Source of the DNA: Methanothrix soehngenii GP6
GTDB taxonomy: Archaea > Halobacteriota > Methanosarcinia > Methanotrichales > Methanotrichaceae
Assembly: GCF_000204415.1 (NCBI RefSeq)
Contig: NC_015416.1
Span: 2,418,001-2,482,000, forward strand
DNA: 64,000 nucleotides
Direction of reading: 5' to 3'
Made by a program: the position numbers and the translations under genes. This document shows positions 1-64,000 of this stretch, piece by piece (positions within the stretch are counted from its first letter, which is position 1; the number at the start of each line of letters is the position of its first letter). The notes beneath the pieces were generated by a model. That model searched no databases, was not told where the DNA came from, and saw only the letters and a program-made list of their open reading frames with translations.

Positions 1-265
1 CAGATGAAAAAGAAAAGGTGAGGGAGGAGGGGGTGATCCGAGGATGCAGGAGGCAAGGAGCAGTGCTCCCGGATCGTCCACTTCCATTAGCAACTCTATA
101 GATATAGACGATTGTGACAAGAAGTTGTCTATAATATTCAAAGGGATGAGGAGCTAGCCAGAGGGATCCGACATCGGCTTAATGCCTAATCTATCGGATT
201 GCATGGGCCTCATAATTTCCATTGTAGACGAAAATTTTAAGTTCATAAAATTTATTCAATAACCT
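1..265. other. Upstream intergenic region
   Basis: No recognised gene. The first 21 bases could be the last codons of a gene entering from the left, reading QMKKKR and then TGA, but this is too little to assign. A purine-rich stretch (22-43) containing GGTGAT precedes a 37-codon open frame at 44-157 that has no recognisable content. An A/T-rich stretch at about 240-258 is the likely promoter of the following gene. Confidence 0.4.
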
Positions 266-1285
266 ATGAATATAATGAATATGGATAGAGGTAATATAAG
301 AGACAGTATAATTATATCAATTTATCTTCCAATAGCCATTATCTTCATTGTGGGGCTCTCTCATGCCGCCGTAATCGAGGTCAATCCTGGCCAAAGCATC
401 CAGAAGGCGATTGATCTAGCCAATCCAGGTGACACAATTAGAGTGCTCAATGGGACCTATACCGAGAACATCGAGATCGATAAACAGCTGACAGTGAAAG
501 GGATCGATATGCCGGTGATATGGGCAAAGCACAGTGGAAGCACCATCAACATCACTGCAGACGGCTGCTTAATCGAGGGAATAGATGCTGGAAACTCAAG
601 CGGCTGGCATCAGGGCGGAATCAGGATCACTTCGAATAACAACGTCATCCATAGAAATGAAGTAAAAGATAGTCGCACTGGCATCGTTCTCCAAGAGTCA
701 TCTGGCAACAAAATTTTCTATAATGACGCGAGAAACGGAGGAACGGGAATATTTCTCAGGAACTCATGCGATAACACCATCGAAAGAAATGAGATAAGCA
801 GCCATGGGAAGGATAGTCTTGGGGTTAGTTACGGCATATATCTTCTGAATTCCTCCAATCACAACATAATACGCAAAAATATAATCGACATTGGAGGGCT
901 AATTAACGGGGGAATAATGATTTATTGCTCGGAGTTCAATTCCGTAAATGATAATGAGATTACTGGCAGCGGCTTGTTTAGTGGAATGGGAGTCGCTCTT
1001 CTCGAAAGCAATAACTGTCTCATCGAGAATAATACCGTCGCCTCAAACGGCATCCTTGGCCAGGGTATTCGCCTTATGTTCTCTCACAATAACACAATAG
1101 ATGATAACAGTTTGTGCTGCTATGGTCCAATAGGTCAGGCCATTGCGATCCTTCAATCCGAAAATAACCGTATATCTGCTAACCAGGCAAAGAGCTGGCA
1201 CTGGGGAAGGGACATAGAATTTGAGGGAGCTTCTGGAAACAAACTATCTGGAAATGATGCTATCAGAATCTATGGCGAACCATGA
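266..1285 (+). CDS. Secreted NosD-like right-handed beta-helix protein
   Basis: 339 residues. A hydrophobic segment at about residues 14-33 ending in SHA-A looks like a signal peptide, so the protein is probably exported. The mature part opens with the NosD/PbH1 signature (VNPGQSIQKAIDLANPGDTI, then NGTYTENI). It continues as 20-25-residue repeats rich in N, G and I, such as GIVLQESSGNKIFYND and GIYLLNSSNHNII, which fold as rungs of a parallel beta-helix. Such proteins occur in many copies in Methanothrix and Methanosarcina and are thought to be surface proteins or carbohydrate-binding or lyase-like proteins; the substrate cannot be told. A longer relative is at 31571-33556. An alternative start is the ATG at 275. 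Confidence 0.8.
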   Translation: MNIMNMDRGNIRDSIIISIYLPIAIIFIVGLSHAAVIEVNPGQSIQKAIDLANPGDTIRVLNGTYTENIEIDKQLTVKGIDMPVIWAKHSGSTINITADGCLIEGIDAGNSSGWHQGGIRITSNNNVIHRNEVKDSRTGIVLQESSGNKIFYNDARNGGTGIFLRNSCDNTIERNEISSHGKDSLGVSYGIYLLNSSNHNIIRKNIIDIGGLINGGIMIYCSEFNSVNDNEITGSGLFSGMGVALLESNNCLIENNTVASNGILGQGIRLMFSHNNTIDDNSLCCYGPIGQAIAILQSENNRISANQAKSWHWGRDIEFEGASGNKLSGNDAIRIYGEP

Positions 1286-1407
1286 TTTGCCATCCCAAAA
1301 AAATTGTGAATTACAGCCAGATGCATGCGGATTTGACCCAAACATGAATTTGGAGGAAATGATACCCAACCCAAAGCTTTAATGTCTCCAGCGCTCTCTT
1401 TTCTGCC

Positions 1408-2934
1408 ATGAACCTTGGTCGCCTCTTCAAGCCGAAATTTTCACCACGCATAGCGGAAAGCCCGCCGTTCAACTACCTGGAACTGAGGAGCAAGCCCTTC
1501 TACATCGTGGCCTCGGTGGAGGTGGGCAATACCACCACTAAGAGCATACTTACTGCTACCGATCTGAATACCGGCAAGACCTACATCGTGAACAAGACGG
1601 TAAAGATGACCAGAGATGTGAGGCCGCCAAAACCAGGAGAAGAGATCTTTGCCCATACCATCAATGGCACCCCCCTCACCAAGGAGTCCGTTGCCGAGCT
1701 GGTGAAAAACACCCTGATCGAGAGCCACGATAGAGCCCGTCTGGACATCAAGACCGATCTGAACTTCGTGGTGCGCTCAACCGGCGTAGTGGCCGAGCTG
1801 GACTCTCCCGAGCAGGTAGGAATATTCATTCAAGCCCTGGCCCAGGGCTGCCTCGATGCCGGCGTCCCTCCCCGGCTCATGACCCCGGCGATGAGCATAC
1901 ACAACATCCTGGAGAAGTTCAAGAGATATACCATGATCGAGAAGGTCATCTTCATGGGAGCAGTGGCCTCCTGCTTCCCGCCCCAGGGGTCCACCGGAGT
2001 AGAGGTGGTGGCCAATGAGATGGAAGGAGAGCTTGCCACCGCCGGAATCAAGGAGGGCAGCCGCTGGACAGACGTGGACTTTCGAAACCCCTGCCTCTCC
2101 ATGGACTTCGGCACCACCCTGGACGGCAGGGTGACGAGCGAAGAGCTGCCCTATGCCCATACCATTGGCAACCTACTGGGCCTAGCTGGTGCTATACCTG
2201 ATGCCGTGGTCCAGGGCACAGGGCTGGTGGACAGGAAGATAGGGGCGACCCTGGACATATTCGACGCCGGCCTGAAGCCCGACTATGGAAAGGAGGCCCA
2301 GGCCTATGCCGACCGGATCGACGAGCTGGTGATCATCGAAAAGGTTCCATTAAATCGCAAAAAATACGGCCTCGTTCCGGTGAATCCAGATGCAGCGGCC
2401 AAGAACAATGTGGTCCTTATCGGCTGCGACGTGGGGGTAAACGGCAGCGACCTGGAGAAGCTCTCCGGAATCGGCGCGGATATCAATAGCACCAAAAGCC
2501 GAGATCTGAAGGTACTCTTTGGTGCTCTGGACCTGGCCATGGCCCGGGTGGCCCGCAGGCTGGTCCAGGTTGGGGTCGAGGAGGGCATAGTCACCGGCAA
2601 GACCGCCATTGGTGTGACCGGTAGGGCGGGTATCACAGGCAACAAGCCCCGCCTGATCTTAGAGGAGATAGATAAGCTCGGGCTGTATGATCATACGGAC
2701 AGAAATGTGGTCTTCGTGGACGATGGCCTGGCCAGAGGAGCAGCGGTGATGGCTCGATGCATGAACTCCATGGGCACTCCCAAAAATCCGTTAGGAGGGC
2801 TGCGCAAAGGAGGGTGCATTCTCAAGAAGAGGATGAGCTATGAGGTGGAAAAGGGTCTGGTCCCCGCACCTCAGGAGGCCCGGCCGGATAAGGATACCCA
2901 CGATTACTTCGAGGGAGGCCACAAGCGAGAATGA
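1408..2934 (+). CDS. Methanogenesis marker protein 14
   Basis: 508 residues, with the full length and characteristic sequence of methanogenesis marker 14, a family restricted to methanogens and their relatives. An N-terminal phosphate-loop-like motif (SVEVGNTTTKSIL, about residue 37) and a second (SMDFGTTLDGRV, about 231) resemble the ASKHA fold of ATPases that reactivate corrinoid proteins. A role in activating or maturing a C1-pathway enzyme is plausible but is inference. A PriL-like gene starts 18 bases downstream on the same strand and is probably co-transcribed. Confidence 0.9.
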   Translation: MNLGRLFKPKFSPRIAESPPFNYLELRSKPFYIVASVEVGNTTTKSILTATDLNTGKTYIVNKTVKMTRDVRPPKPGEEIFAHTINGTPLTKESVAELVKNTLIESHDRARLDIKTDLNFVVRSTGVVAELDSPEQVGIFIQALAQGCLDAGVPPRLMTPAMSIHNILEKFKRYTMIEKVIFMGAVASCFPPQGSTGVEVVANEMEGELATAGIKEGSRWTDVDFRNPCLSMDFGTTLDGRVTSEELPYAHTIGNLLGLAGAIPDAVVQGTGLVDRKIGATLDIFDAGLKPDYGKEAQAYADRIDELVIIEKVPLNRKKYGLVPVNPDAAAKNNVVLIGCDVGVNGSDLEKLSGIGADINSTKSRDLKVLFGALDLAMARVARRLVQVGVEEGIVTGKTAIGVTGRAGITGNKPRLILEEIDKLGLYDHTDRNVVFVDDGLARGAAVMARCMNSMGTPKNPLGGLRKGGCILKKRMSYEVEKGLVPAPQEARPDKDTHDYFEGGHKRE

Positions 2935-2952
2935 GAAGAGATTGAGCAGAAA

Positions 2953-3675
2953 ATGCCACCACCACCCAGATCACATCCTTCTGCCAAGGTCGAGGAGGAG
3001 ATTCCCATATCAGTGCTGGCAATAGAAGAGCATGAGGAGACGATCTGGATCTCTTTAAATGCAATTTCAGCCAGCGAATTCCCTCCTTGCATAAAGAATA
3101 TAATTAGAGGGCCTGGAGGCGAAAAGGGAATGCACAGGAGAGGAGCGATCCTGGCCTCATTCCTGGGCCAATGCGGTTGGAACGAAAAGGAGGCAGGATC
3201 CCTCTGGCGGGGTGCTATATCTACAGAGGAGAGGATCTACAGGAAATGGTTTGGGAATATGAACTGCCCAAAGTGCGAGACTATGCAGCGGCAGAGCAAG
3301 GGCTATCCCGACCTGGGCATTGAGGATCTTGAGCTATGCCAGCCGGATGAGAAGTGCCAGAGGATAAAAAGCCCGGTGGAGTATGCTGCAGATCTGTTTG
3401 CCGAAGAGGAGCTCTCCAGAGGTAGACAGGAGCACATTCGAACTATATTTCTGGCCCGACTTTTCAACTGGAAGACCGGCAGAGAGTTCGATATCGACCT
3501 GACAGCAGAGGAGAAAGAGGATCTGGAGAGCCTGAAAAATAAACAAATGGAGACGGATAGCGCCAACACCATCCTCCTCTTCACCTGGAGCAAATTCAGG
3601 GGAAGGCTCCGTCCCAAGTTTCGTCTTATGGAGACCGATCTGCCTCGAAGGCGGATGTTATCCGAGCTTCTTTAA
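2953..3675 (+). CDS. PriL-like iron-sulfur domain protein (stand-alone)
   Basis: 240 residues. The central part resembles the C-terminal Fe-S domain of the archaeal primase large subunit: FPPCIKNI (about residue 46), HRRGAILASFLGQCGW, then CPKC, LELC and DEKC, which supply enough cysteines for one 4Fe-4S cluster. It lacks the helical N-terminal half by which PriL binds PriS, so it is probably a paralogue rather than the replicative primase subunit. The tail is charged and has no recognised domain. It follows methanogenesis marker 14 by 18 bases. The family call rests on cysteine spacing and flanking motifs; the function is unknown. Confidence 0.6.
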   Translation: MPPPPRSHPSAKVEEEIPISVLAIEEHEETIWISLNAISASEFPPCIKNIIRGPGGEKGMHRRGAILASFLGQCGWNEKEAGSLWRGAISTEERIYRKWFGNMNCPKCETMQRQSKGYPDLGIEDLELCQPDEKCQRIKSPVEYAADLFAEEELSRGRQEHIRTIFLARLFNWKTGREFDIDLTAEEKEDLESLKNKQMETDSANTILLFTWSKFRGRLRPKFRLMETDLPRRRMLSELL

Positions 3676-3705
3676 TGGGCCTGCCACCCGCATGGCCTCA
3701 AGGCC

Positions 3706-4350
3706 CTATTCGAGCACATTTATCTGCAGAACACCATTGAAGGTCTCACTTCCCTGCAATGATGCGGCAGACACGTTGACGCTGTATTTGCCTGGAGGGA
3801 CATTGGCATTCCAAATGCCGGTATACTCATTCCCAGAGCCCTTGATCAAGACCGCATTTCCCGAATTGATGCCTGTAGAATTAATTATAGTGGCGCTGGC
3901 GGTGATTCTGCTCTGGCTGTCAGAAGTGCTATTATTGTCGCTTGTAGTCAGTCCATCACCAGCGGCGGCAAGCAAAGCAGTGATATTGACGGTGCTGCCT
4001 GCTGTCACATTTATCGGATCGGCATTGATGCTCACCAGGAATATAGCTGGCCCGGAACCCGTGTTAGCAGTGGGTTCAATCTGAGCGGGAGCGGCAATTG
4101 CTGTGCCTTCTGGGTTCTCCTTCTCTGCCCCGGATTCTTTCTCAAACTGAGAAGTGGTCATGCGCGTTGCCTTTGGTCCATAATCCTGTTGGGTTTCATT
4201 AATGGGAATACCCTCCAGGAAGCTGGTTGCGCTTAGGGTCCAGTCCCCTTCCTTAGAACAAGTTGAGCACCCAGCTGATGCGCTGATGGTCAGGGCTGCT
4301 ATAATCATTATAAAGACCATGCCAATCGGTATTAACGCTGATATCTTCAT
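3706..4350 (-). CDS. Secreted protein with C-terminal Ig-like domain, unknown function
   Basis: 214 residues. A clear signal peptide (about residues 1-27) ends in ASA, followed by a CSTC pair. The mature protein has a Ser/Thr/Asn-rich linker and a C-terminal half (from about residue 105) that looks like an Ig-like beta-sandwich: SINADPINVTAGSTVNITALL at its start and PPGKYSVNVSA near its end. Several N-X-S/T sequons suggest S-layer-type glycosylation. No enzyme motif is visible. It is monocistronic and converges with the PriL-like gene. Probably a surface protein. Confidence 0.65.
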   Translation of the reverse strand: MKISALIPIGMVFIMIIAALTISASAGCSTCSKEGDWTLSATSFLEGIPINETQQDYGPKATRMTTSQFEKESGAEKENPEGTAIAAPAQIEPTANTGSGPAIFLVSINADPINVTAGSTVNITALLAAAGDGLTTSDNNSTSDSQSRITASATIINSTGINSGNAVLIKGSGNEYTGIWNANVPPGKYSVNVSAASLQGSETFNGVLQINVLE

Positions 4351-4551
4351 GTATTCTCCTCATGTTTATGATGCCCGGATGTATTAATACAAGCAGGCTC
4401 CCATGGCTTTGTTTGCACTTTATTTATATCATCTTAGCGCCCCGAGAACGCTCCGGGTCCGAACCCTCGGCCATGCCCTTCATCCATCACTTTGCATTGA
4501 TTTTTCAGGCAAGACGATATAATCATATACAAAGAGCATAAAATCCTCATA

Positions 4552-5196
4552 TTGATGAAGAGGCTTACTGCCTATGTCTCGGGCAACGTGCATCAGAGGG
4601 GATACCGTGCCAGGGTCACGGATATAGCCCGGGTGCTGGGATTGAAGGGGACGGTTGAGAACCTGGATGATGGCCGGGTCAAGATCATAGCCGAAGGGGA
4701 TGAGGATAAGCTGAAGTGGTTTGAAGAGGCCATCTGCATCAAGAATACCCTGATTGATGTATCCAGCATAGAGAAGGAGTATTCCACCCCAAGGGACGAC
4801 GTCAATCGGTTCTATAAGCTGGTGGATAGAGGAGAGACGGATTCTCGGCTGGATACGGCAGCAGACCATCTCAAAAATCTGATCGTCGCCGTGAATAATA
4901 TGAATCAAAATATTGGCGGTAAGATCGATCAAATGAATGATAATTTAAGCGATAAGATCGATCAAATGAATGATAATTTAAGCGATAAGATCGATCAAAT
5001 GAATGATAATTTGAGCGGCAAGATGGATGTCATGATCGATCTGCAAAAGGATACGCTATCCGGCCAGGAGACTCTCATCGAAGAGGTGAGGCAATCCAGG
5101 AAAGAGATAAAGGGCCGCATGGACCAGAGGTTCGATAAGCTGGAAAGCGAGGTAGCAGAAATGAAGGTGGCCCTCAAGTCAAAAGGCATCATTTAA
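4552..5196 (+). CDS. Acylphosphatase fused to a hendecad coiled coil
   Basis: 214 residues. Residues 1-90 form an acylphosphatase domain: VSGNVHQRGYR carries the catalytic arginine loop and GTVENLDDGRVKIIAEG carries the conserved asparagine, so hydrolysis of acyl phosphates is expected. Unlike ordinary 90-100-residue acylphosphatases, this one continues into a long predicted coiled coil with an 11-residue repeat (KIDQMNDNLSD, three near-identical copies at residues 124-156, with weaker copies on both sides) and a charged C-terminal helix. The coiled coil probably oligomerises or anchors the enzyme. The start is ATG 4552 or 4555. The IS66-family element inserted exactly at the stop codon without altering it. 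Confidence 0.75.
   Translation: MMKRLTAYVSGNVHQRGYRARVTDIARVLGLKGTVENLDDGRVKIIAEGDEDKLKWFEEAICIKNTLIDVSSIEKEYSTPRDDVNRFYKLVDRGETDSRLDTAADHLKNLIVAVNNMNQNIGGKIDQMNDNLSDKIDQMNDNLSDKIDQMNDNLSGKMDVMIDLQKDTLSGQETLIEEVRQSRKEIKGRMDQRFDKLESEVAEMKVALKSKGII
4921..5019 (+). repeat. Three in-frame 33-bp tandem repeats
   Basis: Units are at 4921-4953, 4954-4986 and 4987-5019. The first two are identical over all 33 bases and the third differs at three positions. Each encodes the 11-residue unit KIDQMNDNLS(D/G). Near-identity at synonymous positions suggests recent duplication by slippage, so copy number may vary between strains. Confidence 0.95.
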
Positions 5197-5202
5197 ATCC
5201 TG

Positions 5203-6628
5203 GTACGTGTTTAGCTGGCTAGTCTTATGGTTAACATTTGGAGACAATCCAATCCTCTTTGTCCCCATGTTGCCAGCACTGTCATGATTAGCTCATGAAT
5301 AGCAGTTCCCTTTCTATTTCTCAAAGTTCCCAAGATTTTTCTCAGCACAACATGTGGCCGCAAAGCTCTCTCTGCCCTATTATTGGTTGTCTCCACACCT
5401 GGATTAAGAATGAACGTGAACCAGTAGTCAAAGCCATTGCTGATTTTTCCAATGAATTTCCTGACCTTAACTTCCAAGTACTCTCTGTCGATCCAATGCT
5501 GTAGCACTTCTCGTGCCGATTGCCAGATATTCATTCTGACCTCTGGTGGAGGCTCGCATTCTAGAGACTTGGTCAGCGATTCATAGAGCCCCTTGAGTGC
5601 TTCATGCAAAGGAACCGCTTCACCAAACGTCTCAGAAAGATCTTTCGATTCTCGAAGTAGATGGGCCCAACATCGCTGCAAGTTCTTTGTGAATCTAGCA
5701 TACGGTTTCCATCCGTCACATACGATTATCCCTTTAAATCTACGCGTCAAGACTTCTATCAGGACATTCGTTCCTCGGCTCTTCCGAATCACAAAAAATG
5801 TCTCAGATGGCGTAGTGAATGTCCAGATCCAGTGCTTTTCTCCCTGGACATGAATTCCCGTTTCATCCACGTAAAGGATCGGAGCGCCACGAATCCGTTC
5901 CAAGATAGCATCGTATTCCGGCCGAACTGCTTCGCCAGCACGGCGAGTTAAATCGAATATCGTGGCAGGGCTCAATGCCAGGCCATGAATTCGTTTCAGT
6001 GTATCCTGAATCTTTCTGTGAGGCAGCCGATCTTCGTATCTCATCAAGGTCGCTTGCGCGATAACGTTATTTCCGAATTTGCCTTCATGCGGGCAATTTG
6101 CATCGCGAGCAACGACTTCTTTCCGGCAGCATGGACATATGTAATGGGCTATTTTGTATTCAGTGACTATGACCGGTTGTGGTTCGGGAATTTCCTCGAT
6201 AACCTTAGATTCAAATCGAAAAGGAAGGTTAAGCTTTGCTCCGCAATCCGGACATCGATCGGCTGTAACCTCCACTTGGCGATCAGGGATAGCCAAAGGT
6301 CTGGTCATACCTTTATGCCCGACCTTTTGGCCGGGCTTTCCCTTGTTGGTCTTATCCTTTTTGAGATTGCGGCCACGTCGAAGGCTTGGCGGAGTATGGG
6401 CATTCTCGTATTTAGCTAATCGGGCTTCCAGCTCACGGATCCTGGCTTTGAGCATTTCATTCTCAAGCCTTAATAGCTCATTTTGCTCTCGAAGTTGCCG
6501 GATAATCTCGGATTCGTCCATACTCTCAATAAAAGAATATTACCATAATATTACTTAATTTTTCTGGTCCAATTTATTTCTGCTTGGTGGCTAAATCTTA
6601 AAAAGCAAGTGTGAGCTAAACACGTACA
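5203..6628 (-). mobile_element. IS66-family insertion sequence with 8-bp target duplication
   Basis: A 1426-bp element bounded by perfect 14-bp inverted repeats: GTACGTGTTTAGCT at 5203-5216 and its complement at 6615-6628. It is flanked by identical 8-bp direct repeats AAATCCTG at 5195-5202 and 6629-6636, the target duplication length typical of IS66. It carries one transposase gene (TnpC type); the accessory tnpA/tnpB genes of classical IS66 are absent. Intact ends, duplication and reading frame point to a recent, possibly active insertion. Confidence 0.95.
5211..6521 (-). CDS. IS66-family transposase
   Basis: 436 residues, the only gene of the IS. An N-terminal leucine-zipper helix (LREQNELLRLENEMLKARIRE) is followed by a basic linker. 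A zinc-binding region has CPDCG at about residue 93 and CPCC at about 134. The DDE catalytic core has aspartates in YVDETG and CDGW and the glutamate in NNRAERALRP. Length and layout fit a complete IS66 transposase (TnpC). The TAA stop lies inside the terminal inverted repeat. Confidence 0.93.
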   Translation of the reverse strand: MDESEIIRQLREQNELLRLENEMLKARIRELEARLAKYENAHTPPSLRRGRNLKKDKTNKGKPGQKVGHKGMTRPLAIPDRQVEVTADRCPDCGAKLNLPFRFESKVIEEIPEPQPVIVTEYKIAHYICPCCRKEVVARDANCPHEGKFGNNVIAQATLMRYEDRLPHRKIQDTLKRIHGLALSPATIFDLTRRAGEAVRPEYDAILERIRGAPILYVDETGIHVQGEKHWIWTFTTPSETFFVIRKSRGTNVLIEVLTRRFKGIIVCDGWKPYARFTKNLQRCWAHLLRESKDLSETFGEAVPLHEALKGLYESLTKSLECEPPPEVRMNIWQSAREVLQHWIDREYLEVKVRKFIGKISNGFDYWFTFILNPGVETTNNRAERALRPHVVLRKILGTLRNRKGTAIHELIMTVLATWGQRGLDCLQMLTIRLAS

Positions 6629-6703
6629 AATCCTGCAATATCTTTCAAATGTCGAAGAGGACCTTTTTTCTTATCCCTGAAACTTCCGGGTTTGGAAATC
6701 AGA

Positions 6704-9145
6704 TCACTCCCCCTCGATCTTTTTCTTCCACTCCTCCGCCTCCTTCGCTAATTCTGGCTTTCCCAGCACTCTGGCCACAGATCCTATGGCCTCCAGATAG
6801 CGTACCATCTGGTCTAAATAGTTGATCAGATCGCCCTGGTAGGCATACATTCCATATCTATCGCTGAAGTAATCGATGATCTCTTCCGGGCTCTTGCCTT
6901 CCGCCCTCAGATCGAGAATGGACAATGATATGCTTTTTTGGACGCAGCCGCAGTAGGGAGACTCCTTGCAGGTGCAGCGGAGAAAGTCGCGGACGAAGTC
7001 CAGGCAGTATCTCTGAATCTTCCTCTCCAGCTGGTTCAGGTCGGAGCTGCTCAATAGATCCAGGAATGAGCCATGCAGAGCCCTCTGGGAGACCTGCATA
7101 TGCAGCTTGGTGGATATATGCTCGGCGAACTTCAGATAAATAGCCTCAAAACCCTCCAGTTCAACTGCCACTTCCAAAGCGGATCTTCCTTTACCAATCC
7201 TCTTGGCGATGAGATTTGTCTGATCTGGGGTAAGAAAATGGGCTGCTGCTGCCGCTCCGAGGCGGGTGGGCTCAAAGCCTTTGACCAAACCGGCCCTCTC
7301 GAGAGAATTCAGGGCGCTATCCAGATCATCCAGACCCAGGGTTAGATCATGCAGCTTCTCCAGCTCCTGACGGGATCTGGAGGCGACCGCATTGGCTAAG
7401 ACCTCCTCTTGCTGCTGCTCATCCGAGAACTCCGGGGCCACATCCTCCATAGCGCCATGCAGAAGGGCAAGTGCCATCTCATCCTCTGACTCCCCCCGAC
7501 CAGAGGAGAACCGTCGGCCTGGCTCGGCCAAGATGTAGACCAATCCCAGGTCATGATAGCCTGGCCTGCCTGCCCTTCCCAGCATCTGGTTGAACTCGTG
7601 CACATTCAGCCAGTTGATGCCCATGGCCAGGGACTCGAAGACCACCTGGGAGGCGGGAAAGTCTACCCCGGCGGCCAACGCTGCGGTCGTCACCACAGTG
7701 CTGATCTTTCCCTGGCCAAATAGCTCCTCGATTCTCTTCCTCTCTGGATACTGCAGGCCGGCATGATAAGCTGCCGCCCCGGGGATTGCCTGAGCGAGGT
7801 TATAGCAGTTTTTGCGAGAGTTGGTGAAGATTATGGTCTGGCCACGGTAGCCGGTAGACGATATCAGCTTCTCCGCCTGGGCGACCAACTGGCGCAAGAG
7901 CATTCGCTTCTCTTTTCCCGAGGAGAAGATGAGATGGCGCTCAATGGGCACCGGCCGCACCTCGTACTCCACTAAAGCTGCATTCAACTGCTTGGCCAGG
8001 GCCCCTGGATTTCCTACTGTGGCGGAGAGGAAGATGAATTGCGCCTCTGGGGCAGCATTTCTCAGGCGGGCGATCATCCCGGCCAGACGATGGCCGCGTT
8101 CAGCATCTTCCAGCATATGAACTTCATCGATCACCACCGTTCCCACCCGCCCCAGGCTCTTTTTAGTGCGGATCACCTGATCTATGCCCTCGTAGGTGCC
8201 GGATATTATGTCGGCATTAAGGCTCTGGACGATCTTCCTCTTCTTTCCCAGACGGATGCGACTTGTTCCCACCCGAATGGAGGTCTGAAAGCCCAGTTCA
8301 TTATAAGCGGAGAGCTGATCGTACTTCTGGTTGGCCAGGGCCACCAGAGGCACCAGAAACAGTAGCTTGCCCTTTCCCTGCAAAAGGTTCTTTATCCCAG
8401 CCATCTCTCCGATCAGGCTCTTACCAGTAGCTGTAGCTGATACAACCAGCTGACTTTTTCCTTCCAGGAGACCGGCGGAGATCGCCCTGGACTGGACGGG
8501 CAGGAGTCTTGTCAGCCTGCGACGCAACAGCTCCTTAAGGGGTCCAGGCAGGTCGATTGAATCCAGGGGCAGACCAGTTTCCTCATGGCTGGCGGGAATG
8601 AAATCAAACCGGGTTAGCTCAGGCTCAAGCCTCTGCAAAGATAGCAGGCCGATGACATCATCCAAAGATCGCCTCTTCTTCAGGATCCTGGCCAGATGGG
8701 ACTTGGCAGGACGGCTCAGATGATGAAAATCAGCCTCTCGGAGAAGCTCTGCTGCTGCACAGTTCTCGCAGATGCGGGCGCCCTTGTAGGTTATGGCATC
8801 TCGCCCCACATAGGTCACCCTCTTCTGCCCCAGACAATGGCCGCAGACCTGGACGAAGCGGTACTGCAGCTGGTAGGACTCCAATAGCTCCATGAACCTT
8901 TTTTCCAGAGCCGAGTCCCCCCTGACAAGATAGATGGCCCCGGCTTTGCGAAGCAGCCTCATAGCATCCTCTGGAGGAAGGTACCTCTCGGCCTCATTCT
9001 CCTTCTTGACCAGGAACTTGAAGACCCTTGGCCCCTGGGGCATATCCTTCAAGCGCAAATGGCCCTCGAAGAGAACCTTGTCCCCGCTCTGGGGCAATAA
9101 CTGTATGCGAGACCTGTCCGCCTGAGCAAGAACCTGAAAAGTCAT
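6704..9145 (-). CDS. Archaeal Ski2-like DEAD/DEAH helicase with N-terminal zinc region
   Basis: 813 residues. The N-terminal region (DUF5814-like) contains CGHC (residue 101) and CENC (126), a probable zinc site. The helicase core has Walker A TATGKS (about 238-243), the DEVH box (340), SAT (374) and motif VI QMLGRAGRPG (about 530). A C-terminal cysteine cluster CTCKESPYCGC follows. The architecture resembles Ski2/Hel308-type superfamily 2 enzymes. It is the last gene of a minus-strand run beginning with psmB and aCPSF1, so an RNA or transcription-linked role is likely but inferred. Confidence 0.85.
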   Translation of the reverse strand: MTFQVLAQADRSRIQLLPQSGDKVLFEGHLRLKDMPQGPRVFKFLVKKENEAERYLPPEDAMRLLRKAGAIYLVRGDSALEKRFMELLESYQLQYRFVQVCGHCLGQKRVTYVGRDAITYKGARICENCAAAELLREADFHHLSRPAKSHLARILKKRRSLDDVIGLLSLQRLEPELTRFDFIPASHEETGLPLDSIDLPGPLKELLRRRLTRLLPVQSRAISAGLLEGKSQLVVSATATGKSLIGEMAGIKNLLQGKGKLLFLVPLVALANQKYDQLSAYNELGFQTSIRVGTSRIRLGKKRKIVQSLNADIISGTYEGIDQVIRTKKSLGRVGTVVIDEVHMLEDAERGHRLAGMIARLRNAAPEAQFIFLSATVGNPGALAKQLNAALVEYEVRPVPIERHLIFSSGKEKRMLLRQLVAQAEKLISSTGYRGQTIIFTNSRKNCYNLAQAIPGAAAYHAGLQYPERKRIEELFGQGKISTVVTTAALAAGVDFPASQVVFESLAMGINWLNVHEFNQMLGRAGRPGYHDLGLVYILAEPGRRFSSGRGESEDEMALALLHGAMEDVAPEFSDEQQQEEVLANAVASRSRQELEKLHDLTLGLDDLDSALNSLERAGLVKGFEPTRLGAAAAAHFLTPDQTNLIAKRIGKGRSALEVAVELEGFEAIYLKFAEHISTKLHMQVSQRALHGSFLDLLSSSDLNQLERKIQRYCLDFVRDFLRCTCKESPYCGCVQKSISLSILDLRAEGKSPEEIIDYFSDRYGMYAYQGDLINYLDQMVRYLEAIGSVARVLGKPELAKEAEEWKKKIEGE

Positions 9146-9166
9146 CTTTGAATCTGCGAGTTCGAT

Positions 9167-9955
9167 TCAGCCAAGAGTGAGATCTATGAGCTCGTACTTC
9201 AGGCCCTCGGACTCCAGGCGAGTTAAAAGGCCGGGGATCTGCTCGTCCACGCTCACCACCAGAGAGCTGACTCCATGGTATGCCGCCTCCACCGCGAACT
9301 CCTTGGCACCGAAGAGCACATCCGGCTTCCTGCCGGCCTTCTTCAGAGCCACCAGGGCCTCAATTCCCAGGCACCCCACCATCCTCTCCTCTGAGAGCAG
9401 GCCTTTCAAAACCTCCAGGTCAACCCCTCTCGATCCGCCTGCTTGCACTCGCGGAACCTTGCATAGGGTTATCCTCCCCTCCTCCAGGCTTATCAATCCC
9501 CGCAAGTCTGAGATGCCCACATCCTCCCCTTCGCTGGCACTGGCAATGACAATCCCGCTGGCCTCGATCTTTTCTTTTTTGTTGGCATACAATAGGCCGC
9601 CTCTCATCTCCAAGGAGACACTCTCTCCCTCGACCAAATCGGATTCAGCTATCGCCGTCCAGACGGACACATGGCTGATGATCTCCTCCATCACAACCCG
9701 AGCATATCGCTTCAGCTCAGCAGCGCTCTCCAGCAGCCACTCCACGCCCTCTTTGGTGATGCTGTAGCGCATGCGGCCGTCTGTAGTTACCAGGCCGTCT
9801 ACCACCAGCTCTTTGATGTACTCGGAGATCGCCTGAGGGGTGACACCAAGCTTGTTTGCCACCTCCTTTTGGCGGAGGTTGGGCTGATGGGCAGCAATCT
9901 CAACCAGAATCTGAAAACGAGAGCTTTCCCTCTTGCTCTGCAATACATTGGCCAT
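9167..9955 (-). CDS. Winged-helix transcriptional regulator, COG1497 type
   Basis: 262 residues. An N-terminal winged helix (residues about 10-75: RQKEVANKLGVTPQAISEYIKELVVDGLV) precedes a long C-terminal domain conserved among archaeal regulators of this type, with no clear ligand motif. Its start codon overlaps the last base of the preceding regulator's stop, so the two are translationally coupled. The helicase starts 21 bases downstream. The regulated genes are unknown. Confidence 0.75.
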   Translation of the reverse strand: MANVLQSKRESSRFQILVEIAAHQPNLRQKEVANKLGVTPQAISEYIKELVVDGLVTTDGRMRYSITKEGVEWLLESAAELKRYARVVMEEIISHVSVWTAIAESDLVEGESVSLEMRGGLLYANKKEKIEASGIVIASASEGEDVGISDLRGLISLEEGRITLCKVPRVQAGGSRGVDLEVLKGLLSEERMVGCLGIEALVALKKAGRKPDVLFGAKEFAVEAAYHGVSSLVVSVDEQIPGLLTRLESEGLKYELIDLTLG

Positions 9956-10473
9956 CAGAAATCCTCTTCATAAGGCTCTATCCGCTGTCCTCGCACCGCC
10001 AGTCCTTCTGCCCTCTTGGCCACGCCACGAATGAATACCTGACTGAGTCCCAGCTCCCGGGAAAGATTAGAAAGCGAGTTGTTGCCTCCATTAACCATCT
10101 TCTGCAGCTTCTCAGTTACCTCCCTCAGCTCCTCATCGGACATAAAAGTAAGGCTGATCAGCTCGCTCAGATCCTCCATGGTGGCTTGGAAGTTGGCCTG
10201 GATGCGAGAGTAGGTGGAATGATACTCTTTCTCTGGGCTCTCCCCGGGCTCAGGCACCCTCCACTTCGTCTCTATCAGGCCACTCTTGCGCAGAAGGGCT
10301 ACGCTTCTGTGGACGCCAGCGTCATCGCCGAAAAGGCCAGCTAGCTCCCGCTCAGTTCGCCATTCCCGGCTTAGCTCATCGAATATCTTCTTATGAACGG
10401 CTGAGCCGAAGGCCTGCAATAATGGAACCAGATCTGATGGATCATTAATGATCCGCGTCCTTTTTCCAGTCAC
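9955..10473 (-). CDS. Winged-helix (ArsR-like) regulator
   Basis: 172 residues. The HTH is near residues 25-75 (HKKIFDELSREWRTERELAGLFGDDAGVHRSVALLRKSGLIETKW), followed by a helical region and a second short HTH-like stretch (NNSLSNLSRELGLSQVFIRGVAKR, about 130-153). It lies 63 bases after aCPSF1 and overlaps the next regulator by one base. No ligand-binding cysteines are visible. The target is unknown. Confidence 0.7.
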   Translation of the reverse strand: MTGKRTRIINDPSDLVPLLQAFGSAVHKKIFDELSREWRTERELAGLFGDDAGVHRSVALLRKSGLIETKWRVPEPGESPEKEYHSTYSRIQANFQATMEDLSELISLTFMSDEELREVTEKLQKMVNGGNNSLSNLSRELGLSQVFIRGVAKRAEGLAVRGQRIEPYEEDF

Positions 10474-10536
10474 AAGAACCTCACGGTAATAACTAGGATT
10501 GACATTATGCCTTTTCTTTGATAAAGCTTTTGAAGA

Positions 10537-12444
10537 TCAGATCAGCCTGATGGTTTCCAGGTTCATGGGAGCCATGGTGGGAATCCGGTATCTCTTGTAG
10601 ATGGAGCTGGCCAGATCCAGACAGTTGCCCTCCTCGCCATGGTTGGTTAGAACCCGGCCGGGCTTGGGATATATGCGCCTCAGGTACTCCATGAGCTGCT
10701 GGCGATCGGAGTGACCGGAGAAGCCATCGACTGTTGTAACCTCCAGGTTGATCTTCACCGTCTGGGTCTTTCCGTCGACTGATAGCGGGACCTCTTTCCA
10801 TCCCTTCTGAATCCGTCTTCCAAGGGTTCCCTCTGCCTGATAGCCGACGATGACTAGGGTATTCTTCTCATCCGGCCCCAGGCGCTTGAGATACTCGATC
10901 ACCGGTCCGCCATTGAGCATGCCGCTCGTCGCCAGTATAACGCAAGGCGGCCCTTCGACTATCTCCGTCCTCTGCTTGGGAGACTCCACCTGGACAAAGC
11001 ACTCCGCTAGGAATGGATTGATTCCTTTATGGAATATAAGATCCCGAAGATCGTTATTGAGGTACTCCGGGTATGTAGTATGAATGGCGGTGGCCTCGTA
11101 GATCATGCCGTCCAGGCAGACCGGCACCTCATCGATCACCTTCTTTCTGATCGCCTCCTCTAAGACCACCATCACCTCCTGGCTGCGGCCAACAGAGAAA
11201 GCGGGGATTACAACCTTGCCGCCCCGGTTGATGGTCTCCTTTACCACTTTGATCAGATTGACCTCCGCCTCCTTGCGAGAGGGTTGGATGCTGTTCGTCC
11301 CCCCGTAGGTGGCCTCGGTCACCAGGGTCTCCAGGCGGGGGAAGTTGCAGACCGCCGGATCGAAGAGCCTGGTTCTCTCGAACTTATAGTCTCCAGTAAA
11401 GGCCACATTATATAGGCCGTCACCGATATGGAAATGGGCGATGGACGAGCCCAGGATGTGCCCGGCGTTGTGCATAGTCAGCTTGGTATCGGGAGCAATG
11501 TCGGTAACGTCTCCATAGTTGAGGGTGATGGTATGCTTAAGCGCCTCGCGAATCATTCCTGAGTCATAGGGAAGACGGTTCCCCTCCCTGCCCGCGATCT
11601 CGATGTAATCCAGCTGCAATAGAACGAAAAGATCCCTGGTAGGTGGAGTGCAGTAGATGGGGCCCTCATAGCCGTACTTATAGAGCATGGGAACAAGGCC
11701 TGCATGGTCCAGGTGAGCATGGGTCAGGACCACCGCATCGATCTGGTTCAAGGGATAGACCTCAGGTACATAGAGGTATGGGGTGGCTGAGTCATCCGAT
11801 CCCACATTTATTCCGCAGTCGATGATAATACGGGACTCTGGGGTGGAGAGGAGCATACAGCTTCTGCCCACCTCCCGACAGCCGCCTAAGGTGGTTATTC
11901 TGACCCACTGGTCCTTGGAAGCAATATCACGGTGGATCTTCCTGCCCACTGTGCGCAGGATGTTTTTTCTCTCGCTCTGCACGCTGCGCAGGTAATCCTT
12001 GATATTAGCGATGGTCGAAGATCTAACCGGCGGGGTTCTGACCACCTTCGGCGTCCAGCCGATCAGCTTTGTGATCTCCCGCAGGGTGGCACCATGGCGG
12101 CCGATCACTAGCCCGGGCTTCTCCGCCTCGATCTGCACCTCACCGGTCTCGCCGTCGAAGTGGTAGTTGGTGAGGACTGCCTCTTTGGGCACGACCTCCT
12201 GGATCTTTATTATGGCAGATTCAGGATCTGCCAATACCTTCAGGTCCGGCCGGACCACCACTCTTTTGCGAAGCTCTTTGGCGAGGTTCCTTATGATCTC
12301 GCCGTCATCAGCCACCTTCTTGGGGTCATCGGTGTAGATGACCAGCTCCGGACCCTCGAACTCCAGCCCCGTGACGTTGATGTCCGGGGGCAGTTTGCTC
12401 TGAACCTTGCGTTTGAGCTCAAAAAGTACTTCTTCTACCGACAA
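10537..12444 (-). CDS. aCPSF1/FttA transcription termination ribonuclease (beta-CASP)
   Basis: 635 residues, full length for the family. Two KH-like RNA-binding domains occupy about residues 1-170 ([18 protein letters not shown]). A metallo-beta-lactamase domain has the zinc motif THAHLDHAG, followed by a beta-CASP domain and a C-terminal motif with [11 protein letters not shown] and NHGEEGN. Known members cleave nascent RNA and terminate archaeal transcription on U-rich tracts. The start is TTG. It follows psmB by 20 bases and is probably co-transcribed with it. Confidence 0.95.
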
Positions 12445-12464
12445 TATTACACATCCAAAAAAGA

Positions 12465-13085
12465 TTAAATGAGATTCATAATCTCCGAATACTCCGGCTC
12501 GCCTACCTCCTCATATTTATCTGTAATCCTAACGAGCTCGATCTTATCACCAGAAGCGGAATCTCGCTTCAAAGCGTTATGAATTGCCCTAGCCGCCAGA
12601 ACAGTTCCATCCTCGACGCTGATACCCGGCTTGTACATGGCCTCCAATACGCCATAAGCGACCGGAGATCCGGAGCCAGTAGCGACAATCCTCCGTTCTT
12701 CGATCTGACCTCCCAGGGCATCCAAAGAGTAAATCCTGGGGCCGTATCTGTCCACACCGCCCATGATGAGCTGAACCATAAAAGGATAGTAGCGTCTGGA
12801 TGAGAGAATATTGGCGAGCATGGTTGTGACGGCCTTGACCGTCAATCCTTCGCCTCTTTGCATCTTATAGAGCCTGGCCTCCACCTGAACCATCCGGACA
12901 AGAGACTGGGCATCACCTACACCTCCGGCAGTGGTCATACCCACCAGGTCGTCGATCTGATAGATCTTCTTGGCCTGGCTGCTGGCTATGAAGCTGCCCA
13001 TGGTAGCACGGCTCTCCGATGCAAGGACTACACCTCCATCACAGAGTACACCTACCGTAGTTGTACCTTTGAACACCTCGACCAT
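12465..13085 (-). CDS. psmB: Proteasome beta subunit
   Basis: 206 residues. A seven-residue propeptide (MVEVFKG) precedes Thr8, the catalytic N-terminal threonine after autocleavage (TTTVG). The family features follow: SRATMG, DQ-rich helix regions, the conserved [12 protein letters not shown], and SGDKIELV near the C-terminus. It forms the catalytic rings of the 20S proteasome. It heads the run psmB, aCPSF1, two regulators, helicase. A TATA-like element on the minus strand near 13143 and a palindrome at 13115-13130 lie just upstream. Confidence 0.97.
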
Positions 13086-13114
13086 TTAATTACCTCAGCT
13101 AAAATCGGAAAATG

Positions 13115-13130
13115 GACAAGCATGCTTGTC
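13115..13130. promoter_or_regulatory. Perfect 16-bp palindrome at the psmB start-site region
   Basis: GACAAGCATGCTTGTC is identical to its reverse complement. It lies 30-45 bases upstream of the psmB ATG and about 27 bases downstream of a minus-strand TATA-like element (TTTATATT near 13143), where transcription should begin. A dimeric repressor binding here would block initiation. The binding protein is unknown. Confidence 0.6.
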
Positions 13131-13204
13131 GTTCTGCAATATAAATACTTTTTGCACGCCATATTTCGATCGACTGAAATACTGTGAGAGTGCAATGACC
13201 TGGT

Positions 13205-14020
13205 GTGATCGATTTAGCAGACTGGATATATAGGTACTACATCCACCCCATCATTTATGATACGAGCTACAACCCAGTGGACACGATCACCTGGGCGGTG
13301 GTGCTGGGCCTGGCGATACTGGGACTGGTGAAGCTCTTTCGCCACTATCGTCTGGCGATCGATGAGCGGCTGGTCTTATCTACCCTGCCCTACATCCTGG
13401 CGGGCTCGAGCTTGAGGGTGATCGAGGACGCGGAGATCGTGCAACCGCCCTGGAGCTATCTATTAATCACTCCCCTCATATTCTTCCTGGTCTTCCTGGT
13501 CACTGCCGGATCTCTGACCCTCACCAGAAGGATTCTGGGGGACCAATTCCATCACGGCTACGCCGCCATAGGCCTTGCCTGGACCCTTTTCAATCTCATG
13601 CTGCTTTTCGGGGTGGGCCTGGAGAACGGCTGGGTCATTGGGGCAGTATTCGCCCTGGGCTCCGCCCTGACTGGAGGCCTGCTCCTCTCTCGCCGCGCCA
13701 TACCTAGCCTATCCTTTTTGGATGACAGGTTTAACCTCATGATCGTCTATGCCCATATGCTCGATGCCAGCTCCACCTACCTGGGAGTGGACTGGTTTGG
13801 CTACTACGAAAAGCATGTCGTCCCCACGTTCCTCATCGATCTGGCAGGAACAGCGGCGGTCATGTACCCACTGAAGTTGATCGTGCTCCTGCCCGCCCTT
13901 TTTATGATCGATAAGGCCATCGATGACCGATCCCTGAGAAACCTCACCAAGCTGGCCCTGATCACCCTGGGCCTGGCCCCGGCGGTGAGAAACACCCTGC
14001 GGCTGGCGCTGGGCGTTTGA
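13205..14020 (+). CDS. DUF63 family integral membrane protein
   Basis: 271 residues with about seven hydrophobic segments, matching the archaeal DUF63 family of unknown function: N-terminal WIYRYYIHPIIYDTSYNPVDTITWA and later MIVYAHMLDASSTYLGVDWFGYYEKHVVP. The start is GTG 13205; an upstream ATG at 13195 is out of frame. It is divergent from psmB. Its last codons overlap the remnant of a STAND ATPase. Confidence 0.85.
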   Translation: MIDLADWIYRYYIHPIIYDTSYNPVDTITWAVVLGLAILGLVKLFRHYRLAIDERLVLSTLPYILAGSSLRVIEDAEIVQPPWSYLLITPLIFFLVFLVTAGSLTLTRRILGDQFHHGYAAIGLAWTLFNLMLLFGVGLENGWVIGAVFALGSALTGGLLLSRRAIPSLSFLDDRFNLMIVYAHMLDASSTYLGVDWFGYYEKHVVPTFLIDLAGTAAVMYPLKLIVLLPALFMIDKAIDDRSLRNLTKLALITLGLAPAVRNTLRLALGV

Positions 14021-14631
14021 AAGGGAAAAGATATGGAAGTCAGCTATGGCAAGGCCGGGAGAAGGAGCTGGCAAAACTTTTAAATGGTCTCCAGCCCGGC
14101 AGGCAGTCACCATCTGCGGCCCTGGAGGCATGGGAAAGACTGCTCTTGTCGCAGAAGCGATCTGACAGCTCTCACCAGGCAACGATCCGCCGGAGCAGTT
14201 TCCGGATGGCATCATCTTTCATACCTTCTACCACAAGCCTTAGGCAGCTTTAGCCCTGGAGGCCATTGCCAGGGCTTACGGAGTTGATCCGCGTACAGGA
14301 GCCTTAGATGCCGCCCGAATGGCTTTGAGCAGCCGCCAGGCTCTGATAGTACTGGATGGAACTGAGGCTGCCGACGACCTGACAGAAATCCTGTCCATCA
14401 CAGGAGGCTGCGGGGTGCTCATAACCACCCGGAGGCACAGCGATGCACCTGCCGACTTCTGCGACATGCCTCCGTTACCCCTGGCCGAGGCGGTGCAACT
14501 CCTGCAATCCTGGGCCGGCACGATGGCTTCCGATGAGAAGATCTGCCAGAGCATTGTGGCATTCTGGGCGGTCTGCCCCTGGCCGTCTTCCTGGCGGGCC
14601 GCTACATGGCTCACAAGCGGCAGCTTGGGGC
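14017..14631 (+). pseudogene. Broken STAND (NB-ARC) ATPase gene, 5' part
   Basis: A degraded NB-ARC-type NTPase domain readable across frames. QGREKELAKLLNGLQPG is in one frame. After a frameshift near 14100 comes Walker A ICGPGGMGKTALVAEAI, then a TGA stop (14163-14165), FPDGIIFHTFYHKP and a TAG stop (14241-14243), and LALEAIARAYG. Walker B ALIVLDGTEAADDL and sensor GVLITTRR follow. After a second frameshift near 14556 comes GILGGLPLAVFLAGRYMAHKRQ. The stops fit TGG-to-TGA and CAG-to-TAG changes. The true N-terminus is missing. The ISAzo13-family element interrupts it at 14632, and the TPR half resumes after the element. Relatives include immune and signalling STAND ATPases. Confidence 0.85.
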
Positions 14632-15929
14632 TTGACGCTAAATAATATATTCAATTTCTCGCTATTTTGATGTAGTTAGACGTGGTTCTATTGAATAGTT
14701 CCACATGGGATATAATTCATGTACACTAATTTTCAATCGCGCCATATCCTCGTCCAATATCTTTATTCCCGTTTCATAATCTCGGTCATCTAATCGAGCC
14801 TCTATCCTTAGCCCCTTCTTTGTCTTAGTTGATCCGATTAGCTTGATAATGGTTTCATAGCTGGATAAAGGCTTTCCTCGCCAATTCATGCTTATAAATG
14901 AGAACATGCAATGCTCGATCTTATTCCACTTGCTCGTCCCAGGTGGAAAATGACTAACCGTAATGGTTATTCCAATTTCATCAGCCAATTGCTGCAAAAA
15001 GAACTTCCATCCCCTGTTTCGGCTTCCGTTGCTCCCACCACCATCCGCGCAAATGAGCAAATTTTTGCATCCTGCATAGCGATATTTTCCAACTAAATTC
15101 CACCATTGTCTGATGCTCTCAACGGCAAATTCTGCGGTATTGTGGCTCTTTCCGATATTAACGACCCCTTCGTTTCTTTTAGGATCATAAACCCCATAAG
15201 GGATAGCGGCTCCAATCGCTTTGGATGGGAAATCATACACATTAACCAGTTCTGGTTGTCCTTTTTGCCTCCAAGTCCTGCCTGAATTCTTGTAGTTGCC
15301 GACGAGTTCCTTTTTCTTTGCATCTACAGAAATTACAGGATCACCTGCATCAATGAACTTGGCGGCTTGACTACTGACATAGCGGAATTGAGTATCTCTC
15401 TCTGGACCTGACTTACCTTCTAGGTTTTTTCGATTGGCTTGAAGCGAGTAGCCGCTTTCCTTCAATAGCCGTCTCACTGTATCATGACTTACTTTATGAC
15501 CTCTCGATTGCAGTTCTTCGGCTATGGCATAGGTTGATTTATATGTCCATTTGAGAAGACTCATTGGGTCGCCTGCTGTACTCTCTTCCATTATTTTTTC
15601 TAGGTCGTTCAATAGGTTTGGCTCTCTATCTGCAACTCGTTTTCGACCACCACCCGGCTTGCGGAGCCTTTCGGGTGGCTTCAGATCTTCGTTGCTCTCA
15701 AGCTCTTGAATGCCCTTATTGATAGTAGTACGCGAAAATCCGGTTATGGCAGAGACTTTTGAGACACCACCCCATCCAAGCTCAAGAGCCTTCGCAGCTG
15801 CAAAACGCCTTGCCTGGATAGGATCTGCACCGGATAAGGCTTTTAAGAATGGTCCATAGTCTGCTTCGTTGTCCATAATATATAAACGATGTTCTACAAT
15901 ATAAAGTTGTCTATTTTATTTTGCGTCAA
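14632..15929 (-). mobile_element. ISAzo13-family insertion sequence
   Basis: An approximately 1298-bp element with imperfect terminal inverted repeats. The left end from 14632 reads TTGACGCTAAATAATATA and the right end, complemented from 15929, reads TTGACGCAAAATAAAATA. It carries one transposase gene on the minus strand. It splits the STAND ATPase gene: left flank CAGCTTGGGGC, right flank CAACTTGGTTGC. A 5-bp CTTGG shared by both flanks could be a decayed target duplication, which would move the ends outward by three bases. This is unproven. Confidence 0.85.
14662..15876 (-). CDS. ISAzo13-family (Rhodopirellula-type DDE) transposase
   Basis: 404 residues. The N-terminal HTH (VSAITGFSRTTINKGIQEL, about residues 40-58) is followed by a second HTH-like region (ELQSRGHKVSHDTVRRLLKESGY) and the DDE core: VISVDAKKKE, CADGGGSNGSRNRGWK and SKWNKIEHCMFSFI. 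This matches the transposase family first named from Rhodopirellula. It appears full length, so the element may be mobile. Confidence 0.9.
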   Translation of the reverse strand: MDNEADYGPFLKALSGADPIQARRFAAAKALELGWGGVSKVSAITGFSRTTINKGIQELESNEDLKPPERLRKPGGGRKRVADREPNLLNDLEKIMEESTAGDPMSLLKWTYKSTYAIAEELQSRGHKVSHDTVRRLLKESGYSLQANRKNLEGKSGPERDTQFRYVSSQAAKFIDAGDPVISVDAKKKELVGNYKNSGRTWRQKGQPELVNVYDFPSKAIGAAIPYGVYDPKRNEGVVNIGKSHNTAEFAVESIRQWWNLVGKYRYAGCKNLLICADGGGSNGSRNRGWKFFLQQLADEIGITITVSHFPPGTSKWNKIEHCMFSFISMNWRGKPLSSYETIIKLIGSTKTKKGLRIEARLDDRDYETGIKILDEDMARLKISVHELYPMWNYSIEPRLTTSK

Positions 15930-16817
15930 CAACTTGGTTGCGAGTATCTTACCTGGCTGGAGAAGACGCCTCTGGAAGCTCTGCATCAGGGAGAGCGAGA
16001 GCATCGGAGCATCCCTCTCTTGATGGAGCACAGCCTCAAGCAGGTGAGCGATCCAGCTCGAGCCTGTCTGGGGGTAACGGGAATTCTGGCCTTGCAACCT
16101 TTCGAGGCCGAAATCATGGATATCGCTCTGGAGATATCCGCTGATGATGCGAATCGCAGCCTGGGGGAGCTGGTCGATTTCGGTCTCCTGATCCGCCCTG
16201 ATACTCGCTACCAGATAACTCATGCATTGGCTCATACCTATGCCAGGGCCTGGCTGACTTCGCCAGACAGTGCACTGACCAGGCTGGCGGAGTACTATGA
16301 GGATTTCATCCGTGAGCAGATGCAGCGAGGACAGACGCGCTATGCTCTCCTGGACTCCCAAAGAGATCACATCCTGGCAGTGCGGTCAGCTTGTAATAGG
16401 GCCGGATTGTGGGAAGCTGCACGCACCATTACCTGGGCTATTGAGGAATATCTGGACCTGCAAGGGCATGGGACGGAAAGGGTTGCCGTGGTTAAGGCGG
16501 GACTGGAGGCATCTCGTTCCGATGAAGCGCGGTATGACGAAGCTTCGTTTCTGAATCTTCTGGGCCTGGCCTACGCCCGCCTGGGCGAGCCGCGAAAAGC
16601 CATCGAGCACTATGAGCAGGCCCTGAAGATCAGCAGGGAGATCGGATACAGGAGGGGCGAAGCAAACACCCACTGGAATATGAGCCTGGCGCAAGACAGC
16701 CTCGGCAAACGATCCGATGCGGTGGGGCTGGCGAAAGAAGCGCTGGCTATCTACGAGCAGATCGAGAGCCTCTACGCGGGGCGGGTGCGTCAGCAGCTGG
16801 CGGAGTGGCAGCAATAG
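15930..16817 (+). pseudogene. Broken STAND ATPase gene, 3' part (winged-helix and TPR)
   Basis: An open frame of about 295 residues continuing the NB-ARC gene beyond the IS. It begins QLGCEYLTWLEKTPLEAL, consistent with direct joining to ...AHKRQ before the insertion. A helical winged-helix-like region (LLMEHSLKQVSDPARACLGVTGILALQPFEAEIMDIAL) is followed by TPR-type repeats (SFLNLLGLAYARLGEPRKAIEHYEQALKISREIG, then a second unit). The reading frame is clean to its TAG stop, so decay was concentrated in the ATPase half. Without the NTPase domain it is unlikely to work as a STAND switch. A short TPR protein could still be expressed from TTG 15921. Confidence 0.8.
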
Positions 16818-17012
16818 AAAGCAATGGGTCAGGCCTGCGAATTAGTCAGACACAAGTCAATCCAGCCAGGGAATGATGAAAGATTAGCAAGGGGACGAAG
16901 ATTTCTTATGATCTCCTCCCAACATCAGATGTTAAAGAACTCTCTCCAAGAACCTCTCAGTCTATTAGGAAATATCTTTAAGCTTGAAGCTCAGGAGAAC
17001 AAAAGATCATTC

Positions 17013-17249
17013 ATGGAAAAGCTGCACTTGCCAATCCTAGTCGAGATCGATGAAAACGGCTTATACATAGTTAGCTGCCCGCTCTTTAAGGGATGTCACT
17101 CCTGGGGGGAGACCATAGATGAAGCCATGAAGAACATTTCCGAGGTTGTCGATATGTGTCTGGAAGAGACCGAGATAGGCAGCTTCAATACATTTGTCGG
17201 TTTCAGAGAGCTGGAAGTCGTTCATAATGCAAAAGCTACCTGCGATTGA
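17013..17249 (+). CDS. hicB: HicB-family antitoxin
   Basis: 78 residues from ATG 17013, preceded by GGAG; the open frame extends upstream to 16824, but that part has no family similarity. It shows the HicB partial RNase-H-like fold: LPILVEIDENGLYIVSCPLFKGCHSWGETIDEAMKNI. It lacks an extended C-terminal DNA-binding domain, so autoregulation would need another factor. It overlaps the downstream hicA by 23 bases, with the antitoxin gene first. Confidence 0.85.
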   Translation: MEKLHLPILVEIDENGLYIVSCPLFKGCHSWGETIDEAMKNISEVVDMCLEETEIGSFNTFVGFRELEVVHNAKATCD

Positions 17250-17472
17250 TTCCCAGGATCTTTTGAGGTTCCTGAAGGCTCTTGGATTCATCGTCATCCG
17301 AACAAAGGGCTCCCATGTCCGACTCCGTTCAGAAGATGGTCGGTTAACTACAGTCCCGATTCATAGCAATAGGGAGATACCCAAGGGACTTTTGCGTAAA
17401 ATAATACGAGAAGATCTGGAGATGAGCCTGGAGGAGTTCCTGGATCTGTATATGGATTCAAGGAAGGAATGA
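17227..17472 (+). CDS. hicA: HicA-family mRNA interferase toxin
   Basis: 81 residues from ATG 17227 (an upstream in-frame ATG at 17194 adds 11 residues). It shows the double-stranded-RNA-binding-like HicA fold: LLRFLKALGFIVIRTKGSHVRLRSEDGR with the catalytic histidine in GSHV, then TTVPIHSNREIPKGLLRKIIRE. Known HicA proteins cleave mRNA until neutralised by HicB. Both genes look intact, unlike the broken genes on either side. Confidence 0.88.
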   Translation: MQKLPAIDSQDLLRFLKALGFIVIRTKGSHVRLRSEDGRLTTVPIHSNREIPKGLLRKIIREDLEMSLEEFLDLYMDSRKE

Positions 17473-17517
17473 TGCGATTTTTAGTGTCAAAGGTCAAATC
17501 TATAAGCTGGGTTGAAG

Positions 17518-17797
17518 ATGCAAGCAATGGATATTCTTAAAGGTCATATTCAGGATATCAAGTCCTGATTTGCCGTGAAGCGGATAGGCATTTACGGCTC
17601 CTTTTCACGGGGAGAGGAGAAAGAGTCCAAGTGACATTGATATTTTGGTGGAGTTTGAAAAGCCTGCCTTCCGCAACTTCATGAACCTTTCCTTTTGCCT
17701 GGAAGATCTCTTCGGAAGAAAGGCGGATCTTGTCACCGTCAAGGGGCTGCACCCACGCATCCGGCCATATGTGGAGAAGGATGTGATAATGGTCTGA
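17518..17797 (+). pseudogene. Broken MNT-type nucleotidyltransferase gene
   Basis: A remnant of a minimal nucleotidyltransferase of the MntA type found in HEPN-MNT pairs. After MQAMDILKGHIQDIKS comes a TGA (17566-17568), then VKRIGIYGSFSRGEEKES. A one-base insertion near 17629 shifts the frame to SDIDILVEFEKPAF and DLFGRKADLVTVKGLHPRI, ending at TGA 17795. The GS-RG...SDID motif holds the catalytic residues. No HEPN partner is adjacent. It has the right size (about 90 residues) but cannot make the full protein. Confidence 0.8.
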
Positions 17798-17877
17798 ATC
17801 ATAAAAAACGAGCTTCCAGTTCTCAGATCCAATATTCAGCGAATTCTCTTTAATCAAATCACCATCATTAAATAGTA

Positions 17878-17900
17878 AAATAGCAATTTCCTCGCTATTT
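17878..17900. promoter_or_regulatory. Inverted repeat upstream of cooS
   Basis: AAATAGC and GCTATTT form a 7-bp inverted repeat with a 9-base spacer, ending 22 bases before the cooS ATG. It is a possible operator or start-proximal element. The same stretch resembles the left end of the ISAzo13-family element (CAATTTCTCGCTATTTTG near 14652), so it may be a relic of that end. Confidence 0.35.
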
Positions 17901-17922
17901 GTGCTCACTATAGAGGGATTGT

Positions 17923-19773
17923 ATGACAAACGATGTTCGCAGCAAATCAATGGACCCTGCCTGCCAGGAGATGCTACGGGCTTGTGAGAAGTCCGGCCTG
18001 GAGACCGCCTGGGACAGACTGGAAAAACAGCAGCCTCAATGCGGTTTTGGCGAGCTGGGCATATGCTGCAGAAACTGTAACATGGGACCATGCCGAATTG
18101 ACCCATTTGGGGAGGGAGCAAGCAGGGGCGTTTGTGGGGCCACAGCAGACATAATAGTGGCGCGAAACCTCCTGAGAAGCATTGCCGCCGGGGCAGCAGC
18201 TCACTCCGACCACGGGAGGGATGTAGCCCATGCCTTCCAGCTCATCGTGGAGGGCAAAGCCCCCTCCTACTGCATCAAAGACCCAGAGAAGCTCGACCGG
18301 CTGATGAAAGAGTACGGCTTGGACAGCCCTGCCCTTCTCGCCGCAGCAATAATGAATGAGTTCGGCAAGCAGGACGGCCCCATCCAGTTCACCCGCCGGG
18401 TCCCTCCCCAGAGGCTCGAGCTGTGGAAGAAGCTGGGAATCGACCCCCGTGGCGTGGATAGAGAGATCGTGGAATGCATGCACCGAACCCACATCGGCGT
18501 GGACAACGACTATGTGAACCTCATACTGCACGGCCTCAGGACCAGCATCTCTGACGGCTGGGGAGGCTCCATGATCGCTACCGAGCTTCAGGACGTCATA
18601 TTCGGCACTCCTAAGCCCTTATTCTCTGAGGCCAACATGGGGGTCATAAAGCCCGATCAGGTCAACCTCATCGTGCACGGCCACGAGCCCCTGCTCTCGG
18701 AGATGATAGTTGCTGCTGCTTCCGATCCAGATATGATCGAGCTGGCAAGAAACGAAGGAGCGAAGGGGATCAACCTGGCCGGGATATGCTGCACTGCCAA
18801 TGAGCTGCTCATGCGCCAGGGAGTGCCAATGGCGGGCAACTTCCTCAGCCAGGAGCTGATAATGGCCACCGGCGCGGTGGAGGCGATGGTGGTGGATGTG
18901 CAGTGCATCATGCCCGCCCTGGGCCCCCTGGCCAGCTGCTTCCACACCAAGTTCATATCCACCTCGCCCAAAGCCAAGTTCCCCGGCGCGACCCACATGG
19001 AGTTCCATGAGGATACCGCTGGAGAGACGGCCAAAGAGATCGTGCGCACTGCAATCAAAAACTTCCGCAACCGCGATCCCTCCCGGGTCCAGATCCCCGA
19101 TATCAAGACCCGATGCATGGCCGGATTCTCGGTAGAGGCGATAGTCTCCGCTTTAGGAGGAAGCTTAGACCCGCTGATAGAGGCCATCAAGAGCGGAAGC
19201 ATCCGGGGCATAGGAGCTGTCGTGGGCTGCAACAATCCCAAGATCACTCAGGATTTCGGACATATCGGCATGGTACGGGAGTTGATCAAGAACAACGTCT
19301 TGGTCCTCACCACAGGCTGCAACGCCCAGGCCTGCGCCAAGGCTGGCCTCCTCCAGCCGGAAGCAGCAGAGAAGGCGGGCGACGGCCTGAAGGGAGTTTG
19401 CCAGGCCCTGGGAGTTCCCCCGGTCCTTCACATGGGCTCATGCGTGGATATCAGCCGCATTCTGGTCGCTGCCGCCGCCCTGGCCAATGCTCTGGGAGTG
19501 GACATAAGCGACCTGCCAGCAGCAGGGGCAGCTCCAGAATGGATGAGCGAGAAAGCGGTATCCATCGGCGCTTATGTGGTCAGTTCCGGGGTGTTCACGG
19601 TCCTCGGAACCGTTCCGCCGGTCATGGGAAGCAAAGCAGTGGCTGAGCTCTTAACCTCCGGCGCAAAGGACGTGGTGGGAGCATGCTTTGCCGTGGAGCC
19701 CGATCCGGTGAAAGCCGCCAGCCTGATGATTGAGCATATCGATAGCCAGCGCAGGAAGCTGGGCCTGGCGTGA
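17923..19773 (+). CDS. cooS: Anaerobic Ni-Fe carbon monoxide dehydrogenase catalytic subunit
   Basis: 616 residues, the monofunctional CooS type rather than CdhA of the acetyl-CoA decarbonylase complex. The N-terminal cysteines C40, C48, C49, C52, C57 and C71 fit clusters D and B. HSDHGRDVAHAF carries an active-site histidine. C-cluster segments VVGCNNPKIT, TTGCNAQACAKAG and MGSCVDISRI follow. It interconverts CO and CO2 with ferredoxin. The cooF-like gene overlaps its stop by four bases, so the electron partner is co-translated. In an acetate-splitting methanogen it may recover CO leaking from acetyl-CoA cleavage; this is inference. Confidence 0.95.
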   Translation: MTNDVRSKSMDPACQEMLRACEKSGLETAWDRLEKQQPQCGFGELGICCRNCNMGPCRIDPFGEGASRGVCGATADIIVARNLLRSIAAGAAAHSDHGRDVAHAFQLIVEGKAPSYCIKDPEKLDRLMKEYGLDSPALLAAAIMNEFGKQDGPIQFTRRVPPQRLELWKKLGIDPRGVDREIVECMHRTHIGVDNDYVNLILHGLRTSISDGWGGSMIATELQDVIFGTPKPLFSEANMGVIKPDQVNLIVHGHEPLLSEMIVAAASDPDMIELARNEGAKGINLAGICCTANELLMRQGVPMAGNFLSQELIMATGAVEAMVVDVQCIMPALGPLASCFHTKFISTSPKAKFPGATHMEFHEDTAGETAKEIVRTAIKNFRNRDPSRVQIPDIKTRCMAGFSVEAIVSALGGSLDPLIEAIKSGSIRGIGAVVGCNNPKITQDFGHIGMVRELIKNNVLVLTTGCNAQACAKAGLLQPEAAEKAGDGLKGVCQALGVPPVLHMGSCVDISRILVAAAALANALGVDISDLPAAGAAPEWMSEKAVSIGAYVVSSGVFTVLGTVPPVMGSKAVAELLTSGAKDVVGACFAVEPDPVKAASLMIEHIDSQRRKLGLA

Positions 19774-20297
19774 TTGCGATGAAGGAGAATAAGGAGATAT
19801 TCGTCCGCTTGGAGAGGTGCATGGGCTGCCGATCCTGCGAGATGGCCTGCGCGATTGAGCACTCCATCTCCAAGAACCTCATTTCTTCTATCTCGGAGAA
19901 GCCTGTGCCCGTTCGCCTGCTTTATGTGGAGAAGGCAGAGGGCAGGAATGTGCCCATGATCTGTCGGCACTGCCAGGATGCCCCCTGCGTTGCCGTCTGC
20001 CGCACCGGAGCCCTGGTTCAGGACTCGCTAAGCGGTGTGGTGGAACGCATTGAAGAGAACTGCATGGGCTGCTGGATGTGCGCCATGATCTGCCCCTACG
20101 GAGTTGTAGGCCGGAAGAAAGAGGTGAGAATGGCGGTTAAATGCGACCGCTGCAAGAGCCTGGAGGTTCCTGCCTGTGTGGCCGCATGCCCCACGGGTGC
20201 ATTGATCTATTCCACTCAGAGGGAGTTTGCGGAGATGATGAGAAAGGAGGCCGCAGCTCGCATAGCCCGCGAGGCCAGGGGGCTGGCCAAGGCATAA
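19770..20297 (+). CDS. cooF: CooF-like 4Fe-4S ferredoxin subunit
   Basis: 175 residues with four cysteine groups: CMGCRSCEMAC, CRHCQDAPCVAVC, CMGCWMCAMIC and CDRCKSLEVPACVAAC. This is the four-cluster pattern of DMSO-reductase-B/HycB/CooF electron-transfer subunits. The GTG start overlaps the cooS stop (GTGA); an ATG at 19779 is the alternative. It probably takes electrons from CooS. No energy-converting hydrogenase genes are nearby, so the final acceptor is unknown. A T-rich tract follows immediately. Confidence 0.9.
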   Translation: MIAMKENKEIFVRLERCMGCRSCEMACAIEHSISKNLISSISEKPVPVRLLYVEKAEGRNVPMICRHCQDAPCVAVCRTGALVQDSLSGVVERIEENCMGCWMCAMICPYGVVGRKKEVRMAVKCDRCKSLEVPACVAACPTGALIYSTQREFAEMMRKEAAARIAREARGLAKA

Positions 20298-20298
20298 A

Positions 20299-20311
20299 TT
20301 TTTTTATTTTT
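20299..20311 (+). terminator. T-rich terminator after cooSF
   Basis: A 13-base tract with 12 T residues begins two bases after the cooF stop codon. U-rich tracts are the known archaeal termination signal, recognised by the RNA polymerase and FttA. It separates cooSF from the convergent RHH gene. Confidence 0.6.
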
Positions 20312-20325
20312 GCATCTCTTATTCT

Positions 20326-20556
20326 TCATGGTTCCTCAGTTTTCTCCGTTGCGTGAAATCTCTTTTCATGTGCTGCAATGGCATCCATTACAAGATCTCT
20401 GTATGCGGAAGTGGGAGGTTTTTTCAGGCCGATTATTAGGAGATCCCTGACGACGTCGCTCTTGCTGCGGCCAGAGGCCAATATGCGCTTCTCGATAGCC
20501 TCTAGAACATCATCTTCCACTAGTACAGATAATTGTTTCACAAGATGATATAACAT
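20326..20556 (-). CDS. Ribbon-helix-helix (CopG-like) regulator
   Basis: 76 residues. The beta strand KQLSVLVEDDVLEAIEKRI and helices RSKSDVVRDLLIIGLKK fit a small RHH DNA-binding protein; the C-terminus is a charged helix. It is transcribed divergently from acs with 126 bases between the start codons. No toxin gene is attached, so a regulatory role is more likely than an antitoxin role. Control of itself or acs is a hypothesis from position. Confidence 0.7.
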   Translation of the reverse strand: MLYHLVKQLSVLVEDDVLEAIEKRILASGRSKSDVVRDLLIIGLKKPPTSAYRDLVMDAIAAHEKRFHATEKTEEP

Positions 20557-20652
20557 AATATTTGATTGATAAAGTTTTCGTGATGTCGCAGAAACGGCTG
20601 CAGATATGTTTCTTTTCGGATGATGGTTTGAAATAAGAGATGGAGCGAAATC

Positions 20653-20682
20653 CTAATATACCATAATAAGGTATGTTATAAT
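20653..20682 (+). promoter_or_regulatory. acs promoter with inverted repeat
   Basis: A TATA-like stretch CTAATATA (20653-20660) lies about 26 bases before the acs ATG, which predicts a nearly leaderless mRNA. It overlaps a 5-bp inverted repeat, ATACC (20658-20662) and GGTAT (20670-20674). The downstream sequence TATGTTATA recurs at the start of the divergent RHH gene (complement near 20547-20560). Confidence 0.4.
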
Positions 20683-22668
20683 ATGAAATCGGATACGGCA
20701 AAAACGGCTGTTCTCCAGGAAGAGACAAGGATTTTCAATACTCCGCAATGGATTATTGAGCACTCGAATTCGTATCAGTGGATGAAGAATAAGGGCTTCA
20801 AGACTGAGAATGAAATGCGCAAGTGGTGCTCGGACAATTACATAGAATTCTGGGATGAGATGGCCAGGACCTTCGTCGATTGGTTCAAGCCCTACACCCA
20901 GATTCTCGACGATTCCGAAAAGCCCCATTACAAGTGGTTTACTGGCGGCAAGGTCAATGTGGCCTACAATGCAGTTGACAGGCATGCCCACTCCGAGAAA
21001 CGCAACAAAGTAGCTTACTACTTCGTCGGCGAGCCCGTGGGCGATGCAAAAGCTATCACCTACTATCAGCTCTATAGAGAAGTCAACAGGCTGGCCAACG
21101 CCCTCAAGAGCGTGGGAGTAGAGAAGGGAGACCGAGTTGTTACGTACCTTCCTATGATTCCAGAGCAGCCCATCACCATGCTGGCATGCGCCAAGATCGG
21201 AGCTATTCATACACTGGTGTTCTCTGGATTCTCCTCAGGCGGCTTGGCCAGCAGGGTCAACGATGCCGAGGCCAAGGTCGTCGTCACTGCCGACGGCTTC
21301 TACAGGCGCGGAAAACCCCTGCCCCTCAAGCCTAATGTCGATGAGGCCTTGAAGAACTCACCCTCCGTTAAGAAGGTGATAGTAGTCAAGAGGACAGGAG
21401 TCTCTGTGCCCATGACTGAGGGCCGAGATGTCTATTATGACGATTTCGTAGCTGGCCAGTCCACCAAGTGTGAAACCGTCCCGCTTGATCCGGAGGATAG
21501 GCTGTTCATTCTGTACACCTCCGGCACAACCGGCAAGCCCAAAGGTATTGAGCACGCTCACGGCGGATATGCTGTTGGTGCAGCCCAGACAACCTCATGG
21601 GTGCTGGATGTCCACGATGATGACGTCTACTGGTGCACGGCTGATGCAGGCTGGATCACCGGACACTCCTACGTGATCTACGGTCCGCTGATCCTGGGTG
21701 CCTCCAGCATCCTGTACGAAGGCTCTCCCGACTTCCCGGATCTGGGCCGCTGGTGGTCCATCATTGAGGAGTATGGCGTCTCTGTATTCTACAGCGCACC
21801 CACCGCTGTAAGGATGTTTATGAAATCCGGTGAGGAATTCGTCAAGAAGTACGACCTGTCCAGCATCAGAATTCTGGCATCGGTAGGCGAGCCGCTTAAT
21901 CCAGAGGCCTACATGTGGTTCAGAAAGAACATAGGCTCCGACCAGGCACCTATCATGGATACCTGGTGGCAGACCGAGACAGGATGCCATGTCGTTGCAC
22001 CGCTGGCCATGACACCTGAGAAGCCGGGTTCTGTCTGCTTTCCGCTGCCCGGCATGAACACCGATATCTACGACGAGGATGCCAACTCGGTCCCACTGGG
22101 CTACGGGGGCAATATCGTCCAAACGGCCCCCTGGCCGTCCATGCTCCGCGCCTTCTTCAGAGATGAGATCAGGTACAAGAAGGAGTACTGGGATATGTAC
22201 TGGCAGGTCAAGCCCGGCACATACCTGGCAGGAGACAAGGCCACCCGTGACAAAGACGGATACTGGTGGATCCAGGGCAGAATAGATGATGTGCTTAAGG
22301 TAGCAGGACATAGAATATCCAACGCTGAGGTTGAGTCCGCTGCAGTATCTCATCCCAAGGTCGCAGAGGCCGCTGTTATCGGTGAGCCCGATGAGGTCAA
22401 GGGCGAGAAGATCGTTGCATTCATTATTCTCAAGGAAGGAGTGGTTGAGGAGGAGTCGCTCAAGAAGGATATCTCCACTCACGTAAGGAAGGTCCTGGGC
22501 CCGGTTGCTTATCCAGACAAGGTCTATTTCGTCAAGGATGTGCCCAAGACCAGGTCCGGCAAGATCATGCGCCGCGTCATCAAGGCCAAGGCGCTGGGCA
22601 AGGATACCGGTGATGTATCAGCACTATCCAATCCGGAGGCGGTAAGCAGCATACCACAGATAAATTAG
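20683..22668 (+). CDS. acs: Acetyl-CoA synthetase (AMP-forming)
   Basis: 661 residues, full length. It activates acetate with ATP and CoA to acetyl-CoA, AMP and PPi, the high-affinity acetate entry used by Methanothrix in place of acetate kinase. Motifs: the P-loop [11 protein letters not shown] (about 277-287), [12 protein letters not shown], the adenylate-binding TWWQTETG, the hinge region [15 protein letters not shown], and the C-terminal [11 protein letters not shown] with the regulatory/catalytic lysine. It is divergent from an RHH gene and ends at a T-rich tract. The genus often carries several acs copies; only one is seen here. Confidence 0.96.
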
Positions 22669-22685
22669 CCAGAAACCATACCTCC

Positions 22686-22692
22686 TTTTTTT
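22686..22692 (+). terminator. T-tract after acs
   Basis: Seven consecutive T residues begin 18 bases after the acs stop, in the convergent gap before the GvpD/KaiC-like gene. A likely U-tract termination site for acs. Confidence 0.45.
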
Positions 22693-22751
22693 CGCCGCTG
22701 AAACGAGCCTTTTCCATGAAATCCTGCAATAACTGGACTTGCTCCGCCCAC

Positions 22752-24131
22752 CTATACAATGGGCGTCAGGCTGATCCTATTCCTGTCCTCCAAAATCATA
22801 TTGTAGGGCTCAGTCCTGGGTATGACCCCATAGAGGCAGAGCCCTCCGTTCAGCTCATTTACCAGGAAATAGGTGTCTGCGGTGTGAATGGCCATGTTCA
22901 TGCTCTCCTGGCCGCTCTTTACCACCAGCACATTGATGTCGTTGGTCTCCTTCCAGTTTCTGATCATCAGGTTGGTCAGATTCAGCGATTCCTTGTAGCC
23001 GAAGGAGAACTCAATGGAGTCCAGGCCGATTATGTTCAGAATGGGACGGCCAGTCCTTTCTCGCAATGCATCCCACTTCTCCAGCAGATCCTTTCCCCAG
23101 GCCCTGGCGTCATCCCCCTCCGGCTGGGAGACGATAACATTGGTGGGCACAAAGATGTCCCTTGAACTGAGCTGATAGCCGATGCTGGGGAGGATGAACA
23201 CTCCCCGGCCGTTCTTGATGGCATTTGAGGCCAAGGCGGTCAGCATCTGATAATACCTTTTGCCCACTCCATGATTAATCTCCAAGACGTTGCACGAGCC
23301 GTACTTCAGACCGCCGGTGACGATATCCAGGTCGGGGATGCCGGTAGATATTCGGTCTTCAGAAGGATCGGGAACCCTCACCCCATCGCTGACGATTCGC
23401 GCATCATTATGTTCCCGATAGGGCTCAAAAAACCTGAACCGGCCATTGTGCAATGTGACAGTGTAGGTCTTCTGATTGATCTTGACCCCGCGCAGCTTTT
23501 CTAATTTGATCTGCCGGACGTAGCGGTTCCTCATGTTCCCTCCGGCGTGGCCGGGCAGATTGAACTGCTCCATGGTCACCACCCCATCGACGATGTAATC
23601 CAGGGGCATAACATCAGCGAACTCGGAGACGAAAACGAGGTGAGTGTCCAGATCACGGGCAAACTCACAGATGTTCTGCTCGAAGCTGTGCTGAGAGGTG
23701 CCTATCAAGTGGGAGGTGTAGTTGAGGACTGCATCCCAGCTGTCGATGATGATCATGGGATTGTCCATCTCCTCCGTCTCCTCGAAGAAGAGCCGAAAGA
23801 AGTCCATGACCGCATAATAGTTGGATAGATCCTTGCTCGTCTTATTCAGGCTACCCAAGAGCTTGGTTTGAGTGGCATTGACCACGTTCCTGGGCATGAG
23901 GACCTTCTCGATCCAGGGATTTGTGGCATAGAGCCGCGCTGGATCCACTCGAGTGGATATGTATATTCCGTTTCTCTCTTCGCATAGGCTGCTCATGATC
24001 TCCAGGGCGAGGGTGGTCTTGCCCGTCCCCGGCATGCCCTTGATGAGAAGCGTCTGGCCTTTATCGACATGAAAGAATTCTTTGACCTCCTTAGGTATGG
24101 AGGGCTGCTCATTGCTTTGCATATAATTCAT
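22752..24131 (-). CDS. RecA-superfamily ATPase, GvpD/KaiC-like
   Basis: 459 residues. The first half has Walker A GMPGTGKTT (32-40), a Walker B-like stretch MIIIDSWDAVL, and resembles KaiC/GvpD P-loop ATPases. The second half (from about residue 235: STGIPDLDIVTGGLKYGS) is a second RecA-like domain whose P-loop is degenerate (NHGVGKRYYQ). GvpD in haloarchaea is a regulatory ATPase for gas vesicle genes; no gas-vesicle genes occur here, so a general signalling ATPase is more likely. It lies six bases downstream of a winged-helix gene and is probably its partner. Confidence 0.75.
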   Translation of the reverse strand: MNYMQSNEQPSIPKEVKEFFHVDKGQTLLIKGMPGTGKTTLALEIMSSLCEERNGIYISTRVDPARLYATNPWIEKVLMPRNVVNATQTKLLGSLNKTSKDLSNYYAVMDFFRLFFEETEEMDNPMIIIDSWDAVLNYTSHLIGTSQHSFEQNICEFARDLDTHLVFVSEFADVMPLDYIVDGVVTMEQFNLPGHAGGNMRNRYVRQIKLEKLRGVKINQKTYTVTLHNGRFRFFEPYREHNDARIVSDGVRVPDPSEDRISTGIPDLDIVTGGLKYGSCNVLEINHGVGKRYYQMLTALASNAIKNGRGVFILPSIGYQLSSRDIFVPTNVIVSQPEGDDARAWGKDLLEKWDALRERTGRPILNIIGLDSIEFSFGYKESLNLTNLMIRNWKETNDINVLVVKSGQESMNMAIHTADTYFLVNELNGGLCLYGVIPRTEPYNMILEDRNRISLTPIV

Positions 24132-24137
24132 CCTCCA

Positions 24138-24512
24138 TCAACTCTCTGTGGTATCACATTCGCATCTCTTGGCGCGCTTCAACAGTTTGCATATCTGTTC
24201 CGTTTTGACCCGAAATGAGAAATAGATAGTCTCGTCCTCGCCGTTATGAAAATCTATGTCCATCATGGGAAATGCCTCCGCATTCATCGCCCCTTCCTTC
24301 CTTTCCCCATGCCTCGCGCTCGTGTTTCTCGTCCTCCAGAGCTTTGAAGGTCCCACCTCCACGAACTCGACCTCCCCCTCAGAGCTGAGCATAGAGAGAT
24401 ACTTAATCACTGTAGTCTTGCTGACCCTTGCCTTTTTGGCCACATCAACCGTGGTCAGGCCCACCTCAGACTCCCCTATGACTTCCAGGATTCTCTCCTT
24501 GTATGAGGCCAT
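24138..24512 (-). CDS. Winged-helix regulator paired with the GvpD/KaiC-like ATPase
   Basis: 124 residues. An N-terminal HTH (VGLTTVDVAKKARVSKTTVIKYLSMLSSEGEVEFVEVG) is followed by a linker and a short beta-rich tail ending with CECDTTES. The last codon is six bases from the ATPase start, so the two form an operon. The DNA-binding protein may be controlled by the ATPase; the sequence does not show the signal. Confidence 0.7.
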   Translation of the reverse strand: MASYKERILEVIGESEVGLTTVDVAKKARVSKTTVIKYLSMLSSEGEVEFVEVGPSKLWRTRNTSARHGERKEGAMNAEAFPMMDIDFHNGEDETIYFSFRVKTEQICKLLKRAKRCECDTTES

Positions 24513-24720
24513 TTAGTGCCACCATCTCTTTGTATGACCAAATTCCTGCGAAGTAGTTACCATTTCAGATCACGCATGTTTATCCTGTATCATGATATTT
24601 CAATTTTTCATAGCCATTTAAGTGAGAGACATTCTTGTGGAAATCAGAAACAATTATATGCCGATCTGTCAACCCAGAAAGATATGCGGATCAATCCATC
24701 ATCAGATCTGCAGGAGCCAT

Positions 24721-25341
24721 ATGGCTGAGGAATGCAAAAAAATCGAATGTGACTATGCGAATCAGGGGTATCTGGATCCCTGGCCGCCGGTTCGAGGCGA
24801 ATATCGGTTAGGCGACCCCAGAGCAGGAGTGGCGGTGGTCACTTTAGCCAGCGTCTTCAACCCCAGGGGTACAGCCATATCCGGACCCTGCAAGACTGAG
24901 AACCTGGGATTGGAGAAGATAGTGGCCAATGTGATCAGCAACAGCAACATAAGGTTTCTCATCGTCTGCGGAGTGGAGTCGAAGGGCCATCTGCCAGGAA
25001 ATACTCTGCTCGCTCTCCATAAAAATGGAATCGATGAGAAAGGGAGGATAATCGGATCGAAGGGAGCGATACCCTTCATTCAGAACCTCTCCGTTCAGGC
25101 CGTCGAGCGTTTTCAGCGGCAGGTGGAGCTTATAGACAGGATTGGCCTGGAGGACATGAAAGAGATTGAAAAGCTAGTCTCCCAATACAATCACCTCGCA
25201 ATGCCTTTTCCAGAGGAGCCCTACCAGGTGATCAAGAGAAAGGCGGCCCGTCAGGAGATGTTATCAGGCGATAGCGATCTAACATTTGGAGCGGGAGTCA
25301 GCATGGACACGGCCATATGGCTGGTTGCTTCCGAGGGATGA
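24721..25341 (+). CDS. mtxA: MtrA-like corrinoid protein (MtxA type)
   Basis: 206 residues from ATG 24721, preceded by AGGAG (an upstream in-frame ATG at 24622 would add 33 unrelated residues). It resembles tetrahydromethanopterin S-methyltransferase subunit A: DPWPPVRGEYRLGDP, SGPCKTENLGLEKIVANVIS, FLIVCGVESKGHLPGNTLLAL with the likely cobalt-coordinating histidine in KGHLPG, and AIPFIQNLSVQAVERFQRQ. MtrA of the Mtr complex has a C-terminal membrane helix. This protein has none, so it is a soluble paralogue. The MtrH-like gene follows within four bases. Confidence 0.82.
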   Translation: MAEECKKIECDYANQGYLDPWPPVRGEYRLGDPRAGVAVVTLASVFNPRGTAISGPCKTENLGLEKIVANVISNSNIRFLIVCGVESKGHLPGNTLLALHKNGIDEKGRIIGSKGAIPFIQNLSVQAVERFQRQVELIDRIGLEDMKEIEKLVSQYNHLAMPFPEEPYQVIKRKAARQEMLSGDSDLTFGAGVSMDTAIWLVASEG

Positions 25342-25345
25342 GATC

Positions 25346-26269
25346 ATGTTCCGGTTTAAGAATGAGCAGACCATAGTGAATGTGGCCGGGGTAAGGTTCG
25401 GAGGCCAGCCCGGAGAGCTGCCAACCGTCCTTTGCGGCACCATCTTCTATCAGGGGCACAGGATTGTGGAGGATGATGAGCGAGGAATATTCGATCGGGC
25501 CGCAGCGGAGAGGCTAGTTCTGCGCCAATCTGAGCTTTCCAGTGAGACCGGTTGCCCTTTTGTCCTACATATCTATGCCCGGACCGTTTCCGCCCTGCAG
25601 AAGTATCTGGATTTTGCGGAAGAGGTCTGGTCGGGGCCGTTTATCGTCGACTCGGCAGAGAGGAGCACTCGCTCTTTAGCCCTATCGCTGCTCTCGGAAT
25701 TGGGGTATGCAGACAAAGCCATATATAACAGCATAAGCATTGCCACAGATGATGCCGAGGCCCGGGCCTTGCTGGAGAATGAGGTTGACAGCGCCATCAT
25801 CCTCGCTTACAATCCCGGTGAGCCGGGAGTGGAAGGAGCCATGCGGATCTTGGAGAATGGTGGCCTGGTGAGAGACGAGGGGCTGATACCCCTGTCAAAG
25901 AGGCTTGGGATCAGCAACATTCTCATCGATCCAGGGGTGGTGCCGATGGGCAGCGGAGCGGGGTCCTCTCTGCGCTTCTCGGTGGTTGCCAAATCACGCC
26001 TCGGACTGCCTGTTGGCTCGGGAATTCATAATGCAGTCAGCTCCTGGCAGTGGCTCAAGGATAGGATGAAGAGCAACCGAAGCTGCTGCGATGCCGCAGC
26101 TGCCTGCATGCAGCTTGCCATGGGAGGCGACTTTCTCCTCTATGGACCCATTGAGAGCGGCGAGGTCATCTTTCCGGCAGCGGCCATGGCCGATATTCTG
26201 GTGGCAGAGGCGGTAAGGGATCTGGAGGTCTATCCCGAGGCCACCCATCCCATCTTCCGCCTGGTTTAG
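25346..26269 (+). CDS. mtxH: MtrH-like methyltransferase (MtxH type)
   Basis: 307 residues from ATG 25346, four bases after the mtxA stop. It resembles MtrH, the methyl-H4MPT:corrinoid methyltransferase with a TIM-barrel pterin-binding fold: TVLCGTIFYQGHRIVEDDERGIFD, FIVDSAERSTRSLAL, SAIILAYNP and LIDPGVVPMGSGAGSSLRF. With MtxA it should move a methyl group between a tetrahydropterin and a corrinoid outside the membrane Mtr complex. The rest of the mtr operon is not in the window. The partner coenzyme and physiological role are inferred. Confidence 0.82.
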   Translation: MFRFKNEQTIVNVAGVRFGGQPGELPTVLCGTIFYQGHRIVEDDERGIFDRAAAERLVLRQSELSSETGCPFVLHIYARTVSALQKYLDFAEEVWSGPFIVDSAERSTRSLALSLLSELGYADKAIYNSISIATDDAEARALLENEVDSAIILAYNPGEPGVEGAMRILENGGLVRDEGLIPLSKRLGISNILIDPGVVPMGSGAGSSLRFSVVAKSRLGLPVGSGIHNAVSSWQWLKDRMKSNRSCCDAAAACMQLAMGGDFLLYGPIESGEVIFPAAAMADILVAEAVRDLEVYPEATHPIFRLV

Positions 26270-26323
26270 TTTCAGCTGGGATCTTCTGGAAAGGATTTAT
26301 ACCCAAAAGGAGAAGTCTTGGGC

Positions 26324-27508
26324 ATGTATCTGTCTCGCGATGAAGAGGCCATATACCGGGGAGATCGGGGGGAGACCCTCCGGCGGATGATGGAGATCCT
26401 GGTCGCCCTGGGCGACATTTATGGGGCAGAGAGGCTCGTGCCTGTGAGATCGGTGCAGATCGCCGGGGTCTCCTACAAGAATATCGGGGACGCTGGCCTG
26501 GAATGGATATCCGATCTTGAGGGCCAGGTGGTCGTTCCCAGCATTCTCAATCCTGCCGGGATGGACCTTTTTCGCTACAAAGAGATGGGAATCAGCGAGG
26601 AATTTGCCTCTAAGCAGCGGGAGACGATAGAGGCTTACCGCCGGCTGGGTGTGATCATCGACTGCACCTGCACTCCATATCAGATCTATGATAGTCTGGC
26701 CGAACGGGGAGACCACCTGGCCTGGAGCGAGTCCTCAGCGGTCTGTTATGCCAACTCGGTTATTGGCGCCCGGACCAATCGGGAGGGAGGACCATCTGCC
26801 TTGGCTGCTGCCTTGATCGGCAAGACCGCTTTATATGGCTACCATCTGGATCACAACCGGCAGCCCAGCCATGTCATCGAGGCGAAAGCGGAACTTGAGG
26901 GCTCTGACTATGGTGCTCTTGGATTTCTGGTTGGCAAAGAGGTCGGGGATGGAGTTCCCCTCTTCCGTCTTCGCTCTTCTCCCACTAAAGACGAGCTAAA
27001 GGCCCTGGGGGCAGCGATGGCTGCCAGCGGCTCAGTGGCCCTTTATTATGTGGATGGCGTCACGCCCAAGCCGCCCGAGCCTACCGCAAATTATGATGGA
27101 TGCGAGAGGATCAGCATCGAGTGGGAAGAGATCGAGGCGGTCTATGATGAGCACGGGGGAGACGATGCCGATATAGTGGCCCTGGGTTGCCCTCACTGCT
27201 CTGGAGAAGAGCTGGAGAGGATAGCCGATCTCCTGGCCGGGCAGAAGGTGAAAAAAGAGATGTGGGTCTGCACCGCCCGGAAGATCAAGGATGCCTGCCC
27301 CGATCTGGTTGCCAGGATCGAATCATCCGGAGCCAGGGTTTTTTGCGATACCTGTATGGTGGTTTCGCCCGCAACAGAAGGATTTGAAAAGATGATGGTC
27401 AACTCCGGCAAGGCCCTGGTATACCTGCCCGGGCTGGGGGGGGTGGATGCTACCTTCGGCAGCCTGGAGGAGTGCATCGATGTTGCTTTGGGGAGGAAGA
27501 GATCGTGA
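26324..27508 (+). CDS. Phosphomevalonate dehydratase large subunit (AcnX, DUF521)
   Basis: 394 residues from ATG 26324 (a TTG at 26318 is possible). Aconitase-X large subunit: DCTCTPYQ (about residue 110), GCPHCSGEEL (about 288) and FCDTCMVVSP (about 340) supply the Fe-S cysteines, and WSESSAVCYANSVIGARTNREGG is the family signature. In archaea the enzyme dehydrates 5-phosphomevalonate to trans-anhydromevalonate 5-phosphate in isoprenoid synthesis. The small subunit overlaps its stop by four bases. Confidence 0.9.
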   Translation: MYLSRDEEAIYRGDRGETLRRMMEILVALGDIYGAERLVPVRSVQIAGVSYKNIGDAGLEWISDLEGQVVVPSILNPAGMDLFRYKEMGISEEFASKQRETIEAYRRLGVIIDCTCTPYQIYDSLAERGDHLAWSESSAVCYANSVIGARTNREGGPSALAAALIGKTALYGYHLDHNRQPSHVIEAKAELEGSDYGALGFLVGKEVGDGVPLFRLRSSPTKDELKALGAAMAASGSVALYYVDGVTPKPPEPTANYDGCERISIEWEEIEAVYDEHGGDDADIVALGCPHCSGEELERIADLLAGQKVKKEMWVCTARKIKDACPDLVARIESSGARVFCDTCMVVSPATEGFEKMMVNSGKALVYLPGLGGVDATFGSLEECIDVALGRKRS

Positions 27509-27906
27509 GGGAGATTTCCTGCCATAAGGTGGCCTCAGGCTTTGCCAGCGGCCCGTCACTGGCAACGAAAATGGCCATCTCATTTCTGGGGAATATCGAC
27601 CCCAGGACGGGAATGGTGGTCGATCCCGGCCATGAGCTATATGGCGAGAGCATCAGCGGCAAGGTGCTCATATTCCCCGGAGGAAAGGGATCTACGGTAG
27701 GCTCTTATGTCATCTATCAGCTAAAGAAAAGAGATCTGGCCCCCGCGGCCATGATCAACCTTCGCTCTGAGCCAATCGTGGCCGTAGGCGCCATCATCAG
27801 CGGCATCCCTCTGGTGGACAGGGTACCGTCCGACATCCTTCAGCTGAAGAACGGAACCTGTATCGAGGTTGATTCCGATCGAGAGCTGATCAGGATCCTG
27901 CCTTAA
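27505..27906 (+). CDS. Phosphomevalonate dehydratase small subunit (AcnX, DUF126)
   Basis: 133 residues from GTG 27505, which overlaps the large-subunit stop as GTGA. Swivelling-domain signature: GNIDPRTGMVVDPGHELYGESISGKVLIFPGGKGSTVGSYVIYQL and EPIVAVGAIISGIPLVDRVP. It completes the AcnX heterodimer of the modified mevalonate pathway. The prenyltransferase and decarboxylase of the later steps are not in this window. Confidence 0.9.
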   Translation: MREISCHKVASGFASGPSLATKMAISFLGNIDPRTGMVVDPGHELYGESISGKVLIFPGGKGSTVGSYVIYQLKKRDLAPAAMINLRSEPIVAVGAIISGIPLVDRVPSDILQLKNGTCIEVDSDRELIRILP

Positions 27907-27938
27907 CCAAAAGATCGATAGCTGTATCTGGAGAGGGT

Positions 27939-28071
27939 TTCGCTGAATTATGGGGTGAGTTCAGGCAGAGGATATGGCCTCTGTTCCTCTGCATCTCCAT
28001 GGTTGGGTCAGTGCGTAGCGGTTCACCACTGAGGCACAGAGACATAGAGTTTTTGCGATTCAAGTTCACCC
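27939..28071. repeat. Dispersed palindromic repeat, copy A
   Basis: A 133-bp element, about 80 percent identical by eye to 49268-49394 in the same orientation. It runs from TTCGCTGAATTA to GATTCAAGTTCACCC. Its core is an inverted repeat of the type CCTCTGTGCCTCTGTGGT ... ACCACCGAGGCACA; in this copy the left arm is split by eight extra bases. It fills the gap between the AcnX small subunit and glgP. No coding capacity is seen. Confidence 0.85.
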
Positions 28072-28114
28072 ATAGCAAATAGCGAGGAGCCTCAGGAGAT
28101 CGGCATGAGTTCGA

Positions 28115-30322
28115 TCAGAACCTTCCGAAGAGATCCTGCTTTACGAATCCTCGTTCTTTCTTTTGCCTTTCCATCATGGCGGCATCGATGGCCTGGCGAT
28201 AGAACTTGTCAGTATACTCCTTGGCCATGCGGGTGGCAGAGAAGTTTGGACCGTTCATCCTGATGGCCTCCTTCATCACCGTCACCCAGCCATGAGGAAT
28301 GCCATCCTCGCCCAGATTATAATACAGTGGCACTATATCCTTCTCCAGAAGAGTATAGATAGAGGCTGCGTCCTTGGCATCTCTCTGTAGCCCATCATCC
28401 GCACCAGAGAACGCCCAGCCGTTTTTGCCATTGTACCCTTCAATCCACCAGCCGTCCAGGACGGATAGCTGGGGAACGCCATTCACCGAAGCCTTCATTC
28501 CGCTGGTTCCGCTCGCCTCCATGGGAGGGATGGGGTTGTTCACCCAGACGTCGACGCCATGCACCAAATACTGGGCCAGCAGCTCATCATAGTCTTCGAC
28601 AAATGCAATCCTGCCACCGGATACTCTATCCTTGGCGGCATTGAATACCTGCTGGAGGAGCATCTTGCTCTGCTGGTCGTCCCCATGCGCTTTTCCTGCA
28701 AAGATGATCTGAACCGGTCTCCAGGGATCATTGAGAATCCTTCTCAGCCGATCCATATCCTGCAGGAGAAGGGTAGGTCGCTTATAAGAGGCGAAGCGCC
28801 TGGCAAACCCCAGGGTGAGGGCGGCGGGATCGAGCAACACTCCAGAGGCCATGATCTGGCCTGGTTCGGCACCACCTTCCAGCCATTTGTTCCGCGCTCG
28901 CTCCTTTATCTTGGTGATCAGCATGTTTTTCATGGCATTATGGTGGTTCCAGATGATCTCATCCGGAATCTCGCAGACCAGCTCCCAGATGCGGCTCTCA
29001 TCATGCTCCTCCAGCCAGGTCCTGCCCATATAGCGGCTGAAGATGTCATAACCCAGCCGGCGATCGATCCAGGTAGGGACATGAATCCCATTGGTGACAT
29101 AATCGATGGGAACCTCATCCACAGGAAGATGAGGCCACAGGGGCTGCCACATGCTCCTGCTCACCTCTCCATGCTTCTTGCTCACAGCATTACGGTAGGC
29201 TGAGTTGCGAAGAGCGAAGGCGGTCATATTGAACTCACCAGGCCGGTCGGGATTGAGACCCTGTCTCAAGAACTCCTCCATAGAAAGATCCAGGGTTGGA
29301 AGATAGGACGAGAGATACTTTTCCAGAAGCGGATAGGCAAAAGCATCGTGCCCTGCAGGAACCGGGGTGTGGGTGGTGAACACTGTGGTATTTCTGACCA
29401 GCTCAGAGGCTTCGCTGTAGTTCATCCCCTGCTCGACCTTTTCTCTGATCCTCTCCAGCACGGCGAACGCGGGATGGCCCTCGTTCAGATGAAGGACGGA
29501 ATAATCCTCGCCCAGAGCCCGCAATACCCTTGCCCCGCCGATTCCCAGGACAATCTCCTGGCGCAGGCGCATCTCCCGGTCGCCGGTGTAGAGCCGGTCG
29601 GAGATGATCCGGTTCTGCGATTCGTTGGCCTCGCTGGAGGTATCTATCAGATAGAGCTTGGTCCTTCCCACCTGAACCATCCAGACCTCAAGTGTGAGGG
29701 GAGGGTCCATGACTGGAACCTTGACCGAGAGTGGGTTTCCATCCCCGTCCAGCACCTTGTGAATGGGCGCATTCTCTCTGTCCAACATCTCGCAAGCCCC
29801 AATCTGCCAGCCGTCTGCTGAGACCATCTGGCGGAGGTAGCCTTGGGGATACATGAATCCCAATCCTACCAGAGGGATGCCCAGGTCACTGCACTCTTTC
29901 AGGTAGTCCCCGGCCAGGAATCCCAGACCGCCGGCATAAAAGGGAAGGGCATGATGCAGGCCGTATTCTGCTGAGAAGTAGGCAATAGCACATCTCTCCG
30001 GCTCACGGCTGCCGGCACAAAACCAGCTAGTTTCAGGCTCCATATAGCCCTCGAACCTGGCCATAACAGAATCATAATGCCTCAGAAAATGAGTATCATT
30101 TGATGCAACTTTGAGCATATGCGCATCCATCTGGTTGAGCATCTTTACTGGATTGTGGCCGCTCAGATGCCAGCCCTGCCTGTGCAGGAGCTTAAATAGC
30201 TCTCTGCCCTCAGGGTGCCAGCTCCACCATAGGTTGTAGGTCAGCTTTCTTAATCCGGCGATCCTCTCCGGCAGATGGGGAAATTTGTCGTTGATGCCTT
30301 TCATGATCTGTTTCAGCTCCAA
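28115..30322 (-). CDS. glgP: Alpha-glucan (glycogen) phosphorylase
   Basis: 735 residues of the short MalP-type phosphorylase. An N-terminal DUF3417-like region (LPERIAGLRKLTYNLWWSWHPEGRELF) is followed by the GT35 core with FSAEYGLHHALPFYAGGLGFLAGDYLK and the PLP-binding EASGTSGMKASVNGVPQLS. It releases glucose 1-phosphate from stored glycogen; with ppsA nearby this fits polysaccharide turnover. It appears to be a single-gene unit. Confidence 0.95.
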   Translation of the reverse strand: MELKQIMKGINDKFPHLPERIAGLRKLTYNLWWSWHPEGRELFKLLHRQGWHLSGHNPVKMLNQMDAHMLKVASNDTHFLRHYDSVMARFEGYMEPETSWFCAGSREPERCAIAYFSAEYGLHHALPFYAGGLGFLAGDYLKECSDLGIPLVGLGFMYPQGYLRQMVSADGWQIGACEMLDRENAPIHKVLDGDGNPLSVKVPVMDPPLTLEVWMVQVGRTKLYLIDTSSEANESQNRIISDRLYTGDREMRLRQEIVLGIGGARVLRALGEDYSVLHLNEGHPAFAVLERIREKVEQGMNYSEASELVRNTTVFTTHTPVPAGHDAFAYPLLEKYLSSYLPTLDLSMEEFLRQGLNPDRPGEFNMTAFALRNSAYRNAVSKKHGEVSRSMWQPLWPHLPVDEVPIDYVTNGIHVPTWIDRRLGYDIFSRYMGRTWLEEHDESRIWELVCEIPDEIIWNHHNAMKNMLITKIKERARNKWLEGGAEPGQIMASGVLLDPAALTLGFARRFASYKRPTLLLQDMDRLRRILNDPWRPVQIIFAGKAHGDDQQSKMLLQQVFNAAKDRVSGGRIAFVEDYDELLAQYLVHGVDVWVNNPIPPMEASGTSGMKASVNGVPQLSVLDGWWIEGYNGKNGWAFSGADDGLQRDAKDAASIYTLLEKDIVPLYYNLGEDGIPHGWVTVMKEAIRMNGPNFSATRMAKEYTDKFYRQAIDAAMMERQKKERGFVKQDLFGRF

Positions 30323-30429
30323 GCAGTTTCCATGCGTTTTTTCTCAATGATATAGCCTTCGATATCAGATGATATGGCCATCTGATGGTCATACAAGCCC
30401 GCAGAATGGTATTTGCATAGAATATCGTC

Positions 30430-30882
30430 TTACTCCCCACAAAAGACATTCTGCGTGGAGAAGACATTGTAAAATGTCTCAATCTTGCCCTCAGGATATA
30501 CCACGGATAGCTTCTCTATCCCCTTTTTCAGCGGTTTATCCTTTGAGCCAAAAGGACAGGAGTAAAATAGGTAGAAGTCATCGATATTCTTTCCCGCCCC
30601 GTTGACCTGAAGAGCCGCACCATTCTCGTCTGCCTTTATGAGCTTCACATCTTTGTACCCACCCAGGAAAGAGATCAGGTCCGGCTCCAAATGCCGGCAT
30701 CCCAAAGCGAGCACATAAAGGCGGGTGAATGTATCCAGAGTGTAATTCAGTTCAAAGGTGGCGCGATCTTTGTCCAGATGCATTGTGACATCCCTGATCT
30801 CAATGCACTCACCACTAACGCTGCCGCCGATTAATAGGACTATTGTCATTGATAATAATAAAGTTAAGGCAATATCTCGCAT
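30430..30882 (-). CDS. Secreted protein of unknown function
   Basis: 150 residues. A signal peptide (about 1-24, ending VSG) precedes a small domain with three cysteines (C26, a Cys in LGCRH, a Cys in YSCPFGSKD) and one near the C-terminus (FCGE). No family is recognised. It starts two bases downstream of a zinc-ribbon membrane protein gene, so the two are probably co-transcribed. Confidence 0.6.
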   Translation of the reverse strand: MRDIALTLLLSMTIVLLIGGSVSGECIEIRDVTMHLDKDRATFELNYTLDTFTRLYVLALGCRHLEPDLISFLGGYKDVKLIKADENGAALQVNGAGKNIDDFYLFYSCPFGSKDKPLKKGIEKLSVVYPEGKIETFYNVFSTQNVFCGE

Positions 30883-30884
30883 CT

Positions 30885-31079
30885 TTACCCATTTGTCCTT
30901 AGGATCGACGGCAGAATCAATATCAATCCCATTATTATTATAAATATTATGAACATTATCTGTTGCTTTCTCTGCGCTGACTTATATTTCGACTCGCAGA
31001 GCTCATCGCAGAAGTTCTCGTCTGCGCGCACTGAATTGCCGCAGACCAGACAGTGTTTGTGCGGCACAATATCTGTCAT
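30885..31079 (-). CDS. DUF2116-type zinc-ribbon membrane protein
   Basis: 64 residues. The N-terminal zinc ribbon HCLVCGNSVRADENFCDELC is followed by a basic linker (KSAQRKQQ) and one transmembrane helix (IMFIIFIIIMGLILILPSI). This layout fits the small archaeal DUF2116 family of unknown function: a cytoplasmic zinc ribbon tethered to the membrane. It is first in a two-gene unit. Confidence 0.75.
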   Translation of the reverse strand: MTDIVPHKHCLVCGNSVRADENFCDELCESKYKSAQRKQQIMFIIFIIIMGLILILPSILRTNG

Positions 31080-31570
31080 TTAATCATCGTCCATTGGTAA
31101 CAAGGAGGGAGAGTAGATAAGGTTTTCCTCTTATCCATAAACCAATGAACTTGCTGCACTTGATGGGGCGAGCTGATTCAGCAAATGGACGAAAGTTGAG
31201 CATTGATTGACGAAATTTCAATTTATAGCCAGAGATCTCAGCATATTTTTTGGGCATGATCAACGACCGCCATTCAATCCCATAGCTCGATATTCAGTTC
31301 TGCGAATTACGAAAAAAGAAAATAAAGAATTGCATTGATACACCTTCAGGAACGAGACGATATCAAACGCAGATTCCTCATTATTTGTATAACTATCAAA
31401 AAAACATTATTAAATGGGCCGCACATTTTGGCACACTTTCTTAGATTTTTCATTCATCATGGAAAGAAATCCGAGACTATTTTTCCACGGGAAATAAAGG
31501 GGTTGGGAGAACTGTCTCTTCCTCTCCTCAATTGCATTAACTATAAAAGGTGCCTTGGCAAGTAGTAGTC
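31080..31570. other. Intergenic region upstream of the large NosD-like gene
   Basis: About 490 bases without a convincing gene. It is A/T-rich, has no strong hairpin or tandem repeat, and the short open frames lack family features. The only clear signal is the TATA box at its right end (31541-31549). The left end should hold the promoter of the DUF2116 gene. Confidence 0.5.
31541..31549 (+). promoter_or_regulatory. TATA box of the large NosD-like gene
   Basis: CTATAAAAG is centred about 26 bases before the ATG at 31571, which predicts transcription starting at or next to the start codon, a leaderless mRNA. No Shine-Dalgarno sequence precedes the ATG, in agreement. Confidence 0.45.
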
Positions 31571-33556
31571 ATGCCAAGATTACCATTGATCATCTTCATG
31601 GCCTTGCTCATCTGGCTTTCTCCGGTTAGCGGCGCGAGAACTTATATCGTTGATGATGACGGTTTCTCTAATTACAAAACAATTCAAGATGCCGTCATCG
31701 CAGCCAGTGATGGCGATACGATATACGTCAAGCCAGGAAACTACAGTGAGGAGGTTATCCTGAACAAGAGCCTAAGCCTTATGCCTCTGATAGGAGAGAT
31801 CGGCCCCATAATTCTCTCCGGCCAGGGCAAAGAGACAGGAATGACAGTATCTTCGGACGGCTGCAACCTGGAGGGGCTCACATTTCAAGGTTATTCTGGT
31901 GCGGCTGTTCATCTTCTCTCCCGAAAAAACCGCATTGAGAATAATGTCTTCGAGGATGCCAGCCCGGCAATTCTGGCAAGCGGCTCGGAGGGAAATTCGA
32001 TAAATGGAAACCTCATAATGAATTGCCAGGGCGGGGTGGCACTGAGAGATGCATCGGAAAATAACAGCATAGACGGAAATGAGATCACCAGCTGCAATAT
32101 CTCTATATTCTTGGGAGAGGCGGATGGAAACAGCATCATTGAGAACAATATATCAGATGCTTATTGGGGCATATGGCTTGATAACTCCAGCCAGGTCCAG
32201 ATTGAGGGAAATGATATTCAGAGCAGAAGCCATGGCATCCTGCTGCTAAATGGCAGCGGCCTTTATGTCAGCGACAATCTGGTTATGATTGACGATGCAG
32301 GCAATTCCACCAGCAGGGCCTCACTTCTTGCCAATGTCAGCGATGTTGTCTTTCAGAGAAATAAGATCGATGGAGGTGAAATCGGTCTGGCCGCTCTTGA
32401 TTGCCAAAATACTGAGCTGCTGTATAACAATATCACCCAAAGCAATAATGCCATCTACATACAGGATGCATACGGTCTAAATATCAATAACAACAGCCTC
32501 ATTGAGGGGGATTACGGCATAAGAGTGGACAACTCCAGCCAAAATTCAATCATCGGAAACCTGGCAAGAGACTTTGTCATCGCCCTAGATATCGGCGCGG
32601 CTGAAGATAACCGGATCTTGAAAAACCAATTTGTGGGCATAACCGATGCTGCAATGCAAATCACATCGTCTGGCAACTGCAAGATCTTGGAAAACGAGTT
32701 TACCGATGGCTTCCGAGGGATCATGCTCATAGAATCTCCCGCTAACCTTCTCCAGGATAATCGCTTCCAGAATGTTACCTGGAGCCTTTATGTGGAGAGC
32801 CAGACAAAAGAGGGATTCAATAACAGTATAGATGAATCCAATGTGGTCGACTTCGTCCCTATAGCCTATCTCTTTGACCAGTCTGAGACGCAGATCAGGG
32901 ATAGGCAACTGGCCCATCTAACCATGGCATACTGCAGGAATATGGCAGTAGATAATATCACAATAACCCGCGATGCCGTCTTCCTGTTCGATTCAATGAA
33001 CAACAGCATCATCAACAGCAATATCTCAGAATGCTTTGGCATGCGGCTCATAAATTCATCCGGAAACGATATCCTGGGCAACCTCTTTAATGGCAATGGA
33101 TACAGTGGCTTGTTCCTGTACTCATCGGATGGGAATCGGATTGAGAAGAACGTCGCATCGGAAAACGAACAGAACGGCTTATCGCTCCTTTCCTGCAATC
33201 AGAATATCATTCGCGATAATTCTGTCCAGAAAAATCTGGTCACAGGAATCTGGCTGAATCTCTCGAATGACAACCAGATCTATGAGAACAATATCACTGC
33301 CAATTCCCTTGGCTCTCAGCTATCATTCTCCACCGGGAATACAATCTATCACAACAACTTCATAGATAACATAGAGCATTCGATAGATACCGAAGGCGGC
33401 AACAGCTGGGATGCCGGCAACAACACGGGCGGAAACTACTGGAGCGATCATTCCGCCAGGGGCAACCCCAGCAGCGACTGGCCCAGATCGATCAAAGGAG
33501 GAATTGCAATAGATAACTATCCCTTCCAGGATGTTAATGGCTGGCTGGCAGCATAG
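31571..33556 (+). CDS. Large secreted NosD-like beta-helix protein
   Basis: 661 residues from ATG 31571 (GTG 31550 would add seven). The signal peptide ends near SPVSG-A. The mature N-terminus TYIVDDDGFSNYKTIQDAVIAASDGDTIYVKPGNYSE is the classic NosD/PbH1 opening. About 20 beta-helix rungs follow, with asparagine-ladder motifs (NSIIGNLA, NQIYENNITAN). The C-terminal GNYWSDHSARGNPSSDWPRSI is a typical archaeal NosD cap. Probably a cell-surface protein; the ligand or substrate is unknown. It is twice the length of the relative at 266-1285. Confidence 0.82.
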   Translation: MPRLPLIIFMALLIWLSPVSGARTYIVDDDGFSNYKTIQDAVIAASDGDTIYVKPGNYSEEVILNKSLSLMPLIGEIGPIILSGQGKETGMTVSSDGCNLEGLTFQGYSGAAVHLLSRKNRIENNVFEDASPAILASGSEGNSINGNLIMNCQGGVALRDASENNSIDGNEITSCNISIFLGEADGNSIIENNISDAYWGIWLDNSSQVQIEGNDIQSRSHGILLLNGSGLYVSDNLVMIDDAGNSTSRASLLANVSDVVFQRNKIDGGEIGLAALDCQNTELLYNNITQSNNAIYIQDAYGLNINNNSLIEGDYGIRVDNSSQNSIIGNLARDFVIALDIGAAEDNRILKNQFVGITDAAMQITSSGNCKILENEFTDGFRGIMLIESPANLLQDNRFQNVTWSLYVESQTKEGFNNSIDESNVVDFVPIAYLFDQSETQIRDRQLAHLTMAYCRNMAVDNITITRDAVFLFDSMNNSIINSNISECFGMRLINSSGNDILGNLFNGNGYSGLFLYSSDGNRIEKNVASENEQNGLSLLSCNQNIIRDNSVQKNLVTGIWLNLSNDNQIYENNITANSLGSQLSFSTGNTIYHNNFIDNIEHSIDTEGGNSWDAGNNTGGNYWSDHSARGNPSSDWPRSIKGGIAIDNYPFQDVNGWLAA

Positions 33557-33645
33557 ATTGCTGCCCGAGGCCATTTCGGATTTGCATAATTGCTGCCGGT
33601 CGAAACCGCAATCTTCTTAAGATGATGATGGGATATGATTGGAGC

Positions 33646-33819
33646 ATGGCAAGAAAAAAGAATGAAGGAAGCGGCCTCCAATCATCAGCCGGCCTGATGC
33701 GATACTTTGAGGCCGATGATGACTCGATCAAGTTCAGCCCCAAGATGGTGCTCGGCGTCTGCATTGGCGCGGGCGCAGTTGTTATGGGTCTGAATATCGC
33801 CTTTGGCCTCTGGCCTTAG
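33646..33819 (+). CDS. secG: Protein translocase Sec61 beta subunit (SecG)
   Basis: 57 residues from ATG 33646. The archaeal Sec61 beta pattern is clear: basic N-terminus MARKKNEGSGLQSSAGLMRYFE, DDDSIKFSPK, then a single C-terminal membrane helix (MVLGVCIGAGAVVMGLNIAF). It is the small third subunit of the SecYE translocon. The gene stands alone, as is usual for this subunit. Confidence 0.9.
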   Translation: MARKKNEGSGLQSSAGLMRYFEADDDSIKFSPKMVLGVCIGAGAVVMGLNIAFGLWP

Positions 33820-33920
33820 TCCCGTCCTGGATGGCAGGGAATTATAATCTCTTTTTGGCAGTTTTATTTAAATAGCTGGGCTTTTGCACTCTGCGCTATA
33901 TTGATTTGGTCTGGCCGATT

Positions 33921-35057
33921 CTAAACAAATTCAGACAGGACCTCTTTCAGGTCCTTCAAGAATAGGTCGACGTTTTCATGGCTCATATGCCCCATGAGGA
34001 TAAGCCGCAATGCTCTGTTTGGTTCCCGGGTTATGGAGACGTGCCAGTCGCGATCCATAAGCCTCTCACGAACCTTAGAGGGCTCTGGGACCCTTAAAGC
34101 GACCACATTCATCACCGGTTCGATCAGTGGCTCAACGCCGATCTCCTTTGCCCCCCGGACCAGATGATCTGTTAGATCCATGCAATAGCCGACCATCTCC
34201 CTGAATCCCTCCCTGCCCAGGTGCATCATCACAGCATAGGTGGCAGCGGCTGCAGCACCGCTCCTGGTGCCGGTCAGGGAAGCCTGTCTGGCCTTGGTGA
34301 GATAGTGGGTCTCGGTCTCCAGGGCGTTCATGCACTCCTGGTTGCGAAAGAGCAGGCCGCCGGCGGGAATGGTGGCAAGCCCCATCTTATGTGGATCTAT
34401 TGTGATTGATTTGACCCCTGGCAGGGAAAAATCCCAGGCAAAGGATCTATCCAGGAATGGGAGGACGAATCCGCCAAATGCCGCATCGACGTGCAAGTGA
34501 ACACCCCATTCAAGGGCCAGATCGGATAGCTCTTCGATCGGATCCACCTGTCCGAACTCCGTAGTTCCCGCTATTCCAACCAGGGCTGCCGTATGCTCGT
34601 CGATCAGCGACTCCACTGAGGAGAGATCGACCCTGAGCTGGGAATCGAGTTCTGCTTTACGCACCTCCAAAGAGAGAAGATCTCCGATCTTGTCAAATGA
34701 AAAATGAGCCGATGCAGGAACGACGATATTTCCCCCACACTTGCCGGACTCGTTCTTGGCCGCCCGAATGGCCTGGATGTTCGACTCAGTGCCACCGGTG
34801 GAGATATAGCCCCGGGCCAGAGGGCAGCCCAGGAGCTCTCCCAGCATGCGAACTACCTCTTCTTCCAGCCCTGCTACGCCCGGAAACAGCCCCGGATCTC
34901 CCAGGTTGGTCTCCAGAAACATGTCATGAGCCTTTATCGCTATAGGATGGGGACGGGTGCACATGGTGGAGAGGAAGCGGTCATAGCTGTAGTCGCGCTC
35001 TCTCGTCCTCTCCAAAATGGCCATTACCTCATCTGCAGGAAGGGCCTTCTCTCTCAT
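33921..35057 (-). CDS. mfnA: L-tyrosine/L-aspartate decarboxylase (MfnA)
   Basis: 378 residues from ATG 35057, which matches family N-termini (MREKALPADEVMAILERTRERDYSYDRFLSTMC). The open frame extends to a TTG at 35123 that overlaps the ppsA stop. A PLP-dependent group II decarboxylase: STGGTESNIQAIRAA, HVDAAFGGFVLPF and the PLP lysine in TIDPHKMGLATIPAGG. It makes tyramine for methanofuran, or beta-alanine for coenzyme A. It lies directly downstream of ppsA and is probably co-transcribed. Confidence 0.92.
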   Translation of the reverse strand: MREKALPADEVMAILERTRERDYSYDRFLSTMCTRPHPIAIKAHDMFLETNLGDPGLFPGVAGLEEEVVRMLGELLGCPLARGYISTGGTESNIQAIRAAKNESGKCGGNIVVPASAHFSFDKIGDLLSLEVRKAELDSQLRVDLSSVESLIDEHTAALVGIAGTTEFGQVDPIEELSDLALEWGVHLHVDAAFGGFVLPFLDRSFAWDFSLPGVKSITIDPHKMGLATIPAGGLLFRNQECMNALETETHYLTKARQASLTGTRSGAAAAATYAVMMHLGREGFREMVGYCMDLTDHLVRGAKEIGVEPLIEPVMNVVALRVPEPSKVRERLMDRDWHVSITREPNRALRLILMGHMSHENVDLFLKDLKEVLSEFV

Positions 35058-35119
35058 TTCGGATCTTTGACCTGACTTGTTGACCTTTTTGGCTATCTGC
35101 CTGATTTGGTCCCTGTGCT

Positions 35120-37402
35120 TCAATCTCTATTTCTCAGAGCATCCAGGATCAGGATCTTCTCGCTCCTGGCCACGGTATCCCTGACGGTGGCCACGGCATC
35201 GATGTTAGCGGATATGCTGGTGATGCCCATCTCGACCAATTTTTTGGCCATCTCCGGATAGGAGCCAGCCTGGCCACATATGGAGGTCTTGACTCCCGCT
35301 TCGCGGCACTGCTCCACCACATACTCGATCAGCTTCAGGACGGCGGGATGAAGCTCGGAGTACAGCCCGGCCACATTCTCATTGTTTCTATCTACTGCCA
35401 GGGTATACTGAGTGAGGTCGTTGGTGCCAAAGGAGATGAAGTCTATTCCATCCTCAATGAAGTCCTCAATGGTCAGAGCGGCGCCTGGTGTCTCGATCAT
35501 GACTCCTACATCGATCTTATCCAGGTCCAGGCCCTCGTCCCTCATTATGGATTTGGCCTTCTGGAACTCGCTGACATGTTGGACCATGGGCAGCATGATG
35601 CCCACATTGGTCAGGCCCATCTCATGCAGCCTCTTGAAGGCTTTGACCTCCAGGCGGAAGTGATCGGTCTCGGTCATATCCCGCCGGATGCCCCTCCAAC
35701 CCAGCATGGGGTTGTGCTCATGAGGCTCTCCTTCTCCGCCTTCCATGGCCCGGAACTCGTCCGTGGGGGCATCCAGAGTGCGCACCCAGACCGGCCGGGG
35801 ATAGAAAGCATCGGCAACGACCTTGATGCCACTGATCAGCTCCGATATGTACTCCTCAGTCTTCCCGCTCCTGATATACCAGTTGGGTGTCTTGCCCATG
35901 CCTAAGATCATATGCTCGATTCTGAGCAGGCCCACCCCATCGGCCTGGGTAGCAGCTGCCGCCTCTGCCCTGTCCGGCTCGCTGACATTGACCTTGATCT
36001 CCGTGGCGGTCACTGGCTTGGAGTAGAAGACGCCTCCTGCAGTCGCTGGAATGGCAGCCTTCGCTTGCGCGGCCTGAGCCACTATGCCCTCGTAGACGAT
36101 CCCCTTGCCCCCATCCACGGTGATCTCCATGCCGTCCTTCAAAATGCTGGTGGCCTTCTTGGTTCCCACCACTGCAGGACAGCCCAGCTCTCGGCTGACG
36201 ATGGCTGCATGGCAGGCCATTCCGCCCTCATCGGTGACGATGGCACCGGCCCGCTTCATCCCAGGAACCATATCCGGCATGGTCATCTTGGTGACCATGA
36301 TGTCGCCCTGCTTGATCTTGTCCAGGTCTCTGCCGCTGGTGATAATCTTCACAATGCCACTGGCCACACCTGGTGCTGCACCAAGCCCGTTCAAAAGGAT
36401 CTTGCCGCTGCCGGATGCTGCTGGGCCGGCTGCCTTCTTCTCGCTGCTTATGGTGGTGATGGGACGGGACTGGAGGATGTAGATCTTGTTCTTCTCCACA
36501 CCCCACTCGATATCCTGAGGGAGGCCGTAATGCTCTTCCAGGATCTCGCCGTACCTGGCCAGCTCGATTATCTCCTTATCGGTGAGGACCACTGCCTCCT
36601 TCTTCTTGGCAGGGACCTTGGCAGTGGTGGTCTTATGGGTCTTGGCATCTCTGGTGATCATGATCTCTTTGGTGGCGATATACCTGTTCACTATCTTCTT
36701 GGTCTTCCGGTCCACCACATAGTTGTCCGGTGATACGCTGCCGCTGACTACTGACTCCCCCAAACCCCATGCTGCCTCAATGACCACCAGCGGCTCGCCA
36801 GTGCTTGGCTGGGAGCTGAACATCACTCCTGCCTTCTCTGAGTCCACCATCAACTGCACTATTGCGGATAGATTGACCTTATTGTGCTCGAAGCCCTGCT
36901 CAACCCGGTAGAAGATGGCCCTGGCCCCGTAAAGGGATGCCCAGCACTTGCGCACGGCATTGAATACGTCCTCTGCGCCGCGCATATTGAGGTAGGTCTC
37001 CTGCTGGCCGGCGAAGCTGGCGTCGGGCAGATCCTCGGCGGTGGCGCTTGACCTTACCGCCACAAAAACCTGCTTTCCTTCCCTTTTGCACAGCTCCTCG
37101 TAGCGGGTTTTTATGGCCTCTTCAATGTCCTTCGGCACCTTGGCATCCATGATGAGCTTTTTTGCCGTCTGCTCGGCTCGATGAAGCTCAGTCTCCTGGT
37201 TCACATCGACGTTAAGTGCCTCAAAGAGCTTATCCGCGATGCCCGCCCGGTTAATGAAATCCCTGAAGGCCTGAGCAGTGACCGCAAAACCACCAGGAAC
37301 GGGAACGCCTATACCGATCATCTCGCCGAGGCTTGCGCCTTTGCCGCCGACAATGGACAGGTCTTCCTTGCCGACATCCTCCAACCATACAACAGCTTCC
37401 AT
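35120..37402 (-). CDS. ppsA: Phosphoenolpyruvate synthase
   Basis: 760 residues. The N-terminal ATP-grasp domain starts VGGKGASLGEMIGIGVPVPGGFAVT. The central phosphohistidine domain has GGMACHAAIVSRELGCPAVVGT, and the C-terminal PEP-binding barrel has SFGTNDLTQYTLAVDRNNE and the cysteine of SICGQAGSYPE. It converts pyruvate, ATP and water to PEP, AMP and phosphate, the entry to gluconeogenesis from acetate-derived pyruvate. mfnA follows on the same strand with overlap or close spacing. Confidence 0.95.
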   Translation of the reverse strand: MEAVVWLEDVGKEDLSIVGGKGASLGEMIGIGVPVPGGFAVTAQAFRDFINRAGIADKLFEALNVDVNQETELHRAEQTAKKLIMDAKVPKDIEEAIKTRYEELCKREGKQVFVAVRSSATAEDLPDASFAGQQETYLNMRGAEDVFNAVRKCWASLYGARAIFYRVEQGFEHNKVNLSAIVQLMVDSEKAGVMFSSQPSTGEPLVVIEAAWGLGESVVSGSVSPDNYVVDRKTKKIVNRYIATKEIMITRDAKTHKTTTAKVPAKKKEAVVLTDKEIIELARYGEILEEHYGLPQDIEWGVEKNKIYILQSRPITTISSEKKAAGPAASGSGKILLNGLGAAPGVASGIVKIITSGRDLDKIKQGDIMVTKMTMPDMVPGMKRAGAIVTDEGGMACHAAIVSRELGCPAVVGTKKATSILKDGMEITVDGGKGIVYEGIVAQAAQAKAAIPATAGGVFYSKPVTATEIKVNVSEPDRAEAAAATQADGVGLLRIEHMILGMGKTPNWYIRSGKTEEYISELISGIKVVADAFYPRPVWVRTLDAPTDEFRAMEGGEGEPHEHNPMLGWRGIRRDMTETDHFRLEVKAFKRLHEMGLTNVGIMLPMVQHVSEFQKAKSIMRDEGLDLDKIDVGVMIETPGAALTIEDFIEDGIDFISFGTNDLTQYTLAVDRNNENVAGLYSELHPAVLKLIEYVVEQCREAGVKTSICGQAGSYPEMAKKLVEMGITSISANIDAVATVRDTVARSEKILILDALRNRD

Positions 37403-37529
37403 TAAATCATCCGCCCAATATTACAGGTCAATATGCCCACCCCTCCATCATAACATTATATGAAGCTTTCACATGATATCTAGAATATATACAAAAGCAT
37501 TTATCCAGGATCATTCAAGTCTATGCTGC

Positions 37530-38684
37530 ATGTTCAAACGCTTTTCCGGGGCAATAGCGGCGAGAAGGATGCTCTTGGAGCGATGTCTTCCCCTCAAGGA
37601 TATTGAGGAGCTGAATACCTCCTGTGCATTAGATCGAGTAGCATCGGAGGACATCCGCTCTTCTGCTGATCTTCCTGCCTTTGACCGGTCGGCCATGGAC
37701 GGCTATGCCGTTCGATCTACTGATACCAAGGGCGCCAGGCCGTCCGGTCCCAGATTCATCCCGGACTTCATACCTCAGCGTACAGGGATGGTGGTTCCCG
37801 AAGGATATGATGCCATCGTGATGCTTGAGGACGCCAGGGTTCGCGGCGAGGTGCTGGAGGTGACTGCCGAGGCTCACGCCTACAAGAATGTGGCCAGAGC
37901 GGGCGAGGACGTGATGGAGGGGGATACGATCTTCACCGAGGGGCACAGGCTGAGACCTCCTGATCTCGCCCTGATCTCTGCTCTGGGAATTGATAGGGTC
38001 AGGGTTTATGCAAAGCCGGACGTGGTCATAATCCCCACTGGCGGCAAGCTGGTGGATATCGGCGCCCGCAGGCTTGAGCCTGGAGAGGCCTATGAGATCA
38101 ATGGCCTCATGGCCCGACTCTATATAGAGAAATGGGGGGCAAATGTCCGTAAGACGAAGATAGTCCCGGACGATTCTGAGCGAATTCGCGAGGCCATCAG
38201 CTCAAACCTGGATGCCGACATGATCGTCATCATCGGCGGGACCAGCGTTGGGGAGAAGGACTATGCCCCCCGCATATTATCGGAGATGGGAGAGCTTTAT
38301 GTGCATGGGGTCCGCCTCCAGCCGGGCAAGCCCACTGCCTTCGGGGACGTGGCCGGCAGGCCGGTGATCTGCCTGCCCGGCTATCCGGTGGCAGCGCTCT
38401 CCAATCTGTATCTTTTCATCCGTCCGGCCATAAAGAGGATGGCTCATCTGGATGATGAGCCGCAGCGTGTTCAAGCCAGAGTGGTCCGCAAGATGACCTC
38501 CAAGCCCGGCTATCTGAGCCTGGTCCGGGTGGCCTTCAGAGAGGATGGCCAGGTAGAGCCGATCATGGTCTCCGGGGCGGGGATACTGAGCTCCGTGGCC
38601 CGGGCGGACGGTTTTGTGGTTGTGCCCGAAGAGCTGGAGGGATTCGAGGAGGGGGATATGGTGGAGGTTGTGCTCTACGAATGA
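37530..38684 (+). CDS. moeA: Molybdopterin molybdenumtransferase (MoeA)
   Basis: 384 residues from ATG 37530 (the frame is open to 37473). MoeA layout: the N-terminal domain with LPAFDRSAMDGYAVRSTDT, RAGEDVMEGD, the central MoaB-like domain with TGGKLVD and IIGGTSVGEKDY, and PGKPTAFGDVAGRPVICLPGYPVAAL. The beta-barrel C-terminal domain is present. It inserts Mo or W into molybdopterin, needed for formylmethanofuran dehydrogenase. A TATA-like ATATATAC at about 37487 lies 40 bases upstream. Confidence 0.93.
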   Translation: MFKRFSGAIAARRMLLERCLPLKDIEELNTSCALDRVASEDIRSSADLPAFDRSAMDGYAVRSTDTKGARPSGPRFIPDFIPQRTGMVVPEGYDAIVMLEDARVRGEVLEVTAEAHAYKNVARAGEDVMEGDTIFTEGHRLRPPDLALISALGIDRVRVYAKPDVVIIPTGGKLVDIGARRLEPGEAYEINGLMARLYIEKWGANVRKTKIVPDDSERIREAISSNLDADMIVIIGGTSVGEKDYAPRILSEMGELYVHGVRLQPGKPTAFGDVAGRPVICLPGYPVAALSNLYLFIRPAIKRMAHLDDEPQRVQARVVRKMTSKPGYLSLVRVAFREDGQVEPIMVSGAGILSSVARADGFVVVPEELEGFEEGDMVEVVLYE

Positions 38685-38903
38685 GTGGAAGGAGAGGAAG
38701 AAGGATCCGCAAGTCTCTGCAGCGAGCAGCAATAATCCGATTGCCGCCTGCCAAAAATGAGCATCCAACAATGTTTTCCTGCTTTGATATCAGGATAGCT
38801 CGAATATTGGCTTTATATGGCCGCCATCAATCCAAATGAAACCATCATTTTTTATCCCTGCACCTCGATCCCAATGCGGTGACTTTCCCTGAACGCCGGC
38901 CGG

Positions 38904-39191
38904 ATGCTCGTCAAGATAAACAGGCTATCAGCCTGGGTACTTCTCATATTCATGATCATCTTCTTGATATCGGGATACGCCTGGAACAATGGAATCCTTC
39001 TTCCTCTACGTCAGGCCAAACATATGCACACAGAGCTGGACCTGTACCTGGTCTTCTTCTTCCTGGTGCATGTACTGATCAGCACCAAATTCACCCTGGC
39101 CCGCTGGAGGGTGGGGCACGAAAAGCTGGTGAATCTGCTCCTCATCGCCATCGGAGTTCTATCCTTCTGGTCTATCCTTGGCATCGATTAG
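38904..39191 (+). CDS. Small three-helix membrane protein
   Basis: 95 residues with three hydrophobic helices (LSAWVLLIFMIIFLISGYAW, LDLYLVFFFLVHVLISTKFT, LVNLLLIAIGVLSFWSILGI). Histidines in KHMHTELD and in LVHVLI sit where DUF4405/cytochrome-b-like proteins bind haem, but two histidines are too few to claim this. Function unknown. It stands alone; a TTTATATG box at about 38810 may be its promoter. Confidence 0.55.
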   Translation: MLVKINRLSAWVLLIFMIIFLISGYAWNNGILLPLRQAKHMHTELDLYLVFFFLVHVLISTKFTLARWRVGHEKLVNLLLIAIGVLSFWSILGID

Positions 39192-39313
39192 AGGATATGA
39201 GATTCTCCTCCAATTTTTTCTGCAACTGCTGCCGCAATCGATGCTTCTGGAGTTCGATCAAGACCACAAGATTTATAACCTAACGTTACTAACCATAAGT
39301 TCAATGAATTATT

Positions 39314-42240
<2,927 letters not shown>

Positions 42241-42268
42241 AAACTTAATGATTTGGAAAGAGAAAAGC

Positions 42269-44236
42269 ATGGAGACAAAGCACCAAATATATAGTCAAGA
42301 ACAACCAATAATTGCTGTGAGGACCGAAAAATTGACTTCAGAAGACGAGTCTAATGAACTGCTCGGCGATATTAAATTCGAGGATACGAGCAGCATAACC
42401 GTACCTGAAAACCTCATAGATCAGGTTATTGGCCAGGACGAGGCAGTTGAGGTGATCAAGAAGGCGGCAAGCCAGAGAAGGCATGTCATGCTCATAGGGT
42501 CGCCTGGTACTGGCAAGTCAATGCTCGGCAAAGCAATGAGCGAGCTTCTTCCGGTGGAGGATCTGCAGGATGTTCTGGTCTATGCCAATCCAGAGGATAA
42601 CAATACCCCCAGGGTTCGCGTCGTTCCCGCGGGCAGGGGCAAACAGATCGTCGATGCCCAGAAGCTGGAGGCAAGAAAGAAGGTCCAGACGAGAAATATG
42701 TTCTTGATGATCATCGTAATGGCCCTTATCGTCTACGCCTATTATATGGGCCAGCTTCTTTTCGGAATCATAGCCGCAGCATTGCTGTTCATCTCTTTGC
42801 GCTATATGCTGCCCAAAGAGGATGCCATGGTCCCCAAGCTGTTGGTGGATAACAACGGCAAGAAGAAGGCGCCCTATGTGGATGCCACCGGGGCTCATGC
42901 CGGGGCATTGCTGGGAGACGTCCGTCATGATCCTTTTCAGTCCGGCGGCCTGGAGACGCCATCCCACGAACGGGTTGAGTGCGGCTCCATCCATAAAGCC
43001 CACAAAGGAGTGCTGTTCATCGATGAGGTGAACACCCTCCGGCCGGAGTCACAACAGAGCCTCCTCACCGCCCTGCAGGAAGGGGTCTATCAAATAACCG
43101 GTCAGAGCGAGAGAAGCTCCGGCGCCCTGGTGAGGACCGAGCCCGTTCCCTGCAGCTTTATCATGATCGCGGCCGGAAACCTGGATGCTGTTCAGGGAAT
43201 GCATCCAGCACTCCGGTCGCGCATCAAGGGCTATGGTTATGAGGTCTACATGCGGGATACCATGGAGGACACCCTGGAGAACAGGAACAAGCTAATCAGG
43301 TTCGTGGCTCAGGAGATCGTGAGAGACGGAAAGATCCCCCACTTCACTCAAGATGCAGTGGCGGAGATCATGAGAGAGGCCAAGAGGCGTTCGGGCAGAA
43401 AGGGGCATCTCACCCTCATGCTCCGCGACCTGGGTGGCCTGATCAGGGTCTCTGGAGATGTAGCCCGGGCGGAATCCTCTCACCTTACCGAGGTTAATCA
43501 CGTCATGCAGGCCAAGAAGATGGCCCGTTCGGTCGAGCAGCAGCTGGCAGACAGATACATGGAGAGGCGCAAAGACTACAGCATGTTCCACTCCTCCGGA
43601 GATGAGATCGGCAGGGTCAACGGCCTGGCAGTCATGGGCGACTCGGGCATTGTTCTGCCCATCATGGCCGAGATCACCCCTGCTCAATCCAAGGAAGAGG
43701 GCAAGATCATCGCCACTGGAAAGCTGCAGGAGATCGCTAAAGAGGCGGTGACAAACGTCTCTGTGCTGATCAAGAAGTTCCTGGGCGAGGATATCACCAA
43801 GAAGGACGTGCATATTCAGTTCATAGGCACATATGAGGGTGTAGAGGGCGATAGCGCATCCATCTCCATCGCCACTGCTGTCATATCCGCTTTGGAAGGG
43901 GTGCCCGTGAAACAGACGGTAGCCATGACCGGCTCGCTCTCCGTGCGGGGAGATGTCATGCCTGTGGGCGGAGTCACCCAGAAGATCGAGGCTGCTGCCC
44001 AGGCGGGAATCAAGACTGTCCTCATTCCCAAATCCAATATGGGGGATGTCCTGATAGATGATTCCATGAAAAACTCTATTGAGATCATACCCGTATCCAA
44101 TATCAGCGAGGTCTTCGAGTTTGCCATGGGTAGCCAGAGGACCAGGCTGATAGAGAAACTGAAGAAGTTCGCCACCGAGAAGAAGATCGGCATCAACATC
44201 CCAGAGACGATCCCCACCCCCATCCGGAGCATCTGA
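42269..44236 (+). CDS. lonB: Archaeal membrane-anchored Lon protease (LonB)
   Basis: 655 residues from ATG 42269 (ATG 42248 or 42224 would overlap or abut the CDC48 stop). Walker A GSPGTGKS is split from Walker B VLFIDEVNTL by an insertion holding two membrane helices (MFLMIIVMALIVYAYYMGQLLFGIIAAALLFI), the hallmark of LonB. The protease domain has the catalytic serine in EGDSASISIA and the lysine in GGVTQKIEAAAQAG. An ATP-dependent protease facing the cytoplasm; it degrades membrane and damaged proteins. Confidence 0.95.
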   Translation: METKHQIYSQEQPIIAVRTEKLTSEDESNELLGDIKFEDTSSITVPENLIDQVIGQDEAVEVIKKAASQRRHVMLIGSPGTGKSMLGKAMSELLPVEDLQDVLVYANPEDNNTPRVRVVPAGRGKQIVDAQKLEARKKVQTRNMFLMIIVMALIVYAYYMGQLLFGIIAAALLFISLRYMLPKEDAMVPKLLVDNNGKKKAPYVDATGAHAGALLGDVRHDPFQSGGLETPSHERVECGSIHKAHKGVLFIDEVNTLRPESQQSLLTALQEGVYQITGQSERSSGALVRTEPVPCSFIMIAAGNLDAVQGMHPALRSRIKGYGYEVYMRDTMEDTLENRNKLIRFVAQEIVRDGKIPHFTQDAVAEIMREAKRRSGRKGHLTLMLRDLGGLIRVSGDVARAESSHLTEVNHVMQAKKMARSVEQQLADRYMERRKDYSMFHSSGDEIGRVNGLAVMGDSGIVLPIMAEITPAQSKEEGKIIATGKLQEIAKEAVTNVSVLIKKFLGEDITKKDVHIQFIGTYEGVEGDSASISIATAVISALEGVPVKQTVAMTGSLSVRGDVMPVGGVTQKIEAAAQAGIKTVLIPKSNMGDVLIDDSMKNSIEIIPVSNISEVFEFAMGSQRTRLIEKLKKFATEKKIGINIPETIPTPIRSI

Positions 44237-44240
44237 TCGC

Positions 44241-45560
44241 TTGACAGCGGAGTTCTATGATACCCGCATTCTGCAGGGGAGTCGAACCAGGATCGTTCTG
44301 GACAATGGAAAGCTTGAGGAGATAGCCCAGGTGCCCTTCCAGGGGGCATCGGTTCGGGCTCTTTTTGGCGGTGCCTGGGGTTTTGTAACCACCGATCGGG
44401 TGGACGGTCTTGGCCAGGAGATAGATCTGGCCAAGCGCATTGCTCGGAAGATCGGCCGGAAAGAGGATCTCAGTCTGGCAGAGGCTCCGCCCGGCAGAAG
44501 CGTGTTGGTGCCAGTTAAAAGAGATCCAAAAGACCTATCTTTAGAGGAGAAGGTAGCCCTTTTGAGAGAGATCGAGGACGCAGCGAAGGTGGAGGGCATA
44601 TCCTCGACCCAGGCGGTCTACTCAGAGATGGATCTGGTAGCCCACTATTCTAGTTCTGAGGGCCTGGATCTGGAATCAAGGATGACCAGAATGGGCTTTG
44701 TGATCAGCGCTGTGGCTCATAGGAATGGCCTTTATCAGACCGATGGCGAAGGCAGAGCCGGTGTGGGCGGCCTGGAGCTATTCGACCGGGAAGATCCAAT
44801 AGCTCTGGCCAGGCAGGTGGGGGAGACGGCGGTCGCCCTCCTGGATGCCAAGGCGGCGAGAGGAGGGACTCACCCTGTAGTCTTGGATCAGGAGTTGGCC
44901 GGGGTGTTCGTCCATGAGGCGGTGGGCCATGCCACTGAGGGAGACATAATCCTGGAGGGGGACTCGTGCCTGGAAGGAAAGCTGGGCCAGAGGATAGGAT
45001 CGGAGCTGGTGACGGTCAAAGACGACCCCAGCCTGATGCTCAACGGCTACTATCCCTTCGATGATGAGGGAAGCCGAGCCCAGGAGACGGTTCTGGTGGA
45101 GAATGGTGTGCTTCGGTCATACCTCAACACCCGCGAGACCGCAGCCAGGTTAGGTGGTGTGCCGCGCAATGCCCGAGCAGAGGGGATTAGCCGGCCGGTA
45201 GTGCGGATGAGCAATACCTACATCGCCAATGGTGACTGGAAGCTGGAGGAGATCTTAGAGGAGCTTAAAAGCGGGATCTATCTGGCAGGGAGCCGGGGGG
45301 GGCAGGTCAGCACCGGCGAGGGAATCTTCCAGTTCAATGCCAAGAAGGGCTATATCGTGGAGAACGGGGAGAAGACGCAACTGTTGCGAGATGTATCCCT
45401 ATCCGGAAAGATCCTGGAGACGCTCTTGCATGTAACGGCTGTGGGCGACGACCTGCGGTATAACAGCGGTCGATGCGGAAAGTCCGGCCAGCTGGTGCCT
45501 GTGAGCGACGGATCGCCCCATCTGCTCGTCGACAGGGCCACTGTGGGCGGAACGGGATAG
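44241..45560 (+). CDS. tldD: TldD-family metalloprotease
   Basis: 439 residues from TTG 44241, five bases after lonB. Metal motif HEAVGHATEGD (about residue 227); family motifs FGGAWGFVTTD, the central EGLDLESRMTRMGF and the C-terminal STGEGIFQFNAKKGYIVENGEKT and GRCGKSGQLVPVSDGSP. TldD works as a heterodimer with TldE/PmbA in known systems to trim unfolded peptides; no PmbA gene is adjacent here. Its position behind CDC48 and LonB suggests a role in protein turnover. Confidence 0.9.
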   Translation: MTAEFYDTRILQGSRTRIVLDNGKLEEIAQVPFQGASVRALFGGAWGFVTTDRVDGLGQEIDLAKRIARKIGRKEDLSLAEAPPGRSVLVPVKRDPKDLSLEEKVALLREIEDAAKVEGISSTQAVYSEMDLVAHYSSSEGLDLESRMTRMGFVISAVAHRNGLYQTDGEGRAGVGGLELFDREDPIALARQVGETAVALLDAKAARGGTHPVVLDQELAGVFVHEAVGHATEGDIILEGDSCLEGKLGQRIGSELVTVKDDPSLMLNGYYPFDDEGSRAQETVLVENGVLRSYLNTRETAARLGGVPRNARAEGISRPVVRMSNTYIANGDWKLEEILEELKSGIYLAGSRGGQVSTGEGIFQFNAKKGYIVENGEKTQLLRDVSLSGKILETLLHVTAVGDDLRYNSGRCGKSGQLVPVSDGSPHLLVDRATVGGTG

Positions 45561-45596
45561 AGAAGAATCCAAGAGATAAAATTAAGATGGTCTGGA

Positions 45597-46394
45597 TCAG
45601 CTGCGGTTCAATGCTCGATCCAGGTTGCTGTTTACCATCTCCAGGCTGGTATTGGTTATCTCTGCCTTCAGCCAGTCCCAGGCGGCCTGAGTTGCTCGAT
45701 TTAGCTTCTCTCCTGCAGCATCCTCGATCCGGGATAGTAGACCGTTCTGGCTGTCGTTCTGCCATCCATCATTCTGCGTCCCTTTCTGCTCTTGATCGGA
45801 TCCCTGCAAGCTCTCTTCCAGCCTCTCTCGCAGATTCTCCTCCACCCTTTGCAGAGTATCAGAGTTGCTCTTCTCTGAGTTATGCTCCTCTCTCCAGTCT
45901 TTCGGATCGAACTCATTGTCCGTCTGATTCGCCAGGATCGCATGACCGGCATCCACCAGCAAGAGGTTGAAGTTGGGGTAAGGGATGGGCTGGCCATAGG
46001 CTCCGGCTAGATAGGCTACTGCAATCAGCCTGCCCTCATCATCCTGTCCCCGGTTGAAGTCGTCAACATCCAGGTAGACCCTCTTGTCCATGAGCACGGC
46101 ATATGTGAAATCCCTGGCCGCTGGGCCCTGGATTGCCTTCATATCCGGTGAACGGACGTCGGCCAGAGTGATCCGTTCCACACTGTCTGTAATTCTGGAG
46201 TCGGCCTTCTCTATCCTGAGGTCGAATGTATCGCCATCGATCACATTTGTGACTACTCCGTAGACCTCGTCTGGGGAGGCCGAAGATCCGGGCAGGAGGG
46301 ATAGCACCGAAAAAATTGTCAATATCATAACGAATAACCGGAGGAGGTAAGATATATTTAATTCCAAATATCTCCTTTTGCCATAAGCTCTCAT
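45597..46394 (-). CDS. Exported staphylococcal-nuclease-like protein
   Basis: 265 residues with an N-terminal hydrophobic segment (about 16-38) and then an SNase-like OB fold: VTNVIDGDTFDLRIEK, RITLADVRSPDM and DEGRLIAVAYL. The usual catalytic glutamate of the TPE motif is aspartate here (RSPD), and the arginine after DEG is kept, so activity is uncertain. The C-terminal third is a charged Gln/Glu/Ser-rich helical tail without known family. It overlaps the upstream Ig-like membrane protein by four bases and is probably co-exported with it. Confidence 0.72.
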   Translation of the reverse strand: MRAYGKRRYLELNISYLLRLFVMILTIFSVLSLLPGSSASPDEVYGVVTNVIDGDTFDLRIEKADSRITDSVERITLADVRSPDMKAIQGPAARDFTYAVLMDKRVYLDVDDFNRGQDDEGRLIAVAYLAGAYGQPIPYPNFNLLLVDAGHAILANQTDNEFDPKDWREEHNSEKSNSDTLQRVEENLRERLEESLQGSDQEQKGTQNDGWQNDSQNGLLSRIEDAAGEKLNRATQAAWDWLKAEITNTSLEMVNSNLDRALNRS

Positions 46395-46768
46395 GATAGG
46401 CTCACCTTCAGCTCTACAGATCGGTTTCTGCTGCCGTTGACGGCAATAAGCCTGTATATGGTATCCTCAGAGGGAGATATAGATATGGATCCCTCCAGGG
46501 CGACCGGGCCGATATCCTGGTCGATCTCGACCAGGCTTGCGCCGACAACCCTCCAGCTGAGAACAGAGGACTGGCCCGGTGCCAGGAATTCCGGTTCGGC
46601 ATCGAAGAACTCGATCACCGGATAGGGTGATCCCAAGAAGTTCAGCGCCAGTATTCCACCGGCGAGGATCGCCAGCAGCGCACCAAACCAGATGACAATC
46701 CCTAGCGGTGTTTTCCAGAAGGACTTTTGCATCTCCCAGTAGGTCTTCTTTTGAGCCATCGTATGCAA
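46391..46768 (-). CDS. Single-pass membrane protein with Ig-like ectodomain
   Basis: 125 residues. A short basic cytoplasmic N-terminus and one membrane helix (about 22-45, IVIWFGALLAILAGGILALNFL) precede a beta-rich ectodomain (VIEFFDAEPEFLAPGQSSVLSWRVVGASLVEI and TIYRLIAVNGSRNRSVELKVSLS). This resembles small Ig-like modules with the motif PG-S-LSW. It has no enzyme motif. It overlaps the nuclease-like gene by four bases and is probably its membrane partner. Confidence 0.65.
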   Translation of the reverse strand: MHTMAQKKTYWEMQKSFWKTPLGIVIWFGALLAILAGGILALNFLGSPYPVIEFFDAEPEFLAPGQSSVLSWRVVGASLVEIDQDIGPVALEGSISISPSEDTIYRLIAVNGSRNRSVELKVSLS

Positions 46769-46819
46769 ATATGAGACAATTCTGGTTATTATACTCTGCT
46801 CTTCGGATATTGCGAGCGT

Positions 46820-47719
46820 TCACCCTCTTCTGTCCGCTTGCATCTCCATCTCTTCCAGAGCCTTCAGGCTATGCTCTTTCAGTATCTGGACGATGCCTTC
46901 GATCTCGCCCAGGGCCGATAGATGAAAATCAACCTCAATTCCCGCCCTCTCCAGAGAGCTCTTCCATGAATCTGGAGCAGGCCCCGAGATATCGTTTTCG
47001 GCATGCCCTCCGGCTACAAGCAAAAAGGGGCGCAGCCTGACCTTTTGCGCGCCGATGACCTTCAGCTCGTCTATCATCTCCAAGAGGCTCGGAAAGCCCT
47101 CTATGGTGCCCAGTAATACCTGGCCATAGTCCTTCTTCAAGACTTGAGCCATCTGGGAGTAGATGGCGTCCGCCGGGTGGCCGGTACCATGGCCTGCCAG
47201 CAGCACCGCTTCCTTTTTCGATTCGACTGCGAACTGGCTCTTCCTGACTGTCTCATCTCCCTCTTTTGATTCTGCATCTCTGCTGGGCCTCCACAGGTCT
47301 GGCAGTGCCTCTGAGACCCTCCGGCAGTCCTCGAGGCAGGAAAGGAGAGGAAGGCCGATCGTGATCTTCAGCCTCCTTTCCGGATCGGCATCCTTCTTTT
47401 CGTACTCTCTTGATAGGGATACCAGTCGATGGAACTCCCCACCGGGAACGATCTGCAGGGATTGGACCACCACCTGTTTGCAGCCCTGGCCGGAGAGTTT
47501 GCCCAGGGCCTCCTCGATATTCGGGATGGCGATTCCTTCTCGCTCCTGGAGCCTCTTTATCATAAGACGAGAGGTGAAGGCTAAAAGAACGGGCATGCCG
47601 GGATAATCCTTTCTGTATAGAGCCAGGATATTCTCATATGTGGCCATCGCTCTGGGTGAGGCAGAGCCATAGGGAACCAGGAGCATACCTGTCTTTTCCG
47701 GGGAGTCAATCAGCATCAT
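46820..47719 (-). CDS. cbiK: Anaerobic sirohydrochlorin cobaltochelatase (CbiK)
   Basis: 299 residues, CbiK family: N-terminal LLVPYGSASPRAMATYENI, VQSLQIVPGGEFHRL, then the metal-binding histidine in LLAGHGTGHPADAIYSQM, the glutamate of GTIEGFPSL and the histidine of LLVAGGHAENDISG. It inserts cobalt into sirohydrochlorin early in cobalamin synthesis, a heavy demand in methanogens. It probably stands alone or is the last gene of a minus-strand run from the AhpD-like gene. Confidence 0.9.
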   Translation of the reverse strand: MMLIDSPEKTGMLLVPYGSASPRAMATYENILALYRKDYPGMPVLLAFTSRLMIKRLQEREGIAIPNIEEALGKLSGQGCKQVVVQSLQIVPGGEFHRLVSLSREYEKKDADPERRLKITIGLPLLSCLEDCRRVSEALPDLWRPSRDAESKEGDETVRKSQFAVESKKEAVLLAGHGTGHPADAIYSQMAQVLKKDYGQVLLGTIEGFPSLLEMIDELKVIGAQKVRLRPFLLVAGGHAENDISGPAPDSWKSSLERAGIEVDFHLSALGEIEGIVQILKEHSLKALEEMEMQADRRG

Positions 47720-47760
47720 ATCAAGCTCCTCAGAAAATATATCGCCATCGGCAAAAATAG

Positions 47761-48171
47761 CTACTTCTCATCCAGGCTGCCCTCGAACTCCTGGAAGGTG
47801 CGCAAGGACGAGGCCAGGACCTTTGTCTGGCCGATGAGGGCGGCGATAAACAGCGTATCCAGTATCTCGTCTAGGCTTGCCCCCGCCCGAAGGGCGGCGT
47901 TCATGTGCACCTTCAGGCACTTGTCTGCCCCCGAGGCAGCAGCGGCGGCAACGGCCAGCAGCTCCGCGGTCTTGGGCTCGAGGCTATTGGGCCGCAGGAC
48001 GTAGAAGTCCTTCAGGCAGGAGAAGATCATGAACTCCGGCCGGCGGGCCATGACTCGCAGGATGAAGGGCACTATACCCAGCATCTCCTCGCTGTCTTCG
48101 AAGATGTCCTCTTGAATCGAGTCCTTGTTCTCCAGCAGGGCTCGAATAAGCTCCATGTTTTCCGGTTTCAT
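47761..48171 (-). CDS. Carboxymuconolactone decarboxylase/AhpD-like protein
   Basis: 136 residues from ATG 48171 (TTG or other starts upstream to 48198 are possible). AhpD-like helical fold: FYVLRPNSLEPKTAELLAVAAAAASGADKCLKVHMNAALRAGAS, with a Cys-X3-His pair in place of the usual CXXC-X3-H, so one redox cysteine is missing. A redox or peroxide-defence role is known for relatives but is doubtful here. It precedes cbiK on the same strand. Confidence 0.78.
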   Translation of the reverse strand: MKPENMELIRALLENKDSIQEDIFEDSEEMLGIVPFILRVMARRPEFMIFSCLKDFYVLRPNSLEPKTAELLAVAAAAASGADKCLKVHMNAALRAGASLDEILDTLFIAALIGQTKVLASSLRTFQEFEGSLDEK

Positions 48172-48319
48172 TGTATTTGGTTCGAGGCCTCTTCCCATTC
48201 ATGCAGCTTTCGCCTCACCTTCTCGGCATGGGGCGATTCAATAAATTCAGCGTTTTCCCTTTATTATGCGATTTTGTTCCTGCGATAGGCTTTGAGCGAT
48301 GCCTCCTATATCCAATTCC

Positions 48320-48898
48320 TCAGCACACCAGCCGTTCAAAGCAGCTCTTGCAGAGCACCTTTCCCCCCGCCGTCCTCCCCAGGATCTCCATGAACTCCTC
48401 GCCGCACTCCTCGCATTTCAGGGAGGGATGGATGCGGGCCTTTTCGGGAGCGGGAATGTCAACCTCCTCCACAGTGAGGATATCCTCGTCCCTGGCAGAA
48501 AGGACCTTCTCTGTCGCCTGGGAGCGGAAGGCTGCCATCCTCTCCCGATCCTCCGGGCCCAGCTCTCCCTGAACCATCTTCTGGCGCAGCTCATCCATAC
48601 CCTTGAGGATCCCGCCACGGAAATAGATTCTCAGTGCCTTATTCTTATCCCGAGAGTAGAAAGTGAAGGCCTGCTTGCCGTAGTCTTTGAAGAGGAGGTT
48701 TCCCTTGCCGGCGGTGCAGCCCAGCATGAATTGTATGGCATCTATGCTACAGGATTTGTTCTCGGCGATGCAGACCAGCTCCTCGTCCTGGGAGCGAGGG
48801 TAGTGCTCTTTTACATATTTTGCAATGCGATAGCCAATGGCAAGCCCAGGGCAAGTGTGGCCGTGAAACTCCGCAGCCTCTTTGAAGTCGTCATCCAT
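48320..48898 (-). CDS. FmdE-like protein with C-terminal zinc ribbon
   Basis: 192 residues. The FmdE domain EAAEFHGHTCPGLAIGYRIAKYV and LVCIAENKSCSIDAIQFMLGCTAGKGNL keeps the conserved His and Cys residues. The C-terminal CEECGEEFMEILGRTAGGKVLCKSCFERLVC is a dual-CXXC zinc ribbon. FmdE was named from the formylmethanofuran dehydrogenase operon, but its enzymatic role is not established; a molybdenum-related or metal-binding role is inferred. The first codon is followed upstream by a hairpin-rich gap. Confidence 0.85.
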   Translation of the reverse strand: MDDDFKEAAEFHGHTCPGLAIGYRIAKYVKEHYPRSQDEELVCIAENKSCSIDAIQFMLGCTAGKGNLLFKDYGKQAFTFYSRDKNKALRIYFRGGILKGMDELRQKMVQGELGPEDRERMAAFRSQATEKVLSARDEDILTVEEVDIPAPEKARIHPSLKCEECGEEFMEILGRTAGGKVLCKSCFERLVC

Positions 48899-48916
48899 AT
48901 ATATGGCGCGAGGGAA

Positions 48917-48936
48917 CTCCGGTCTTCAGGCCGGAG
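48917..48936. repeat. 20-bp palindromic hairpin, copy 1
   Basis: CTCCGGTCTTCAGGCCGGAG folds into a 6-bp stem with an 8-base loop. It is identical to 49100-49119, with similar flanks (AGGGAA before, AGGAATTG after). It resembles the right-end hairpins of IS200/IS605/IS1341-type elements. No TnpA or TnpB gene is present. Confidence 0.8.
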
Positions 48937-49099
48937 AGGAATTGCGCACTTCACCTCCACTAATTCGCAAATTATTTATTCTCATAGCTGTATCTCCTCC
49001 TTGGAGAAACTGTTTCCAAGGCACTCTTAATTTACTGCATTACGATGCAGTGGGTATCAGTCAGTATGCCCCGAAGCCTCGATATAACCAGGAGGCAAG

Positions 49100-49119
49100 C
49101 TCCGGTCTTCAGGCCGGAG
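49100..49119. repeat. 20-bp palindromic hairpin, copy 2
   Basis: Exact copy of the hairpin at 48917-48936, followed by AAGCTGACATATCTCACC. The right flank is typical of the TnpB-element right end in archaea. Confidence 0.8.
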
Positions 49120-49267
49120 AAGCTGACATATCTCACCTGAAATCATTGAGCGAAATTCTGACCTCCATTGGTTTGCATGGATAAGTAAAAAGCGGTCTTG
49201 ATCTGATTGGTCAAGAGCTCCACCGGGAGCTCTCTGGAGCCTTGCTGCGTGGACAGTTTTGCGGCTC

Positions 49268-49394
49268 TTCGCTGAATTAAGTGGGTGAGGTCCGGCAGAC
49301 AATATGGCCTCTGTGCCTCTGTGGTTGGGTCAGAGCACTGCGGTTCACCACCGAGGCACAAAAGACATAGAGTTTTTTCGATTCAAATTCACCC
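49268..49394. repeat. Dispersed palindromic repeat, copy B
   Basis: A 127-bp element matching copy A (27939-28071). Its core inverted repeat is TGTGCCTCTGTGGT (49312-49325) and ACCACCGAGGCACA (49347-49360), 13 of 14 positions complementary. The right end runs over the stop codon of the secreted protein gene at 49389, so the element supplied or altered the last codons. Confidence 0.85.
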
Positions 49395-50174
49395 CTGCAT
49401 GCCCCACATGTAGCCCCGGCCGCCCTGCCTCTCCAGCTCAATGTTGTATGTGCCGCTGTGCCCGGAATCGTCGTCGATGACCACACGGCCACGGGCAATT
49501 TCTGAATCATCTGCCGAAATGGCCGCAGATATATGCCCTGCGATCTCGGCTTGATCTATCGAACCGGAAGTGGCGCCCTGACCTGCCAGGCTCGCACTCA
49601 GAGTGGATTTGTTGTCCGATGATTCTATGGTGACATTCACCAGATGATAGCTATCGTTGCTGATCCCAAAGCTCCCCCTTAAAATAGTATTCCTACTACC
49701 AGATCCCAGCCGGGATCTTATATCCTCAAGGCTGAGGTTTGATGAGAGAAGACTCCTGGCAACATCCGGGTCTAAAGTCGATATGGTCTCCACGTTCAGC
49801 CTGACGGGATATGATTCGGCATCATTGCTCGCCGTTCCCCGCCAATTCTGGACATCGACATTTCCTCTGCCAACGCCGTTGGATGTGCTTTGTGCACCTT
49901 TGCCGCCGGAGGAATTCAATGAGAGGCTGTTCGTTTCGCCCATGTGGGACCTTGATCTCTCGCCCATCTGGGATGCTGAAGGATTATCTTCTTGAGACCC
50001 AGAGGCGCTGGCGGTCTGGGATGGAGAATTGCCTTCGATTTGAGGGCCAGCAGTCTCGCCCATTTGCCGCGCTCCTGCATCCAAATTCTGAGCTGCTGAG
50101 CATGGACCGCATATCACCAGCAACAATAATGCCAGAGCGAAAAAAGCCAAAGCCTGGCGCATTATGCATCTCAT
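49389..50174 (-). CDS. Secreted low-complexity protein, unknown function
   Basis: 261 residues from ATG 50174 (the frame is open to 50246, and ATG 50162 is possible). The signal peptide (MRQALAFFALALLLLVICGPCSA) is followed by a Ser/Gln/Gly-rich region with three MGE(T/R) units (QMGETAGPQ, QMGERSRSH, HMGETNSLS). A folded-looking C-terminal domain follows (about 120-250), with SYPVRLNVETISTLDPDVARSLLSSNLSLEDIRSRL and beta strands to the end. No family is recognised. The stop codon lies in dispersed repeat copy B. Confidence 0.6.
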   Translation of the reverse strand: MRCIMRQALAFFALALLLLVICGPCSAAQNLDAGARQMGETAGPQIEGNSPSQTASASGSQEDNPSASQMGERSRSHMGETNSLSLNSSGGKGAQSTSNGVGRGNVDVQNWRGTASNDAESYPVRLNVETISTLDPDVARSLLSSNLSLEDIRSRLGSGSRNTILRGSFGISNDSYHLVNVTIESSDNKSTLSASLAGQGATSGSIDQAEIAGHISAAISADDSEIARGRVVIDDDSGHSGTYNIELERQGGRGYMWGMQG

Positions 50175-50278
50175 CTCAATCACCGCACGTCCTGCCAGGT
50201 AATATATGTTATTGTAGGATGTAAGGGATCTTCGCCCCTTTGACATCCCATTGCATTCAGATATTCATGTGGCCAAAG

Positions 50279-50710
50279 TTAGTTTTGGCAACTGCCGTCG
50301 CGGTTACGATCGCGATCGCCGTCACAGTCGCCATTCGACCTTTCGTTATCCTGGTTTCCATATTGGTTGCCCAGTCCCTCCTGGTTACCATATGGGCAGT
50401 TGGGGTTGTTGCAGTCTTTGCCCTGATTTGCATTTTGAGCGGCCGGGCCACTTTGAGCTCCTTTGCCATTCTGAGCGGCTGGACCGTTATCATCTTCCTG
50501 ACCATACTGATTCTGATTGCCCAGACCATCCTGGCTTCCGTATGGGCAGTTGGAATTCCTGCAGTCCTCGCCGCAATTGCCATACTGAGCCCCAGGCCCA
50601 TCCTGGCCTGCCAGTCCATTCTGCGATGCTTTTCCGTTTTGTGCTGCCAGGGCAGGAGATGCCAGCAGGCATGCCACCGCTAAAACCGACAATACAGCTA
50701 TGTATTTCAT
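50279..50710 (-). CDS. Secreted Gln/Asn/Gly-rich repeat protein with CPYG motifs
   Basis: 143 residues. The signal peptide (1-22) ends ALA. The mature chain is low-complexity AQNG/GNQ sequence with two copies of a roughly 20-residue unit: CGEDCRNSNCPYGSQDGLGNQ (46-66) and GKDCNNPNCPYGNQEGLGNQ (97-116). The cysteines could form disulfides or bind metal. The C-terminal tail is Asp/Arg-rich (GDCDGDRDRNRDGSC). No family is known. It lies between another secreted protein and a membrane-anchored regulator, all on the minus strand. Confidence 0.65.
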   Translation of the reverse strand: MKYIAVLSVLAVACLLASPALAAQNGKASQNGLAGQDGPGAQYGNCGEDCRNSNCPYGSQDGLGNQNQYGQEDDNGPAAQNGKGAQSGPAAQNANQGKDCNNPNCPYGNQEGLGNQYGNQDNERSNGDCDGDRDRNRDGSCQN

Positions 50711-50827
50711 ATTTTACTTACCTCCAGATGGGATGGCCACTATTGCCATCCTCAAACCACTCCTTGCACTGAACGATAGAAAAAATCCAGGCCGAACCAG
50801 GATTGAGATTTTATTTCCCAAAAATGC

Positions 50828-51877
50828 TTAAAATTGTTCTTTATTGTTCTTAAATCTCTCTGACAATTCTATTATGTTCGTTCTGCCTTTTTCTCTTTTG
50901 GTTATCAATTTGCGCTTCTCCATTGAGGTTAAAATGCCTGATAGAGATGATTTAGAGATATCCGTCTCATAGCTGATATCCCTCTGGACCATCCTCCCTC
51001 CGCGCTGCAGCAGAAGCTTTAAGACGGATTGCTCTTTGTCCGTCAAAGTAGCCATCACCGCGGATATTTCGCTGGTATCCGCCATACCTGCTCTGAATTC
51101 CTCGCTGCCATCATTCTTTTGAGCAGATTGAACTTGATCCTCATGCTCAGCGTTTCTATGGCCGGATGATTGGGTTTTTATCATATGCTCATGAGCGGCA
51201 GGGCATTTTTCAGGCCCCAAAGGTTTTGACCTGCGCCTGGAGGAGCGGATCAGAAAAACAGCGCCAATAAGCAGCAAAATAGTAATTAATATCGCAACAT
51301 ATTGCAAAATTTCCATTTTTAAATTCGATATTCCAGCATTTGATCCAGCAGAGGTGACTGTATCTGCCAACGCCGCGGTTGCCTCGTCAATCTGAAGAGC
51401 ATATCCAATTTCAACCGCAGGATCCAAAATATCATGTCCATAAACCTCAGCGACAACTGATCGGTTGGCGGCATAGACCAGATAATCAAGACCATCAGAA
51501 GAGTCAACTCCGCTGAGCTTTGCGTTCTCTGGCAGATAGAAGATAATCCTGTACTCTTCATAGATGCCTGGAGACTCAAATCTAAGGCTCCAACTATCAG
51601 CGGATTTGGAGGTTAGGGCATTGGTGATAGCATACAGCTGCCTGCTCTCATCATCAATAGAATACTCTGAGGAGTTCAAAAAGGGCAAGGATTCAGGATC
51701 CTCAACATATCCAGTGATCAAGCACCTTCCACCTTCGTCGACATACACGCTCAGTATAAGCTGATTTAGAAGGGGGTCATCTTCGGCGGACTGGATGGAT
51801 GTTGCAGCGCTGAATATGATGGAATTGAAGAAGACAAACACCAAGATCAAACCGATCAAAAGATCCGGCCTGCGCAT
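50828..51877 (-). CDS. Membrane-anchored winged-helix regulator (DUF7343-like)
   Basis: 349 residues. A signal or anchor segment (about 8-27) is followed by an extracytoplasmic beta-rich domain (about 30-190) and a transmembrane helix (about 192-213, ILQYVAILITILLLIGAVFLI). A charged linker and a cytoplasmic winged helix follow (about 270-345: LTDKEQSVLKLLLQRGGRMVQRDISYETDISKSSLSGILTSMEKRKLITKREKGRTNIIEL). This is a one-protein sensor that could relay an outside signal to DNA. The adjacent secreted-protein genes are the obvious candidates for control; this is inferred from position. Confidence 0.8.
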   Translation of the reverse strand: MRRPDLLIGLILVFVFFNSIIFSAATSIQSAEDDPLLNQLILSVYVDEGGRCLITGYVEDPESLPFLNSSEYSIDDESRQLYAITNALTSKSADSWSLRFESPGIYEEYRIIFYLPENAKLSGVDSSDGLDYLVYAANRSVVAEVYGHDILDPAVEIGYALQIDEATAALADTVTSAGSNAGISNLKMEILQYVAILITILLLIGAVFLIRSSRRRSKPLGPEKCPAAHEHMIKTQSSGHRNAEHEDQVQSAQKNDGSEEFRAGMADTSEISAVMATLTDKEQSVLKLLLQRGGRMVQRDISYETDISKSSLSGILTSMEKRKLITKREKGRTNIIELSERFKNNKEQF

Positions 51878-52054
51878 AAATCATTCTAATGCAGACTGCA
51901 ACTTAAACCTGATGGAGGACTCCGCCAAAAAAGCTCAGCCCCATTCCTGCATAGACCACGACGGAAAAAGATGCCCTGTGGCTTTCTGTTTTCAGATTGC
52001 TGCCGAGATCCTCTGATCTAATTCCAGGCGAAAGAGAGATACCCATAGCCTGCC

Positions 52055-52378
52055 ATGCAGTTTCTCATGCTTATGGGACGCAAAGCCAAGCCCGAGTCTC
52101 CGGAGGAGATGGCCATGGTGCATCACGCTCTGGAGAATCCCATCCGCCGGAGGATGCTCATCCTCATGAATGAGGGCCATCTGACAGTGGACGCGATCGC
52201 GAAAGAGGTGGGCGATCGAATGCTCGACTACCAGCTGCACCGGCTGGAGCTGGCAGGATTGCTGGAGGTGCATGATGGGCAAATAACCCTCACCGATGCC
52301 GGGCTGGCCTATGGCAGCCTGGTGAAATTGGAAAAAGAGAAGGGCGGAGCGGAAAAAATTAGACCGGAAGACCTGTAG
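52055..52378 (+). CDS. Small winged-helix regulator
   Basis: 107 residues from ATG 52055 (ATG 52067 or 52073 are possible). The HTH region is MVHHALENPIRRRMLILMNEGHLTVDAIAKEVGDRMLDYQLHRLELAGLLEVHDGQITLTDAGLAYG, an ArsR/archaeal HTH fold without cysteines. It is divergent from the membrane-anchored regulator. Its targets are unknown. A GC-rich hairpin follows about 80 bases downstream. Confidence 0.75.
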   Translation: MQFLMLMGRKAKPESPEEMAMVHHALENPIRRRMLILMNEGHLTVDAIAKEVGDRMLDYQLHRLELAGLLEVHDGQITLTDAGLAYGSLVKLEKEKGGAEKIRPEDL

Positions 52379-52458
52379 ACCCATGAGCCCATAGAGTCTC
52401 ACCGGATCTGACCGTACTGCAGGGTATTTTGATCCTGGATCAAGCCCTCAGTGAAACG

Positions 52459-52508
52459 GCGGCGACGCACCCCGCTGCAAGCAGACGGGGCATCCGAGGC
52501 GTCGCCGC
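52459..52508. repeat. Nested GC-rich hairpin element
   Basis: Outer arms GCGGCGACGC (52459-52468) and GCGTCGCCGC (52499-52508) are perfectly complementary. They enclose an inner stem CCCCGCTGC (52470-52478) and GCAG-A-CGGGG (52481-52490) with one bulged A. It may be a terminator for the upstream winged-helix gene or the end of a degraded mobile element. The inner core is shared with the hairpin at 52569-52588. Confidence 0.75.
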
Positions 52509-52568
52509 ATAAAGATAGTACTACTCGGATCTGATTCAATCCCTAAGTTGGACACGGATGCCCTTTAT

Positions 52569-52588
52569 CCCCGATGCAAGCATCGGGG
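52569..52588. repeat. 20-bp palindromic hairpin
   Basis: CCCCGATGCAAGCATCGGGG has an 8-bp perfect stem and the loop CAAG. It matches the inner hairpin of 52459-52508 in stem ends and loop (CCCCG-TGCAAGCA-CGGGG). It lies about 40 bases beyond the end of the small RHH gene. Confidence 0.75.
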
Positions 52589-52629
52589 TATTGATATAAA
52601 AATAAATCCCATCCTTTTCCCAGATGAGA

Positions 52630-52797
52630 TCAGCCGTGGGACCTCCGGACCTTTCTCTCATTGCGATCCAAATAGTCCTTTATGGCCTCTACTACCACCT
52701 CGGAGCGCTGCACATAAAGGGCTCCTCTGCTTTTTATAACAAAATTCGATAGCCGGTCGTTCAGATCAGAATCCAGCTCTACCTCGATCTTAGGCAT
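52630..52797 (-). CDS. Small ribbon-helix-helix protein
   Basis: 55 residues from ATG 52797. The N-terminal beta strand MPKIEVELDSDLNDRLSNFV and helices RGALYVQRSEVVVEAIKDYLDRNERK match the CopG/MetJ-type RHH fold; antitoxin and regulator families share it. No toxin gene is adjacent. It starts 36 bases upstream (leftwards on the map) of the end of the tRNA endonuclease gene on the same strand, so it may be the last gene of that run. Confidence 0.7.
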   Translation of the reverse strand: MPKIEVELDSDLNDRLSNFVIKSRGALYVQRSEVVVEAIKDYLDRNERKVRRSHG

Positions 52798-52833
52798 GAT
52801 ATCTGCTGGTTGCAGCTAGTATTTTAACATTAG

Positions 52834-53886
52834 TCAAGGCTTCAGCCTTTTGATCTCCAGATATCCGATCCCGTCATCCGGATAAGCGAACACCATCAGC
52901 TTTCTCACCGAATGGGCCAGGCGGACGGCGCGGGAGAGAACCGGAGGCATGAAGACATGATCCAGAGGGATGGCATGCACCAGATACTCAGAGTGAGGGA
53001 CTTTTAGAGTCCCGTGTACCTGCTTGTAGACCCGAAAGTGGGTGCCGAACTTGAATCCCGTCTTGACCACCAGGCTTTTCTCCCTCAGGTCCCGGTAGGC
53101 GCCCAGCTTGAGTTCGAAGTCCTCATCGATCTGCTCTGCCCTGGCGGTGAGAGCAGGCAGGTCGACCGGTCTTCCCTGGCGGTCAGTCAGCTGAAGTTTG
53201 CCTTTTTCCAGCAGGTATGCCGACTCGACCAAAGAGAGCTGCAGCCGTTCGCCCACGGGCTTACCAAAAAATCCACTCTCATGCAGAAGACGAGAGGCCT
53301 CCGTGTCCCATAGAACCACCCGGTCCTCCAGCAGGGTGGCCATGCCTCCGTTCTCCAGCCCGGCCATCATCCCGGCCATCGACCGCTCGCGTGCCTCATA
53401 AAAGGTGATGTCGCTCTCTTCGTCCACAATGGCCAGCATGAGCTTCTTTCTCATCTGTCCAGCCAGGCGGACGGGCTCCATGATATCCTTTAAAGGCAAG
53501 GGATTGCGCTCCGATATGACCAGAACATAAAATTCCGCCGGCCCCTTTCCCGGGTGGCCTCCCCTGGGGTAGACCCGAAAATCCGGTCTGCCGGGCTGGA
53601 CGTAGTAGCCCCGCTCCCTCAGATCCTTGTAGACCACATAGCGAAACTCAAACCCCTTCTCCATTGAGGAGGCAGCTTGAAAAAAGGATCTGAAGTCCAG
53701 CTCCTTCTCATTGCGCATTATCTTTATTCTTGATCGATCCAGGAGATAGGCCGCCTCCACCAATGAGAGCTCCAAGCCCTTCCCCTTGGGCCGGCCGAAG
53801 TAGCCCTGCTCGAATAGTTCAGGCAGGGCCTCAGGGCCCAGGCGGATCCTATCGTCCTCAAACTGGGCCCGAATCTCCTCTGGCAT
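52834..53886 (-). CDS. endA: tRNA-splicing endonuclease (EndA, fused two-unit form)
   Basis: 350 residues, made of two tandem endonuclease-like units (about 1-175 and 180-350), the length of the archaeal alpha2-type enzyme. Both units carry the SLVEAAYLL core (LELSLVEAAYLLDRSRIKI and LQLSLVESAYLLEKGKLQL). The C-terminal catalytic region has GTHFRVYKQVHG (Tyr), HSEYLVHAIP (His) and SVRKLMVFAYP (Lys). It cuts bulge-helix-bulge introns from pre-tRNA. It follows the GAPDH-like gene by 47 bases. Confidence 0.93.
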   Translation of the reverse strand: MPEEIRAQFEDDRIRLGPEALPELFEQGYFGRPKGKGLELSLVEAAYLLDRSRIKIMRNEKELDFRSFFQAASSMEKGFEFRYVVYKDLRERGYYVQPGRPDFRVYPRGGHPGKGPAEFYVLVISERNPLPLKDIMEPVRLAGQMRKKLMLAIVDEESDITFYEARERSMAGMMAGLENGGMATLLEDRVVLWDTEASRLLHESGFFGKPVGERLQLSLVESAYLLEKGKLQLTDRQGRPVDLPALTARAEQIDEDFELKLGAYRDLREKSLVVKTGFKFGTHFRVYKQVHGTLKVPHSEYLVHAIPLDHVFMPPVLSRAVRLAHSVRKLMVFAYPDDGIGYLEIKRLKP

Positions 53887-53933
53887 TCTAACCCAAGCCC
53901 AACCTATGACTGTCCTGCTTTGGGGGCGAGCAT

Positions 53934-55088
53934 TCAGCAGCTCAGTTTATCCGGCCAGATGCCATGCATGATGCCCAGGGTCTTATCCACCAGAGAGTGC
54001 ACGTCGTCTGCGGGATAGCCTGCAGAAAGCAGATAGGACTCAACGTGGTTTGGCACGGCGATGGACATCTGCTCCACCATGGAGACTGTCTGAAGGATGG
54101 TGTAGTCGCCAAGCCTAAAGGGGATTATGGCATCGGAGACTATGAGTTCGAATATCTCCGGGCTGATGGGCCTTTCTATGCCGGATAGGAAAGCCTCTAA
54201 GATCTCGCTGGTCCAATCGTGCTTCTTGCCCTCGTCCTGATAGGGCATCACCACCACTTCTCTTGTCTTGGCGTACTGCTCTACCAGCTGACTTGCAGTC
54301 ACATCTCCCTTGAAGACCAGATTCAGGAAGTTGGTGTGGGGGACGGTGGTTGGCACCTTGCTCGCCCGGATGGAGAAGTTGACCTCCTCGAAGATGGTTC
54401 CAGCATCTGTTCCCTGGTGGCCAGCTCCCTTGCCGAACTGAATGGCGCTGGGCGAGGCCTTGACCACAGTATGCGGATCTCCATGCCTGCGGTCGATGTT
54501 CCCCAGGACGGCGGTAAGGCCCAGGGGCCGGGCGGCCAGAGCCAGCCGGGAGAGGCCCGTGGTGTTGCAGCTTGTGCACTGCACCAGCTTCGGTTTGGCA
54601 TTTAGGAACATCTGATAGTTTTCCAGACCAAAGAAGAACTCTCGGGCGAAGTCCGCTTTCAGCTCCTCTGTGATCTTGACCTTCTTGTTCTCCTCCAATC
54701 CCTTCAGGAGCCCAGGCCGGTCTGCTCCTCCCATGAGGGAGACGAAGCAGTCGTTGGCCAGGCCCGCCTCCAGGTAGGGCAGCTCCTGGTCTCCGGGGGT
54801 TCCCACCATGATAAAATCGGATGCAGAAAAGAAGTCATCGTATCCGCCTTCGATCGTCACCCCTGCGGCCTGCCACTTATCCTTAAGGGCCATATCGCTG
54901 AGATAGGCCTTCACCCCGTAAAGGCGGTTGAACTTGGCCATGATAGACCTGGCCCGGCCATGAGGTTTTCTGAGGAGCACATTCAGATCGCCATCGATTC
55001 CAGCCGCTTTCTTGACCTCTGCGGTAGCAAGAAGAGTCCTTTTATTCTCTGTTCCATCGAAACCCACAAAGCCTGCATTACACTTCAA
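53934..55088 (-). CDS. Divergent type II GAPDH-like protein
   Basis: 384 residues. The C-terminal catalytic half resembles archaeal type II glyceraldehyde-3-phosphate dehydrogenase: QCTSCNTTGLSRLALAA (catalytic cysteine in SCNTTG), NIDRRHGDPH, GKGAGHQGTDAGT and SKVPTTVPHTNF. The N-terminal Rossmann motif is abnormal (VGFDGTENKRTLL instead of GxGxxGKR) and the protein is about 45 residues longer than usual. It may be a GAPDH with altered cofactor use or a paralogue acting on another aldehyde or acyl phosphate. It lies between an APS kinase-like gene and endA. Confidence 0.7.
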   Translation of the reverse strand: MKCNAGFVGFDGTENKRTLLATAEVKKAAGIDGDLNVLLRKPHGRARSIMAKFNRLYGVKAYLSDMALKDKWQAAGVTIEGGYDDFFSASDFIMVGTPGDQELPYLEAGLANDCFVSLMGGADRPGLLKGLEENKKVKITEELKADFAREFFFGLENYQMFLNAKPKLVQCTSCNTTGLSRLALAARPLGLTAVLGNIDRRHGDPHTVVKASPSAIQFGKGAGHQGTDAGTIFEEVNFSIRASKVPTTVPHTNFLNLVFKGDVTASQLVEQYAKTREVVVMPYQDEGKKHDWTSEILEAFLSGIERPISPEIFELIVSDAIIPFRLGDYTILQTVSMVEQMSIAVPNHVESYLLSAGYPADDVHSLVDKTLGIMHGIWPDKLSC

Positions 55089-55191
55089 GAATCTTCACTC
55101 CTGATATGAAGTCTTAGTGACTATATTTTAACCTTTCCGGATTGCAGGAGTGCCATCCAGGATCGCTGGAATGGGCTAGACCGTTCTCGAA

Positions 55192-55734
55192 TCATGCCGA
55201 TCCATAGAGCTCTGCGATTCGATCTGCGATGTAGCTTGAGCTCTCAAGAGGGCTGGATACAGCCGCATCAACCTCAATTTCAGGAGAGATCGGCTCCTCA
55301 TAGGCCACGTTGACCCCCGGAACGAGTGCATTCTTTCTCCCCGCCTTCTTGTAGATATCTTTGGGAGAGAATGCCGCATTTCTCCTCTCTTCTCTATCCA
55401 TGCATACCTCTAAAGGAGCGCGGATGAAGACCTCGGCGAAGTTGGGGATCAATTGCCTGGCCAGATCTCTGTAGCGGCGTCTGTTGGCGGTAGCATCGAT
55501 GATGACGTTTTTATTCTCTTCCGCCAGGATCTTTCCCATATAGGCCAGGCTGGCGTAGACGATGTCCCTTTCCTCCTCTGTATATTTCGGCTCTGGGGTG
55601 ATGACCCTTCGGATCTCGTCCAGCTGGAGGATCTTAACCTCTATCCCCCTTTCCTGAAGCCTCTTTTTCACTTCCATCGCAATGGTGGTCTTCCCGCAGC
55701 CGGGGAGCCCAGTGAACCACATGACCCATGCCAT
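55192..55734 (-). CDS. APS kinase-like nucleotide kinase
   Basis: 180 residues. P-loop GLPGCGKTT (about 9-17), LDEIRRVITPEPKYTEEERDIVYASLAYMGKIL in place of the LDGD...ENIRR motif, VIIDATANRRRYRDLAR, and FIRAPLEVCMDREERR...KDIYKKA. This is the adenylylsulfate kinase fold. The canonical APS-binding LDGD is LDEI here, and no ATP sulfurylase is adjacent, so sulfate activation is not certain. It is first in a minus-strand group with the GAPDH-like gene and endA. Confidence 0.8.
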   Translation of the reverse strand: MAWVMWFTGLPGCGKTTIAMEVKKRLQERGIEVKILQLDEIRRVITPEPKYTEEERDIVYASLAYMGKILAEENKNVIIDATANRRRYRDLARQLIPNFAEVFIRAPLEVCMDREERRNAAFSPKDIYKKAGRKNALVPGVNVAYEEPISPEIEVDAAVSSPLESSSYIADRIAELYGSA

Positions 55735-55871
55735 AGTGAATATGGTCTATTGCTGGAATGATAAAGCATTCGATTCACAGAAATCAAACAAAAGATTAAT
55801 ATAAGATCAATTGATATATAGACATGCTGCGCGGCATAAAGCCCACTGCATATGGGGAATGGAGGCATAAT

Positions 55872-56144
55872 ATGATCGAGAAAAGAAATTTTGCATTGAG
55901 GGATAAAGAGGGCAACGAGATCGGCGTCTTTTCGGGCAAGCAGCCAAGGCAAGCAGCTTTGAAGGCGGCAAACCGGGGATTCACCGACATCCGTCTCAGG
56001 GAGAGAGGCACTAAGAAGGTTCACATATTTCAGGGCGAGAGGATACAGGTTCCTAAACCATCAAACGCCCCCAAATGGATGCCGGCCAATATATGGAAGC
56101 CTAATGTAAAAAAGCTGGGCGTGGAGAAGCTGGAGGATATTTAG
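55872..56144 (+). CDS. Chromosomal protein MC1
   Basis: 90 residues from ATG 55872 (the frame is open to 55824). It shows the MC1 family sequence throughout: IEKRNFALRDKEGNEIGVFSGKQPRQAALKAANRG, DIRLRERGTKKVHIFQGERI, PKWMPANIWKPNVKKLGVEKLE. MC1 is an abundant DNA-bending architectural protein of Methanosarcinales and haloarchaea. It is transcribed alone, divergent from the APS kinase-like gene and convergent with the ribosomal cluster. Confidence 0.93.
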   Translation: MIEKRNFALRDKEGNEIGVFSGKQPRQAALKAANRGFTDIRLRERGTKKVHIFQGERIQVPKPSNAPKWMPANIWKPNVKKLGVEKLEDI

Positions 56145-56191
56145 GCAAAGGATATAAGGCCGAGATAAAAAAGAAAAGGCTGTGGAGAGCT

Positions 56192-56506
56192 TCAGCCGAA
56201 AAGGGCGCCCAGGCCCTCTACTCCGCTCTCCTCTGCAGCCTCTTTGCTCTCTTCTTTTTCCTCTTTGGCTGCGGGTGCAGTTGCAGCGGCAGCAGCAGCG
56301 ACGGGCGCTGCGGCAGCGGCTACGGGGACTGCAGCGGCCTGAGAGAGGACCTTGGAGATGTCCACGCCTTCTAAAGCGGCCACCAAGGCCTTGATTCTGA
56401 CATCATCCGCAGCAACACCAGAGGCTGCGACGACATTCTTTATTCCTTCCTCAGTAACATCTTTGCCTGCGCTATGAAGCAGTAATGCAGCATATACGTA
56501 TTCCAT
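56192..56506 (-). CDS. rpl12: Ribosomal protein P1 (L12 stalk)
   Basis: 104 residues. N-terminal dimerisation helices [31 protein letters not shown], an Ala-rich hinge, and the acidic tail ending GLGALFG, shared with the L10 tail. It forms the ribosomal stalk that recruits translation factors. Last gene of the Spt5-L11-L1-L10-P1 cluster. Confidence 0.95.
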
Positions 56507-56536
56507 TTATATCAACCTCTATTAATTAAGACCAAA

Positions 56537-57511
56537 TTAACCGAATAGAGCACCAAGTCCTGCAGCGGTGTCTCCTTCTTCTTCCTTCTTCTCTTCTTGC
56601 TTTTCCTCTGCAGCGGGCGCTGCTGTGGCTGCAGGTGCAGCCTGAGCCTTCTGGCCGCTGGCAAGGCCGGCGATGGCACTTGCATTAGCGGCCGCCTTGG
56701 CCAAAATGAACTCCATCATGCTGGGGATGATCATTCCCGCATCCAGCACCAGGGCTCTGGCCTTGGTCTGGGCCTTCTGAAGCATGGGTCCAATTGTAGC
56801 TGGCGTGGGGTATCCGATCTCCACTGCAAAGCTGAATGCCTTAGCAGAAGCCTCGCTTATCCTGGCGACCTGGCCTTCCACATCTATGGCTAGATCCTTG
56901 GAGCTGAATATCAGGCCGCCCTCATAGGCGCCTCTCAGCTCCAGACCTACATTTCTGGGGAAGATCTCCATGGTCTTAAGGATCTCTGCGGTCTTGGCAG
57001 GGACAACTTCGCCCTCTTTGGCCAGGGTGATCTTCTGATTGATGACCACCTTTCCGCCCTTAATTGCCGCGGGGATGCCTGCAGCCTGCAGTTTGCCGAC
57101 CATGGGACCTGGCGAGAAAGAAGTTTCACCTGCCTCGATCACAATATCCTTGGGGGCACGGGTGCCAGCTTTGATGGGCATGGGCTGCTTGCCCTTCTCC
57201 AGCATGCTATTGAGCTTGAAGGGGTTCAGATCGCTGAAGATCAATGCTGTCTGATCCTCAATGAAGTCGGCCAGTGGTTTTATCTGGACGGGGGAAGCCT
57301 CCAGGGCACGGCGGGCAATGGTGTTCCTCACCATTCTTATCTCCACATTGCCTCTCAGATCCCCTCTCATCTTCTGCAGATTGTCCGCCGGGATCTCACG
57401 AAGACCTACAACTCCCACCACTCTGCTTTTGCTGATCTTATCAACCAGCTCATCTACCTCTTTGACCTTCCATTCCGGTATATGGGTAGTGTGACGGATC
57501 TGTCCAGCCAT
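56537..57511 (-). CDS. rplP0: Ribosomal protein L10 (P0)
   Basis: 324 residues, archaeal L10/P0 type with a C-terminal Ala-rich and acidic region ending in GLGALFG. The N-terminal RNA-binding part reads VGVVGLREIPADNLQKMRGDLRGNVEIRMVRNTIARRAL, followed by the insertion domain with GPMVGKLQAAGIPAAIKGGKVVI. It anchors P1 dimers on 23S rRNA. Its start codon abuts the L1 stop. Confidence 0.95.
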   Translation of the reverse strand: MAGQIRHTTHIPEWKVKEVDELVDKISKSRVVGVVGLREIPADNLQKMRGDLRGNVEIRMVRNTIARRALEASPVQIKPLADFIEDQTALIFSDLNPFKLNSMLEKGKQPMPIKAGTRAPKDIVIEAGETSFSPGPMVGKLQAAGIPAAIKGGKVVINQKITLAKEGEVVPAKTAEILKTMEIFPRNVGLELRGAYEGGLIFSSKDLAIDVEGQVARISEASAKAFSFAVEIGYPTPATIGPMLQKAQTKARALVLDAGMIIPSMMEFILAKAAANASAIAGLASGQKAQAAPAATAAPAAEEKQEEKKEEEGDTAAGLGALFG

Positions 57512-58144
57512 TTAGATCACCCTTATGGAAGGGCCCATGGTGGTCTTGACGTAAACTGATTTCAGGTTATGCCGACCATCCTTTAGAGTCTGTTCGAGCT
57601 TGACGACCACTGCTTCAATGTTATCAGCCAGCTCTTTGGTATTCATATTTCTGTTCCCAATCGTCAGGTGAAAGGTTGGCCTGTCCCTGGACCTGATCCT
57701 TGTCATGTTCTTAAGCCTCTGCACCTGCGGGGTGACATCCTGCGTTGGCGGCAGTGGCGTGGGCATCTTGCCCCTCTTGCCCAGGATTGAACCCAGGCTC
57801 TTTCCTATGACAGGCATGAACTGAGTCTCTGCGATGAAGAACTTGTACTCGTCCGCCAGCTTGCGCGCTGCTCTCTTATCTCCGGCGAACTCCTTGATCT
57901 CATCCCCGGAGATTACCCGGTCTGCTCCCGCGCTCTTGGCGCGCAGGGCAGTCTCACCGGCAGCGAATACAGCGATCTTGGTAGGCTTGCCCAGTCCGTG
58001 GGGAAGGATAACCTCGGCATCGACTCTATTCCCGGGCAGGGATAGGTCGATATTATGGAGGTTTATCGCCAGATCCACGCTCTCGGCAAACTTCCTGGCA
58101 GGGGCCTCAGTGATAGCCTGTTTTACGGCTTCTTCGATATCCAT
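57512..58144 (-). CDS. rpl1: Ribosomal protein L1
   Basis: 210 residues. Archaeal L1: FAESVDLAINLHNIDLSLPGNRVDAEVILPHGLGKP, FIAETQFMPVIGKSLGSILGKRGKMPTPLPP and TRIRSRDRPTFHLTIGN. It binds the L1 stalk of 23S rRNA and in methanogens is known to repress its own operon; no binding site could be confirmed by eye. It lies 84 bases after L11. Confidence 0.95.
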   Translation of the reverse strand: MDIEEAVKQAITEAPARKFAESVDLAINLHNIDLSLPGNRVDAEVILPHGLGKPTKIAVFAAGETALRAKSAGADRVISGDEIKEFAGDKRAARKLADEYKFFIAETQFMPVIGKSLGSILGKRGKMPTPLPPTQDVTPQVQRLKNMTRIRSRDRPTFHLTIGNRNMNTKELADNIEAVVVKLEQTLKDGRHNLKSVYVKTTMGPSIRVI

Positions 58145-58228
58145 TTCAACCCTCCGTAGTCTGCGACTCTTATGGTCTCCTACGGCTTCTCAAAAAAGAG
58201 AATCAAAACTCAGATCATAGCACTATAT

Positions 58229-58714
58229 TTAAGCCTTCGCTTCTAATATCTCATCGTATTTGCCGCTGGCCACTGCCAGCTGGGCATCCTTGCTGGACAT
58301 TCCATCCACGGTGGCGCCCACCGATCCTGCAGTACCTATTACCTCGCGAGCGGCATTTTTGAGCGATTTGGATAGAAGGCCCTTTCTCTTGATGTTCGCG
58401 ATCTTCAGGACCTGCTCCATTGTAAGGTCACCGATTGTTGTCTTATCTCCAGTGCCCTTTTCCCCACCGACCTCCTTGATGATCAATGCCGATGTGGGCG
58501 GCGTTCCAACCTCGATCTCGAACTCTGTTCTGGACTTCACAATGACCTTAACTGGAACCTGCATTCCATTGAGATCGCTTGTCTCTTCATTGATCTTGGC
58601 AACCACCTGGGCGACATTCACGCCCAGAGGTCCAAGAGCCGGCCCCAAAGGTGGTCCCGCGCTAGCCTTTCCGCCTGGGACCAATGCTTCTACAACATTA
58701 GCCAAATAAATCAC
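58229..58714 (-). CDS. rpl11: Ribosomal protein L11
   Basis: 161 residues. ALVPGGKASAGPPLGPALGPLGVNVAQVVAKINEET is the L11 N-terminal domain, and the C-terminal domain (about 75-155: KTTIGDLTMEQVLKIANIKRKGLLSKSLKNAAREVIGTAGSVG) binds the GTPase-centre RNA. It is two bases downstream of spt5. Confidence 0.95.
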   Translation of the reverse strand: MIYLANVVEALVPGGKASAGPPLGPALGPLGVNVAQVVAKINEETSDLNGMQVPVKVIVKSRTEFEIEVGTPPTSALIIKEVGGEKGTGDKTTIGDLTMEQVLKIANIKRKGLLSKSLKNAAREVIGTAGSVGATVDGMSSKDAQLAVASGKYDEILEAKA

Positions 58715-58716
58715 CT

Positions 58717-59172
58717 CTAAGTTTCATCTTTGCTGAGAACGCGAACGTGATCTCCCCGCACTGTTATGGGGATGGGAACCATGGCCTCGAAGAGCTCTAC
58801 AGTTATCTCTTCTTTAGCAAGGTCCACGCGCTTGACCCTTGCCTTCTCTCCCTTGAACGGCCCGGATATGAGCTCAACGATTGCACCTTCATTGATGCCG
58901 ATAACTGCAGGCTTGGGGGTGAGAAAGTGCTCAACCTCTCCTATATTTGAGGCCCCTTTGATCACAGAACGCGCATGCGGTATTCCCTGGATCGCCTGAT
59001 CCACAATCTCTGGAGCTGGTGATTCCACAAGTACGTAGCCTTTCAGCACATCTGGAACCAGCAGTGCCCTTATATCATACTTTTCCTTGCGCGCTATCTG
59101 GGCGATCATGTTGGCCACTGATCGTTCTTGGTTAGCAGTGGTCTTTACAACATATATGCTGGTCTCGGACAT
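58717..59172 (-). CDS. spt5: Transcription elongation factor Spt5 (NusG homologue)
   Basis: 151 residues. NGN domain (about 1-85: [45 protein letters not shown]) and KOW domain (about 95-148: [46 protein letters not shown]). It binds the polymerase clamp with Spt4. It heads the ribosomal cluster. The SecE gene that commonly precedes spt5 in archaea is not here: only about 100 bases separate it from a divergent gene. Confidence 0.95.
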
Positions 59173-59195
59173 TCCGCCTTTTTAGACGAGGGCCG

Positions 59196-59206
59196 CCTAT
59201 AAAAAG
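59196..59206 (-). promoter_or_regulatory. TATA element of the Spt5-ribosomal protein cluster
   Basis: On the minus strand this reads CTTTTTATAGG, centred about 29 bases before the spt5 ATG, predicting a start within a few bases of the codon (leaderless or nearly so). A separate plus-strand box TTTATACC (59229-59236) with the Shine-Dalgarno sequence GGGGTGAG serves the divergent gene at 59274. Confidence 0.45.
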
Positions 59207-59273
59207 CTTTGTAATCAATCGAAATCTCTTTATACCATTAGCCAAGGTGATTGTTGAGGGGTGAGTATCTAAA

Positions 59274-59870
59274 ATGAGTGATAGGACTGATCAGTTGCGT
59301 GACCTCGTACTCAAGATTGGCGCCACCACCAAGGTCGTGGAAAAGCAGGCTACCCGGCATGGCAGCCTCCGGGGAAGCGGCGAGATTGAACAAGCCCTTT
59401 TGGGAGTAGTAAGGGAGATGATAAAGCAATACAACATCCAGACGAAACTGACTCCTGAACAGTTATCCTCTGTGGTAAGACTTTTCTATAAAGGATTGAG
59501 CGATACTGAGATTGCCGAGCAGTTGGGCGACAGAGCCCTCAATAAAACCGTCAGTCGAGCGAGAATAAAGCTTCACCTCTTCAGGGAGACAGATCTGAAA
59601 CCACCATTTGATAAAGACGAGTTTATTCGCCTTGCAGAGGCCAACCGATCGGTCAAGGATATGGCCGAAGCCCTTCGCGTAGCTCCTTCAACGATTTCCG
59701 AATACAGGAATATCTTCGACAGCCAGAAGGCATCGGAGAGAGATGGCTACACTAAAAGGTTTTTGGAGATCCTATCCGATCAGGATGTCTCTGAGCGCAT
59801 GGTCACCGTCCACACCGAGGATGGCCTGCAAGATACCATCGATACTGATTATGAAGCGGCAGAGGCCTAG
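59274..59870 (+). CDS. Conserved archaeal HTH protein (Cmi4-like)
   Basis: 198 residues. The N-terminal charged helix SDRTDQLRDLVLKIGATTKVVEKQATRHGSL resembles haloarchaeal conditioned-medium-induced protein 4. Two HTH-like regions follow (LSDTEIAEQLGDRALNKTVSRARIKLHL and KDMAEALRVAPSTISEYRNIF), suggesting a DNA-binding regulator. GGGGTGAG nine bases upstream supports the ATG at 59274. It is divergent from spt5; its function is unknown. Confidence 0.72.
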   Translation: MSDRTDQLRDLVLKIGATTKVVEKQATRHGSLRGSGEIEQALLGVVREMIKQYNIQTKLTPEQLSSVVRLFYKGLSDTEIAEQLGDRALNKTVSRARIKLHLFRETDLKPPFDKDEFIRLAEANRSVKDMAEALRVAPSTISEYRNIFDSQKASERDGYTKRFLEILSDQDVSERMVTVHTEDGLQDTIDTDYEAAEA

Positions 59871-60244
59871 TACCTCTGCTTAATTCTTTAAATTACCAAG
59901 TTATAAATTTATCAATACATTTTATAACACTTTATAATTAATACTCATTAACGATTGTATCTCTTGACTCATATCAGTATTAATATCCACCGTAGTGTAT
60001 ATAATATAAAATTTGGGGAAAATTTGCAATTATATTATATTTCTTTTTATATATTATATTATTTATATATTAATTAATGCTTTTGCTGATATCAGATTCG
60101 GATCTATCTACCATATCATTGATCCACCAGATTTATATCCTATTTTAGACCATATAATTGTTGCTGGCCACAACAAAATAGTTAAATTGAGCTAAATTTG
60201 TCTCAATCTTTTTAAAAAAAAGGTAATGGTGTAGGAGGGAGTCG
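59871..60244. other. A/T-rich intergenic region
   Basis: A 374-base gap, strongly A/T-rich between about 59885 and 60095 (long runs such as TATATTATATTATTTATATATT). No convincing gene; a 60-codon frame at 60013-60195 is low-complexity and hydrophobic by composition. No direct repeats of origin type and no Orc1/Cdc6 gene nearby. The right end carries the Shine-Dalgarno sequence GGAGGGA of the next gene. Confidence 0.5.
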
Positions 60245-60487
60245 ATGAAGCGGAGCAAGGATTTAATTATATCCCAGATATTGCTCGTTTGTGCCAAGGG
60301 AGCAAATAAGACCAAGATAGTATATCAGGCGAATCTCAACTTCAGAACGGTGGATCCGTATTTGAAGCTTCTAATGGAGAGAGGTCTGATAAATGCCAAG
60401 AGAGAGCCTAATCTGATCTATCAGACCACGGAGAAGGGCGAAGAGTTGCTGGGGAGCTTGAAAGCGATCCAAAGGGAGATATACTAG
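60245..60487 (+). CDS. Small winged-helix protein (HTH_45-like)
   Basis: 80 residues preceded by GGAGGGA. The whole protein is one winged helix: KRSKDLIISQILLVCAKGANKTKIVYQANLNFRTVDPYLKLLMERGLINAKREPNLIYQTTEKGEELLGSL. This small archaeal transcription-factor type is common in plasmids, proviruses and chromosomes. Flanking A/T-rich DNA hints at acquisition, but that is weak evidence. Confidence 0.8.
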   Translation: MKRSKDLIISQILLVCAKGANKTKIVYQANLNFRTVDPYLKLLMERGLINAKREPNLIYQTTEKGEELLGSLKAIQREIY

Positions 60488-60524
60488 ACATATCTCCTCG
60501 CTTGCATCTGCAAGATAGCATATC

Positions 60525-61544
60525 CTAAATGCTATCTTTGCCTTCTTCCCTCTGGCAGAGGAATATGTGGCGGATTAGGCTGCGGTGCACCCTATCCAAA
60601 TGGCTTTGAATGACTCTGAATCCGGCATTTGATATCTGGGAGTCAATCGGGCCATCGGCTACGATAACCATGCGTCTGCCAGGTCTTATCACACGAAATA
60701 GCTCCGATAGACTCTCTTTTAAGAGATCCTCCTTGGAAGAGGCGAGGATCCTGGCAGACCTTCCATAAGGAATGTCGAGCACTGCACCGTAGATAGAAGC
60801 ATCCTTCAGAGCAAGGCGTTTGGCATCGCCTAATACCAGGGCGCAATTCATATTCTCCAGGTTGCATATTGCCCCCTTCACCAGCCGGCCTTGAGCCTCT
60901 ATCCCCAGGCACTCTATGCCCATCAGACAGGCCTCAACCAGAATCCCGCATGTTCCGGCAAACGGGTCGAGCAGCCGCTCCCCAGCTCGGATCTGAGTTA
61001 GATTGACCAAAGAGCGGGCCATGCGGGGCATGAGGACTCCGGGATGAAAAAACGGCTTCAGGTGGGGACGGCGGGCCTCAAAGGAGCTGCGATCTACCCT
61101 TGCCACTTCCACTCCCAGGATTATCTTGCCGCTTGTGATAACTGCTCTCAGCTCTATATTGGGGCTTTTCAGGTCTGCCCGGATGCCTTTTCCCAAGAGC
61201 ACCCTTCCTATCTCGTGCTCCACAGCATCCGCCCTGGGAGAAGCGTTCTTGATCCTCCTTGCCCGAATCCTGTAGCTCTCATCGGGAAGGGAGAGGAGGG
61301 CAACGGATCTGGCAAGATCCTCGAGGTCTGCCTCGCATATCGCCATGACCTCGATGATCCGGTGGGTCATTGCCAGCCGATCTCCTAAAGCCCGAACATC
61401 CAGGCCCTCGGCCTCGACTATCAGGCACTGGTCCAGATAGGATTGCTCACGATAGCGGTCGGAGAAGATCTCCACCAGTGCAATAGCCTCACATCTGGGC
61501 AGAGACTCATGCTCTCCAGAGAGCTCGAAGGCATAGCTCTTCAT
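60525..61544 (-). CDS. tRNA (guanine-N2) methyltransferase, Trm-G10/Trm11-like
   Basis: 339 residues. A THUMP-type N-terminal half (about 1-160) precedes a Rossmann-fold methyltransferase: LLDPFAGTCGILVEACLMGIECLGIEA (SAM site, about 190-216) and the DIPYGRSA catalytic motif (usually DPPYGRS). In archaea this family makes m2,2G10 in tRNA. The D-I-P variant of the motif is slightly unusual. Seven bases separate it from the phosphotransferase gene upstream, so they form an operon. Confidence 0.87.
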   Translation of the reverse strand: MKSYAFELSGEHESLPRCEAIALVEIFSDRYREQSYLDQCLIVEAEGLDVRALGDRLAMTHRIIEVMAICEADLEDLARSVALLSLPDESYRIRARRIKNASPRADAVEHEIGRVLLGKGIRADLKSPNIELRAVITSGKIILGVEVARVDRSSFEARRPHLKPFFHPGVLMPRMARSLVNLTQIRAGERLLDPFAGTCGILVEACLMGIECLGIEAQGRLVKGAICNLENMNCALVLGDAKRLALKDASIYGAVLDIPYGRSARILASSKEDLLKESLSELFRVIRPGRRMVIVADGPIDSQISNAGFRVIQSHLDRVHRSLIRHIFLCQREEGKDSI

Positions 61545-61550
61545 TCTTTT

Positions 61551-62642
61551 TTAGTCCAGATAGGAGTTCACATCCCGATAATTGAACCGCTCTGTTGCCA
61601 GAACGTTCTCCAGGAAGTTGAAGAGAGCCCTTCGAACATCGTCCGAGAGCAATGGATACCAGGTTGGACTGGCCACCACAGTCGCCCGGAAGGCAAAGAA
61701 TGGGGCTATGACCTCTAAGAGTTCATCGTCGCCGGTCTTATCCAGGTAGTTCTCAAAGAACAGCTCGAACAGGTCCTTGAGGTCTCCGGTCAAACGCAGG
61801 CTCTTTTGCACTGAGTAGAAAATGTAGTTCATGGCGAGAGCAGTGATGTCATCCGCCGCTTCGCCCCACTCCCCCCGGCTCCGATCGAGTACGGAGAAAT
61901 CGGTGCCTTCCCGGAACATGATATTCCAGGGATGGAAGTCGCCATGGACCATGGATAAGCGGTGGACTTTGCTGCGAAGCTTCCAGCGCCATTCCACGCA
62001 GACCTTCTCGATCTCCTGCAGCTCATCGGGATCCAGGAAGGTGCTGCTATCGGGATAGTCGTCCAGGATGCCGAATATGCATTCTCCGTCTCCCACGGTC
62101 TCTCTGATCTTGCGCTGGTATAAGGGCGGGCAATCCTCCTTTGTGGCATGGATCTGGGCCAGATAGCTGGAGAGGGCAATGACCCGATCATGATCCAGGT
62201 CTGTTGCTCCCTCCTCTTTGACTCTTTCCAGGTCGAAGAAGTACTCCTTTCCCTCGATCTTCTCCATGAGGAGGAAATACTCGCATGCATCGCCAGCAGA
62301 GACCAGCCTTCCATCCGGGGTGAAGTAGCCCACGTCCAAAGATCGGACGTGCTTGGGAAGGCTAGCGAATGTGGCATTCTGCCAGATTAGGATCCTCGCC
62401 CGGTCTGAGAAGTGGTCGTGGCCGAAGCCATGCTGCACCCGCATGGTGGAGAGAACGCAGGATGCCTTTTTGCCCGAGAGCTTATAGTCCACCATCAGGG
62501 GCGATCCATATCCAAATCCCTTTACATCCTCCGCCGTGGGAATGGTCTCCCCCAGCTTTCGAACCGATACGATGGAAAGGCCCTTACCATACAGGCTCCT
62601 CAGATAGGCCTCCAGATTTTCCCTTAACAGATCCATAGCCAT
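61551..62642 (-). CDS. APH-type phosphotransferase
   Basis: 363 residues of the aminoglycoside phosphotransferase/choline kinase fold. Brenner motif MVHGDFHPWNIMF (about 235-247), then the metal-binding segment DRSRGEWGEAADDITALAMNY (usually D-X-D/E). The N-lobe is at about 1-120, with FLLMEKIEGKEYF as the hinge. The substrate is unknown; archaeal relatives act on small molecules. It lies between trm-G10-like and AHCY-family genes on the same strand. Confidence 0.8.
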   Translation of the reverse strand: MAMDLLRENLEAYLRSLYGKGLSIVSVRKLGETIPTAEDVKGFGYGSPLMVDYKLSGKKASCVLSTMRVQHGFGHDHFSDRARILIWQNATFASLPKHVRSLDVGYFTPDGRLVSAGDACEYFLLMEKIEGKEYFFDLERVKEEGATDLDHDRVIALSSYLAQIHATKEDCPPLYQRKIRETVGDGECIFGILDDYPDSSTFLDPDELQEIEKVCVEWRWKLRSKVHRLSMVHGDFHPWNIMFREGTDFSVLDRSRGEWGEAADDITALAMNYIFYSVQKSLRLTGDLKDLFELFFENYLDKTGDDELLEVIAPFFAFRATVVASPTWYPLLSDDVRRALFNFLENVLATERFNYRDVNSYLD

Positions 62643-62655
62643 TCCCCTCTTATCA

Positions 62656-63912
62656 TCAGGTTCCCATCTGCCAGCTGTGCAGGTACTTCTCCTGTTCTGC
62701 GGTGAGCTTCTCCGTCTCCAGGCCCATTGAGGCGAGCTTCAGCTCAGCCACTCTCCGGTCGATCTCCACAGGAACAGAGTAGACCGACTTTTTCAGGCTT
62801 CGGCCTTGCTCCACAATGTAGCGCACTGAGAGCGCCTGGTTGGCAAAGGACATGTCCATGACCTCTGGGGGGTGGCCATAGGCCGCAGCCAGGTTGATCA
62901 GGCGGCCCTCTGCCAGCAGATAAAGCCTGCGGCCGTCGGGGAGCTTATACTCGGTGACGTTATTTTGTATCTCATTCTTCTCCCCGGCCATCTTCTCCAG
63001 GGCAGGGATATCGATCTCCACATTGAAGTGGCCGCTGTTGGCGACGATTGCCTGATCCTTCATAAGGGCGAAGTGCTCTTTTCTTAACACATTGATGTTG
63101 CCGGTGAGGGTGACGAACAGGTCTCCCAGGGGAGCAGCCTGTCCCAGCGGCATGACCCTGTAGCCGTCCATGGCTGCCTCTAAAGCTTTGCGCGGCTCGA
63201 TCTCAATGACGATGACGTTTGCTCCCAACCCCTTGGCCCTCATGGCAAATCCCCGGCCGCACCAGCCGTAGCCGCATACGACCACCGTCTTGCCGGCAAA
63301 GAGGAAGTTTGTGGCCTGCATGATGCCATGCAATGTGCTCTGTCCAGTGCCGTAGCGGTTATCGAACATCATCTTGGTCTCGGCATCGTTGACCGCTATC
63401 ACCGGATAGAGCAGAGCCTTATCTTCGGCCATGGCCCGGAGGCGGACGACGCCGGTGGTGGTCTCCTCGCAGCCGCCTAACATCTGAGCGGCAAGCTCCG
63501 GATGCTCCTTGTGGATTATGGCTATGGTGTCTGCGCCGTCGTCCAGGCTTACATTGGGCTTGAGCTCCAGGGCTTTTTTTATGCAGTCGTAGTACTCAGT
63601 CTCATTCTCTCCCCGGAAGGCATAGACGAAGAGGCCCCGGGCGGCCAGGGCTGCAGCCACTTCGTCCTGGGTGGAGAGGGGATTGGAGCCCGTCACCGCC
63701 ACCTCTGCCCCCCCCGCCACCAGGGTGGTGATAAGGTTGGCCGTCTCCACAGTCACATGCAGACAGGCGACTATGCGAGCGCCCTTCAGGGGTTTCTCCC
63801 TCTCGAACTCCTCCTTTATCCTGTCCAGTACCGGCATATGCCTGCGGGCCCATTCGATACGCTTCTCTCCTGCTTCTGCTAAGGCAAGATCCTTGACCAC
63901 GCTCTCCTGCAA
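62656..63912 (-). CDS. ahcY: Adenosylhomocysteinase-family hydrolase
   Basis: 418 residues if it starts at TTG 63912, which has GGTGAT five bases upstream; the frame is open to TTG 63978. Motifs: [40 protein letters not shown], the NAD site [22 protein letters not shown] and [12 protein letters not shown]. The C-terminus is [11 protein letters not shown]. In methanogens lacking adenosine deaminase steps, relatives hydrolyse S-inosylhomocysteine instead of S-adenosylhomocysteine; the sequence alone does not decide. Confidence 0.92.
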
Positions 63913-64000
63913 AATATCACCTTGAATTCTCTTAGCTTGACTGATCTGCTTGATCAATTTGTTGATACTTAAACCCAACCCCGGCCTTGCCAGGGGCTTT

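What the first reader, a model, noticed from the sequence alone, without database searches (positions are those of the whole stretch)
49389..51877. Secreted repeat proteins beside a membrane-spanning winged-helix sensor
Three minus-strand genes: a membrane protein with outside domain and cytoplasmic winged helix, a CPYG/GNQ repeat secreted protein, and an MGE-repeat secreted protein. The sensor could monitor or control the extracellular products. None of the secreted proteins matches a known family. This is the best candidate here for an undescribed small system.
Basis: inference. Interest (0 to 1): 0.6.

Follow-up and report, generated by a model that had tools for sequence, protein, structure and literature searches.

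The report
Membrane-bound archaeal regulator of exported proteins
In methane-making Methanothrix archaea, a family of regulators that span the cell membrane sits beside, and very probably switches on or off, a set of genes for exported proteins and a drug-pump-like exporter through a shared DNA switch that nobody seems to have described.

Summary
The three minus-strand genes are real and correctly placed. The upstream protein has a signal peptide, a beta-sandwich ectodomain, one membrane helix and a DUF7343 winged helix. The two downstream proteins are exported and match no known family.

In relatives, the regulator and the C-terminal domain of the "MGE" protein lie side by side in 40 of 45 assessable Methanotrichaceae genomes and in all 8 Methanoperedenaceae loci read. 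The CPYG protein is not conserved: its slot holds other fast-changing exported proteins. Related loci often adjoin a MacB-type ABC exporter operon.

The main new result is a promoter element, GTTC-N15-TATCGTTC, straddling a TATA-like stretch. In the window it lies at 50771-50797 (-), between the regulator and CPYG genes. It follows 31 of 55 regulator genes in two archaeal families. A model of it finds seven sites in the whole genome: beside the trio and its paralogues, before an unlinked MacB operon, and before another exported Met/Cys-rich protein. It is found in 49 of 50 Methanotrichaceae and in only one of 188 other genomes of the class.

That the regulator binds this element is inferred. 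The signal, direction of control and products' functions are unknown.

The parts
50828..51877 (-). Transmembrane transcription regulator ('sensor'), 349 aa: signal peptide/anchor, ectodomain, one TM helix, C-terminal winged helix
   Evidence: ORF; Pfam DUF7343; four paralogues in the genome; homologues in 50/50 Methanotrichaceae and 11 Methanoperedenaceae genomes
51395..51766 (-). Ectodomain of the regulator (residues about 38-161), beta-sandwich; in many relatives also present as a separate exported single-domain protein encoded after the MGE gene
   Evidence: AlphaFold2 model with pLDDT of 94-98 across most of the domain; ectodomain-only genes
50864..51046 (-). Winged helix (residues 278-338), recognition helix KSSLSGILTSMEKR, wing GRTNIIELS
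   Evidence: Pfam DUF7343 residues 278-338; recognition helix and wing nearly invariant in 55 homologues of two families
50771..50797 (-). Promoter element GTTC-N15-TATCGTTC (GTTCGGCCTGGATTTTTTCTATCGTTC), two GTTC boxes either side of a T-rich/TATA-like stretch; proposed operator
   Evidence: conserved in unselected alignment of the same intergenic gap in relatives; weight-matrix hit trained without the window, and the only hit in 64 kb; genome model E 1.6e-4; exact pattern
50279..50710 (-). Exported low-complexity CPYG/GNQ protein, 143 aa, 7 Cys after the signal peptide; species-specific occupant of a conserved slot
49389..50174 (-). Exported MGE-domain protein, 261 aa (alternative start 50246)
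49389..49860 (-). Conserved MGE domain: two helices and eight predicted strands, with the invariant N of SNLSLEDIR and G of LRGS
   Evidence: alignment of 37 homologues; AlphaFold2 pLDDT 83, pTM 0.72

Best explanation
The three genes are one node of a regulon run from the cell membrane. A single-pass transmembrane transcription regulator senses something outside the membrane with its beta-sandwich ectodomain. Its cytoplasmic winged helix binds, without leaving the membrane, a paired element (GTTC-N15-TATCGTTC) that straddles the TATA region of its target promoters, and so changes access or recruitment of TBP/TFB. Its targets are fast-evolving exported low-complexity proteins (CPYG/GNQ here; N-M-T repeats or Met/Cys-rich repeats elsewhere), the exported MGE-domain proteins, and a MacB-type ABC exporter operon, which is next door in several relatives and unlinked in this genome but carries the same element. 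The likeliest purpose is an envelope or extracellular-stress response that remodels the surface and exports a substrate. Shown here: gene arrangement, conservation, the element, its genomic targets and its matching distribution. Inferred: that the regulator binds the element, the purpose, and co-transcription of the CPYG and MGE genes. Not determined: activation or repression (about even), and the signal.
For: Regulator and MGE domain adjacent in 40/45 assessable family genomes and 8/8 Methanoperedenaceae loci; ORFs overlap by 4 bases in some genomes. Both families occur only in the same two archaeal families of the class. Element found in an unselected alignment of the gap after the regulator; exact form 19-61 nt after the regulator's stop in 31 of 55 cases, including 7 of 8 Methanoperedenaceae, never upstream of it. 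Own genome: 7 sites at E <= 0.006, the next at 1.27; sites precede exported-protein genes beside regulators, the unlinked MacB operon, and another exported Met/Cys-rich protein. In 40 further regions fetched around other genomic hits of the model, 39 of 48 sites precede an exported-protein gene or the ABC operon, against 7.7% of random positions in the same stretches. Element in 49/50 Methanotrichaceae, in one Methanoperedenaceae genome, and in none of the other 187 genomes of the class. Recognition helix and wing nearly invariant although ectodomains are about 35% identical.
Against: No binding or expression data. Not every regulator gene has the element next to it (24 of 55 lack the exact form; six of these have a close variant by the weight matrix; in genus g8 the regulator-MGE operon has none). 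The number of exact-core matches in the genome (4) equals that of a backwards control pattern (4), so the case rests on position and on the full model. The weight matrix was seeded from matches to the core, so letter conservation in A3 is partly by construction. Any other regulator confined to this family would show the same distribution. The MacB link is absent from the window's own neighbourhood. No conserved metal ligands support a particular signal.
Confidence: 0.7

Rival explanations
1. The element is bound by some other transcription factor of these archaea; the transmembrane protein is merely a neighbour, perhaps itself a target.
For: Binding is inferred only; some regulator genes lack the element nearby and some sites are far from any regulator.
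Against: The element lies directly after the regulator in two families and never before it; its distribution follows the regulator; the DNA-reading helix is nearly invariant across paralogues while the rest varies.
Confidence: 0.15
2. The exported proteins are sheath or cell-surface building material, and the regulator monitors the state of the sheath; the MacB exporter helps to assemble it.
For: Methanothrix cells live in a protein sheath (PMC6242892, PMC11576556); products are exported, repetitive and fast-evolving, many with N-glycosylation sequons.
Against: Homologous loci exist in Methanoperedenaceae, whose sheath was not examined here; no similarity to sheath proteins was tested; exported ferredoxins and TPR proteins in the set fit building material less well. 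This mostly overlaps with the best explanation; it differs in purpose.
Confidence: 0.2
3. Extracellular metal or redox stress response: Met/Cys-rich exported proteins bind soft metals or oxidants, and the MacB-type pump exports the agent or a ligand.
For: Several target proteins are 9-12% Met and 4-6% Cys (background 2.6% and 1.2%); exported ferredoxins carry the element; a CxxCH-containing exported protein sits in the Methanoperedenaceae loci.
Against: CPYG here has no Met or His in its mature part; no conserved Cys/His/Met in the MGE domain or ectodomain; products differ widely in composition.
Confidence: 0.25
4. The element is just a lineage-specific core promoter form (TATA plus flanks) for surface-protein genes, with no dedicated regulator.
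For: It contains the TATA-like stretch and lies mostly about 50-140 bp before start codons.
Against: Only 1-9 sites per genome at E <= 0.01, far fewer than exported proteins; the two GTTC boxes flank rather than form the TATA.
Confidence: 0.06

Closest known systems
Transmembrane transcription regulators (TTRs; Demey et al. 2023, PMC10269533)
   Same: One polypeptide with a cytoplasmic DNA-binding domain, a membrane helix and an extracytoplasmic part; the paper reports TTRs as widespread in bacteria and archaea, with about 4 per archaeal genome on average.
   Different: That survey defines the class, not this family; the passages read there do not mention Methanothrix. The ectodomain, the target genes and the paired element were not found described.
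ArnR/ArnR1 of Sulfolobus (PMC6396743)
   Same: Archaeal membrane-bound one-component regulators that act on surface-structure genes through two DNA boxes near the promoter.
   Different: ArnR has an N-terminal HTH, a HAMP-like part and two C-terminal TM helices; its boxes are inverted repeats TCGAC-N5-GTCGA within -43 to -84, upstream of the TATA. Here the wing is C-terminal, there is one TM, and the boxes are direct repeats on both sides of the TATA.
MacAB-type ABC exporters
   Same: The linked operon has a MacB-like ATPase, and a permease with MacB_PCD and FtsX domains.
   Different: ATPase and permease are separate genes; an exported NEW3/CARDB-type protein (called COG1361-like here) takes the place next to them; no MacA or TolC gene was seen; MGE-domain proteins are extra. 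In the window genome this operon is elsewhere.
EarA (winged-helix archaellum activator, Methanococcus/Pyrococcus)
   Same: Euryarchaeal winged-helix control of a surface-structure promoter near the BRE/TATA (as summarised in PMC13286277).
   Different: EarA is not part of a membrane protein (own knowledge); no sequence relation was tested.

Membership tests
Transmembrane transcription regulator (TTR) | DNA-binding domain in the same chain as a TM region | tested here: met
   Pfam DUF7343 at residues 278-338; hydrophobic helix about residues 188-211, predicted helical from 187
Transmembrane transcription regulator (TTR) | Extracytoplasmic sensing part | tested here: inconclusive
   A folded ectodomain follows the signal peptide; topology is inferred and no ligand is known
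Transmembrane transcription regulator (TTR) | Controls transcription from the membrane | not testable with these tools
   Only the element and its location were found
ArnR family | N-terminal HTH followed by HAMP, sensor and two C-terminal TM helices | tested here: not met
   Winged helix is C-terminal and there is a single TM; layout of ArnR from PMC6396743
MarR family (Pfam MarR / MarR_2) | Passes the curated score of the family | tested here: not met
   MarR_2 26.0 bits against cut-off 27; MarR 18.4 against 24.6; related winged helix only
DUF7343 (PF24034) | Passes the curated score of the domain model | tested here: met
   61.2 bits against cut-off 27.6
MacB-type exporter (linked operon, not in window) | MacB_PCD + FtsX permease with MacB/LolD-like ATPase | tested here: met
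   L194 proteins
MacAB-TolC system | MacA membrane-fusion protein and TolC channel genes with it | tested here: not met
   Neighbouring ORFs of the operons read show none
Lipocalin / FHbp-like barrel (MGE domain) | Significant fold similarity | tested here: not met
   Best Foldseek E 4.5e-3, TM 0.42
Ost1/ribophorin-like domain (ectodomain) | Significant fold similarity over the domain | tested here: inconclusive
   E 1.5e-4 but TM 0.44 and rmsd 10.8

The most novel reading that the evidence does not exclude
Methanotrichaceae and Methanoperedenaceae share an undescribed envelope-response system: a membrane-tethered winged-helix regulator that acts at a direct-repeat operator bracketing the TATA box, plus exported MGE-domain proteins that serve as outside partners of a MacB-type exporter in place of MacA, plus a rapidly changing set of exported effector proteins.
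Probability: 0.3. Interest if true: 0.75.

Novelty: new variant of a known kind. Interest (0 to 1): 0.62.

Why it matters
Membrane-bound one-component regulators are common in archaea, but few have known targets. Here one family comes with a clear candidate operator, a small defined target set (seven sites in the 3-Mb genome) and conservation across two ecologically important methane-cycle families, so how a transcription factor works from the archaeal membrane becomes directly testable. The targets are exported proteins and an exporter in organisms that live in dense aggregates and, for Methanothrix, exchange electrons with partners; almost nothing is known of how they control their surface.

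Tried and rejected
(1) 'CPYG, MGE and sensor are a conserved trio': rejected as stated; CPYG has sequence relatives in few genomes, only the slot is conserved. (2) 'MGE repeat' as the feature: rejected; the repeat is not conserved, the C-terminal domain is. (3) Direct metal or heme binding by the MGE domain or ectodomain: no conserved Cys/His/Met; lipocalin/nitrophorin fold matches are weak. (4) RNA element in the trio region: no Rfam match. (5) Element upstream of the regulator (simple autoregulation): none found in 55 cases, although in the TPR-regulator pairs of L009 the element lies before the TPR gene. (6) Naming by literature: no held paper mentions DUF7343/DUF7345, and no relevant paper came up for Methanosaeta regulons or the archaeal MacB/COG1361 pair; the M. 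thermoacetophila transcriptome paper gave nothing usable. (8) Counting exact-core matches alone is not informative: the backwards control gives as many.

Full report
Observation. The genome is 3,008,626 + 18,019 bases, which fits Methanothrix soehngenii GP6 (from memory, not tested). The upstream protein carries a DUF7343 winged helix; its ectodomain and the two exported proteins match no Pfam or NCBIfam family.

Paralogues. The genome has four more regulators of this family. One lies in a locus of the same shape (L010): regulator, exported protein, and an MGE-domain protein that is the only other MGE homologue in the genome. Three alternate with exported TPR proteins (L009).

Relatives. The MGE domain is in 45 of 50 family genomes by single sequence and 46 by profile; the regulator is in all 50. 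I tallied neighbourhood by hand from these coordinates and from the gene orders: 40 genomes have both on one strand side by side; five have a contig end in the way (G021, G022, G024, G032, G033); five do not have them together (G002, G004, G047, G048, G049). The usual order is regulator, small exported protein, MGE protein, then in many genomes an exported copy of the ectodomain alone. In some genus-g8 genomes the regulator and MGE ORFs overlap by 4 bases. Across 238 genomes of the class the two families occur only in Methanotrichaceae and one other family, which a named search identifies as Methanoperedenaceae.

Link to a MacB-type exporter. In 7 of 8 Methanoperedenaceae loci the pair sits with an ABC ATPase, a NEW3/CARDB-type exported protein and a MacB_PCD/FtsX permease. 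In Methanotrichaceae the same three genes adjoin the loci of the M. thermoacetophila group and several others (L099, L104, L107, L127, L169, L170). The window's MGE domain groups with that of G036 and with the exporter-linked ones of the M. thermoacetophila group (support 97/90). The matching exporter permease of this genome (72% identical) lies at C1:1736371, far from the trio.

The element. An alignment of the gap after the regulator in 19 relatives, made without any motif in mind, shows a block GTTCGTTCGGC-N7-CTTTTCTATCGTTC in an otherwise unconserved stretch. The window has GTTCGGCCTGGATTTTTTCTATCGTTC at 50771-50797 (-), 61 nt before the CPYG start codon. A weight matrix not trained on the window gives this as its only hit in 64 kb, no hit in 488 kb of shuffled sequence, and strong hits before the unlinked exporter operon (L194), before exported genes elsewhere, and weaker ones before two MGE genes of Methanoperedenaceae. 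The exact form GTTC-N15-TATCGTTC is found 19-61 nt after the stop of 31 of 55 regulator genes, including 7 of 8 in Methanoperedenaceae; six more have a close variant.

Regulon. A sequence-only covariance model finds seven sites in the genome at E <= 0.006 and then nothing before E 1.27: the window, L010, three before TPR genes in L009, the exporter operon, and C1:271187, which was in no training set and lies 70 bp before an exported Met/Cys-rich protein. In the class, 49 of 50 Methanotrichaceae have sites, one Methanoperedenaceae genome has one, and none of the other 187 has any at E <= 0.01; the model is less sensitive for the Methanoperedenaceae form. I fetched 40 further regions: 39 of 48 sites precede a signal-peptide ORF or the exporter operon, against 7.7% of random positions in the same regions. 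Targets include N-M-T repeat proteins, SMMDGK-type Met/Cys-rich proteins, exported ferredoxins and the exporter.

Regulator and element. The recognition helix (P)KSSLTGI and the wing GRTN-IELS are nearly invariant in 55 proteins of two families, whereas ectodomains are around 27-44% identical to the window's. That fits many sensors reading one DNA site. It is inference; no binding was measured.

Products. The MGE domain is predicted as an eight-stranded structure with two helices (pLDDT 83); fold matches are weak. The ectodomain is a confident beta-sandwich with only a loose match to Ost1. Neither has conserved Cys, His or Met, so no ligand is suggested. The slot proteins share little but export signals, low complexity and often high Met, Cys, Gly, Asn or Gln.

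Known context. Transmembrane transcription regulators are an accepted class (PMC10269533), and ArnR is a studied archaeal case with two promoter boxes (PMC6396743), but with another layout and operator. No held paper mentions DUF7343. I therefore call this a new variant of a known kind.

Limits. Core letters of the matrix are conserved partly by construction; exact-core counts alone do not exceed a backwards control in the genome; the signal-peptide test is a crude script; E-values of the model are rough; CPYG-MGE co-transcription, sign of control, signal and function are not shown.

Noticed in passing
window 48917-48937 and 49100-49120 (-): The same 21-nt hairpin-like sequence (CTCCGGCCTGAAGACCGGAG core) occurs twice, 183 bp apart, in the non-coding stretch between the MGE gene and an FmdE-like gene; none expected by chance. 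It may be the remains of a small transposable element.
   Followed up: partly
window 50732-50750 (-): A palindrome GATGGC-N7-GCCATC lies between the element and the CPYG start; G036 has a similar stem at the same place (GGATG...CATCC).
   Followed up: no
L249:5682-5945, also L236, L243, L250: Small 2[4Fe-4S] ferredoxins with an N-terminal export signal, preceded by the same promoter element; ferredoxins outside the cytoplasm are unusual.
   Followed up: partly
L009 (G000:C1:2942000-2958000): Three exported TPR-repeat proteins each followed by a paralogous regulator, each TPR gene with the element upstream.
   Followed up: partly
L163/L161/L164 (Methanoperedenaceae loci): A small exported protein with one CxxCH motif (in L161 also a PGF-CTERM sorting signal) sits between the MGE gene and the exporter genes.
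   Followed up: no
L194:5428-5691 and relatives: A short conserved ORF (REYLKHKPCLRGQILDRGELKRVAQACGLSP...) of no known family precedes the exporter operon in many genomes.
   Followed up: no
window 52055-52378 (+) and 52630-52797 (-): A small winged-helix-like ORF (ArsR/HTH_20 matches below cut-off) and a short ORF that looks like a ribbon-helix-helix protein lie upstream of the regulator gene.
   Followed up: no
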